DNA from: Trochalopteron elliotii
Lineage: Eukaryota; Chordata; Aves; Passeriformes; Leiothrichidae
Direction: 5' to 3'
Length of the DNA stretch: 64,000 bases
Assembly: GCA_024734555.1 (NCBI GenBank)
Contig: JANPWX010000077.1
Coordinates: 2,721,236 to 2,785,235 of the forward strand
The notes beneath the pieces were generated by a model. It did not search any database, was not told the DNA's origin, and saw only the letters and a list, made by a program, of their open reading frames with translations. Shown here one piece after another: positions 1 to 64,000 of the stretch; position 1 is the stretch's first letter, and every line of letters begins with the position of its first letter. A program made the translations under genes and the position numbers.

Positions 1-398
1 ACTTAGGCTATGGATTAAGTGCTGTTAAGTTTAAGTACTATTAAAACCTTTAGGCCTAAATCACTGATCAAGTCTGGGGCTAGGTTTGTCAAGGGGGTTC
101 ACTCTGAACCTAGTGACTCAACAGGAGCCCTTCTTCCTTTCTATACTTACCCTTTCCCATCTGTGCCCCTTTTCTATCCCCAGCATACACACAGACCATT
201 TTATACTGATTTTAATTATGGATTGATTTTTTTTAGATTTTAGTCTGATTTTTTCTCCTTGCTTTTACCATCTAGTAAGTAGCAGTGTGTGGATCTTGGC
301 AATGGGTTTTGTCACACTCTCACTTTAATATTAAACTTGCTTCTGCCCATGCCTTTGCCGGACATTATTTGAATGACCTAAAACATTCATTCACGACA
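1..398 (+). mobile_element. Probable LTR fragment, 3' part, truncated by window edge
   Basis: This GC-moderate segment stands out from the AT-rich DNA that follows. It ends at 398 in a CACGACA terminus of the kind seen at avian retroviral LTR 3' ends. A 'ttaatattaaacttgc' stretch near 328 could serve as the polyadenylation region upstream of that end. The 5' end lies outside the window, so no target duplication can be tested. I infer an ERV LTR oriented on the plus strand. The frame open at 19-243 is a chance frame within it. A unique sequence is the main alternative. Confidence 0.4.
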
Positions 399-2455
399 AC
401 TCCCCAAGAGAATATCAAGGCTTCTTCAGTCTCTGTATCTAATTTTTGTAATCCTGCTTTTTAGAGTACTTTGGTTTTGTCCTATTTGGTTTTTAACTTG
501 ATACTTTGGTGAAAATCTAGGGTTTCTTATAGGATTTAGTCTTATTATTACGAAGATATTCTGTGCCTGCTGACAGCCAGTGAATGCCATATTTTTTTTA
601 CTTTCCCTCTTAAGATGAGTCTGAACAAATAAAGCATTGCATCTTTAGATATATGTAATACAGAAATAACCAAAGGAATCAATTGTATTGCTAGAAAATA
701 TGAAAATGCTAAATGTGTACTTAACACTAAAAATCCATATGGAAATATTATTATTTCTGACAAAAGTTAACTCTACAGATAAATGACAGAAAACAGACAT
801 TCAGCTTGGATTCTTTCCCCCACCATAACACCCAGCAGTCACAGAGATATTTACTTCTGAGGATGGGAATAACTCAGTCTTTAAATGCTTTTATTTCATC
901 TTACACCGCTGAAGAAAATGCAAATCTTGGCTTTGATTTTAATGAACACAGATGTGCACCAACTGCAGAGAAATAAATTAGTTGTTTTCCATCTAATACA
1001 GATGTGTCACCTTCCTGAGTCTGCCACCAAAACAGTTGTCCACTTTGTATGTATCAGAAGTAGCTAGAATAAGACTATAGAAGCTGATTGCTTCTGAAGT
1101 GTTGAGATGCAAAAAAACCTCACTCATGGCTTATTCACAGACTGTGATGGTAAAATTCTTTTTATATGCAACAGGATTTTTTTTTTTTTTTGCATAAGCT
1201 CCAAATAAGCAAAAGTATGAATAAAACCAAAATAATATCAGTAATATTTTGCAACTGGATACATATATGCGCTATTTAATTGAGAACTTATTATATACTA
1301 CTGGTCATAAAACCATCAAAAGTTAGCCTTGTCCAATAAAGCATGAGTCAATAAAATTATATTTTCATTACAGGCTCTATTCTGACCCCTTAAGATAGTG
1401 CTTTCCACTACCTTATTCAGCAATCATCTAAAGATTTTCAACACAAGTGTTTCCGTTTCTAAAGGGATGATGAATTTAGAATTAATCCTGATTTTGTGGT
1501 TTCATATCAGAGAAGAAAAAACCCACATCTTTGAATCAAATGTATTAAAAACACCATTGTTTTTATTTAGAAGCATTTATGATCAGCTTTTCTTTGTCTC
1601 ATCTGCCTTTTTTATCTCATTTTTGCTTTGTATCTTTTATGCAAAATATATTTTCATTATGTTCATTGCAAAAAATATCAAGATTATTGACTGAGATATG
1701 GTGAATTCATATAAAAATAGAAAGTCAGTTTTAGTCCTGGTAGAGTAGTGAATAGTTGGTGCAGTTTGGTTATCATTTTTGTGTTGAGTGGATTTGTCTA
1801 CAGCCATTTTACTACTTAGCATTCCTTCTTATTTCAGTGCTGACAGCCAGACACAGAATTTGTCCTCTCACTTCTGTCTTCTAATTAGATTAGCTAAATC
1901 TCTCAGAAAAACTGGCAGTGTGCCATACTCTGAGATTTTAATATTAATTCACTATAGGGTGTCCTGCTTTATCTTCAGCCCCACTGCTCTGTGCAGCTCA
2001 TCTCACCTTGGACCATCACCGGAGGTAACTAATGAAATTTCTTCAAGACTTTCCATCATACCAATGTCATTTTAACTTGTCATTTATTTGAAAACCATTC
2101 AACAATTTGATGCCTGATTGCTTCTCTGAATGTGAAGTCCTAGACTGCTGATATAATTAACTTTCTATAAGCCTCCTCAAACAGATCTACTTTTCTGGAA
2201 GTGCCTGTGTTTTACTAAACAGCCACAAAGCTAAAGAGGTGACCCTTTCTTGAGAAACAAAAGTAGGTAGTTATCACTCTACAGTCCTAGATTTTTATTG
2301 TCTTTTGTAAAATTTAGGACACACTTTGGTATAAGTTTAGTATTACTCAAATACTGCTATGTTACCCAGAGATCTGAAATTCCATTAGATAGCAGAGCTA
2401 TTGTTCCATGTTCATTTGATGTGAAGGTTATTATGAGCTGATTTAGAAACACTGC
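399..2455. other. Unique AT-rich DNA, no gene seen
   Basis: Short open frames here have no recognisable domain, initiator context or splice architecture. A poly-T run lies near 1180. I see no repeat family, so this is intergenic or intronic. Confidence 0.5.
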
Positions 2456-3293
2456 TGTGTTGGGTTTGCATGCGTGTCGAGGCTGTCAGGAGTAGGAGGA
2501 TGATCTCTGGTCTGTGACGGAGAGATCCAGTTCCAGCTGGCCCCAGCTGAGCCACCAGAAGGCACAACTGAGCCCCTCAACCAAGACTGTGGCCTATCAA
2601 GGAAAACATTTTTAACAAAGGCCAGAAAATGCCATACGGACATAAGAGGAAGGAACACAAAAGTAAGAAACAATTCCATGAACACCAATGTCAGAAAATA
2701 AAGAGTGGGAGCTGCAGTCTGTGGTGAAATCTCTGAGGGAGGGGATACTCCCCTTTACCCTGTGAAGGAGACTGTTAGAGCTGGTATTCCCTTGGAAGAG
2801 CACATCGAGGAGAACATCACTGTAGCCTATGGAGGACTGCACACAGGAGCAGTTTCCCAAAGGAGATGATACCCGTGGAGACCTGACATGGGAGCAGATT
2901 TCCCTCCTGAAGAAGCTCACCCAGTGGGAAGAGCCTGCACCAGCGTAGGGTAGCAGAAGAGTAAAACTGCTATATTCAAGCCATACTGCTCCCTGTCCCT
3001 TCCTATGCTGCTCAAGGTGCAGAGAGGATTTAGCGATAGCAGAGTGACGTGCCTGGGAGAGGGTGGAAGAAGGGTAGGGGGTTGATGTTTGTCTTTCTTT
3101 CTCACTATCCAAATCTATATTAACCGGAAATAAATTAAATTAAGTCTGTCGAGCTGAGACAGCTAAGATATCTCACTACCTTTATCTTGATCCTTTATCT
3201 CAATTTAGCTTTCTCATCCTATTCTCTCCTCTCCCACTAAAACGAGTGAGTGAGCAAGTAGCTGGCTGGGAGTTTGGCCCTTAGCTCTCCACA
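2456..3293 (+). mobile_element. Solo LTR, ERVL-type endogenous retrovirus
   Basis: The element starts TGTGTTGGGTTTGCATG and ends CTCTCCACA, giving the TG...CA termini of a retroviral LTR. Flanking pentamers are ACTGC (2451-2455) and ACTGT (3294-3298), a 4/5 match that fits a decayed 5-bp ERVL target duplication. An AATAAA polyadenylation signal lies at 3129-3134. After it comes the 'gagtgagtgagcaagtagctggctggg' type 3' region, common in avian ERVL LTRs. No internal gag-pol follows, so it is a solo LTR left by LTR-LTR recombination. Minus-strand open frames at 2443-2688 and 2612-3112 are by-products of its GC content, not genes. Confidence 0.8.
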
Positions 3294-6200
3294 ACTGTTT
3301 TTTGTTAACTGTATAATTACTTGAGTCAAATAGTAATGACCTTAAAATACAGAGCCTTGATATGTGATCTATCTTCACTGGCTAGTTCCAGATATCTACA
3401 ATTTAGAAACCTATGTCTGAGCAGGCAATATTAGGCCTCCTTCAAAATCCTTCAAGAAAAATGACCATGTTATGACATGCTTTTCCTGATTTATTATGAT
3501 AATCTTATTTATAATAAGATAAATCACATCATCCTTTCTATTGATTTGAAGAAATGCTTGCAAATTCTAATTCAGATTATAGAGATACTACTGAACCTTA
3601 CATTTCTCAAAATTTGTTTATTTTTTCATGTAATTTCTATTAAATATTGTCTGATTTGCAGTAAGGTATTTTTAAGAGGCATAAAATAATTCTGAATTTT
3701 CACAAAGCTCTCCAGATATGAATTTCAGCAGAGACTTGCTGGTTTACTAATATCTGGATTTTTTTCTACTGAGATGCCATAAAAGTCTGCTAGATGAAAC
3801 ACGTCTGAAATATGCATGAAGCTCAAAATGCTGACACTCCATTTCTGGAGATAAAATCATCTAATCATCATGTGCCTTATGTTTGCTATGTATCAAAGTA
3901 GGTCTAGAGTTAAAGGAGGCTAGTGATTAAACACATTAGGTAACATATAATGTGAAACTGTTCCAACAACAGTGTTGATGTATGCAGACTTGGCACATTG
4001 CATTATCCCATTAGTTGTACCAATAATTGTAGGGACATTATGGCTGTAAAATATGGAAAAAACCCTGAAACAGTTATTTTTAATTTTGAGGAACTTTAAG
4101 ATACAGCTCCACAGTTAACTAAATCTTTGTGACAGAGGGGTTCATGTTAGGGCAGAGCCACTGAGAAGGAGGTGATGCATATCCCCAGAGAAACATGGGA
4201 GAAACAGAAACATCGGGCACATCTGTCCAGCCAGAAGTGCACATCTGCAGACCTACAAACACCATGAGAGAGCATTCTGCGGTTGAAGACAAACCTGGTG
4301 TCAAATTCCTGTTTGTCTGTCATCCTGAATTTTCTGGAAAGGGCTCTTTCATGCTTTTCAAGGCAGAGCTGTAATCAGACATGCTGTCATACAGGACACA
4401 AGTCTACCCCTCACAGATGTTCCCCTGAACTGCCTTCCCTAAGATCTTTTTTGTCAATGCAATAAATCTGTCCCTCCTCCTTTAGTTGACAGCATTACCA
4501 TTTAGTGCTATAGGGGAGGTTTCTTTAACGTGGTGGAATCTATTAAAAGTAAACGGTAAAGATATTATGGCTACCTCTTATGTATGACAGCTGGCACTTT
4601 ACCATCTAAAATTCTGGACATCAGAAAATTTTTTTCAACCATTTTTTGTCAGAATTAAAACAATGTTTAGGATCTTATGTCTCAAATATCTCTATTTTTT
4701 CAGGACCATCAGGTAATGCCAGCATTTGCAATCAATCTTTTGACAATTTACTAAATATAATGCTGTTAAATGATCATAAAAAATCACTCAACCAAACAAA
4801 ATTACAAAATATGTTGATCTCCTTCAAAATCTGCTGTTGTCTGCAAAATAATTCAGGATTATATTATCAAAGAATGTTCTCCTATAACATGTGGAACTAC
4901 TTTTTTGAATGATGTCTTTTTCACCTGAAGTTACTGTGATTATGAAAATTTGATGTATCAGCTTCACTTCTTTATAAAGGCCCTGAAAATATCTTCTTCA
5001 TTCATTACAAGGTCTACGGTTGGAGTCAACACTTCAGTTATGTCATTCTCTGTCTGGAAAGTTACAACTCTTCAGAAAAGATAAGCCAATACTTTTCCCC
5101 TAGCTTCATTCAACTCAGTGTCCCAAAGCATTACAGTTGACATTGTAATTTTTCTTGGAGCCCTGTACTGCAGTTGTATGAGCAAACAGGGATAAGCTGA
5201 CTATTCAGCACTCAGTTCATGTCCCAGTTTCCTAGTATATGTTATGTATCTTGAACTACAATTCTAAGATTTCCATATGGCTAAGAAACTCACAAACTGT
5301 CTCCCATGACTATTCTATTTTCTGGAAAACATGGTGGAGAAAAAAGAATGACTTCTTTTACTTACTCAGGTTAATTAATCCTTTTTTATATTTCACTTTA
5401 GACATAACCCAGACTGAGAACACAATGTTTAATAGGTTCTCATCTGATCATAAGTAACACAGTGGTTTCTCAAGAAATAAACATGCAAAGTTTGGCCTTT
5501 CCTTACTTTAAGGCAAATTTCATATCAATTTTAAATGTTGGGAAAGGCAGAAAAAAAAATGAACCAAAACCAAAAAAATCACAAAAACTGACCAACCAAA
5601 CAAAAAACCAACAAAAAATATATTAGGGGAGAGGGAAACCCAACCCCCCAAAAATTTGCAAAAGAAAGATTTACTTGAGAAAAATTTCAGTTCCTGAAAT
5701 AACAAATAGGTGAAGGCTGAGGCTCTGAAGTTGAACATCTGGTTCAGCATATTATGAAAATAAATTCTAGAGAGGATATAAATGTATAAACTCACTTCCA
5801 AAGTGCCAGAAGTTTATCCTACCTTGTGGGAGAAGGCTTAATCTATACAACAACTATAACAACAATCATATATACACATATTCTTGGCAACATAACAACC
5901 TCAAAGTATACGAAATTCAAATCAAAAGATAGCCTGAATGAAATATAACTCTGTGCACAGAGTTTGTAGAAGACAATTATTTCTGTTTCTTTACAGATAA
6001 TGGCAGAAATAAGCAGAAACGTAAAAAAATGTGCTAGAGGGATGTATCCAAGATCTATCATTGGGATTAAATAATTGGTGATAATTAAATTTAAAAAAAT
6101 AAACCCAAACCATAAAATTTTATTGAATTCAAATTACTTAAAATTTCAACAGTTCAGATGACAGCCTTCTTGAGCTGTACTCCTTGCATTACAATTCAAG

Positions 6201-8729
6201 TGACTTCACTTAGTAATTTAATTTACTGGTGATTAAACCTGTTTGCTTTAGAAAACTTTGAGTTTTTGACCAAAGGACACATCTTTACAGATTTGTGTTA
6301 ACTGAATATAATAAAGATGACAGAAAGAAAGTTTATGATTGACATTGATAGCATTTGGAAATAGAATGGAAATATTTATATCTGATATACTCTTGTGTTA
6401 CAATTGCTCTCCAGGTTTTTGTCAGAAGTAAAGAGCAGTGTGCAAAAATTTTAATCAAAATGAAAAACAGTGCAAAAAATTGTAAAAATTAGAAGCAGAG
6501 TAAATAATGTATAGTCTAAACTCTCTCTGCTCTGTTTTGCCACAGTAAATTTCAGGAGTTGCTTATACCTGTTGTCTTGTATTTCATAACTCCTTATTTC
6601 CTGCTCTGGACATGAGAAGATGTATGTTTGCCCGCAGGATTAATTCCTGTTTTCATAAATCTCTCTGCCCTTGTGATGTATAACTGAGTGGTGATACTCC
6701 TCCTTACTGCAAGAGCCAATACAGCAAATGCATAGCTAGACAAACTAGTTTTTCTATGTACTGAAAGTCTCAAAGGTAAAATAAGTACTTTCATTACCAC
6801 ACCCACATCGTGCAATCCACTTTGTATAGTTCCAGGGAACTATTGAAAAAAAAAAAATATGTACATGTACTGAACTTTAGGATTGCAGCTAAGTGAATTC
6901 CATTACTAACCTCTTTAGCTGACTCACATTCTTAATGTACAATTCCTCTGTTGTACTGAATTTTCAAAATTTATCTCTTGTGATGAATACTGGTGCTACC
7001 TAACTTATGCTTGTAATGAAATATTTAGTCATTCAAGAAGCTGAAAAAATTATGCAAATAATTTTCATTGCACGTCACTTTTTTTTAGTTTTGGTAGTGA
7101 AGACATATATATATCTATAAAGTTTCCATCTATTTATGTTTTAGCAGTGGACAAGGGTTGCATGTGTATGTGGCAAGCAGCAATAAGTGAGCTGTGCTTT
7201 TATTCTACAGACAGAAGACAGAAAACAGATGAGAAAATCTGTTTTTTATCTACAGAAATACAAATAAATGGAAAACACAGCAGTGGCATATTTCTTACCA
7301 AAACACAGTTCTTGCCTCTTGGTTCCTTCTTTTGTGGAAAGTACAGTCATTTCAATGAGCAAGATCAAAGCTTGCAGTAGGGCTTTGCTGCAATGTTTAA
7401 ATGTAGTGTAATTTAAGACTGAGCAATGATGATGAAAAGGGGACTTTCAAGGAGTTTCCTTTTAAGGAATTGAACTGCTAAAACTTTCAGATGAGAAATT
7501 TAAGGCACGCAAAAATACAAAATCAGAATGACATATCAGCTGATCACAACCGTATTTCTAAAGAAGACAATTCAGACCAGCAGCCATGGTTACCATGCTA
7601 AATGACAGCTTTCAGACTGTAATGCAGGTATCTTAAAATTGTTTTATAAATGTAAAGACTACTATTTTTACTTGTATAAGAAAAAGCCAGAAATTCTAAT
7701 AGAACTACTCCTTGGAATTGTACCTGGCCTCGTGAAAAATTCCTTATTCGGTAAGACAGACATAAATCTGTGGTCTCAATTTTTTCAAGACGTATACCCC
7801 TTAGCAATTTACCATTACAGCAGAAAATGACATTTTAACTGGGGAAAATGAATGCCCTGTCTTCTGGCCAATACTACAATGATAAGGAAATACAAAAGTT
7901 CTTTATCATTTGTTTGTTCAGTAGCAGAGATTTTGTATCACATTGCTGCACTTCCAGGTTTACACCAGACTTTCACAATTGCATTGTGTCAGGGACTCCA
8001 TGGAACCTTTCTCTGGACTTGAGTGGTCTGGTCTCAGCTAGAATTGGTGAGTTTGCAGCCAGTGACAAAAATACTGAGATACCTGGGTGCATCACAGCAG
8101 TGCCTGCATGTAAGTCAGACATCTAAACAGGATTTAGGTAGAAGCAAGGAAGACACTCAGGCATTTAAATCAGATGACTCCTAAATAAATATTTTTTGAT
8201 TTTTTTGTTTTGTTTTGTTTTGTTAGTTTGTTTCTGAGGATGAATGAGAAGGTGGTGAGCAAGCCAGGTAGCATTCCTGTTTGCAGTTCTGAATGTTTCA
8301 CTTGGAGTATGCACATTCTGCTGAAAATTCACCATCTATTCACTGTCAGGAAAACACGAGCATTGAAGCTCATAATAAAAGTATTATTAGGAGAACAAAA
8401 GCCTCAAGGAAGTTAATGAACTGATGACTTACATATCCTTTATTTTCACACCAGAACTGAAGTACTTCAGAGTTCTTTTTAAAGCTTCAGAATCAAGTGG
8501 CTCTTTAAACTTAGAAGATCCAATTCATTAACTAGTGAATATTAAGAGGATTTTTATTCTCTAAATAGGTAACCTCTAATGGAGCCTATAAATACTGAAA
8601 TGAAAGAAAGAACAGAGGTCAAACTACAACCTGCATATTAAATTTCATGTCTTCCTGAAACTGACTTTTTTGGAGATGTTTAACTGGAAGAGCTTGTAGA
8701 GATATCTATAGCTAATAGTTTTGTACATC
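3294..8729. other. AT-rich unique DNA with short simple tracts
   Basis: No coding exon is supported. There is an A/C-rich tract (5550-5625) with many 'aaacc' and 'aaaac' words, and a TTTTG tract at about 8196-8232. A moderately GC-richer patch at 4120-4460 matches no repeat family I recognise. Nothing else is assignable. Confidence 0.5.
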
Positions 8730-8895
8730 ACAGTAATAGACTAGCCTGAGTGGGAAGGGACCCACAAGGATCATGAAGTCCTGCTCAAACTCACAACTAT
8801 GGTATTATTAGCACCATGCTCTGACCAACTGATCAGATCTCAGGGCTTCTTCATGTCCTTGTGGCATAACAATGAATTTTTTTCATTCATCAGTC
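8730..8895 (-). mobile_element. CR1 LINE 3' fragment, degraded
   Basis: The plus strand reads 'agactagcctgagtggga' and then 'agggacccacaaggatcatg', the complement of a CR1 3' end. The usual neighbouring 'aagtcc..actc' text follows. Only about 165 bp survives, with no reading frame. Orientation is minus, with the CR1 3' end at the low coordinate. The family is clear from the 'gggacccacaaggatcat' word; the subfamily is not. Confidence 0.65.
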
Positions 8896-11800
8896 CTGTA
8901 GTTAGACTAAATTAGCCAAACACTAAAAGAGTAACCTATGCAAAGGAAACAAGCAACCCCCCACCCACCAAATCCTCTCTTCTATTTTGAGACTTTTCCA
9001 ACATAATACTTTTAGATAACTCTCTCAATTCAGGAATATTTCCAAAATATTTGCAAGTACACTTTTTTTTGAAAATTAACATTTGTTGAATAAATGAGGC
9101 AAGAAACTTCCCTTTTATCGGAAAGCAACAGTGACTGCCTTCAAGTCTGAAATCGGGATGAGTTGTAGTGCTTCTGTAATTTCAACCTGGCTTTTTTCCA
9201 TAGAAAGGACTGACATTCCTTCAAGTCATTCAAGATATAAAATAGTAGATTGTGGCAGCTCATGCTGAGATCCATTGATTAATGTATTTGGACACAGCTA
9301 GACCTTTGTGACTTTGTTTTCCATCAGTTTGAGATGGAATGAAACAACTAGCACTTATATTGCTCACTTCTTTCTAAAGGCAAAAAAACCCAGAATTATC
9401 CTAAAAAGAGGCAACTTCCCAAAGATTTTTAAATTCCTAAATAATGTTTTAAAATTATAGCCCCTATAAAGACTACTGACAAATTTTGCTTAGATAAAGA
9501 AAGTCCTGGGATCAGGTATGATCAGATATTATTCTAAGTACCAAAAAGATTGTATAGAGTCATCCTTCTCTAAAAAAGGTACTAATGATAGAATTTTCTC
9601 CATCAAATTAATAAACTCAACTCTATTGCTGGTTTCTGTTAATTCAAGAGCACTTTTTCTTTGCAGGAGAAATGAATGACAATTATTTCAAAGATTACAT
9701 GTTGAGGAAGATACATTGATGAATAGGATGCTGATTGTATGAAATCATCTTTAGAAAGGAATCCTGTGAGCTGTGGCCACAGATAATGACAATTATATAA
9801 TCTCACCAGATAGAGATGTTCTTTTATGAAGAATGATTAATGTTTTCATGCTCCAAAATCCACCATTTGTCCATTCCTTCAAGTTCACATGGTAAACTTG
9901 GAAAGGGTATTAAAATGTAGACATTTTATTCAGTACAGTGATGGATTGTTAAACCCTCCTGGAAACTTCCCTCAGGATCTAGGCATTAATGAAAGTAAGT
10001 TTTATAAATGTCTAGATTCTAATATTCTGGCAAACTGTTTGCAGGGATTTAAATTTGGGCCACCATATACTTTTGACTCAAATTTTCTAGAAATCAGTTT
10101 AGAAAGAAGAAAAAATTTCTTTAATGCGGCCTTAAAATCTGTGACATGATTTCCAGCCACTTAACAAATTTTCATTTCTAAATAATGACTGAGTTCCAGT
10201 GATGAGGGAAGTTTAATCTAGAAAAAGAAAAAAGAAACGAAGGAAGAAAACAGCCAAGGTGATTCTGATACATCTGAATGAACATTACAGAGGATTTAAC
10301 AAGAGCAATGAACATTACAGAGGATTTAACAAGTGACTTAAATGGCAAGGAATAGATGGACGCTACCTCACTTAAATATTCTGAAATGCTCAAGTGCATT
10401 GAACAGCAGAAAGCTGCATTGTTTCTGTGATGTGGCTGTCACAAAATGTATTATAATGCTGCTGTTAACTGTAGGGGATGCTAGCTGCTGGAGAAGATGC
10501 AAACTCACAAACTGGATTGTCTCCTGACAGGTGACAATTTCCAGGATAGTTTTCATGGCATGTGAAATTGTTCTCCAAAGAGATGAAGCTGAAAGCAGCC
10601 TAGGCAGAATGCATGTTCTAAAGATACTAAAGAATGGAAAAAGTCCTTTTTTGTGTCTAGAGTTTTATCCTGTCCCTTAACTCCAATAGTGTGTCTATGG
10701 CTTCCTACATTAATTTATGAGTTTAGCTAGGATGTTGAGGAGACATAATGGTAAATGTGATGGTAGTTAAAAAGACCTGTTTTTTCTGTCTATGTAATTT
10801 TGGGTACGGAATTTGATTTCTTAGCAAATATTAGCAATTACCAGATGTACCGAATAAATCTTCCGCTATAAAACATCTTTTATGTCTCATTTAATATGAT
10901 ACAACTGGGACAAAAGCATAAAATGACATTATTTTATTGTTAAGTAGCTTTGTTTTTTTATTTTTGGGAATAGAATTATGTGGTAAAATTGTCTTACTGA
11001 TGTGCCTTAAACTGAGACTCTTTGTTACAAGAAAAAGTAATTTTATTAACAAAAAGAGAACAGCAACTTGAGAGGAGGAAAACTACAACTGTACAAGTCA
11101 TTCTTATGCCATAAGGTCTATCAAAAAGAAAAAGTTTCTAAAAGCTGATGTCTGAAAACTGAAAAAGCTTTATTCAAGCATGAAAGTAATGTGCAACTTC
11201 AGAAAGTTTTTAATTTTGGAAAAGAAACAGAAAATTATTTCCACTTCTCATGATAAAATACAGAAAACAGAATCTCTGTAGGGATGAAAAAATTGCCTTT
11301 TTCCTGCAGTAAGTGAAGCTGAATTCAAAGTTCATTGCAACAACCACCATTAATATATACTAATATATACAGAATTATTATATACTATAATATAAACTGA
11401 TATGAATATTCAAAAAATATGAATAATATAAAACTTTGGGCCTTGTTTTTATTAGTTTGAGAACTCCTTTTCATGGTGCTGGGCATGCCTCTGCTAACGT
11501 TGGTAAAATCATATCACATTACGCCATATTCTCCTCAGCACACCACAAGCACTTTTTAAATTGATTTATCTATTTCCAATAGTTTTTAGAGAGACATATA
11601 GTATTGTAATAAAGCATAAATTTTCTGACCAGTGGTAATTAAAAATAAAGTATGTGTACCTCAGGCTGTAGGTAAATGTTTTTGAATATTTTCACCTTGA
11701 TCAATACTTTTGCAGAGGTGTGTAATAAACCGTGGAATTTGGAATAATGCGTTTAAATTTTGCTTTTTCGGCTCAGAGCAAATTATAAAATTCAATCTTT

Positions 11801-13370
11801 CTCAGTAGGAAACTTAACACATTACACTTGACAAACTTTAAAAAAAAATAAAAAACCCTCAAACTTTACCTGTAACAAATTTAAGTAGAAACATACTATT
11901 AAAAGAAATTGAATGATTTGTTGTTTTTAAGGTTTAAGCTGCAATTTGAATGATATTAATATCCAGATATACTCTTCTGACTGCTGCTGCCTGTAGTAAT
12001 AAGTGACCAGGAATCATTTCTCCATGTAAGTAAAATATCCAGACCTCTAGCTTGTGTATGTCTGATTTTATTCTGAAATCTGTCTGACACAGAAAAAGAA
12101 GTTTGTGAAAAGCAGAGAGAATAATTGATTTTCTAACTTTGTATTTATATAAAAACTGGGACGATTTGACTAAGTTATAGAGAGACCATATTTGCTGAGG
12201 TATAATAGGTGTAGGCCTGTTTTTTTTCAGAGATATGAGCCTCTAAATGTGTTTCAGGAGTTATATATTAATCCTTGCCTGTTATTCACTCTTATGTCTT
12301 TTATGAAGGAGGAGCAGTGTCCTTACTGGATCTCAGGAAGGAACGTACAGGACCAAAGAGCACAGAAAAAAAAAAAAAAAAAAAGCCTTTAATAATAAGA
12401 CAGGAAGAGGAAGAAAAATAGAAAAATATAGAGAACAAGTAAATTTTACCTCCCTTAGGATTCTCTGAACTTGATTTTGTGCAGCATCAGATGTACACCA
12501 GATCAATCATCCCACAGCACACTGTGCATATCTTATCCATGAAGAGGCTCACCTTCAACCCTGCCATGACTCCTTACATCTGATGTAAGAAAAAAAAAAA
12601 AAAACAACCATCTTGTCTTGAAAGGAAGAAACCTGGTCTTTTTTATGCCTATTAGAACATGTCTAGCTACACATATCTAAGAACTTCACACAGGAGTAAG
12701 AGTTATCCAGGGTGTTCCAGCACATTCCCTTACTTTTTTATATATGTGGGGGTTGCACTCTGGTCACACACTGTTATGCAAGCTTTTCAAGCCCTAAGTA
12801 CAAGCTCCAATAGACTAGATAGGTGTCACTCAAGGTCACTAACTCCTCAAATACAGTAGCTTCCTCAAGATTTTAATATAATCTCATTGCTTGCACTGAT
12901 GGTTTTAAAAAGATCAGGGCTTGCAGGCTTATATTCGAAGTGTTGACTCCACTGTTTTTGAAGATTTGTAGCTCTTAATGCTAGATTTGGGGATGAATGG
13001 TTGGCCTAATGTAAATTTTCAGTTAGCAAAATCAGTAAGCCTGTCAGAAAGGTAGAAAAGTCCTTCATTTGTAAGTCCAATGAAATGCTTGTGTGTCTTA
13101 AAGTGGAAAAAGTTTTACTAAAAAAGTGAAACAGCACTGATGCCCAGTTCTGTTCATGTCTCTCTGCTTAATGACTCAATTGCTATTCTTGTTCTTCTAT
13201 GAACAATGAAATAATAAATCTGTTCACATAATAAAATCCAGACTAACAAACTTCTGTTCTAAGAAATGTTAAGACTTTGTTAACTTCAGACCATTTTCAG
13301 GCATCTGCTTACTATTTGTGATTCTGTCAGTGAAAAAAAATGAAACTGGTAGTCGTCTGAGTCTTTCTTT
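8896..13370. other. AT-rich unique DNA, no gene seen
   Basis: The stretch contains poly-A runs at 12366-12383 and near 12589-12604, and a TA-rich patch at 11340-11400. The open frames are short and unrecognised. It also contains the 30-bp tandem duplication listed separately. Confidence 0.5.
10277..10333. repeat. 30-bp tandem duplication, two copies
   Basis: A 27-bp segment beginning aatgaacattacag occurs at 10277-10303 and again, identical, at 10307-10333. A 3-bp spacer makes the period 30 bp. Perfect identity suggests a recent local duplication. Confidence 0.9.
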
Positions 13371-13371
13371 G

Positions 13372-13488
13372 ATTTTGTTGTTCTTTTTGTTGTTGGATGG
13401 TTGGTTGGTTTGGGATTTTTGGAGGGTTTTTTTGGTTTTTTTGTTTGGGGGTTTTGTTTTGGTTTTTTGTTTGCTCTGTTTTGTTCAT
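13372..13488. repeat. GT/T-rich low-complexity tract
   Basis: The tract is almost entirely T and G on the plus strand: ttggttggtttggg, long T runs broken by GG or G. It abuts the 3' end of the minus-strand CR1 fragment at about 13490. Read on the minus strand, it is therefore an A/C-rich tail following the CR1. The open frames on both strands here (13286-13567 and 13318-13500) are artefacts of this composition. Confidence 0.8.
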
Positions 13489-13489
13489 A

Positions 13490-13730
13490 AAGAGTCATAG
13501 AAATATAGGTAATGTAGAACAACTTCCAACTCACATAGGAGCTACTGCCATCACAGGACCAGTTCAACTTTAGCTTAATCTAGTTGGGTCCTGAAAAGCT
13601 CCGAGGATCAACGTTCTGCAACTTCTTTGGGCAACATGTTCAGATTTCATCCAAACTCTTTGTACAAAAGTCTCCTTCTACTGTCCAAACACCCCAAGCT
13701 GGAATCTGTAGGTGTTATACATCATTATAT
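13490..13730 (-). mobile_element. Divergent CR1 LINE 3' fragment
   Basis: The plus strand begins 'agagtcatagaaatatagg' and continues with 'gggcaacatgttcagat' and 'tctccttctactgtcc', which resemble the complement of a CR1 3' region. Divergence is high and no frame is readable. The orientation call rests on 'tcatagaa' lying at the low-coordinate end. Confidence 0.5.
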
Positions 13731-13949
13731 TATCTGCTACCAGCAAGAAGAGTTTGCTGACACTATTTTAGCAGCTTTTTCAAACTGTGGTAGGAATTAT
13801 TAGATTATTTTGAGCCTCCAGTGCCTGCAAAATATGTGAGGTATTCAAGGCCCCTGACAGTGTGCATGATCTGCTGATGATAACCATTGAAATGTGGTCC
13901 AATCTGTGGTTTTCCATATTCCCAATTAGAATGCTTTTTACTTTATAGT

Positions 13950-14228
13950 AAGTGTGGTATGCATAGTGACAGGATTAGGGGCAATGGTTTGAAACCGAAA
14001 GACATCAGGTTTAGATTAGATAATAGGAAGAAATTCTTTACTCAGAGGGGAGTAAAGCACCGGAAGAAATTGAGAAGTTGTGGATGCCCCATCCTTAGAA
14101 GTTCAAGGCCAGGTTGGACAGGGCCTTAAGGAAATTGTTCTAGTGACTGGCATCCCTGTCCATGGCAGGAGGATTGTAAATAGATGATCTTTAAGGTCTC
14201 TTTCAAACCATTCTGTGATTCTATGATA
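13950..14228 (+). mobile_element. CR1 LINE 3' end, 5'-truncated
   Basis: This is a clear plus-strand CR1 3' end. Diagnostic stretches include 'gacaggattaggggcaatgg', 'ataggaagaaattctttact', 'gttgtggatgccccatcc' and 'ggccaggttggacagggcc'. The terminal 'ccattctgtgattctatgat' matches the octamer-type CR1 tail. The frame open at 13887-14129 (LDNRKKFFTQRGVKHRKK) is the remains of the C-terminus of the CR1 ORF2 polyprotein (endonuclease and reverse transcriptase). It is a typical 5'-truncated dead copy. It lies head-to-head in position with the oppositely oriented CR1 piece at 13490. Confidence 0.9.
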
Positions 14229-14492
14229 TTTTCATAGAAATAAACTCTAGTGGTGAATAATTTGCTTGAAACAAATTTATGTGCACAGAATATAGAAATA
14301 AGCATTTCAGTAGCACTGATGGCTAAAACTGAAATTGAACTTTATCTAACAGTGTATGATAGCTTGGCAGTGTTCTGTGGCTAAATATTTATTTCAATAC
14401 AAGAATGAGTCTGTAAGAATTCTTTTGTATCTTTACTGCAGGTTTTAATGTATTTCTTCATATAATAGTGCAAAAGTTAGTAACACTCTGGC

Positions 14493-15052
14493 TGTCATGG
14501 TTTGAAAGCAAAATGAGTGAGAGGCTCCAAGTCAGAAATACAATTTAATAGGAAGAAGAAAAAAGGACAAAATAAAATAAATGCAATAATACAAAAAAAC
14601 CCCACTGACAGAGTCAGAATACAACCTGAGCAGGATGATGGAAGCATTCCATCAGGATGATGGCAGTGATCCCGTAGAAAGGTCAGGTAGCTCTGATCCT
14701 CTGGGAATCTAGTGGGTAAGGTCCCCTGTATTGTCCCAAATCCCAGATTATATCCAGGTGAGAATGTTTGGCTCCTCCTCCTGGGTGGAGCATCTCACAA
14801 TGGGATAATGACTCATACAGGGGGTCCTTGATGGCCCATTAAAGTAAGATAACTCCCAGTGGGAGTTATCTATGAGTCATGCAGCAGGCCATTAACAGAA
14901 GACCCATTAGGAAAAGACACCTTAACAGAGGACACCTTAACGGAAGAGGGAGGGGGGAATCTGGAAGAACACTGGTTCAGCAATTGGTTTCAACAGTTCA
15001 TGAAGGTGGTGATAGAATACTTTGTGCATATCTTATACTACGACCCAGGACA
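14493..15052 (-). mobile_element. Solo LTR with perfect 5-bp target duplication
   Basis: The plus-strand termini are TGTCATGGTTTG and ACGACCCAGGACA, i.e. TG...CA with partly inverted ends. The flanks CTGGC (14488-14492) and CTGGC (15053-15057) are identical, a perfect 5-bp target duplication typical of ERVL-type integration. The LTR reads on the minus strand: an ATTAAA-like signal lies near 14547 in minus orientation, upstream of the 'caaaccatgaca' end. No internal viral sequence remains. It contains a strong palindrome, listed separately. Open frames at 14859-15073 are incidental. Confidence 0.9.
14808..14880. repeat. Nested inverted repeats inside the LTR
   Basis: The segment agataactccca (14847-14858) is followed, after one base, by its exact reverse complement (14860-14871). 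Around it, atgactcata (14808-14817) and tatgagtcat (14871-14880) are also exact reverse complements, sharing base 14871 with the first palindrome. This could form a hairpin in RNA or DNA. Its meaning is unknown. Confidence 0.85.
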
Positions 15053-17885
15053 CTGGCATACAAAATAAGGTAAAGTCAAACAATTTAACAGAATTTAATA
15101 ACATGATTTAGTGTACTTTAATTTAAATCACGAATGTACAGTAAATATATGGATCAACACCTTTTACTATTGGACTCTTCATATGTAAAGAATCTGCAAC
15201 TCAAAAAAAAAAAAAAAAACCTACAAAAAACCCCCAGATCTTTGTTCGAAGGAAACATAATTTTTAAACCACTTAAACTATTTTAGAAGATTGATCTTGT
15301 TCTGTGACCTTTCAGCACCATGAAAAAAATGCAGGTTTCTGGCATTTAATTTCTGCTAAATCTCTTCCTACTATCTTAACAGCCAAATACTAAAGTGTGC
15401 ATTCTGAAAATTTTTTGTTTCAATGATGTTTGTTCTCATTTAAAGTGAAATGTATGCACTCAAAGAAGCTTTCTGAAAGCAAAAGATCTGGACAACATTA
15501 AAAATAAAACAAGTATTTTATGAACAATTTTTAATCAAATATTTAATTGAACAAGTATTACTATGCATGATAGCAATCAGATGTAGTTTTAATGTGTACG
15601 TATTTTTGATCTTTGCATATATGGTTGATGACCCTCTGGAAAGCCAATGGAATGCAGACTTGATAAGAAGTTAATCTCATTTGACACACCTGACTGTCAG
15701 TCCACCCTAGTGTTTCTGCATATTAATTATCTATCTGTAAAAGAGAAATAATAATGATATATTTTTAGCTTCTAGGGCATGGAGTACATTAATATTAAAA
15801 TAATTGTTAATACGTTTTTCTCATGTAGAGTGCAGCAATATTAGGAATTTAGATGGAATATATCATATATTTGAAATCTAAGAAGCTGTCATGATTTATG
15901 ATTGTTGAAGGGGTGGTGATATTTATTATTTTCTATTTTTTAGAGGGGGTGCAGTAAAACTTCTGTCACTGATTAATGATATTGAATGAGGTGTAATATC
16001 AATTCTAGATTAAAAGGTGCATAGAAACCTGCCAATATCATGGCTGAACCTACACGCTCTTTGAACATTCACTTCAATAAAGGTCCACTGAAAGAAATAA
16101 TTTTTTAAATAGTACTTTTTGCAAAGCTATCTCAAAATCTAGTTGTGGCAAAAGCAAAACAAAACAAACAAACAAACTAACACCTTTTTATGGAGCTAAG
16201 AATTTAATGATAGCCCAATAAATATGTTAACAGAATGATAAAAATGCAGTAATTACAATAAATCCTGTTACAATAGCACTGTTCTTCACAGTCCTAATAT
16301 AGAAAGTCACAATAATAGTACTTTTCTATTATTATAAAAACTAATATCAGTTGCCAGATTAAGCCAAGGCAAGTTCAGGACAGCCCTGAGTACCTGCACT
16401 GTCAGACCAATACAAAACTCATGTTTTTTTGACTATTAATGGAGAGCTTATTTATTTGTATATAACGATCTATGTGGACCTATTTTTATACCAGTCCTTG
16501 TAAGCTTGTTTACTTCCTCATGTGTCTGGGCAATCACCTATCCAATTTTAATGTGCAGATGCCCATTTCTGCTGATATATTCAACTTTCTTTCTGCAGAA
16601 TTTGCATTTCATGTCTTTATTTATTAATAGTAAAGTCAAGCTTAGATGAAAAAAAAATTGAGAGAAATCTAATTATTTTGAAAGAAAAAGAACTCTAGGG
16701 GAAGTTGAAAGACAGTAACATTTCAGTAATGCAAAGGAATATAAATAATTTTGTTGTTTAGACAATTAATTTTGACAGAACACGTAGACTGTTTTCCCTT
16801 GTGCAAGTCAATAATATTATACCCTTTACAAGAAACTCTTTGCTAGACTTTTTGACACAGACTCTAATGAAGAAAACATCCTGGTATTATTTTAGGAAGA
16901 TATAATCTCTACACAAATTTCCCCAACTTGTCTTCCCCAAGAAGACACCAAAAAATTGACCCTGGAAAAGAGATGTTGTTTCACAGTTAAATCTTTCTCT
17001 TTGTTAATGAGAATCTCATCTATTTTCAACAACTGTAATTCTAAGGTAGTTTTTAATGGAAAAAAAGCTAAAACATTTAAGGAACCTCTTTATTTTGTTA
17101 TAATTGAGTGGCAAGCCATTGCACTGTCAGGTTTATCTGCGTATTACCCCTATATCTGTCTTGGTTGAAACTGAACAAGCTTTGCACATTCTGTTCAAGA
17201 ATGTAGTCCAGGAACAGGCTCATTTGTTTTCTTAGGCAGGTCTCTCTCCATCTATGTATTCTTGTTCTACATAGAATAAATAGAATATGTATTGTTCTAA
17301 ATAAACTTGTTCTACAGTTTATGACCAGCTGAGCACCAGCTGGATGAAGAATGAATCTGTTTCCAAGAGCATGACTGAGAGCTCTAACAAAAAGCTACAG
17401 AATTGGTACTTCTAAACACTTTCCAGTGATATGAAAATTTAATTAAATAACTGGAGCAGAGCCAAGGTCACAGTACCAGATTTCTTTGCACTGCAAACTT
17501 AAAAGGACATTTCACTGGTTTATAGGAAGCCTTAATTCATTACAAAATGAAAATCAAATAAGAGGGGTTCTTCTTTGGCCAGTATTCAAAGTAGACAAAG
17601 TTTGTATAGAATACTGTCTGAGATGGCTTGAATGAGATGGCCTGATGCTTTTTAATGTTTAGGATCTATTTATTGAAAGGTTTAGTTTCTAATTAACGCA
17701 ACAAATATATGCTCATGGCAAAGAACTCAGATCCAAAGATCTATTTGTGCCACCAAAAACTTTAGCTCTCCATCCCCAGATCCTCTTGTTATTCATACTC
17801 TATGAGTGTTAATTTAACCCCAGATGACATACTTAAGCTAAAGAACAGGTTTCCAGTTGAAAAAAATAAAACCAACAATAACAAC

Positions 17886-17886
<1 letters not shown>

Positions 17887-17964
<78 letters not shown>

Positions 17965-17965
17965 A
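17887..17965. repeat. (GAAA)n microsatellite
   Basis: About 20 uninterrupted GAAA units. The two long frames it creates, KKERKKER-type on plus and FLSFFLSF-type on minus, are not genes. The purity suggests recent expansion and probable length polymorphism. Confidence 0.97.
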
Positions 17966-18764
17966 CAAAAAAACCCCAACCAAACAATTCTGTAGGATTC
18001 TTATGACTGGAACTCTACATATTCTTTAGATCTACAAAATCCTCCAGTGCCATCCTGGCACCCTTAAACAACACACTTTGTCATATGAGATACATGCTTA
18101 ATTTTCTGCTATGAAAACAACACTTGTGTTTGCTTAGTACTATTATTTCAGACATTCTGCACTGAAAGAAACCCATAAGATATTATAATCTTAGAGCTGG
18201 AGCACACCACAGTAATATGGACGTGGCCTGTTTCCTCCAGAAAAAGATACTGGCCCTGAAGAAATAGCCAGTAGAGTTCATCCACCTGGAAGTGTAATTC
18301 AAGTTTCTAATTTAATTTAAGAAAGAAGTGGGACCAATTAGCAGACATTCAAATGAGGAAAGAAGTGCAGGTATCCTTTAATGCAAAAGTATGTTACTGA
18401 CACTAATTTCAATATCTTAAATGGTCAAATATTTGCGGAAATATTTACAGAACAAGCCACCAAATGATCAAACCCATTTCGGGGATAATGTTGCAGATTC
18501 TTTGATGGATGTTTGTGTTTATAGAGTGATTCCCATGTGACTTGGCTGCCACTGTTAGTAAATCAAATAATTTCTTTCAGAAATAACATCAAAAACATTC
18601 AGGTCTTCTTAAGCTTAATTGAATGTGCAGCCTCTTATTTATTAATTTATTCCTTGATATTTTTCTTATTTTTAAAGGTCTCATTGATTTGAATTAAACT
18701 GTCCCCAGGCTCAGTTTGAGAAACTTTATTCCTTCATTCTGTCTTTCAAATTTTGTATGCTTGG

Positions 18765-18925
18765 TTGGTTGGTTTTTGTTTGTTTTGTTTGTTTGCTTGG
18801 TGTTGGTAGTGGTGGTGTTTTTTTTTGTTTTTGATTTGTTTGTTTGTTTGGATTTTTTTAGGTTTGGTTGGTTTTTCTTCCTCTTTTCATTGGCAGCATG
18901 TTTGCTTCAGCTTTTTTTTTTTTTT
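18765..18925. repeat. GT/T-rich low-complexity tract
   Basis: Runs of ttggttgg, gtttgttt and long T homopolymers, interrupted by short normal sequence. It has the same composition as the tracts at 13372-13488 and 28826-29063. It produces hydrophobic pseudo-proteins in the plus frames. Confidence 0.8.
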
Positions 18926-21900
18926 TCCCCTAAGGTTTCACAGTTCCACTCACACATCCCTTCCTATTAATGATGGTGAAACTATAATGCCAATTAAAGG
19001 ATTACTCAGTTTAAAGAATATGAACTCCTGGTCATTCAAATTAATGTGATTCTTCTCAAATTTTTTAAATATAAAATTAATTTTAATTTACTTAGAGCTT
19101 TTTATTTGTTACCTTCTGCTCTGAATGTGGACTACTCCTTCAAACAAAATATCCTCTCTCATTTTAATATGCCAGAAAAAGACTAGGAAAATGCTAGACA
19201 TTCCAAATTTCTGTATTGTACTTTTTACAATGACAGCATCTTAAAGTACAAGGGGTCATGATTTACCTTCTCATTTTTTTATTCTTTTTTTTAGTTTTCC
19301 AGATGCAAGAGAATATAACCAAAACTATAAAGAAACAATATAAGCTTTTGTTATATTCTGCTTTTTCTTTCTTTTTCTACTTTAACATTGTTTTATTAAT
19401 ATTTACATATTTGGTACAAAAGTGCTGCCTTGATTTTAGAAAGCATTATGCTTTTGTAACCAAATATTATGAGTTTTTTTGTTTGTTTGCTTGCTTATTT
19501 ATTTTTATGTTGCATAAACAGATGTAAGAATATTGATCTGTGTGTTTATGTTTAATACTTTAGGAGGAATGTTTGAGAAGTTCACAAAATCAGACCTTAA
19601 CAACGAAAGAAAATGGTATTACTTTTGCAGTTTCATTCCTCTATACAGTGTCATTTATTTAGGTTTATCAGCAGTTTGTAACAGCTGCCCTTGCACTTGT
19701 AAATAGGACATAAAGTGACTCAGACCACATGTAGGAGATTGTAATCCATCACTGTCCCTGCTCTATCTGTTCTGCTGTTGGAGAGATTAATTTTCCAGTA
19801 TTATGATTCTAAGAGCTTTCACAAGTACTATACTAATTTTTGAAAGAAAACCAGTAGTGTAATACTGAACTACAACTCCAACACAGGAGTGAGGTTGAGT
19901 ATGAGTTCTTGCTTGCTAGAAAGCTGAAATAGACTTTAATTACAATCATTCATGTATGTTGATATTCTTACATAAGGGCTAGTCCATAAATCAAAATAGT
20001 CAATGAAATACATGCTTATCCTCTTTATCTAACACCATAGCAATGTCCATATTATGCAACTATTAATTAGAAGGCACAAATATGTGAGTATTTGTAGAAG
20101 GGAGGTTTTGGTAAAGCAGCTAGAGACAAACTTCAAATATTATTAGTCAGTTTTTTAGTCCTACAGTTTCCTAGACAAAGCATCAGAAACACTGAAAAAG
20201 TAACTGATTTGATTGATTTATTTAGAAAGACTAGTTTTAAAATATGCTAATATAATGTGTCTGTGAAGAGAAGTGTGTTGTGGTTTAACATTGACTAAAT
20301 TAAAAAATATAGTTTCCTCAATCATCTTTCTTTTTCAGAGACTACACTTTTAAAGCATCTATCTCTACTTGCTTGTGAAGATAGGTACTTCATATTTAAA
20401 GAATTATTTTTTAGATGGTTGCAGATAATCTTCCTGCTCTGTGTCAATATCAGTATTCATGGAGTAAATAGAACAACTCATGATGTGTAAACACATGATT
20501 GTAAAGCACAGTAAAAAAAAAACAAAACAGTGGTAGAGATTTGCTCTCATTCTTGAACTCATCTTTTTGTACTCAGATTTTGTAATAGAACTTCAAGTAC
20601 TTGATTTTCATGATCTGAAAAGCACTTATAGTGAAGAAAGCTTAGGTGATGGTCAAGGTTTGGAAGTTGTCTAAAACCTGAACATGGAGTGCACAGAGAT
20701 ATCCCATGTCCTTCAAGAGGTTGTGTTTGAAATGGATTAAATGTTGTAGCTACAAATCCAAGATTCCTTAGCACCTTTGCATTTGTCAACATCCTTCTAA
20801 GCAGCAGAAATCACATTTTCATTGTGCAAGTAGAATAGAAACCTAAGTCCCAATTTAAAGTTATCTAAATTTGGATATGTGTAAAACTTTACCAAATGAT
20901 TAAAACACCAAGGAAGTTAAACCATAATTAAACTGTCGTCAAACTGTCAAAACTGATAAATAAGTTTCATTAAAAAAAAAATTATACCATTTTGTGGTAA
21001 ATTAATACTGTATTTGAAGGTAATGAAAACTGACAGGGAAGAAAACAAACAATGCAAATGTTAAAAAGTGACTTGAAATTCACATCTTTCTTTTCTATCC
21101 ATAGGACGAAAAACTTAATTTTTATACTGAACTTTACTTAATTCAAGACACATGTCTCTCCACACTGGCTACTACATTGCCTAAGTCATATTTCATTTGT
21201 ACTTCAAAAGAACTTTCATTGTCTTCTTTTTCCTAGTCTGATTTTTGAAGAATTTCACAAGTATAATAACCACACAGCATCAGCAATTCAACAGGAAAAG
21301 GGCTGAGGTTTACAAGGATTTTTTATTTTTATTATTTTTAAATCTTCCAGATCCTGTCACAGTAGAAATACTTAGATGCTGGGAATTTTAGACTGTGGCC
21401 CTACTTTGGAATCCATTACAGATTGAATTTTTCTATAAAACCCATCCACAGTAGTGTTCTAAAAATCTGATTCTAAGCATTAACAATCTACCCTTATTTA
21501 AAAAAGAGGTAGTAACAAAATTCATACTTTGTTTCTAATTACTCATATTGCAGAAACAATTAATCAAACAACACGCCAGTGTAAGAAATTAATGTCCTTC
21601 TGAGTAAAAAGAAAACTATGAAAAAAAAGAAAGATATTTCGACTTTACGCTGTAATGGGTTTTACTATCCCAACCATTTCTTTACTACCAGTCAAAAAAC
21701 TCATTTTGTCTTCAATGTTTCAAAGTGATAAATCGGTTTGTCAGTAGCTATAATATCTTTTTCCCCATGACATTATTTTCCCATTGCATTAATTAATAGT
21801 TTTCAATTATGTCATGTTTTGTACTTTAAAACATGCAAATTCATCGGGCATATCCACTTTATATAACATTCCCAGACTCGTAAAGCCTCTACTAATCTGC

Positions 21901-22095
21901 CTCATTTATTAATAATAATAGGAAACAGATCAGTTCTACCTCAGATCTCAGTTGCCTGTGAGAACTGAGAACATTAGGAACATTCACAACAGGCATATGC
22001 TGTAATCCATCTGCCACAAGCTTATGCTGTCAGTGCTAGATGAGAGGGATGTGACACATTGTATCAACTTCCAACAATTTCTCAGTCACTGTGAT

Positions 22096-22140
22096 GATAA
22101 TAATAATAATAATAAATAAAAAATAATAATAAAAAAAAAG
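22096..22140. repeat. (AAT)n imperfect microsatellite
   Basis: Repeated aat and aataa units run into an A9 stretch. Confidence 0.9.
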
Positions 22141-23818
22141 TGGAGTGGATTTCCTCTTCTAGATACATTCACCACCTTAAAAATGCAGCATCATCTGTTT
22201 TGCATGATTTCACTTGCAGAGTTAATATTACCTTGGAAAAAAAATAGTGTAAAAATGTAATTTCTCTTCTGATTTTTCGCAATTTTTAATTGCTTTGTGT
22301 ACTCCTGTATTTGAAATAACAAAGTTGAAAATTCATGCTTCTCCGATTTACCTAAACTAATATATACTATTAGCAAAATGTGATGTGAAGACTTTCATGG
22401 TTAAATTTATATACTGTGGAAAAGGTCTTCCAAATTATGTGTCCTGAGACAAGCTGTATGCCAGTGAAATTTTCTAAAACTTTTAAATCTATCTTTTAGG
22501 ATAAGAGCCTGCAAACAAACAAATAAACAAATCTACAGTATTAACCCTCCTTATATTGCATTAAAGTACAAATACAATACACACAGCACAGCTATCTGTG
22601 TGTGAATTTGTGTGTGTTTGTGTGCACATGAAAGCATGTCAATATCAATAGTATCTGAAAAGTATTTTTTCTCAGGTGGTAATTACCTGGTGGATAGCAC
22701 GGAACTTATTTTTATAATTTGAACTTATTGCCATATTCAAGCAAAAAAAAAAGTGCTAAATCATAATTAATTTAATTTTTAGATTTTAAAATGGACTGTA
22801 TGTAATTCTAATTAAATGGAAACTCATAAAAAATACTTCAGCAAGCAGTATACAACACACAAGCACACTGAGCAGTTGATATACATCTGTTTGTGTGCTT
22901 AACTTTCGGCTTCTGGGACAAAAAGGTCAGATCACGTAGTAATAGGAGTACAGTTTTGGTGTAAGAGGAAATAGTCAATTCACACATTGAAGTTTTATGG
23001 GTTTTTTTATATAAATAGCAGATAGCCAGTTACTTGCATTTCGTTATCTTCCTTTGAATTTTCTGTTCATAATATGGACTCCATCTCCCTTCATTGTTTT
23101 TATTTCTTTCAAATATTAGAATTTTTTTTAGTCCACTGGTGTGATCTGATGTAAAGAACATCTATATTTTTTTTTCTACATAGTGTCATAATCCTTTGCA
23201 GTTTATTTGTAGAACTATAAAGCCTTACCAGCTTCAAAGCTAAAAAGATATAATTTCAAGTGACATTTGACTTTTTAATTGATCTTTTACCAAGTCATGA
23301 AAAATATTAATGTAAGGGTCAAATCCTCAGATAAGACTGAGGTTCAAATTTGTTGTCTCTTATTTTTCATCCCTTCACAACACATTTCGAGTGTGATGGT
23401 GATGCTTTTGATGTGACATGTCCTGGTAGAAGTGTTAGAAAATAAAGGTCCCCTTTCATCTATAAAACTGAATTTATGTATTTTTTTTCCATTGTGAAAC
23501 TGGCACTTGTGAAGAGTATGACAGTGGTACTAATTTAATTAATATTATATTTTGTATTTCCCACTTTAGATATTTCATTTGCATTTGTCTTTTGACAATT
23601 ACAATTGGAGATTTCTCATGTTTAGCTCATAAGCATGCAAAAAAAAAAAAAAAAAAAAGAAAAATATCAGAAAAGTAGGCCATTTTTAAGCCCATGCATA
23701 AAAAAGAATAAAACTATCATGGAGATAAAGAAAAAATGAAATAAACTGCATCCTTCTTATGTGTTGCACATGCACACAACTGGGATTATGATGTGCGTAC
23801 AATACCTGACCTGCCTGA

Positions 23819-23880
23819 TATTCTTAGATATACTTTAATATATATTTTATACTTAGGCATTCTTAGGTATATTTTAATAA
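23819..23880. repeat. Imperfect 39-bp-period duplication in TA-rich DNA
   Basis: The word attcttagatatactttaat near 23819 recurs as attcttaggtatattttaat near 23858, with two differences. It is a small local duplication. Confidence 0.6.
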
Positions 23881-24794
23881 ATTTAATATTTTCTATAAAT
23901 ATTTTAGTCATTTTTTTGAGATTTAAAAATAATCTCATTTATTTTAAACTTTGGTATTCCAAAAGGAATTTTAATTTTAAAGTTTTTGATGGGGGTGGGG
24001 CGCAGGCAGTGTGTGGCCATTGGGCTTTCATCCCACTCCTCTATAAAATGACTTCTTGTTTCAAAAAGGTCCAAATCAGTGAGCCAGTCACAGTAATTGA
24101 TTCAAATTTGCTTCAGTTAGAAATAAGTATGCTACAATTGGGCCCTTATGACTTGAACTAAATAATCAAATTTCTTTTACCTCTTTCATACGTGTTCTTC
24201 CCATTTCCACAAATACCTGAAAAGCACTATCATCATCTTGTGAATTTGTTCTTAATATTTATACTGCTAAGTGTTAAAAAACTGGGCTTACTCACCAAAG
24301 CAAACACCTAACATCATGACTAATGCCTTCTCACTGCTTCTTTGTATTTTGAATGAGACTTCTTATATCATTATCTTCTTATCTGCAGTATCTTTATCTT
24401 TATATTTATATTTACCTTGTGAAATGTCTGGGGAATAAGTTCACCTTTTTATTCAGTGTTTGTAATGCTCAAGGGAGACTTAGACTGTGACAAGGGCCCC
24501 TAGGCAACACAGTTATATAAAAGGCAATGCAGGAAAGGGAGGATATTTCAATATGGCACATCTAAGAAAATAGAAATTCTACAAAATAATAGAGGAGACA
24601 TCATTACCTATAAAATTGTGAACTCTTCAGAGAATAGAACAGTTCAGATCAAATATAAGTACTGCACTCCATAGATGTAGACAGAACTTTGTGTCACCAT
24701 AAATGAGTCTCACACTGTGGGTTTGCCTTTCTATTAGAGGTGTATATACATGAGTATTGGTGAAATTTATATTTTGCCTAAATCTTAATTGTGA

Positions 24795-25110
24795 TGGTTG
24801 ACCCCAGCAGACAGGTAAGTCCTCACACGATTGCTCGGTCACTCTCCCCAGTTTATTGCTGAGCATGATGTTATGTGCTGTGAGATATTTTTGTTCAGCT
24901 GGGGTCAGCTGGCCCAGCTCTGTTCCTGCCCAGCTTCTTGCCCACCCTCAGCCCACTTTTTAGGGGCAGGGTGAGACCTTAACCATGTGCAGGCACTGTT
25001 CAACAGTAGCTAAAACTTTGGTAAGCTATCAACACTGATCTGGTCATAGATCTAAAACAGCCATATTGTCTGTCATGAAGAAAATAAATTCCATCAGAGC
25101 AAAATCCAGT
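24795..25110 (-). mobile_element. Degraded ERVL LTR fragment
   Basis: Minus-strand reading gives the common avian ERVL LTR text. It includes 'gctgttttagatctatgacc', 'agtgttgatagc', 'gggctgagggtgggcaagaa', 'cagctgaccccagctgaac' and 'catgctcagcaataaactgg'; the last includes an AATAAA signal. The family 3' end and 5' terminus are not recognisable. It is a partial copy with no target duplication visible. The minus open frame at 24627-24866 is incidental. Confidence 0.75.
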
Positions 25111-26817
25111 GCAATACTGGACTTAAATTTTCCCATTTTTAAAAAATATGATTGTTGAAAAGCTACATTTAATCACTATCCTAAATATTCTGTCCTTTTT
25201 TAATTTCACCAAAGAGTCAACAAATCAAGTATATGTTTTATGGTCATATTTATTAAGTACATATATATATATTACAACAATTTTGTAAAGAGTGTTTTAT
25301 TTAATTTTTTAAAATTATTTTATCTAACATTCTCTTGTTGTTCATTAATTTCATGGCTGAAGTGAAATTACTGGGGGGAAATTATCTTTAGACTATCGAG
25401 AAACTGTGATCAATAATTATTTTGGGATTGTTTTGTGCACATGATGCTTTCTCATAGATATTTAGTTAATGGATCTGCTCTTCTGTGCATCCTTTTATTT
25501 ATTCTGAGCATGCAACAGGTTTCAAACAGTAATTATTTTTTGGGGAAACACTTCCAGATAAAGAGCAAACACTGGTACCATTCTGTTGTGTTTTGCTAGA
25601 AAGATAAGGAAATAAAGTAAATTAATATAAAGCAAAATACATCCAGTTACATATTTCCTTTTCTCACTATTTAAAAAATAGGAAATTTTATTCAAATACA
25701 GATACATTTTTTAATAGGTTTTTTGGACGATTTCCATATATTTTGTTTCAGAAAATGTCAGGTTTATGTTGTCATTCACATATATGAAACCCCACCTGTT
25801 TGAGAAAATTCAAGATATGATGACAGAAGTTTTGTAATATCAGCCTGAAGTATGTGTATGCCAAAGCATCCAGCAAAAAGAAAACTGTTTAATACACCTC
25901 ATAAGTGAAAGCCCAAGTTTAGTCTCTTACAAAGGTACTTAATACCAGGATAAGAAACCATCTGGATGTAATAAATGCTTCAGTTAAAGCTACAAAATAG
26001 TAAATAATACAGAGAACGATACGTAGAGGACATGTGGTGAGAGATCACTGAGGAGAAGCTTTAGTTACACTTCAGTTGAGTCCAACAATTGCACAGCAAA
26101 TGATTCCTGGCCTTTGTTACAGCAAATAGACTGGACTCCTTTATTTATCCTAGAATGTAAATAGAGAAGTCCATTGGACAGATGGAAATCCTGCAGCATT
26201 TGAAAGACTGGAAAATTCTATAGGGCTTCTAGTGATATACCTGATAATATTAATGGGGCTGGCACTGAGATACAAAATAGCCTAAGTGAAAGAAATTCTA
26301 ACTGTTCTTGGTACCTTAGACAACAATAAGGTTGAAAGTATTTGTAGATACATCCAGTACTATGAGCAAAAAAATTTAGAAAGAAATCCATATACCACTT
26401 TTGTGTCTGCAGGACACAGCCAATGCAGTAGATATGTAAGAACAGCATGGGTCATCTTACTCACTGTTTGCAAAGGATCACTTTTAGCATGTCACAGTTA
26501 TGAGGTGTCAGGGAATATCACAACAGTATTACTTCATATGTTACTGGAGCTGTTTCCCTCTTTTTATCGTTTCACTTCATGAATTTCCAAAAGTATGCTT
26601 TTTACTATTTAGATTGTCACAGTTCAAAACCTCGGTAGTTAAAACAAAGTAAAAAGGGTAAAAAGGGCTTTGAGAGGTACCACAACCTCTCTGTTCAGAG
26701 ATTATTCATTGATGCAAGCTCACACAAATTTCTGAGCATACTCATTTAGAATTTTTAGGCTCCGGAGAATCAAGTTTCATCCCTAAAATTTCATTTATTT
26801 CTAAAAGTAAAATAACC

Positions 26818-26849
<32 letters not shown>

Positions 26850-28430
26850 AAGTAATACACTAATTACAGCAGAAATTACATTTTCTTCTTGCACTTTTTC
26901 TTCACTATGCGTATTTGTTTTCCCCTGTCTTTATCAATATTGCCTGCTTTCAGTTCTGTGGTACATTAGGTTCTTGCATCTCAAGTGCTGTCACTTATCT
27001 TCTTGTTTCACACATTCCAAACTCCTGAGGCTTGCGAAACAAATGAAAATGCATGAACAGTTCCTTATTTTCTAAAAAAAAGTAAACAGAAGTAAAAAAA
27101 AAAAATCAAATTGCATTTGAACAATGGTTCAAAGGGAAACTTTGAAATGAAATTCAATTCTAACATAAAAAAATAGAAAATGTTTTGTTTTTTCAAAGTA
27201 ATATTTATAAAAATAAGATTTTTTTCAATATTTACCTTTACAATAAGATTCCTTTTTGACTTAAAGTCTTTATGCTAGCTGCCTATACTTTATCTAGCAT
27301 TAATAAAGTCAATCACTTCCAGAATTGTATTTTTCTTATTTGAAGAGAAGTATTTAGCATATCTATTTTAATGTAAGGAAAGCACATAAAAATTAGACCT
27401 TTATAGATATCACAAATATGGAATAAAAATAATTTAACTCATACGTTATTAAAAGTCACAGCCTGGAGAACTAGATTCCCATTCATTGCTATGAACTTGA
27501 GGCATTTCAGTTATGCTAAGATTCTCATAGATCTCTATTTTTGTTCTTTAGAAAACAGTTTTGTTATAATTAATCTGTGCTTTTATTTTTTCTTTTTTCT
27601 TGCATAATAATTCCAAAGGCATATGCACATTTGTCATAAACTGTTTCAAAAGCAATAAATTTAGTCCCTTTTCTGGAGAGATGCATGCTTTTTACACTGA
27701 AAAAACGTTTCATGTTCTGCATTTTGCAAAGTGACTGTGTGCTAGCTAAAAAATGTTATACTGAACTGTCTGCAAGATAAAATGGTGCCTTTTTAGCATT
27801 TAAGATCTTCAACAGTAGTTGTCTGAAGAATTTAGATATTAATCCCATTCTTACAGCAATTTTGTGCAACTGTTCAGCAGCAGGCAGTAAATATCAGTCA
27901 CTAACAACATCTACATCTGCATTTAGCATACTTTGAGTTATGCTTTATTGACAATTGTAAATAATGATACTATCCATGATCTCTTCCACCAACAAATCCA
28001 GTCAATGTGCTATAGCTTACTATTATAGATACCTTAACTGGAAGCAGAATTTAAAAAAGTGTTAACAAATTCTAACTATTTCTAAGGAATCTGAAAACAG
28101 CGATACAATATCCTTATTAAATTGATCAGATGAGATGTTAGGATAGCAATCATAGTAGAAGTAGAAAAATTTGTAATATAGATTCTGAAACAAAGAGTAG
28201 GCGATACCTCAAAGTCAAAACCATTAGTTTTCATCCCTTGTCTCCTTTCTTGTTTGACAAAGTCCTGCTTCCATTTATGAACATGGAATGAGATTAATTT
28301 GTTTGTCAAAACACATTTGTAATCTACAGATTACATGATCCAGTTTAGGAACCATGGTAGTCTGTGTCCTGTTTTTTTCAAAACCTAATTTGCACCTATA
28401 TTTTCAATATCTAGGATAAAGTATGATAAA
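25111..28430. other. AT-rich unique DNA, no gene seen
   Basis: Poly-T run at about 26818-26838, and an AT dinucleotide patch at 25258-25272. Open frames at 26218-26582 on both strands overlap each other and match nothing I recognise. Confidence 0.5.
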
Positions 28431-28439
28431 AATGAATAA

Positions 28440-29480
28440 GCTAAACACTTTTTGAGTCTGGCAGAGAACAAACCAATGTGTCTAGGGCTCCTAAACCAAT
28501 GGGATCACACCAAACACAGAGGTAGCCTTCAGTTTCTCAAATATCAGTCTCTGGAATAATTTCAGACTTGATGAAATACCCTTCCTGGTCTCCAGCTTCT
28601 CCACTCCAGATGAATGTATATCTTGAATAAGACTTCTGTCCAGTGTGCAGTTCTGTGCACACTGTTCTGTTCTAGACTTGGTGTTCTAGAACATCTAATG
28701 GCTGTGTCTTCTCCTGTGCAGCTTTAAACTTTGGTTCATGTCTCTGCAGAGGCTCTGTAAGGATCCCATCAACCTCATTTTCATTTCTCCTGGTGCTGCA
28801 GTCTGTTCATCTCCTCCAGAAGCTTTTGGGGTTTTTTGTGTTTTTTTTTGTTTGTTTGTTTGGGTTTTTTAGTGTTTGTTTGTTTGTTTGTTTGTTTGTT
28901 TGTTTGTTTGTTTGTTTGTTTGTTTTGTGGGGTTTTGTGGGGCTTTTTTTTTGTTTAGTTTTTTTGTAGGTCGTGGTTTTCAGTTTGTCTGTTTTGTTTA
29001 TTGTAATTGGGTTTTTTTGGTCTGGTTGGTTCATTTTGGTTTTTGGTTTTGTTTTGGGTTTTTTTGCTAGGCAGCCCAGCTTTTCAACCAGAGCACAGAG
29101 ATAGGCACGTGCACCATTTTCACTTGTTTCAGTGGGAGACCTCTGGGTGCCCTGCAGCTCAGACTTTGAGAGGAAGTCTCTGATGTGCTGGGATGGTAGC
29201 TGTTGTTGAGCCTTGTGTTTTGTGCCCTGTGGCACATCACAACATGTTGAGCATCCTGTGCTGTCCTCATTTGCTGCTGGATCCCTTCCACATGTCCCTG
29301 TGCACAAACTGCTGTACAAACTACTGCATTTGTGCATTTGTATTTGCTGTGCTCCTATTTTTGCTCCTATTTCTTGGTCACCCTTGCTTTAGCCTGCAGG
29401 GGTATTGGCCAAGTGTGTTGGGGATGCAGATTTTGCTTTGGCTAGGTTTATCAGTTTATCAATAGCAAAATGACAGGCAG
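28440..29480. other. Unclassified GC-richer block split by a GT/T tract
   Basis: Base composition rises relative to the surroundings on both sides of the low-complexity tract at 28826-29063. A minus-strand frame across 29080-29337 encodes a cysteine-rich stretch (CTGTCGRDPAANEDSTGCST) followed by an Arg/Ser/Gln-rich part. It then runs into repeat-encoded Lys/Thr/Pro sequence. It might be a piece of an unrecognised retroelement gene or chance. I assign no function. Confidence 0.3.
28826..29063. repeat. GT/T-rich tract containing a (GTTT)n array
   Basis: A clean (GTTT)n array of about 13 units lies at 28874-28926. It is flanked by degenerate T/G-rich sequence up to 29063. On the complementary strand it encodes Asn/Lys/Gln/Thr repeats, which inflate the open frame at 28807-29337. 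Confidence 0.95.
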
Positions 29481-29754
29481 AGAAAAAGGCACTCAAAAAT
29501 TACTGCAGAAAAATATATTTTTATTTTTTTAAGTAAAAATGACAGATTTCACTTTCAACATGCTGGCACAGATCAGCATATTTGCTTTTATGTTTAGCTC
29601 TGCTGTCTAGCCCCTCATTGTTTAACATCTCGGTTTGGAGATTTCAGATTTCCCCTTCGGAACCACCACAGACTTGTCAACCATCAGAAAACATAATTTT
29701 GAACATCTGGCTGCAGAGGGAGACACCATGGAGTGCTTGAAACTGCAGAATCCA

Positions 29755-30345
29755 GAATCATAGAATTACTGTAGGTGGGAAAATGTTTCAGCAAATGACA
29801 GTCTAATCCCCTCTTCTCAGAGCAGGATAAATACTGCAGGTGGCTCAAGGCCCTGCCCTGTAGAGTTTAAGGGAGAGAGACTCCACAACATCTCAAGGCA
29901 CCTCATTCAGCTTTTGACCACCCTTGTGGTAAAAGTATTCTTATGTTGAAATGCAACTTCATCTATCCCAGTTTGTCTCTCTTGACTCTTGTCCTGTCAC
30001 CTGCCAAGAGTCTGGCTTTATCTTCTTTGCTGCCCCTCACCAAGTATTTTTGCAGACTGGTAGGATGCTCCTGAGACTCCTTCTCTGCAGGCTGAATGCT
30101 TCCAGCTCTCATCTGGATTTTTGCTCTAAGCCCTCAGTCAACCAGCCCTAGAATGTCCATGTCTCTCTTGTGCTGGAGAGCCTGGACTCAGCACAATAAA
30201 TGTGACTTTGACGGGGGAAGGACCACCTCCTCCAGCACAGGATGTGATGAATCACAACCTCAACCTGCAGAAAATGCTTTTCCTAATGCAGGCCAGAAGG
30301 CTCTTCTTTGCCAAAAGACCACTTTTCCATGATTCCATTGCCATC
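29755..30345 (-). mobile_element. CR1 LINE fragment, antisense
   Basis: The plus strand starts 'agaatcatagaattactgta', the complement of a CR1 3' terminus. It runs through 'tgaccacccttgtggtaaa', 'ctctcttgactcttgtcctg', 'ctccttctctgcaggctgaa' and 'tgtccatgtctctcttgtgc'. It then continues to 'atgcttttcctaatgcaggc' and 'ctcttctttgccaaaaga'. This order matches the reverse complement of the CR1 ORF2 C-terminal region plus 3' UTR. About 590 bp survives and frameshifts abolish coding. Plus-strand open frames at 29951-30441 are antisense shadows. Confidence 0.85.
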
Positions 30346-30841
30346 AGATTGGATAAAGAAGTTATGTCTGGTGGACATAATGCTTTTTTTCAGTCCTTGC
30401 TGTCAGGAAATATAGACTGTATAACTATGGGAGGGAGATGAGGAAGAAAGAGAGCACCCATAATCTGGTGTCTGGTGTCCCTGCACAACACAAGCAGGGT
30501 GGAAGGACAATTCCAAGAGTAATTCCTCCACTGACAATGTGGTTACTGTACCCCTTTAAATCCCCTAGGTGTGCTCTACATGCTGTGTGAGACAGAGAAG
30601 AAGGGGTGTATTGCATGACATGCTGCTGAGTCATACCTGTGCATGAGTAAAATGAGTAGGGTCCGTACTGTGCTGGGGCCTGTGGCATGCACAGAGAATG
30701 CAAGCATGGCAGAATAAATTGCCTGCCTAGGCACAAGCTGCACCACGACAGCTGGCTGCAGTGCCAGGCATTTAGTGCCCTCATACAGACGTGGCTGTAG
30801 AAACAAAATTCAATAGAGCATTCAAAGAATTTTATCATTAC
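30346..30841. other. GC-moderate DNA between CR1 and LTR, unclassified
   Basis: Composition is richer in GC than the bulk of the window. Overlapping minus frames at 30425-30838 lack any recognised domain. It may be an older repeat or unique DNA. Confidence 0.35.
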
Positions 30842-31521
30842 TGTCCTGGTTTAGGGCAAATTTGGGAGGAACCCTCTGAATGGTGTTCCTCTGGAAAGCA
30901 AGTCCAAACAGCCCCTCCACCCAGCCGGTCCAGGAAGAGAGCTCCCTCAGAGAAAAGTGGAAAAAACTATTTATTTAACAAACAAAATACCCACAAGTAT
31001 AAAGAATGAATAATAATAATATGAAACAATAAAACCTCTTGCCGTTCCGAAGAGAGATGGCAAAACTGAGAGTCCGTGGCAGGAGTTAACTCAGCTCCCT
31101 CAGTCCGTTTATCAGTCCCTTCGGTGCTAGAAAATGACGAGTCCAGGCCTGGTGGGCCACGGGCGCAAGATCCCAGTGCTCCTCTGGGTTTTTTCAGTCC
31201 AGAGCAGATTTAAACAGTCCCAAGGAAAAAAAAAAAAAAAAAACAAAGGAAAAACAGTCCAGGAAAGCTTCTTTGCCTCAGCTAGCTAGACTAACAAAAA
31301 AAAGGAAAAAAACCCCTCTCTCTCTGTCTGCTGTCCGTGCATCCAACAAAACAAACCACACAGTCCCAAGGACGAGAGAGAAGATCCTGAGGAGTGAACA
31401 CTGTTTCTCAAAACAAACGGCATGCTTCTTCTTTCCCTGCTCACTCTCAGAACCAGTCTTAAAGGGAAAGAACACAGAACAGATGATTTGGGGATACAGG
31501 TATCATAGTCACCCTAGGACA
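30842..31521 (-). mobile_element. Solo LTR with perfect ATTAC target duplication
   Basis: Plus-strand ends are TGTCCTGGTTTAGGGC and ACCCTAGGACA, so the termini are TGTCCT...AGGACA. Flanking pentamers are identical: ATTAC at 30837-30841 and at 31522-31526. A 5-bp duplication and these ends fit an ERVL-type element. Reading on the minus strand, AATAAA (complement near 30970-30980) lies upstream of the 'ccctaaaccaggaca' 3' end. An internal A17 run sits at about 31228-31244 on plus. The CpG content and intact duplication suggest relative youth. The frames at 31273-31572 and 31278-31475 are incidental. Confidence 0.92.
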
Positions 31522-31526
31522 ATTAC

Positions 31527-34500
31527 CATCTTCAATTTAGTTGTATCATTCTCCAGAGTGAAAAGGTCCTAACATAACTTCCATGGTTTAGTCAATAGGA
31601 ACAGTTTTTTCTAGAAATATGAACACAATTTATTTTAGATGCCAACACGATTTTTTGATTGGAAGGCAGAAATATTTATTTTAGATAAGATTAGTACTAT
31701 ATTGAATTAGGTGATCTGTTGTATCCTGTGGTACCAGATAAAAGACACTGTTTTTAGGTAAAGTGCATTTCTTTAAATGGAAAAAAAAACCCACGATGGA
31801 TTTTAAGAAGCATTGTTCTAGGAAGGGTGGTCAGTATCAGAATATCTAAGAAGCAAACATAACAAACATTTTTAGATAACTAATTAATACGTTGGATTTG
31901 GCTGAAGGGTACTGGTAAGCTGGAAAAGCTTGAGTTTGTACACAGTCAGCCATGCTAGCTAAATGCCAGAAGGGAATTCCTGACTGAGCATACTAATTTC
32001 TTCCTAGAGTTGCTATGATTTATTTCTTATAGAATTTTGGGGTTTTTTGTTCATTTGTTTCCACATAAACAAGCAATGAATAATTGTTCCCTTGTTTTTA
32101 ATTTATTTTTAACTTTCAGCTTTTAATTTACACTCTATGGACTGGTGTAGCTAAATTACTTGGCAAGTATCCCATTGCCAATTCAACATGGCTGTGTATT
32201 GTACTATTGTTTCTGTTTTTGAAAACAGAAAACAAATCTCAAGTCAAAAACATGCAATGTTTAGACAAGATGTAAACAGCCTGCTGTGATTTATTGGAAA
32301 TGCCTTCTATAAGAATAATCTCAGGCATCCCATATGAAGGTGTTTAGAGGGAGCATGCATCTCACTGTATTAACCTTAAGTTTATGTATCTAATGTGTCT
32401 TTTTCCATGAGAATTTTCCCACAGCCAGTTCCTACATATGCATTCAGTCTAAGATAAAGGGCTGGGCATTTTATACAACTATTACAGCGTATGCAAATTC
32501 ATATTTGTATGTTTTAATGACATGTAGTCTCCATTTGAAGTCTGAAGGAAGAGATCTGCAGGACTACATTTATTTTTGACTAGTCTGAATCTATGATTAA
32601 CTTGGCAATATATACATTAATGTCAGCTGCTGGCCTTGTGCATGATGATGGCTGTTCTTATTGAGCATCAGTCTTGCCTACTATGTGAGAATACTGAAGA
32701 TGGATCACCCTTTTTTTTTTATTTTAAGTGACTAAAGCACTTTTGGTGGGGTGCCTCTTTCATACTGGCTTGTCCACTTAGTGATGTGTCTTCAAAGTGC
32801 TTTTCAGCACTGCTGGAGATGTAGTACATGTTAGCACAATTTCTCTGTGTTTTGAAATGTGGGACAACCTGTATGAAAAAATAGATCAGAACACTTCTAT
32901 TTTTTTTTAAAGCATGTTTCAGGAGCTGGGGAAGAGACTGCAGAGGTGAAAAAGACTTTGATGAAGCTGGTTGCCTATTTTTTGGCATTTCTTACAAAGC
33001 GGCTATTATGTATAGACAATAACATTTTCGGTTCTACAAATCAAAATAATTTAATGACTTTATAAGTCAGATAATTGTTTATGAAGATGCAAAAATCCTG
33101 TCATCTTTGATGAAATGTTAACTGTTTGTTGAAATAAATATTGCATGTTAATAGACTAGAGGGGAAAAAAGTAAGATCCTTCCCAAAGCAAGCAAATATC
33201 TTTGTCACATTTTTTAAAAATCGGAGTTAAAAAGAAATTGATTTATGTATTTGAGCATCTAAATGTTCACATTGGTATACTATATAGCAATCTTTTGCAG
33301 CATTGTTTTTTCATAATTAAGAATATATGAGTGTAACAAAACCAAATATTCTGTAATTTCAGGCATTTGAATCAGGGCTTATGATGAATAATTCTTTACT
33401 TGATGCATTTCTAATCATTTTTAACAGCTGATAGGACTACATGTACAGGAAATTTTTCTTAAAAATTAATCCATATAAGGCTTTCTAGTCTAAGCTAGAT
33501 GTGTAGATTGTCTCTATAGTTATTTCAAAAAGAAATCAGAGGGAATTATTTGCCTTTATGAGACATTTACATCTTTAGACAGACTGGAATAGATGTTTAA
33601 TTTTCAGATGACTAAACCTAAGTAAGATAAAATTTTACTTTTTTTTTTTAAATTATTATTTTTAACTCCCCCCCACCACCACCACTCCCCAGAGATACAT
33701 ATCTTCACAGAGCAAAATAATGTTCTAAAAAGAAATTACAGTGTCATAGGGAAGGAATTATTCCTAAGTATGATTTCTGTCTTACTTACTGAAGAAGTTG
33801 TATTTTCAGTAACAAATATGGTAGGGGACTACAAGGAGAAAATAAAAAGGGTTTACAATTTCAGGTTTGACAAGTAAACTACCAGCTTGCCTAGAAATAA
33901 GCAAATTCCAAGAACCGAATTATGTATAACACAGAAAACCTGTTCCTTCCACCTTAATATAAAAACTGTTGTTTGATCATCTCTCTCTATTTCACTGCTT
34001 GTCTTACAGGAGGGCTCATTGCTGCTGCCAGTACAGGCAGTACACATTGTGTGAAACATAATCGGGCTTGGCAGATATTTGGTGTTATTGACACAACATG
34101 TATTTTTTGCATGATTCAGGAATCTGAGCCCACACTTGGTGTGATCTTATCCCAGGAACTTAAAACTTCTGCAGCTGAAGCACAGCAGTGTCCCTCTTAT
34201 GGCATATCTTCTGAGTCAGGGTTAGTTAAGAGGGACCCAGCTGATGATTCCTGAGACTGCTGCAAAATGGCCAAATGAACAGAAAGAATAGCAAAGTGGA
34301 AGATTTGCTTCAGTGGCTTAAGGGAATTCAAATGCTCAAATGCATATCAGGCCCTTATCATGTGCTGCATGGTCAGTTTGGAGGCTGTGACTGAAAAATA
34401 CTGGAAAATTGCAATGTTTGGAAATAACTATATGCAGCTCTATTAGCACATCAAAATCATTTCAAGTTGGCTGCCCACAATTGTTTGATGATTTTAACCT

Positions 34501-37500
34501 TGTTTTCTCTGTTATTTGCAACTAAAGAAAGAAATTAGGTATAGTAATACCTCTTGGGCTGACCAGGGAGTATTGAATTTTACATTAATAATTTCTAAAG
34601 GAATTTTTACATATAATTATAATATAAAAAATTAAACACTTTGATATCTTACACCTTAGTCATGAGACCAAATGCAGGACAAATTTTTCCTCTCCCATTT
34701 GAAATTAAATTATAAAAACCATTTAAAAATCCTGTGTGAGAATTTCTGATCCTGTTGAAGCAAAGATTTGCATTTGTTGGGTTGAATATGTACAGAGGAT
34801 AATTTCACTAAGGGATGTATAATCATCTACCAGATACAGAAAAAGGAGCACAGTGATCTGAATTTCCTTTTTATTTTAAGCTTTTGCTCTCCTAACAGGG
34901 TTATTACATAAGCAGCTGACAGAGTTTCAATTTATGTTTTATGGTTTTTCCACACTGTTTGTTTATCTATTTGCAAACATATATACAGACACATATATGC
35001 TACATTACCTGCTTACAAATATAGACACAGATGTTCAGACACAACATTTAAAAAATGACAGTTATTATTTTGGTTGATTAGGCTATATGCAGGCATTTTG
35101 TAATATGATTACAAAGATAATTACAGAATAATTTTCTTTTCAACTATAATTAGCCCGTATTTCAAGTTAATCATGATACATCTTGCAGAATGTTTACAAT
35201 GTCAGACATACACTGATAAGCTTCAGATCTAGGAACATAGCTAATTGCCCTATGCAAAAATGATGAAATGTTTCTGTGTTCTTGTTCTTTAATTATAGTG
35301 TCTTTTTTTCTTTTTTTTTTTTTTCTGTGAATTGGTGTAGATACTTTCCCCTGGAGGGAAGTGAACAGTTAAAAAGCTTTGAACTCTGTGTTTTTAAGGC
35401 TTTTAATAGGATTTTCCAAATATTCAAAATTAATATGTGCAAAGCAGGCTTACCAGGCAAATTCTCTGCAACCCCTGGCAAAAACTCTTGGGGGTTTTGT
35501 GTATATTTTATAAACTAGTGTAGACTCAAGAAAGGTCAACCACTTGACATTCTTTGACTGTACAGCAAATAATTCTGCAAGGATTTTCTTGTCACTCAAT
35601 GCAAAAAGGCTCTTCATTCAATATTTTTTGCAGTTTCTCTAGATGCACATGAAATCTGGAAAAAAAATAATTTGCAGGTTCAGGAAGGGGTTCCATTGAA
35701 AGTTTATGTTTCCCAAGAACACAGCCCATTTCCTCAGGAAAAAAAAGAAAAAAAAAAAAAAAAAATCCTGAAGTTTATTTCAAGTGATTATTTTTTCTGG
35801 CTTTCTTTTGCAAGCAGAAGGGAAAGGCAATTGTCAGGTTTACATATTTCCCATAAACATATGGAATGCCAAATAACCTGAAAATCAATGGTTTTATTCT
35901 GTGATACAAAACCTCGGCTGAACCCATGTTTTTGAAGTCAAACAGAACAACTGAATTCAGATTATCCATACTACTCTGCGGCAATGTTCAGGAGGAACAA
36001 AGCAGCAGGCATCACATACAAATTCACAGGCACAGCTCCAAAAAAGGCAAAAACCAAGAATTAGAGCTGATGTCTTTTCTAAACAGGAGACTCCTGTGGT
36101 TATCTTGGCTATTACCTAATTTAAACGGTGAGTCACAGAAGGTACATGGCCTTTACATGCTTCTTGCTGTTGCAGTGGGATCACTCATGCCTGGCTGTAC
36201 GACACCAAAAAGTGGTGTCAGCAGGAAGAATTACTCACTGCCTTTGAACTGTTCCTTGCTCCCTCTGTTATGATGCCTGAGCTCTATGGCAGCACTGCAT
36301 AGGAGCCAACACATTTGAGAAAAAAAGACTGACTTTACAAAGCCCGTGAATCTATAACCCTTATTACCATGGAGCAGAGCCACGAGTTTTCCCACTATTT
36401 TGAATAACGTTATAATAGAGAATAAGATCCTTCTTTCTCAAGCAGAGGAAAGACGATTCAATTGCGTGGTTGAAAGATTTAAGCAGAATCCTCCCCTGAT
36501 AAAGTCAGTACTCCTTCATCTGTCAATTTATTCAATTTTTTTCATTAATGAAAACCTTTAACTTACTCTCATAAGGATGAATAATAGGGATAGAGACAAT
36601 CATTAAAACACTCTTCTCCCACATGGAACAGTTTTCCACAAATGCTAGACTTGCCAGATTTATTGCTAATATATTTCCACCTGTATGACCACTGAAATAG
36701 TAAACTGGAGTTGAGGAAAAACCTGTTGCTAGATGGCCTTTTTTTCTCCTACATATGGATAATAGTACCATTCCATTCTAAATTCCACTCTATCAGAAAT
36801 CTTGTAATGCTGGTAATATTCTACCTGCTTGTACTATTAACCGTCTTTAGGGAGAAAAAAGGAAATGTAAAGACATAAAATGATTCAGATAAGGTCACCC
36901 AGAAGGTCGGTAGCAGACATGAAACTGTCATCTAGTGTCTACTGCAAGTGCCTGCCTTAGAGTTTTAGTTCAGATTAAATATGGTCCAGTCCATGTGACT
37001 AGATTAGAATTCATCCTAAGGGAACCCTCTAAAGCTGGAGAGAGTTGACCATAGGCAACAACCATTTCTCTCTACAGATTCACTTCTATTGCAAATCAGA
37101 ACATGTTAACATATTTGTTGGTTCCATGTACTCGGACACACCAAATAAAATCACAAACCTCCCTGTGTAAATGATAACAACAACAACTACATATACATAT
37201 ATATACACACACCCCTCTTTGTGACATACAGGGCATCCTATATACCAGGTTTGGGCTTTTTATTTACTGCTAGTCAATTAGAATACATAATCAAGTGTAA
37301 TCTTACCTTTTCAGCCAGGATTGCCTCTGAGAAAGGTCTAGGAAATATTGTTCACTGGCCTTCCTCTGTTAGTAGAGAGACAGAAACTTCCACAGAATGA
37401 TTTCTAAAATTTTAAGAGCTATCTCATGAATTGTGTTCCATCTTCTTATTTCCAAAGCACAGATCTTTCCAGTGATTAAAATACATCTATGAGGGAATAA

Positions 37501-37689
37501 AGAGAAATGTTAAAATGAAGCATGGTCTTTTATCACCTTCACATTTTGTCTGTGACTTGCAAAGCTTTGAGACATTTACATGAGGATATTTCAGGCTATG
37601 CATTATTGCACCCTAAGCAACTGTTATTCAACCCACACCAATCTGAAATTTTAAAATCAGCTACGCTATTAATATCCAAGTTATACTGA
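31527..37689. other. AT-rich unique DNA with homopolymers, no confirmed gene
   Basis: Poly-T and poly-A runs lie near 32710, 33640, 35310-35325 and 35740-35764. There is a C-rich patch 'cccccccaccaccaccactc' near 33668, and TA/CA dinucleotide sequence at 37186-37211. The exon-like segment at 34010-34254 is listed separately. Confidence 0.5.
34010..34254 (+). other. Exon-like segment behind a strong splice acceptor
   Basis: A pyrimidine-rich run at 33980-34005 is followed by CTTACAG (34003-34009) and then GAGGGC, an excellent 3' splice-site context. An open frame continues for about 82 codons (GGLIAAASTGSTHC... to ...LVKRDPADDS) and ends at TGA, 34252-34254. It matches no family I recognise. 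It could be a terminal exon of a non-coding transcript, a cryptic site, or chance. No upstream donor or partner exon is identified. Confidence 0.15.
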
Positions 37690-38782
37690 TGTATGAGGTT
37701 TGTGTGGTTTTGGTACTGGCAGGGCTGGGTGACAGGGTGGCTTCTGTGGGAAGCTGCTAGAAGCTTGTTCCCCCGCTTTTTCTCTGGCAGAGTCAATCCC
37801 AGTCCGCTCCAGGACAGACCTGCTGCTGGCCCAGGCTGAGCCAATCAGGAATGACAGCAACACTTCTGCATGATACATTTAAGAAGGAAAAAAAATGCTA
37901 TTTGGCACATGTAATTGTGGCCAGAGAAGACCAGAGTAAGAATATGTGAGAGGAACCACACTACAGACACCAAAGTCAATAGAGAAGGAGGAGTAGGAGG
38001 TGATCCAGCCACCAGAGCTGAGATACCCCTGCAGCCCATGGTTAAGATGATGGTAAAGCAATTGCTCCCCTGCAGCCCATGAAGCTCCATGGGGATGCAG
38101 AGATCCTCCTTCAGCCTGTGGAGGAGGTTCATGGAGAAGGCAGATGCTTGAGACGAGGCTGTGAACCAAAGGAAACCTGTGCTGGAGAGAGAAATCCTGT
38201 GGCGAGAGGAGTCTGGCACAGGTTTACTGGTAGGACTTGTGATCCTCTGGTGGACCCACACTGGAACAGGCTGTGCCTGAAAGTCTGCACCCCATAGAAG
38301 AGTGACCCACATTGGAGCAGTTCATGGGGAGCTGTTGCCCTTGGGATGGACTCATGTTGGAGAAGTACACGGAGAACTGTCTCCCATGGGAAGACCTCAG
38401 AGTGGAGCAGGGGGAGGACTCCTCTCCCTTGGCAGAGGCAGAAATGTGTGATGAACAGACCATAAACCCCACTGCCTGTCTCCCTGCACCACTTGAGGGG
38501 AGGAAGTAGAGCTTGGGAAGGAGGGAGGGGTGGAAGAAAGGTGTTTTTTAAGACTTATTACTTCTCATTATCCTGCTTTGATTTTGTTAGTAATAAATTA
38601 GATTAACAACCCAAAGCTGAGTCTGTTTTGACCATGATGATGATCAGTGAGGGATCTCTCTTTGTCCTTATCTCAGCCTGTGAATCCTTCACTATATTTT
38701 CTGTCTCCCCTTCACTTACAGAGGGGAGTGATAGAGCAGTTTTGGTGAGCACCTGACATCCAGCCAGGGTCAACCCACTACA
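37690..38782 (+). mobile_element. Long solo ERVL-type LTR, about 1.1 kb
   Basis: The 5' end TGTATGAGGTTTGTGTGG aligns position for position with the 2456 LTR start (TGTGTTGGGTTTGCATGC). The 3' end reads 'agccagggtcaacccactac', terminating ...ACTACA. Inside are 'tggcttctgtgggaagctgc', a TATA-like 'acatttaagaagg' near 37876, and repeated motifs such as 'cccctgcagcccatg' and 'ggacccacactggaacagg'. AATAAA lies at 38592-38597, and 'cttatctcagcctgtgaatc' lies near the end. The flanks show no good target duplication (actga against atgga), so the copy is old or the ends are slightly misplaced. Open frames on both strands (37596-38509) arise from the GC-rich internal repeats. Confidence 0.88.
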
Positions 38783-39138
38783 ATGGAATATTAACTTATG
38801 TCTAAATTAGATACTGACTTTAAGAAAAGATAGAATATACATTCATTGTTAGCTTGCATAAGTTTGTTATTAAAAACAGGATATAATATTTAAAACATGT
38901 AAGTATCAGGTTTAAATTTCAAAAATACTTTTAGTGGAAAATAAGTACTTTTAAGATAAGTTTTGTTAACTTCAAAAGACACACAAGATCCTAAATTAAT
39001 TTAAAAACTCCCAAAAAAACAAAAAAACCCACAAGTTCATAAAATTGAAGTGTTTTATTCTACATCTTATACAATACTTTCCTTGGAAAATAAATTTATT
39101 GTAATTTGAAAATTTTAAATATTTGTACATGAACTACT

Positions 39139-39500
39139 GTGACAGGTTGATGCTGGCCAAATGCCAGTGCACCTGTGAAAATCATTTATTCATTCTTTTT
39201 GTCTATAGTAAAGAAGAGAAAGGGAAAAGAAAACCCATGGTGTGAGATAAGGATTAGGAGAAACACTTTAAGGGCAAAACAGGCTCAAAACTTTAAAAGA
39301 TATAAAGAAAAGAGGATAATGACAACTAAAATAAACCTTTAGAACATCTTTCTCCCCACCCCAGCCTTTCTTTACTTTTCAACAACAGTGCAGGGAGACA
39401 AAATATGGGATTTTTAGTCAGTTTGCCAGTTTTAAGATCTTTCTTTACTTTGCTTAGGGAGAGGAGTCTCTTATTATGTCATGAGGTCTTCCTTATGGGA
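39139..39500 (-). mobile_element. Partial, divergent ERVL LTR in opposite orientation
   Basis: The plus strand 'gtgacaggttgatgctggcc' is the complement of the 3' terminus seen at 38782. It is followed in the same order by 'gtgtgagataaggattagga', 'gggcaaaacaggctcaaaac', 'gaggataatgacaactaaaa', 'ctttctccccaccccagcct' and 'acagtgcagggagac'. Each is the reverse-complement counterpart of a block in the 37690-38782 LTR. The remaining 5' two thirds is missing or unrecognisable. It faces the complete LTR tail to tail across about 355 bp. Confidence 0.75.
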
Positions 39501-40636
39501 AATATAGTAAAAATTATGTCAGATAAAATTAAAATAGATGCAAGTGATGAGACTTATCAGATCACTGAAAAAGTACATTATGAAACTAAGGTTTTATGAG
39601 AATAATAGTTACTGAAATCCACACAGAGTGAATGATGTCAATGCCAAAAGTGAGTAACATACCTTCAATACAAAGGGAAAACACTGGCTAAAATTCAGGA
39701 AAAATGTGCTAGAGGCTTTATTATTATTTATAGACTGACATAACTACTGCTTTAGCAATTCCAACTACACATGGAAATATTTGTCAAAAGACTGACTAAT
39801 TCACTAAAAGATATTAATAAGTGCAAAGGGAAGAGAGCTGTTTAATTTTCTCTTCATTTGCCATTTCATCCTCTGAGAAGGTTATCCTCATCAAGAGACT
39901 GTAACAAGATTAAATGCCATCCCTCTTAGTATTTGAGACAGATGTGACACATTTTCACCTTAGAAAGAAAATGGGATGACCGTTTCAGCAGGATAGAGAT
40001 TCCCTGAGGGACAGGATCTATTAAAACAGTTGACAAAATAAAAGATTTGATGGCCAGAAGCAGAGGTGCACACAGTGTGTGCAATATGTACCATTTTTCC
40101 TATGTGCAGAATCATGTTGGCAGGAGGCAGTGCCAGCCCAGCCTCACCGGTACTGGCGTGTCATAGACAGAAGGAATGTTATGAGTCTGGGCAAAACTGT
40201 GCAGCTGAATTTCACACAGCTCTGGGTTACTCTTGTCTCTCCTTTCTAGTTAAGGCTGAATCAGGCATTCCAGCATGAAATGTCTTGTCTGGCAAGGTGA
40301 ATGTTCTACAAGCTCAGGCAGAAATGTATTTTTATCAAGGATAACTAATGGTTGATTTCTAAATAATTTATTTAAATAACGTATGCAATACTGTAAGAGG
40401 TGGAGATCTTAAAGTAGATTAGTGATGCATTTGTGTTTGCCTGCCTTTTGTGCTCACCAGGGTATGCACACATTTCTTCATAGGATATCTATCTATAATA
40501 TCTAGGATGAGAATTCAATAGACTTGGAAGAATCAGTTTCCCTAAATCTAAATTTAACCATATTATGTTGGTGTCCTGAGCTGCTTTACCAGCTAGCTTG
40601 CTCTCTGACCAGCATATAAGGAAGGTTTGGTAGGTT
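39501..40636. other. Unique DNA, no gene seen
   Basis: There is a slightly GC-richer patch at 40050-40290 with a short plus frame, and no family is recognised. Confidence 0.45.
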
Positions 40637-41068
40637 TGTACCTCAGGCTGAAGCGTGGTCGGAGCCGTGGAAGAAAAGAGTGGACTCTTCACGTGGGTTT
40701 CACTAGGCTTTATTCCACCCAGGGAGCTGCCCACGTGCAAAAGCGAGCTCTGGCCCTCTGTCCTCACCTTAAGTACCCCGGGGGCATACACCGAGCAGGG
40801 GGAACCCAGAACCAATCCAGGAGGGAGGCGTGTGACCCAGAACTGGGATACTTAACAGAACAATGAAGAAAGGTGGGAACCTCAGGGCCTTGCCGAATCA
40901 CTGGGCATCTTCACAAGGATCTTCCAAGTTTTTACAAGGTGATTGACAAGGTCTATCACTATGGAAAGACCACGGGGAGTCTGGGGATGAGTGTGTAGGG
41001 ACAAACCATTATAAACAAATAATGAAAACATACAGAATTATTGGAAAACACAAATGTACACTGCAACA
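40637..41068 (-). mobile_element. Probable solo ERV LTR, minus strand, CpG-rich
   Basis: On the minus strand it starts TGTTGCAGTGTACATTTGTG and ends ...CAGCCTGAGGTACA. It shows an ordered promoter/polyA layout: a TATA-like 'gggtacttaagg' (plus complement near 40770-40780), then 'gtggaataaagcc' carrying AATAAA (complement near 40710-40716). The GC-rich, CpG-containing body contrasts with the AT-rich surroundings. The flanking hexamers (taggtt and ccatat) do not match, so either the termini are misjudged or the copy has recombined or lost a flank. A 6-bp direct repeat CATATA at 40613-40618 and 41070-41075 is close but would imply non-canonical ends. Confidence 0.65.
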
Positions 41069-41075
41069 CCATATA

Positions 41076-44000
41076 TTAAGTGTGAGTGTACCTGGAGATC
41101 TTCATTCTGGCATGTAAATTAAGAAAAATTAATTAAGATAATTATTATATATTTCTAATTGTTATAATAATATGTACTAGAAAAATAATTATTGTATAAA
41201 CATATAATCATGGGAATTAACTGAAATGATTAATGTCTATTATATAAATTATATACAGAAACACAGATCCACAGGAAAGTGAAGCCTAAGCTGTTTACAC
41301 TTTTAAAGATTTACATGTTAGTATGAACATATTCCTGCTCTATGATGCTTTTACCTATTATTCCATTTCAGCCCTTCATCTTCAGCTATGGAGTTTATGC
41401 CACTATTATATTATGACCGAAGTGTTATACTGCCATTCAAACTAAGACCTCTAACCCTTTAACTGAGGTTTTTAATTGTGCGTCTGAAGAGGTAATATGA
41501 GGCAGGGCATAGAACTTTGAAAAATAGTCAGAGAGCAGGTGCCTAAGTTTTTATATAGCCGACAGGATGTTTTAGCCATTAGCCAAGACAAAAATCCTGC
41601 CTGTTTAAATTTCCTCTCTGACTGATGGACCATAATTAAAAGATCCAGTCCTGCACCTATTGAGATTAGTGAAATGACTACCAGTAATTTCAGAGGCCAG
41701 TGAATTAGGACCTAAATTCTCTCCTGCTCCCCTGGGACAAAGGGCCATATGGCAAGCTGACTGCTCTTGCTCACAGTCCTACCTCAGAGAGAGAATAAAA
41801 GGCTATGTGATCAGACATGGGTACTCTGCACCTGCTCCTTTCTTTTTCAGCATCACTTCAGACTGGAAGCTGCTTTCATGGTGCTGAGTATAGGAAGTGA
41901 GAGAAAGAAAGAGAAATAATGGCTAGCTGTACCTTTTCAGTGTCATCACAATAATTTGCATTTTATTTAGAGATACAGAATACACAGCTCAGATCTCCTG
42001 GAAAAAAGAGATAATTCTTTTAGTTTTGCCTTGTTGTTGTTTCTGAAATGTTTTATTTTTGATTTGCTTCTATTGACTTCAAAGATTTTAGATTTTTTTT
42101 CTACTTCTAATGCTGAGTTATTTGATATTTTCTAATTTTTCAGCTGCATATTTAAAATTCTGAAATTGCTAATGTTTTCTTCCTTTGAAAAATAGCATAA
42201 TATATCATGATTATGATCACAGAGATTTTTAACGGCTAAGATTCTATGAAAAGTATTTCACTCTATTATACCTGATGACTCAATTTCTTCTTTATATGCA
42301 AGATGTAAACAGTGATTAATCATAATTTAAGGAAAATACTAGCGTTTTAATATTTAAATGAAATCTAGTGCTATGAGACTTGCTGTATGTAGAACAAGGC
42401 AAATTAGTCACACAGTATAATTTTCTGAAATATAAATGCTAAATGTCACAAATCAAATATTGTAGGACAAGATACTCTTAGGATTTTATTATTCTACCTG
42501 TTGAATCAATGTTGTATTTGATTGATATAATACTGGTTTAAATCAGCATAGAAGTAGCACAAAAAAAACCCACTAGGCCATCTTATATTTTAGCTGAATT
42601 TTGTAGTTGAAAGATCACTTTGCCAATTATTACAAGGACACAGATGATTTAGTTGAAAGCTGCTAGTGAAAACATACATTTAATAAGCCAAATATAAAGT
42701 TATGTGGCACAGATAGTTTAGATACTTGTATTTCCTTCACAGAGCTATTAGTCTTCATAAGCTTGCAAATCAAACCCAAAACTAAACCACTGAATTATAC
42801 CCTAACAATAGGTATAACCTTGAAGAAATGCAGCAACATAAGTTTAAGAAAGTGACACAAAACTCAAAGGGCAAGAAAATTCTGTTAAAATATGGTAGGG
42901 TAAATAGTTCTATTTAAGTATATCCTTAGTCATGGGAGATGCAGGACCCATCTGTATCACCATTCAGAAGGAATTTTGTTTCAGGCAAATGAAATCCTTG
43001 TTTAAGTTTTGAGCTGAGAATAGGAACATGCAACTTATCTATCACCTTGATCCTTCCTTCATCTATTTTTTTTTTCTTCAGAGAACCTCATACAAAAACC
43101 AATTAGAAGACTCTCTGAAGTGGAAGTGGAAGTATATATTACATCACAATCTCAGTTAAAGTCAACAGAAATCAAGATAAATTAATTAACTTATGCACAT
43201 TACCATGCCAGTCTTCAGTTTTATTTTTGACACACTGCTCCCAGCTATTATTATTTTAAAAATATTAGAAATGGCACAATTACAAGACAAACAAACTTGC
43301 AATGCAATGGGATTCCTGTAGTAATTGATGTATCTAAATGTCAAACCCCAAAGGATGTTTTTACTAATAATTTGCTTATCCTTTTTTTTTCTGTTGAAAA
43401 GCTGAGAAAATAAATATTTTATTAAACCTTTATAATTAGGTTGTTCAAAATTCAACTTAGCACTTGAAGCACCTTATGTATCTTTTGTCCAATTGACATA
43501 TCAATGTGACTCTAACATATCCTTTCTCTCTCCATCAGAGTATCTGTAGTGAAATTTAGGTCAGCTGTAACAAAAAGTTTCTGCTTTCCTGAGCCATAGG
43601 ATCTGTTCATTCTAATGCAAATAATGTCATGCTCTCATGAGTTGCAGAAAGAAAAAGCTGTCCTTTTTTCTTCCTTTTCATTGTGTTTTTGTTCTGTTTT
43701 GCTCTATATACCTGCATTTCATTTTATAGTTCCCAAAACTTTTATGAAGCTAAACAGAGATATGCAAACTCTCAGTGCAACTCAATGGAACAATTTGCAA
43801 ACATTTGAAGTCAACTATTAGTAATCCTTGATAAAAATACATTTCTTCCTAAGTGCACCTGACATTCACCTTGCCAGACAAAAAAAATCATGCTGCAATC
43901 CCTTTCCCCTCTCCTTTCTCTGAATGCGCAAACTCTTCAAATACTAACTAGGAAATAATCAAGTCCATCAGGTGTTTTACTAATATTACTTATAACACCC

Positions 44001-45580
44001 ATTTATAAAACATAATTATTTATACATGTTTAGACAATCTGTCAATTATATTATATTTAGGTCTGTATGGGTGCAGTTAGATAATAGACTGATGCAGTGA
44101 ACATATTTGAATCCTAACACATTCAGGACACCACGAAATTTCTTATATACAACACAGAGTACAAAGAAATTCTGAAAATAAATATTTATATGTATTCTGA
44201 ACAAATTTAACAAAATAATAACTACCAGAATAATGCCACAGTTGTTTTAATTTTAATGTAATGTAATTGTCTTTAAAATGTCACTATTTTAATAAAAAAA
44301 CCTTGGTTATTAGACTATCTAACCTGGATTCATTTGCTCTATATTGTCCTTATATTGATATAATTTGTTAATGCTAGCACCCAATTTAGGAGTTCAGAGT
44401 TTAGAAGTCGTAAGAAAAGGCTCAATTAGGACCTGAGGAAAGAAGAAGTTTGTGAAAAATGCATATGTACACAGCTACAGCTTACAGCTGTCAACATGAT
44501 TCATTTATTTGGTTTTTCAACCTCAGATGAGCTATAAACAATAAGAAACTAATTTCCAAATGCAGTCATGTGATGAGTAAGAAAGCACTACCACAGTTTA
44601 GAGAGACATTAAAGTAATTTTTGGAGGACTCTGCACTCTGATTAACTATGCTGGCAAAGGATTACACAAATTATGTTGTTAAGGCACAGTACAAAGTTAC
44701 ATTGCCTAAAGTCATATTTTTTCAATGCTCACTTTCTCATTACAAAGAAATCTGATTTTCTATTAAAAAAAATCATAGATGTGCAATATGCAGACAAATC
44801 TCAGTGACTACCTGAAGTGTAAGTGATAATACTGTCTTTTAAGACCTTAGGAATATAAATAAAATTATCACAATTTTTGTAATATTTTATTATGTCCTGT
44901 TTTTATTGTCCATAAGTTGTCATAGTGCTTCAATATATTAAAGTCCCTGATGACTCCAAAAGCCCTAATTAACTGATTGGACATTGTTTACTTTAGTGTC
45001 AAACCTATCTGTATTTATTTATGTTACCTGTAGGTTAAATAGTCCCTTCTTCTCACTATTTAAAATAAATTATAAGAGATATAAACCATAATGAACATTA
45101 ACAAAATTAATTTTAAAGCATTTCCATGTTATCTGCATGAATAAATACTTTTTTGTTTACTCCCTTGTTACAAAGGAGCCCATAATAAACCCACGAGGAA
45201 GTGAATCAGCTCACAGCATTTTGAAAATCAGCTTTGCTATCACCCCTTATTATGCTCTATCAAAGTGGAAGAAAGACAAATTTATTTCTCAAAAATGAAA
45301 AATCAGTATATTATTAATGACAAAGGTATGTGTCACTTCTGGAAGTAAATCCCAGTGTTCAATCATACTCAGTCATCTCTATTCAATTAGTAAGTCTGTC
45401 AGATGTATCTATCAGTGGCAGAAATGGAGGCTTGCTGTACAGCAGCCTTGGTGGAGTTATGTAGAAAGGAATATCCGATTTCTAATCAATTTATTTATTT
45501 ATACTTTTTTTTCAAAAATCTTCCTATTCTGCTTCATCCCTTTACTGACATGACAATTAATTAATATTTATGTAGTTAGG
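41076..45580. other. AT-rich unique DNA, no gene seen
   Basis: The interval is very AT-rich at 41110-41260 and 43980-44340. The segment 41740-41900 contains 'gagaataaaaggctatgtga', a TATA-like word, but no transcript can be argued. Open frames are short. Confidence 0.5.
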
Positions 45581-45586
45581 GAACCC
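45581..45586. repeat. Outer hexamer flank of left LTR (gaaccc)
   Basis: Its reverse complement, gggttc, sits not on the other side of this LTR but at 51921-51926, next to the distant inverted copy. This is read as one half of a separated target duplication. Confidence 0.8.
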
Positions 45587-46025
45587 TGTTGTGCTTTCTC
45601 TTGTGGTGGGAGCTGCTACCGGCTAGCAGTGAATCCCTCCAGACCACAGAAACATCTCGTGTGGGTCCTTCAGCTCAGCAGCTGCTGCATGGGTCAGGCT
45701 AGGATGAAGGAATCGTGCTCTCTCTTGGGTTAATAAGGATGTTTATTCAGTGCAGCCATGTGGAAGGGGCCTTGCCGGAGCCCCTTCTGGGGCTGGTAGC
45801 ATGGTGAGGGTGAGGAGAGAGAGAGAGCATGGGCGTGGTGCGTCCCTTTTTCCCAGCTCGGGGGCTGGGTGGGGAAACACTGACCCGATGGGGAATGGAA
45901 GGGGGAGGGGTCACATCAGGAGGACCCACAGGGGTAGGAATGGGGGGGTGGAAGGAACATACCAAGTACAGACTGATAACAAACACAAAATATAAATTCA
46001 AAAACCTGAAACTCATGTTGCTACA
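45587..46025 (-). mobile_element. Solo LTR, inverted copy A of a pair
   Basis: Reading on minus, it begins TGTAGCAACATGAGTTTCAGG (complement ending at 46025) and ends ...AGCACAACA (complement at 45587). A polyA signal AATAAA lies in minus orientation at 45742-45747, within 'cactgaataaacatcct'. Copy B at 51927-52488 has the same order of blocks throughout: the TGTAGC start, 'tgtatttt/ataaatttgt', the 'ggtcctcctgatgtgacc' block, 'ccttccacatggctgcactg', and the 'ctagccggtagcagct' end. The six-base flanks suggest an ERVK-like 6-bp duplication. The two flanks of this copy (gaaccc, gtttag) do not match each other. Open frames at 45747-46041 are incidental. Confidence 0.92.
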
Positions 46026-46031
46026 GTTTAG
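46026..46031. repeat. Inner hexamer flank of left LTR (gtttag)
   Basis: It is the reverse complement of ctaaac at 52489-52494, the outer flank of the distant inverted copy. Confidence 0.8.
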
Positions 46032-46252
46032 AGCTTGTTAGCCAGCACTTTTGACACTAAATAGGCGGCTAGTTGCTGGGGTTAAGAGGATTTTACAATA
46101 AAGTGTAGGAGCTCCCTGTCATATGGATTGATGTTTTTGTTCAGCGTGTCAATTTTTTTATAATGAACGTACACCTGCTTCTGGGTTGTGACAGAGGGTG
46201 ATTGCTGACTTGTAGTGTAAGACAATTTGCATCTTTCACAGTTAGATACTGA

Positions 46253-47075
46253 CACAGAATCATAAAAACTCAAAACCATACAACAGCTTGTGTTGAATGG
46301 TAGTTTAAAGATCATGTAATTCTAATGATCCTGCAGGGACGACTCCTACTAGACCAGATTGCTCAGAGCTCCTTCTAACCTGGCCTTGAACACTTCCAGG
46401 GGTGGAAAATCCACAGCTTCTCTGGGCAACCAGTTGCACTGGCTCACCACTCTTACAACAATGAACTTTCTCTTAACGTCTTGTCTAAACCTGCCATCTC
46501 TCAGTTTAAACCATTACCTCTTGTCCTCACTACATGCATTTGAAAAAAGTCCCTATCCATCTTTCTTTCAGGACTTGGAAGGCTGTCGTAAAGTGTCCTC
46601 AGAGTCTTCCCCAGGCTGAACAAGCCCAACTCTCTCAGCCTGTCTTCATAGGAGAGGTGTTCTGGTCCTCTGACCACCCTTGTGGCCCTCCTGTGGATTT
46701 GCTCCAACAGGTACATGTTCTTCTTCTGTTGGGAACCCAAAGCTGTATGCAGCTCTCCTGGGGGGGCTCACAAAAGGGAAGTAGAGGGGCAGAAACATGT
46801 CCCTTGTCCTCATGGCCCCCCTTCTTTTGATGCATTCCAGGGTGCAGTTGGCTTTCTGGGTTGAAAATGCACATAGACAGATCATATTGAGCTTCTTGTC
46901 AAATACCACCTCTTTCTCCTCAGGGTTGCTCTCAATCCATACTCCAATCACCCTGTGTTTGTGCTTGGCATTGCCCTGACCTATGTGCAGCACCTTGTAC
47001 ACTTGCTCTATTGAACTTCATGAGGTTTGCAAAGGCCCACCTATAACACTTGCCAAGGTCCCTCTGGACCTTGGA
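46253..47075 (-). mobile_element. CR1 LINE, 5'-truncated, about 0.8 kb
   Basis: The plus strand opens 'cacagaatcataaaaactca', the complement of a CR1 3' end. It passes through 'aacctggccttgaacacttc', 'cttctctgggcaaccagttg', 'tgaccacccttgtggccctc', 'ggatttgctccaacaggtac' and 'cagggtgcagttggctttct'. It continues to 'ctcagggttgctctcaatcc' and 'aaggtccctctgg'. A minus frame at 46501-46740 retains ORF2 C-terminal text (RATRVVRGPEHLSYEDRLRE, then LGLFSLGK) before frameshifts. It is a dead copy. It lies inside the segment inferred to have been inverted, so its ancestral orientation would have been plus. Confidence 0.93.
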
Positions 47076-48690
47076 AAATGTGAGCTAGAAAAATCTCACA
47101 TTAACAAGAAAGCCTTAAAGATATCTAAAAGCCAATCTTCAGTAAAGATTTTTAAAAACATCAGGGTGACTGGAACCAGTGAAATCATAGTGAACATCCT
47201 GAAAGCATCTTCTGCTTTTTGACACTAACAGCTGACACAAGAAAAATGGGTAGAATAACAAGCCTGGACACCGGGAGCTGTGACCCTCTAACTCAGCAAA
47301 TATAATGCTGTCCATGCTACAGATCACAATCAATGATAACTCTGTGAGATCTCGGGACTAAGCCTGGGTAGGTGTTCTGTGTCTCCTCCTACTTTGGTGT
47401 GGGTTGGAAGTTTGTTTCAGCTCATTTGGGTGCAACACTGATTGCCTAAACCCTGTGACTCTTACTGAACTTTAGTACAACTTCGTTTTGTGAAGTCCCA
47501 TTGCAGCAATGTTTTTAATATGGTGAAATATTAGTAAACCTAACATATAAAAGCCACTTATTATGTGTAAAATAAATGCTCTGCAGCCCTAAATTTAAAA
47601 AGCAATTTACAGAAATGCAAATTTGTGGTGACAACAAACACCTTGAAACTGTAGGCATGATACCAGAGGTTCCAGAACTATAAACAAACAACTAATAGCC
47701 ATTGATTTGTTATAAAGAAATGTAACCTTGGAAGCTGGGGTAAGCCCTTTTCTTTCATCAGTAACAGAGAACAAGTATCCAAAGAACAAGTATCCAGAGT
47801 AAATAAACCCCAACATGTATAGTAAATAAAGATAAAATGAGGAATTGTGGAGCAACAGAGAAAGATCAAGGTAGGCAGTGTTACAAAAGGCACAGAAATA
47901 ACCCCAAGAGAATCCATGGTCAAGACGCACTTCCCTATAATACCATATTCTCATGGGGAAGGGCTCATAAAGCTGACAGCTCGGTGTAACACACCCTCAC
48001 ACCCCCTGAGGGCATCAGGTTTAGGAATCACATAGGCAGTGGGTGAGCATAACAACAGCAGAAGGAAGGAGTAGATGCACAAAATGGAAGCAGAGTAATT
48101 TTAATCAAATCATTCATCAGAGAGGGTTGTTTTGTTTTTGTTTTTTTTTTTTTTTCTCTGGCTTTAGCTGATTTTAGATTTGCAGTTTGGTTTATTTTTT
48201 CAATTTTATTTGTTTTTTTTCTAATAATTAGATCAGGATTAAAGATAATTAAACAGTTGAGATTAAAATTAGATTGAACATTAAGTCGGCTTTAAGTATG
48301 AGGTGTATCTCTTTTGTCCTCATAAATTGCATAACTCACAGTGCAATAAATTGGTGGAGAATGCATGCCGGCAAAGACCTAATTCAGATGCCATAAGTCA
48401 AAACCAAAAACACAATAGGTTCACGTGGGAAATCAAAATTACCTAGGCTTCTTTGATTATATTATATCACAAACCTAAACCTTTGAAAATGTTCCTTCAG
48501 CAGTGGAGGCTGACAGCAGTAATTATGATAAACATATTAAAACATTTAGACAATGTGAAAGGGCTTTAGTGAAAAAAAAGGCAACCTAGAACATCTCTTA
48601 TAGAAAAGAGAATTGAAAGAGGTCATCATCATTATTAATGATTGAAGATAGTGAGTCTAAAATAAAAGGCGAGAATGTTTGGAGTAATGG
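47076..48690. other. Unique DNA, no gene seen
   Basis: It contains a 15-bp tandem repeat (gaacaagtatccaaa at 47769-47783, then gaacaagtatccaga at 47784-47798) and a T-rich tract at 48128-48222. No coding exon is supported. Confidence 0.5.
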
Positions 48691-48699
48691 ACTTCGCCT

Positions 48700-48905
48700 T
48701 CACAATCAGCCATTACATGTGATGGAAACCTGCTTTTCCTGGAGATGGTTGAACACTTGCCTGGGAAATTGAGAATTAATTCCTTATTTTGCTCTGTTCC
48801 TACACATACCTTTTGCTTTACTTATTAAACTGTTTTTCTCTCAAAACATGAGTTTTCCAGTGACAGATGCATCCCATTTATCACCACGGGGATGTAAAAA
48901 ATAAC
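48700..48905 (+). mobile_element. ERVL LTR 3' fragment
   Basis: The text 'gtgatggaaacctgctttt', 'cctggagatggttgaacact', 'ccttattttgctctgttcct', 'ccttttgctttacttattaa' and 'ctctcaaaacatgagttttc' appears in the order of the 3' half of the common avian ERVL LTR. The U5 end is not preserved beyond about 48905. It is a decayed fragment inside the inferred inverted segment. Confidence 0.7.
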
Positions 48906-51900
48906 TATTAAACTGCAGTGAAAACCACATGGATGGTGAGACAAGATTCAACTGTAAGAACATCATTAGCACACATTAGCCATGAACGTTCACCTTAAAG
49001 ACCCCCAGTAAATTAACAAAGAAACAAAGCCCCCAAATGTTAATTACACCTATTTTCATTAGGATTGCCTTTTGTTATCCGTCTCAATAGCACTACATAC
49101 TGTGAGAAAAGCTAGAATTGTGTCAAGCTTCAAGAAAATTCATGTATCAGAAGGGCACAAATCCTTCATGAGAACTAAGCTTTTTTATCTACTGGCCATT
49201 TCCTTCATGCTTTCTTCTAAGAGTTAAAAGCATTGTAGTATGATGTTCAGAAGGAAGCTTGAAAGAAATGTTGACGTTATTTAAGTAGAAAGAGTCAATA
49301 GACTCCTCCTCTCTTGATAAATACAGACATCTTTTGTACAATGCACCTGGTCTTGTGAACTATTTGGCACTGAGGAATCCAAATAATTTCTGTTAGGCAA
49401 ATATTTGCAAAGTGAATATGAATAGCATTAGCCTCAACTGACCTCACAAAAAAGTGTATTGTACTTACTGAGATTGTGTTTGTTAACTTATCCCTTTTCA
49501 ATTGTGACTCAGGCTTAGGAGGAAATTTAAGTGTTGAAAGCAGAGAATGGAATCTAAATTCCTCCTCCAGGTTCTTTACTTCTATTGATCATGGAAACAG
49601 CAGGTGTTTTGAAAAGTGGGCTCACTGAAGAACCACGGAGACTGTGAAAACCCTAAAACACACCATTTTATATCTAAACCAGAAAATACAGACTAGAGCT
49701 AACTGACATACAATAGCTCAGGTCAATCTTATTCCTTCTCCCAATTTCCTAACACAGGATGACCTTATTCAAATCAAGAGTTGAGAAGAATCCTTGCCCC
49801 ATGTTTTATTCCTGACACCACAGTGTTGTCAGAGAAAGCATACATAGGACAAGAGTATAGAAACAAATACGTTAAATTTAAGGAGTGTGGAAGATTTATT
49901 TTATGCTGATGCTCAAGCCTGGTTGATCAACTTTTGCTTTTCAACTTAGACAGGTTAGGAAGCTGGAATCAATTCCAGAAATTGAATCAACTACTTTTGC
50001 TTTTATTTAATTGCATTCCTATCACAGCTGTCTCATACCAGTTGCGATGCCTAAGGATACAGTTGCTGTCATCCCAGTGCCACACTGAGAGTCTCCAGCA
50101 GGATCTATGCCAGATCTGCAACAATCGTATCTGTTAGATGCCTCAACTACCTCCACGCTTAGGTAGATGAATCAAGACTCTGATCTCTGCTGACTATGGT
50201 GAAAATTTAAATATCTAAACTTATGTGCAGACTGTATCACATAGGTGTTTACATGCAGTCTAAACACAAACTCCACTATGACTGTAGTTTTGAAGTATTT
50301 TCAGAAAAATCTTTAAAATGCATATCTCTTACGAAACTTCTTCCCCTATCATATACTAAGCTTAATATTGTTTGAGTCTGTCAGTTATTTAGGATGTACA
50401 GCGTTGGCAGATTTTTTTGTTTATATGCATTGTGATATAGACTTTAATGACCTGTTTATACATCTCATTTCCTATCTAGTTGGAGTTTATAATGTATTTT
50501 ACTGATTAGCTATGACTATAGATTGTTATTCTTCACATTGTTCAATTTGAAATCTCACAATTTATTCTGTTCACATTGTGTGAACACTATTGTGAACAGA
50601 GAATTATGGACTAATGCACCACAAAAACAGTTTTTATAGGCATCAACCACTTTATATTCACAATGCTGTTCTAAGAAAATTAATGTCATCCCATTTCTAC
50701 AATGAAAGAACTGAAGGAGCAATATTTAAGGTCAAGCTGTCTGCCAGTTTTGAATAGCCAAATAAAATTACATACTCTGGTGGTGTATGGAGCACACAGC
50801 AATGTGTATTAACTCTGTGCAGCACCTCATTCTTTCAAATCTTAAATTCCATTGATTTTTCTGTTACAGCTATAAGTATTCAGCAATTACGTATCTTACA
50901 CCAATGAAGAAACTAGTGGATAGAGGAAATGAGAAACACCATGATTAACAGGACCTCAAATTACTTTTAAATAAATTAGTATATATCAAATAGTAAGTAA
51001 AGCTCAAGCACAAAGAACCCGACCTGAGAGAGAGGTGGAATTTAGCTACCAAAATTTTCATAACATCTCAGGCCACCCAGTCTACAAAGTTTTTCAATTT
51101 TATAAGAGCCTATTTATTTAGTCTCTCAAAGGAGAGACTATCAATCTCAGAATTTCCTAAGGGTAAACACATTTTTTACTCATGGAAAAGTTAGAGTTGT
51201 AGTGTCTTGTTTAATTAGTTGGGTGGTTTTGTTTTGGTTTGATTTTGGTTTTGGTTTTGGGTGCTTTTTTTGTTTGCTTATTTGTTTGTTTACTTTTCAA
51301 AATAGATTAGAGAATCTTCTGAGGTGTGTAAATCTCAAATCTAAGTCCTTTTTTGGACCCACAGTTCTTATTTTTTTGAACAGTGCTCTAGTTATCCAGT
51401 CTATCATTGTGGATAGAATTTGGAGGTACCTCCTGAAATACAACAGTGGAGACACTTCCCTCACAACAGGGAATTTCTGAGAGTGCGTGAGTTTATCTCC
51501 ATTGACTTTTTACTTGCACATCACCTCATACAGATTTCACTATTTCAGCTGTACCTTTATATTAAAAATCCCCTATTTTGTATCTCAGGTGGCCCTTTTT
51601 CTATGGTGCATGCATGCAATGAGAAGTAGAATATAAAGTTAAATAATTAATACAATTATGACAAATCAGATGTCATTTAAAAAAGAGCAGAAATGCAATG
51701 ATTATATAGAAATAAAAGTGCCAGTGCCATAATTTAAGTGTTTTAAGGACTGATTTATATGTGCACTCATAAAAGTTATATATTTTACCAGTTGGACATG
51801 TGGTATAAAGTGAACTGTGAAAGAGGAACTCAAGGCCCATTTTTTCATATAGTTCCCGAAGAATCAGCAAATAAAGAATAGGCATAATTTACTTCTTGTC

Positions 51901-51920
51901 TTTAGAGGCTGAGATATGAG
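48906..51920. other. AT-rich unique DNA, no gene seen
   Basis: A GT/T-rich tract lies at 51215-51295, similar to those at 13372 and 28826. Inverted repeats at 50566-50600 are listed separately. No coding exon is supported. Confidence 0.5.
50566..50600. repeat. 10-bp inverted repeat with 15-nt spacer
   Basis: tctgttcaca (50566-50575) pairs with tgtgaacaga (50591-50600). A third related word, tgtgaac, sits in the spacer (50579-50585), so two alternative hairpins are possible. Confidence 0.8.
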
Positions 51921-51926
51921 GGGTTC
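51921..51926. repeat. Inner hexamer flank of right LTR (gggttc)
   Basis: It is the reverse complement of gaaccc at 45581-45586, the outer flank of the left copy. Confidence 0.8.
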
Positions 51927-52488
51927 TGTAGCGACGTGAGTTTCAGGTTTTTGAATTTGTATTTTGTGTTTGTTATCAGCACTTGGAACTTGGTATGTTC
52001 CTTCCACCCCCCACATTCCTACCCCTGTGGGTCCTCCTGATGTGACCCCACCCCCTTCCGTTCCCCATTGGGTCAGTGTTTCCTCGCCCACCCCCGAGCT
52101 GGGAAAAAGGGACACACCGCGGCCATGCTCTCTCTCTCTCGCTCGCTCTCGCTCTCTCTCTCTCTCTCTCTCGCTCTCGCTCTCTCTCTCGCTCTCTCGC
52201 TCTCTCTCCCTCTCTCCCTCTCTCCTCTCCCCCTCTCCCCCTCTCCCCCTCTCTCTCCTCGCCCTCACCGTGCTACCACCATGGTGAGAAGGGGCTCCGG
52301 CAAGGCCCCTTCCACATGGCTGCACTGAATAAACATCCTTATTAACTCAAGAGAGAGCATGATTCCTTCATCCTAGCCTGACCCATGCAGCAGCTGCTGA
52401 GCTGAAGGACCCAGACGAGATGTTTCTGTGGCCTGGAGGGATTCACTGCTAGCCGGTAGCAGCTTCCACCACAAGAGAAACCACAACA
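51927..52488 (+). mobile_element. Solo LTR, inverted copy B of a pair
   Basis: It begins TGTAGCGACGTGAGTTTCAGG and ends AAACCACAACA. AATAAA lies at 52328-52333 within 'cactgaataaacatccttat'. It is the same family as copy A, but 123 bp longer, mainly because of a CT-rich expansion at 52127-52258. It keeps CpG at positions where copy A has CA (gcgacgtg against gcaacatg). Its flanks gggttc and ctaaac differ from each other, and each matches one flank of copy A. Long open frames at 51864-52345 on both strands come from the CT array and are not genes. Confidence 0.93.
52127..52258. repeat. CT-rich microsatellite (CTCTCT with GCTC and CCCT variants)
   Basis: About 130 bp of CT repeats with interspersed CG and CC variants, expanded inside LTR copy B. 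Copy A has only a short GA run at the equivalent place (45814-45827). Confidence 0.95.
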
Positions 52489-52494
52489 CTAAAC
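52489..52494. repeat. Outer hexamer flank of right LTR (ctaaac)
   Basis: It is the reverse complement of gtttag at 46026-46031. Confidence 0.8.
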
Positions 52495-55400
52495 TTTTAA
52501 AATAAACTTTACCAAGCTCCCAACTCTCAGAACAAATTTCAGATATGAAGTAAGGAGTAGAATATGACCACCACAATTGCTGGGATAAAACAAGAGAGAG
52601 GAAAATAAGAAAAAGAAAAGGAGAGAAAGAGGAGGAAAAAGACCAGTCTGTAGATCCCATGTCTTTCTTGCTGCCATGGATGGTCTGGATCTGGAGTCAA
52701 TGAAAGAGAGAGAGAGAAAGAGACAGAGACAGAGAATAGAGAGAGACTAATCAGTTTACAGCTTACCTTATTTACCTGGTATATGTCTCTTATGTAAAAT
52801 AAATTTTTTGCACCATTTGTGCTATATTGTTCACACATGCACAGCTAGCCCTTTAGACCCTTCCAGGAAATGAGTCAGGGAAAACTGGGAGTCTGTGGTG
52901 GTTCTGAAGCCCCTTTTAGTGTGGTACCCTGGACTTGATCGTTCCCTTTATGCAGGTGCACTGAGTATGAATCTCAAGGCAAACTTGAGACCCTAGCAAC
53001 TAAAAATTTAGTTCAGAACAGCACTGCTCTACCTCCACAGGACCCTCTGTTCCAATCAGAAATTTCCTGTTGCAATAGTCAGAATGCTTCAGATAAATCA
53101 TGCTGACTTGTTTATGCTTGGTCCTTCGTGCTACCTTCTCTTGAAGTCCACACTATATCTCACCTCTTTCCTTTTCCAGTAAGTACTGAAACCTGCCCTC
53201 AGTTTTAACTGTAATTTCTCACCATACTGTTGTTTTCATTACCTTTTGTGTTGGTTTCTTTGCTGCTTTCTGTGTTCAGTTTTTTCAGCTTTAGTTTCTG
53301 TGTAGCAGTGCCAAGAATTTGTAAATGCTGATACAAGCTGCTGAGCATGCCTTTGCAATTTTGGTAGATGACCTGATTTTAAAATCGATGCAAATATAAT
53401 TAGTTTGTGGTGGATTTATTGTTGTCAGTGGGTTTTTTTTATTTTATTTTGCCATCTGTCGGGCTCTGTGTTTCTTTTAAAAGGAACGGGATACTCAAAA
53501 ACTAGGTCAGAAACATTGACAACTATTCTGAGAATGATTGCTCATTGTTTTAGAAATTGGTTCCTCTCAGAGGCTATTATTGGTCATAATGTGGGGGATG
53601 AAAAGGTAATGGAACTGGTGTTTGCCCCCTTTTTATGCCCTGATGCAACATCCTTCAGTAGAACTGGCATTTTAGGAATGTGGTCAACAGATAAGAATAG
53701 ATAAAATTCCACTAAGGTCTACCTTTGGCAGCAGCCAGCAGCAAGTGCCTAGGGATATAGTAGAATAACAGAGTGAACTCAGAGTAACACTATAGAAAAA
53801 ATATTTTTCACATAAAAGTGCTTTTGTTTTTATTTACAAGAGAGTGCAGAAGCACAGGATAAATACAGGTACTTCAATCAGTAATCGTACTCCAGGAGAT
53901 GGACTAGGTAAGCTTCAGGTGATACAAAACCCCAACAGATTTTATAATCAATAATCAACAAATATAAATTCCTCTCTAGAAATATAATACATAATAGGCA
54001 TGATAAATGAAGTATTAGCAGTACTGCTACAGAAAAGAAGGAACAAATTGTTATTGCTAGACAAACATAGCCTTCACAAATAAAATCAGGTTTTGCCATT
54101 TTCTTGAATATTGATATCCACAGTGTTTCGCCAAGTAAGATATGTCTTGATATTACCTCTTATTTTTTAACAAATCTTTTGACTGGCCTCCAAGTCCATC
54201 TGTGTATTCCACTGTCACCAGAAATCAATACAATTGCTTTCAGAAGAAAACCTTTTTCCACATTGGAGTTGCCATTTTTGCCATGGAAGTTCTCACATAG
54301 TCTGAAATAGTAATTGACTGAAGTGTCACATTGCTATGTCCAAATAAAAGGAAGAAGACACAAACTCAGTAGCTGCATGTTAGCTCATTTGGTAACACTG
54401 AAGAACACCCCAAGGGCTTATTTACAGCAACCTATAGTTGCATCAAATGTGCTTCTTAATCTTAGCAAGGAAATGTCATGAATGAAAATAAGAGGTAACT
54501 TGCTGATCATAACTTGCCAATGTTAGAGATATGCCTCTAACAACAAAAGATCTTAAATTAAAAATGAAAGTGAGAAGACAGATCTGCTGTGGAATGACCA
54601 ATGGTTGGGAGCTCTGTCTACATTTAAGTCTTGGTAGTCCTAGGTGACAGTAGATAGCAGTTGAAGACTTCTGCCCTTTCTAAACTTTAACTTATTTTCT
54701 CATCAATTGACTGCTAAAGAACTCTAATATACAAGCCTCTGGGACCAAGAAATATTGTATCTATTACTGCCCTGATCATACACTGCCTATTCTCATCTTT
54801 CCCCTATAAAGTGGGTGATAGGTTAAGACTAATTGCAGAAAGTAGAAGCCCCAAATAGCAGTCAACTTCATGACCACAGTGACAGCTATAAGGTTGCTTG
54901 AATTCATAGAGGAAGCTGTTGAACTTGTTTGCAGTTCTCAAAACAATTCTAGTGGCAATAATGTATTTTAAAGCAAGAAACTTAATTTACCAGAAAAAGT
55001 CCCATGCTAACAGGTGTTTGTTTCTTACATCACCAATGTTCTCATAGACACCCATCAGACACCTATCATTTCAGCAGTGGAAAGAGTGAGACCAGAGGAT
55101 GCCATGACTGCTGGACATGCTTTTAAAGCCCCTGTGAGGTTATTGTAAAAGGATACAGAAATATGTTTTATGTTTTAGCTGGTCTGTCTGAAGCTGCAGA
55201 AAGTCAACACCATCAAGCTTCTGGCATGCAAAAAAATAGTAAATACTTGGGAGACCGCACAGCATGAGTAAACAAGGGTGGCATATATGTAAGTGTGTGT
55301 AGTTGAGTGATTCATCAATCTTAAAACAGATCTGTAAAATAATTTGGACAAATTAAATTCAAGAAGTCCCTTATTTTTCTATTAATTATAAAAGTCAGGC

Positions 55401-56060
55401 CAAACAGGTCAGAGCAAATGCCCATACAATGGTTAATGTTAGGTGACATGGATGTCTCTTCCAGTGTATGAAATTATAAAAGTGGTTCAAAATATGGTTC
55501 TAAAACCACAGGGAAGCAGAAAATAAAATTGCATTCTGGCAAGCATTTTACTGTTCTGTGCTCCTATTTCTCACAACGGAAGCCAGGTCATAAATATTAT
55601 CAACTACGAATTAATGACACTCCTCACACAGGCACGAATATGACAAAGATTTAAGAAATATCTTTCAACAATCCTTTCTATAATTATAAAGCTTATTGGT
55701 ATGTAACGTATACTTATAGTGATATAGTTGCCAGTAAAACTTACATGAACTTCTCAAAGCATCACAAAAAAACCCCAACATAAACTCAAACAGAGAAACA
55801 AACAAAACAAATTTATAAGCACAGAATGAAACTTTTTTTTTAATATGAAAATTAACACACTCACCAGACAGATGTCTGTTATAATTCTTAATTAAGATGT
55901 GTTTTAGACATTCTACAATCCTGATGTCAAGTTTTGTCAAGGTTTCTGGTTTCTGGGCTATTACATGAAAGATAGGGAGTAATATCTTGTAATCAGTCCT
56001 TTTGAAGAAAAAAAAAGAAAAGATGGACATTCAAAAATGTTCTGTGTTCTTCATCTTAGG
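52495..56060. other. AT-rich unique DNA, no gene seen
   Basis: A GA-rich patch lies at 52704-52747. The open frames (53405-53704, 55665-56030) have no recognisable domains. Confidence 0.5.
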
Positions 56061-56069
56061 TGAAGATAG

Positions 56070-56438
56070 AGCTTTGCTAATCTGATCGAAGTGCAAGAGC
56101 TGTGTAAAGAGACAGGGATTCAGGTATTTTCTGGAGTCTACGTCTTCTAGTGACTATCGTTAGAAAACCTTTTGACCATTTCAGATTATAAAACCTCCTC
56201 CAGCACTGAAAGTGTATTCTGCTTTGAGGGATAGTCATTGAAGTATCAGTACCATCTTTGTAGGATCCCATCTGCTGTTAGTATGGCACATAGAAACAAC
56301 TCTACCAATTTATCCAGTTTAAAAGATAAACGATTGCAGCTTGTAACATTGATAAGAAGCAGCACATTTGAAGCAGATCCAGAAGAGTTTGGTGCCCATC
56401 TTCAAAAAGCACTGCAGGAATATCCTGAGTGGTTTTAG
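56070..56438 (+). pseudogene. Possible broken coding frame, unrecognised
   Basis: One frame reads about 120 codons of protein-like sequence, interrupted at 56148-56153 (TAG TGA) and 56232-56234 (TAG). It includes ANLIEVQELCKETGIQVF, SLENLLTISDYKTSSSTES and, after the last internal stop, a clean run with LSSLKDKRLQLVTLIRSS and EEFGAHLQKALQEYPEWF, ending at TAG 56436-56438. The balanced, hydrophilic composition is unlike the AT-driven frames elsewhere in the window. I do not recognise a family. It may be a decayed retrocopy, a lost exon, or a live terminal exon starting after TTTGTAG at 56257-56263. Chance is possible. No poly-A remnant or flanking duplication is visible. Confidence 0.3.
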
Positions 56439-59120
56439 TATCTAACAGTAAATTGCTCTTCACAGGAGCATATATGCGTGTCCTACATAGGCAATTTTGT
56501 TTGTATTAAAGGAGGGAACTTTCTACTGATGTCGAAAATAGATATATTAGATCTTTGAATTTGAAATAGTAGGATCTTCACTTTAATTGCAGTGGGGGGG
56601 GTCATGTTTGCTTTGTTTTTTTTTTTGGGAAGGGGACATGGAGGTGGGTTGTTGATTCTGTTTACCTCTAGGTGGTTTTATTGTTTATATTCAGATAGCA
56701 TTTATTGCATTAGTCCAGCTTATTGGGTTAGAAAATCAGGTATCACCATGCCTTGGCTTTCAGGCTGAATTTACTCAGTCGTAAGTACAAACAAAAAGTG
56801 TTTAAAAAGGTATTGTAGATATTATCTACAAATCACTGAGTATCCAAGGAAAAAGAGTTGTCAAAAATATCAGTTTTATTACACTTCACTCATACCATCC
56901 CTCAGTTTTAATAAATAAATTTTAAGACATGTTTTAGAATATGCAAAAGACTCAGTGACAAAACATACAGAAATTTAGACTAGTCTCAAAGAGAGATAAT
57001 CTTCACCTGGAGAACATCATATAACTTCCAAGAGTTATGGTGACCATATGCCTAAGTAATTCTGATGTATAATATGAAACTAATGAAAAAGTAAAAGTAC
57101 AAAGGATAAAAATTCTCTGAACCAGAAAATATTAATCTTAACAGTAAGGCAGCTTCACCATATGATTTGAATAACTATTATGGTAAAAGTATTGAACTGA
57201 AAAGAGGGGTGTGGGGATGTGGTCCCATGAAATCAATTGTATACTAGAAAATACAGTGTCTGAGCACTACAGAAATTCAAACCTCTTGATATTAGATGCT
57301 TCTTTAGTAAGAGTTTGCATGATGATAATATATACAAAGATCATGATTAAGTTATGACTTCTACATGAGTAGCAGAAACAATTCCATAAATGTCAGATGT
57401 AAGTATTTAAAATTGGCTTCACCTTAAATCAATAGAACGATTTTTTTTTTCCCACAAGAATGTTTTCAGATACATAAAATTTGGAAATGGAATTGCATTG
57501 AACAGGAAGAGAATTTGAAAGTTTTTAAGTCTCTTTGATACACACAACAGAGTGTGGTGCAGATGAAAAACAGCTTCTCAGGTCATAAAAAGCCTTATAA
57601 ATTTCACAAGATTCAACAAAACATTTTTGCCCTCATGTATATTCAGTGCAAAACCCTACATGACATCACATCATGTAGGGTTTTGAAACAAAAATGAAGG
57701 AATCGGCTCTATCCTACCATACTTTTTAGTTGCATTTGAAGAATTAAAAATTTAAAAATCACTTTAAGGTTTAGGCAGAGCCCATAAAAAGGATGCTGAT
57801 TTTTTTTCCCCCCAAATATATCCCACTCTACAATTAATAATTTCTCTTTAAAATCTAAAGGTATCATTTGCTACTAAATTATCTCTCCTAAATTTTATCG
57901 CTTCTAAAATCTATCTAGTTTATTAAGTAATCACAATGTAGACAACAATAACTTGGAATCTTAGTAGTATGGGTTTTTAAAAATTTATTTTGGGTGTTGT
58001 TTTGTGAAGACTGTTTGCTTTCTGGTGTTACTTTTCCTTGGATGTTTTGAACATTCTGGTACTACCAACAATAGTTTCAACTCAAAGATTATTGTAAACT
58101 TACAAAGATTACTGTAAACAAAGAAATTGTAATTCTACATGAAATATTATTTATGTTCTATAAGCAGTAGTTTTGTGTGTAAGTCATTACAAAAAAGGAG
58201 TAAATGGAGAAGGAAATAAAATATACCATTAAATACGTAACACCTTTTAATTCACTCTAAGATCAATGGATAATAAATAGTCTAAAGAAGCTATTTCAGG
58301 TCAATGACCATTTTTGTCTAAATCTGAAATTGCACAGCCAAATTTTTCATCAGTCTAGTCATTTGAAATTATTAAAAAATTAAAAATATTTATTATATTT
58401 ATTTTGTTTAAGATTTTTCATTATACCTGAAGTCAGTAGGGAGAACACAACTAAGAAAGTTGAGGATGAGACTTTGAGACTGACACATGGGGATGACAAG
58501 AGAACAAACCATTTTCTCCCCGAAAGAGGTCTGGCCATTAAACAAGATGTGCTGGTAGTGTTTTGTGCTTTTTCACTTAATGATAAAAATACATTATATG
58601 TTTCAGTAGCATACATTGTGCTCCTTCATCCAGAAAGTAATAATAAATAAACCCTTCTGCAGTGAGAGCAATCACACTTCTAAATTTATCATAGAGATTC
58701 AAAAGCAAGAATTGAGAAAAATAGGTTGACTTTATATTTAGATTTAATTGCATTCAACAACTATAATGGTAAACTAAACAGTACAGGGGAAGGTTTCTAA
58801 TCCTGATTTCTTTTACCACAAATTTGTGGAACAAAATATACCTTGGGAATAACTACTTGACAACACAACAGAAAACCCTGTGGGTTTCTGAGTCTAATAA
58901 TTGTTTTCTCAAACAGCCAGTGAGTAAGAGTAGATGATCACATGCATTCATTTTGCTTCCTTTTAAAGAATAATGAGACTGGATTCTAAGGCAGAAATCA
59001 TGCAAAAAGTTCAGCAAGTATTCAGTTATCTATAAATCAATGACATTTTGTAAACCTTCTAGAAAGAGATAAGATACAGGAGAAAAACAATGTGGGGAGA
59101 AATGGGAGTCTTAAAGTGGT
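56439..59120. other. AT-rich unique DNA, no gene seen
   Basis: A G8 run and a T-rich stretch lie at 56594-56635. An imperfect duplication (aaagattattgtaaac, then aaagattactgtaaac) lies near 58085-58120. The perfect hairpin at 57649-57685 is listed separately. Confidence 0.5.
57649..57685. repeat. Perfect 15-bp hairpin with 7-nt loop
   Basis: caaaaccctacatga (57649-57663) is the exact reverse complement of tcatgtagggttttg (57671-57685), with loop catcaca. Pairing stops at both outer ends. Neither a terminator role nor a known small RNA is recognisable. Confidence 0.95.
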
Positions 59121-59129
59121 TCGACACAA

Positions 59130-59442
59130 GTGACAGAAGATGTTCAAATTCTGTTGGCCTCTTCTTGCAGGTAATTATCATCAGGAGGAGAGGAAATTGC
59201 CTCAAGATGCATCAGGGGAGGTTGGACACTATAAAGAAGTTATTCACTGAAGATGTGGTTAAGCATTGAAGTGGGCTGCCCAGGGAAGTGGTTGGTCACT
59301 ACCCCGGGAAGTGATCAAGAAATGACTGGATGTGGCACTTAGTGCTATAGCACCAAGGTGGAATGCTGGTGTTTGGTCAAATGTTGAACAGTGATCTTGA
59401 AGGGGTTTTCCAATCGTAATGGCTCTATGACTCTATGATGTA
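59130..59442 (+). mobile_element. CR1 LINE 3' end, divergent
   Basis: The element contains 'gcatcaggggaggttggaca', 'gaagttattcactgaagatg', 'gggctgcccagggaagtggt', 'ctggatgtggcacttagtgc' and 'gaaggggttttccaatcgta', ending 'ctctatgactctatgatg'. This is the plus-strand CR1 ORF2 C-terminal region, 3' UTR and octamer tail, much mutated. No reading frame remains. Confidence 0.85.
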
Positions 59443-62400
59443 CAGGAATCTCCTGCATTTAGGGAGCAGCAACTCTGAGTCATGTAGAATACCCAAGGCT
59501 GTATAAATGTTTACAGATTCTTATATTTAGAGAGCTGGATTCAGCCTCAAGTACACATATAAATCCTTACTGTGTTTCCTACTCTTAAATGCACGAAAAA
59601 TGAAAAAAGAAAAAGACAACTATGATCTGACCTCTCTGTTTACTAACCAGCTGTACACTTTGGGAGTCTGGAAAATAATTCTCCCCTCCAGGCAGAAACC
59701 TGCAGGACACTGACTCAGACCAGTGAAGTTCTACAACACTTCTTCCTTTGGGCTGTGTCTAAATGGCTTGCTAAATTTTCACTAAGCTTCTGTTTGTAAA
59801 GCAAACTGTGTTTGTCAGCTTCATTGCTACTAATTTCTCATGTATTTTAGGCCAGATTGATAAAGGACCATGGTGTTACACTTCCATCTCTCAACTTTCT
59901 TCCATGTTGCAATCCATTCTACAAAAGAAGTATCTTCAACATTTAAACAGATAATGCATTTAAAATGTGACGTCTTTGTACAGCATGAATTTGAAGATTT
60001 ATTTTCTTATGATTTGAATAATAAAATATAATAAAATGTTTAATTTTTTTAATTATTGCAGAAAATGTGGCATTGTAATGTGACAAGTTTCAGAAGTATT
60101 AAGGTTTCTTCTTTGTCGTCTGAAATACAGAAGAAAATTGTTTTTTGTTTAGAAGATCATACTTTTCTTTCCTATTTTCTTACCACTTCACTGTCTTTCT
60201 TTAAAGTGAGCAGAGTTGCTGACAGCTGAGCTTGATGATAAGGTAGTTCTGTTTGTCAGCCAATAGAGGGAACACTCAAACCTGGCCCTCCTGCAAGATA
60301 ACAGGATGAAGTGTTTCTGCCGAGACACTTGGACAATCAAGGCTTTCTTTCTCGTGCTTTGTTACTGTAAACTATTACAGGTGACCTACTTTCTTTTTCC
60401 TCTCCAGTAATGTAGAAGAATATCAGATCCAACTAAGCTGCCAGCGTGGTCTGTAATCTCCAGTTTAAAATGTAGCTGCATCCAAAGGGAAAGGTAGTGT
60501 ATAGGATTACCATCTCAAGTGCATTATGCTAGAAAGCCAAGGTTAAATAAAACTTTGTAAAAGACTTGAAACCTGACAGCTGATTTCCAGGATAAGGTGT
60601 GGAGTTTTGTAAGTTTTACATTAATTCTTCATCTTAAGAATTAAGTTCAAGAGCCACAGTTTAAACTTCATGAAATAGACCCTTATAAGCTTAGTTAACA
60701 ATACCTGCTATGTGAAAAAACATTTCAGTAAAGTTTATTACTGGAATCTTTTGAGGTAAAGAAGTTGATAAAAGTACATCAAGCATTAGGTTATTCATAT
60801 AAAAATAAAAATCTGAACTTGCCTTCCATCTGATGTCTCAATTAATGTGCCACAAAAAAATGTTACTTCTTTCACTTACACTGAAATAGATATACAGGGA
60901 GCTTCTGACTGCAGCATGAATTGGATGAATTCTGGTGCAGAACTGGTGCAAGAATTCTAGGAAAGCATTCACAAGATCCACAAGGAAGGCTGAAAAGTTT
61001 CGTACTACAAGAAAACACAATTTTGCGTTTGTTTCAGTTGAGTTCAAATGACTGTAGAGAATCAATTACCTTGTCTGGACACCAGAGAAAAGACTAAAAG
61101 AAATTGTTATGCCTGGGGATATGCTGCAGGGAGACCGAGTTGTTAATATACTTCACAGCAGACAATTCATATGTTCACTTAAATTCCTCTGAAATGTAAG
61201 GACACTGAACTGCAGAATGCAGTCCTGTGTTCCAGAACACAGGTTGCTTCTGTTCAGTCAGCTTTCATTTTGAGTCTTTCTAAGGAAGAGTAATACAACA
61301 AAGAAAGGCAGCTCTTCTTAACAACTGCAAAATTTCCTAATTAGTACCTAATCTCTGTTTTTTAATCCTTATATCATCATTATTCATACTTTTGAATATT
61401 TGGTTATGTGTTTTGGTATTGGTTATATGTTTCACCTCTATAATTTTTTATGCTTTTCCTGGTATTTTTCATTTGTTCACACTTAGAAATCAAGCCAGAA
61501 ATATGCTGCACATTATTGGCAATTAATGTAGAAATCCTTTTAAATCTAGATGCTTAGTAAGAAAAAATATTAATATTTCTACCATTGTTATACCAGGGAA
61601 TAGGTTTGTAAAGTTATTTATTGCATGTTTAATAATAAAGCAGAAAGAAATATATCTGTTCTTAAGGTTAAGAGTTATTTTAATTATGTAAAATATCAGA
61701 AGGCAAAACACTTCATTTTCAGTCTACTTGTCCATTGTTCAAGAGCTGAACATCAGATCATTCCAATACTTTCTCTCTGTATTTAAATATTCACTTTAAC
61801 TAGCACTAGCCTAGAACTTCTAGTTCTTTATGACAGTGTTCAATATTTATCTGCCTGAAAGACTACAAAGAATAAAATAGTGTGCAGGTAATCTTTTTTT
61901 GCATCTTCTTTTTTTCCCTGTTCCTTACATAATCCCTAACGATCAGCTAAAACTGCACTATAACAAAAGTGTTTGTACAACATTAAATGTTGGTCTAAGT
62001 GTAAAAAAAAAGATAAGGATTAACTAAAGAAAGCAAAAAGGCTTCTTAAGTAACTTAATATGTTTTTGCACAAAACCCAATTATTCTTCAGCTGTATTAT
62101 CAGAACGAAAAAGAAATATGTCTTCATTTCTGTTGTCATGTATATGTTATTATTTTTTTCAAGATCTATTATTGTCAGCTAGGATTGATTACAGAAACAC
62201 ATGAAAGTTCCTGGCTTATTGCAGCTAGAAGAAAGTCTCAGCAGATCATTTAATATGAATGAAAGCATTCAAATTTAATATAATGCATGGCTGAGAATTA
62301 TCTTCACAGAGATAATTCAGTATGTTATGCATATTAGTGCCAGAGAGGTCACTGGTTCGTATTTTGTTCAAAAGATAATTCTGGAAGGAATACCACTTTT

Positions 62401-64000
62401 ATAGAAATCCTCTAACAATGGTACTGAAAAAGTAATTCCTTGAAAGCGATATTGAATTAGGTCATCAGCACAGCCTGCTGTGTTGTCAGTTTTGCCTTTT
62501 CCCAAAAGACTAACAACCCATGTGAGGATTTTGTACTTTGCAAAGAAGACTGGAGAGAAGAAAGTGCTATTTAGCACAATTTCAACTTAGCAGCCCTAGA
62601 GTTCATTTATTCATGAATGTTTAAAAAAGTATATGATGCTTAAGTGACTTTAATGAAGCAGAGCTGTAGTTCTCACAGTACAGAATTTTACAGATACTGA
62701 ACTTCCTACAGAACATAACTGCATGATAAACATGATATGGAGGACATCAAAGTTTCTAGACTTTTTCTTTTTTCAAATTTTAACAAAAAGACCCTATGCC
62801 TTTTGTGCATATCTCGTAAAAAGATATTCCTTAGTAGCTGTACTCATGGATATGTTGTGCATCTATTATATTTTAACAAGAAATAAAAACCCCAGTTATC
62901 TAAAAAACAGTCAAATAAATCTTCTTAGAAGCAATTGATACAAAACTCATACACACGGAATCGTCTTCCAAAAGCACCTTTTAAATTAATCCATTTATGT
63001 TCTATTCTCAAAGTGCTGACAGGGCAAAATAGAGAAAGAGCTTCCACTTTGTCAAGAAATTTATTTTATTTACAGCTTGCTTACATTGAATCTTCTTGCA
63101 TCTTGTGTAACAAGACTGATGCTGATGATATTGGAGTACACTCACAATAAATAGTTCTACAGAAAATGCAAGTTCTGTGCATCCCTTCTGACATCAAAAA
63201 GCCCTCAGAAGCTGGAAGTATACTTTGGTCATTCATCCATTAAAAATAATTAACTAGATCTTCAAATGGTGTTGATCAATGTACCTCAGAGTGTAACTCT
63301 AAATTATATCAGTGGGGGACCTGACTTGTTTCAAAATGAGCATGAATTACTACATAAGCAATTTGCTGATGGAAAAGGCTGAGGTGATGAATTTTAATCA
63401 ATCTTATATCTTACATTTTGGGATGAATTTTTGAAGGAATAGATGAATGTCTGGGAAAACAGACAACTCCAGATGAAAACAGACCTTTACACAGAAAAAT
63501 ACAATATTATGAAAGTGAAAACAGCAATTTACAAGTTTGTTTAGAGGAGAAGAGATAGAAGAATAATACATCAACAAATATAAGGACTAGGTCACAGTGT
63601 GCTGATGACATTTCAAACACAAATGCTGAACATGCTTTCCTGGACAAACATTCCCTACGTTTGTGATAAGACATTCAGCTTCCAATATCTGTTATACTTC
63701 TCAACCAAGAGAAAATCTCTTTGGATTTTTGACTTCTGATTTTTTGCATAAAAATTGAAAGACAAAATATATTAGTGACCTGATGTAGAGCTATACTTAA
63801 GTTTACTGATACAGCACATTTCTCTTTGTATTAATGCAGTGCCATTCAGAATAAATCTGAACATTCAATAGATCATTTGAGTTTAGCACAAACCTTGAAA
63901 GTATAAATTTAATTGGCGTATACTAGATACATTAAGAGTAACGACCTCATAACTAATCAGTCTCCTAGAGGAAGTCTTCTTCCTTTCTTAGAGGAATCAT
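59443..64000. other. AT-rich unique DNA to window end, no gene seen
   Basis: Short open frames on both strands (60838-61065, 62368-62577, 62723-63150) show no domains or convincing splice sites. There is no recognisable transposable element. Confidence 0.5.

Follow-up and report, generated by a model that had tools for sequence, protein, structure and literature searches.

Two solo LTRs of one family lie in opposite orientation in the window (the 64,000-nucleotide stretch of Trochalopteron elliotii DNA that was analysed), and the short target duplications at their edges have been exchanged between them. We attribute this, with a probability of roughly 86%, to two LTR insertions followed by recombination between the inverted elements, which flipped about 5.9 kb of DNA in the animal. 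Events of this type are already known; here, one is well documented from one genome.

The left solo LTR is 439 bp long and occupies positions 45587-46025 on the minus strand, as determined from the sequence and by BLAST. The right solo LTR is 562 bp long, lies at 51927-52488 on the plus strand and contains an expanded CT-rich microsatellite. Both have TG...CA ends. Between their inner edges lies the inverted segment of 5901 bp (46026-51926), which was delimited by the exchanged duplications and by the junction test described below. Read on the plus strand, the left LTR is flanked by GAACCC on the outside (45581-45586) and GTTTAG on the inside (46026-46031), and the right LTR by GGGTTC on the inside (51921-51926) and CTAAAC on the outside (52489-52494). 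The two hexamers of each LTR mismatch. Crosswise, they are reverse complements of each other (GAACCC/GGGTTC and GTTTAG/CTAAAC). We assigned GAACCC and GGGTTC to the duplication of one insertion (A), and CTAAAC together with its displaced half GTTTAG to that of the other (B).

These LTR coordinates, orientations and hexamers had been given by the sequence-only reading and proved exact when the sequence was re-read. It had also held that turning 46026-51926 back would leave each LTR flanked by a perfect 6-bp duplication, and this was borne out for both LTRs. Moreover, two such matches had been called very unlikely by chance. Based on the 6-mer frequencies of the window, the probability of two random reverse-complement hexamer matches is ~2.6e-7, in agreement with that view, and the frequency product for these two actual hexamers is 3.4e-8. 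A composite element, in which the inverted LTRs and the segment between them were inserted as a single unit, was rejected because the outer hexamers GAACCC and CTAAAC differ.

When the left LTR was compared with the right LTR by BLAST, two inverted pieces were found, one of 240 columns with 93.8% identity and one of 220 columns with 91.4%. The length difference of 123 bp is mostly due to the CT-rich microsatellite, located at 52128-52257 in the right copy. The outer 202 bases of the pair are 97% complementary and gap-free, and the longest exact words in common comprise 60 and 53 bases. The whole structure spans 6.9 kb, and the window contains no N. Long LTR copies also occurred elsewhere, namely L033 and L034 (on C194 and C1612) with 548 bp.

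A genome search with the left LTR gave 1083 candidates, 40 of which were scored; hence, the family is probably larger than the sampled copies. The sample comprised 54 merged copies besides the pair, which were chosen by their similarity to the pair and are non-random. TG...CA ends and 6-bp target duplications were found in most listed copies. A target duplication of 6 bp is typical of ERVK-like (class II) LTR elements. Comparable copies, with both ends present and host DNA on either side, numbered 49 of 54. The five left out were two 5' truncated copies (L039 and L054) and three copies adjoining internal proviral sequence, as judged from the bases beyond the LTR (L025, L060 and L084). The internal flank of L025 starts with AAATGGCGCCCAGACG, which we take to resemble a lysine tRNA primer site; L084 and L060 do not have that sequence in full.

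Exact 6-bp duplications were present in 36 of the 49 comparable copies, and duplications with a single mismatch in nine. Two copies matched after a shift: L010 with a five-base match offset by one base, and L028 with a six-base match if the LTR end is set three bases earlier. The remaining two had weak duplications, with two mismatches in L081 and three in L016 (which may hold a one-base InDel). The window pair showed five mismatches per copy, exceeding every one of the 49. Because 45 of these have at most one mismatch versus five in each LTR of the pair, the missing duplication of the pair is exceptional in its LTR family.

Insertion B landed in an old dispersed repeat, and site B could therefore be checked without other species. 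An inner piece of the repeat was found in 46032-46250 and an outer piece, including a GA-rich end, in 52489-52760 (the stretches searched), both by matches to paralogs. For the restored site B, the reverse complement of 46032-46250 was joined to the sequence from 52489 onward and searched genome-wide as one sequence. Besides two self matches, one per strand, there were 42 non-self matches. Ten of the non-self matches, distributed over eight contigs, reach 20 bases or more past the join in both directions. A further 24 lie wholly within the GA-rich tail, and eight fall into neither class. The best join-spanning match covered query positions 58-426 with 73% identity (E 3.1e-52). One join-spanning paralog, whose identity exceeds that of the other nine (L092 on C25), was read over 120 bases and has no gap at the join; the only gap in its alignment is a single base, 69 bases from the join. 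Its score was 128 against the restored join, and 86 and 45 against the two pieces alone.

As a control, 45367-45586 was placed directly before 46032-46250, and this present left junction was searched genome-wide. None of its four non-self matches crossed the join: three begin at base 1 or 2 past it, and the fourth begins eight bases on. Two of these four paralogs (C25 and C78:1022607) continue across the restored site B join, while C1228 extends three bases beyond it and C16:4431106 does not reach it. In a local check with one paralog, L092 was also found to stop at the present right junction. The restored junction A lies in single-copy DNA, with only two self matches on opposite strands in the genome search. 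Since paralogs run across the restored join, the old repeat spanned site B before the insertion, its halves now lying 6 kb apart in opposite orientation. As paralogs cross the restored site B and none of the four crosses the present left junction, the present order of the segment appears to be the derived one. The inversion reading predicts that flipping the segment back restores contiguous ancestral DNA at both empty sites, and this held at site B (10 of 42 matches crossing, compared with 0 of 4 in the control).

The history that we propose would start with two elements of one LTR-retroelement family inserting in opposite orientation at sites ~5.9 kb from each other. Each insertion would make its own 6-bp target duplication, GAACCC at A and CTAAAC at B. 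Non-allelic homologous recombination between the inverted copies would then flip the intervening DNA, and each LTR would afterwards carry half of each duplication. Full proviruses at the time of recombination would leave the same scars as solo LTRs. Two insertions and an ectopic inversion of ~5.9 kb had also been the core of the sequence-only reading. The exchanged duplications, the intact 6-bp duplications usual in the family and the contiguity at site B support this sequence of events; for the mechanism, we infer recombination, with the crossover lying either within the elements or between them, and for the place, the animal and not the assembly.

There is a modest chance that the inversion is segregating, i.e. 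that the event is real and that a second haplotype exists in the population besides the assembled one. Recombination between inverted repeats can occur more than once, and one haplotype is seen here. Such a polymorphism is compatible with two insertions and a subsequent inversion, and the two explanations are not exclusive.

An assembly error would mean that the true genome is un-inverted and that the flip between the inverted LTRs was introduced by the assembler. Such an error would likewise leave exchanged duplications and a broken repeat. However, the identity of the LTRs is only ~91-94%, their lengths are 123 bp apart, no word in common exceeds 60 bases (the second longest having 53), the window is without N, and it lies on a contig of 5.5 Mb. 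For these reasons, we judged a misassembly to be unlikely. Moreover, 6.9 kb is short for long reads, the use of which is suggested by the 5.5-Mb contig, and the genome searches with the restored junctions A and B turned up no contig carrying the un-inverted order.

The LTR tree was built from 54 LTRs, namely the pair plus 52 further copies (L039 and L054 were left out). The pair appeared as sisters with a support of 98, a common stem of 0.033 and tips of 0.034 and 0.060. After masking of CpG columns (30 of 414), the support was 95 and the stem 0.015. The outer (3') halves of the pair were sisters as well (support 99). For the inner (5') halves, the pair was not recovered as sisters, with weak support; here, the right LTR paired with L029 at 57. 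The private changes of the two copies (11 versus 16, p 0.44) were compatible with one age. Among the states that are common to the pair and in the minority elsewhere, 11 of 12 also occurred in at least two of the 52 other copies, while this held for 10 of the 27 private states (Fisher p 0.0019). Because of this difference in recurrence, the common states of the pair are for the most part standing family variation, which fits a common source as well as conversion of one copy by the other. On the same grounds, the sister relation was not put down to post-insertion gene conversion alone.

The sister relation bears on a one-step origin, in which two viral DNAs in one germ cell integrate with swapped ends 5.9 kb apart. 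The inversion and the exchanged duplications would then arise together with no loss of host DNA, and the proviruses would later shrink to solo LTRs. If this were true, the sister relation would reflect a common source; two insertions made independently 6 kb from each other would be unlikely to show it. The two LTRs being mutual closest relatives in the tree, also with CpG columns masked, and private changes fitting one age both favour this origin. However, a single source predicts near-identical copies, and the pair differs at 10 sites at which both states occur in at least two other copies, although some of these are CpG sites and independent decay is likely. The inner LTR halves, not being sisters (weak support), also argue against it. 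Aberrant integrations are described to leave large duplications or deletions and, less often, inversions (PMC5041404). In the available part of that paper, they originate when one end is badly inserted, and there is no description of two exact short duplications. Overall, we consider the one-step origin to be very improbable. The chance of two damaged or unusual insertions with coincidentally matching flanks is negligible, given the hexamer probability stated above and an old repeat that is contiguous after the flip and broken at the present left junction; in our view, the junction test already refutes such a coincidence.

Within the LTRs, the 10 sites with standing variants all lie at LTR positions up to 311. 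From position 312 to the end, the pair differs at four sites (365, 383, 416 and 432), and the differing state at each of them was found in none or one of the 52 other copies. This pattern hints at conversion or crossover in the outer part of the LTRs, which would fit it. The tentative exchange stretch (LTR positions 312-434) corresponds to 45592-45714 in the left copy and 52361-52483 in the right copy. The run test on standing variants was not significant (p 0.09), and neither was the tract permutation test (p 0.57); LTR chimerism is therefore treated as a hint. The sites discriminating the two LTRs showed no usable linkage within the family. If the outer exchange is true, the greater part of each LTR (positions 1-311) was relocated by the flip.

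Similarity among linked LTRs was also seen beyond the pair. A 15-base word with two rare states common to the pair (LTR positions ~319-333) occurred six times in the 1.04-Gb assembly, four of them on the 5.5-Mb contig of the window (C69:1631856, 2426068, 2766929 and 2773602; the others at C4:1645151 and C90:3923514). Two of the sites on C69 are the pair itself and one is L085; the sites on C4 and C90 are candidate LTRs. A chromosome-limited LTR haplotype is possible. In the midpoint-rooted tree, three of 16 two-copy clades lie on one contig. Besides the pair, these are L015/L021 (C260:1819026 and 2021135, 202 kb apart) and L029/L052 (C69:3401258 and 3523003, 122 kb apart), both with different flanking hexamers. 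Same-contig pairs had 2.24 rare states in common versus 0.29 for other pairs (21 pairs; 0 of 5000 label shuffles), with two pairs supplying 18 of the 47 states and the sample being biased towards the contig of the window pair. Without the window pair, the value was 2.58 over 12 pairs. This sharing could result from gene conversion among linked LTRs, from linked insertions of one infection or from a contig that is dense in the family.

No nameable gene was found in the inverted segment: Pfam gave no family for 10 of the 59 listed open frames of the window, and Rfam at gathering thresholds gave nothing in the window. Inside the segment, about 46250-47090 is presumably a CR1 fragment, which would suit a bird genome. 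A further inverted similar pair was located at 40263-40364 and 43803-43903 (82% over ~100 bases), and a perfect AGAA tandem array with 20 copies at 17886-17965.

Hughes and Coffin (2001 and 2005) reportedly read mismatched duplications around HERV elements as recombination between elements. The HERVs are primate elements, whereas here, both partners were found in a bird, together with one empty site via the old-repeat paralogs of the same genome. In Drosophila buzzatii, the Galileo inversion 2z3 was attributed to ectopic recombination (Delprat et al. 2009, PMC2775673). According to the available text of that paper, copies in opposite orientation lie at the inversion ends and their target duplications are exchanged, as in our case. 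Unlike the LTR pair, Galileo is a DNA transposon with 7-bp duplications, and 2z3 is a naturally occurring chromosomal inversion that was mapped in carrier and non-carrier lines, whereas our case comes from a single genome. The rival considered there was the insertion of a hybrid element, which leads to two identical copies, while recombination leads to chimeric copies. Chimeric copies were reported for 2z3; here, chimerism is only hinted at.

Intact flanking duplications were used as a test of rearrangement between elements in a survey of CfERV-Fc1(a) in canids (PMC6407205). In the available text of the survey, the 5-bp repeats of every individual provirus matched, and no such rearrangement was inferred, unlike for the pair described here. 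For bird genomes, abundant ERVK solo LTRs formed by homologous recombination were reported (PMC11009239). The part of this work available to us concerns the loss of the proviral interior and not an inversion between two loci; the family in the window is a candidate ERVK family. No case of exchanged duplications appears in the available parts of PMC3625200 or PMC2672092.

From the scars alone, one can read which two elements took part, where both breakpoints lie and what the ancestral order was, which makes this a clean case of how old retroviral insertions can rearrange a genome. As one insertion lies inside an older repeat, the paralogs of this repeat serve as an outgroup within a single genome. 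The same approach, extended to every LTR copy whose duplications do not match, could yield a count of small inversions that might be overlooked in alignments.
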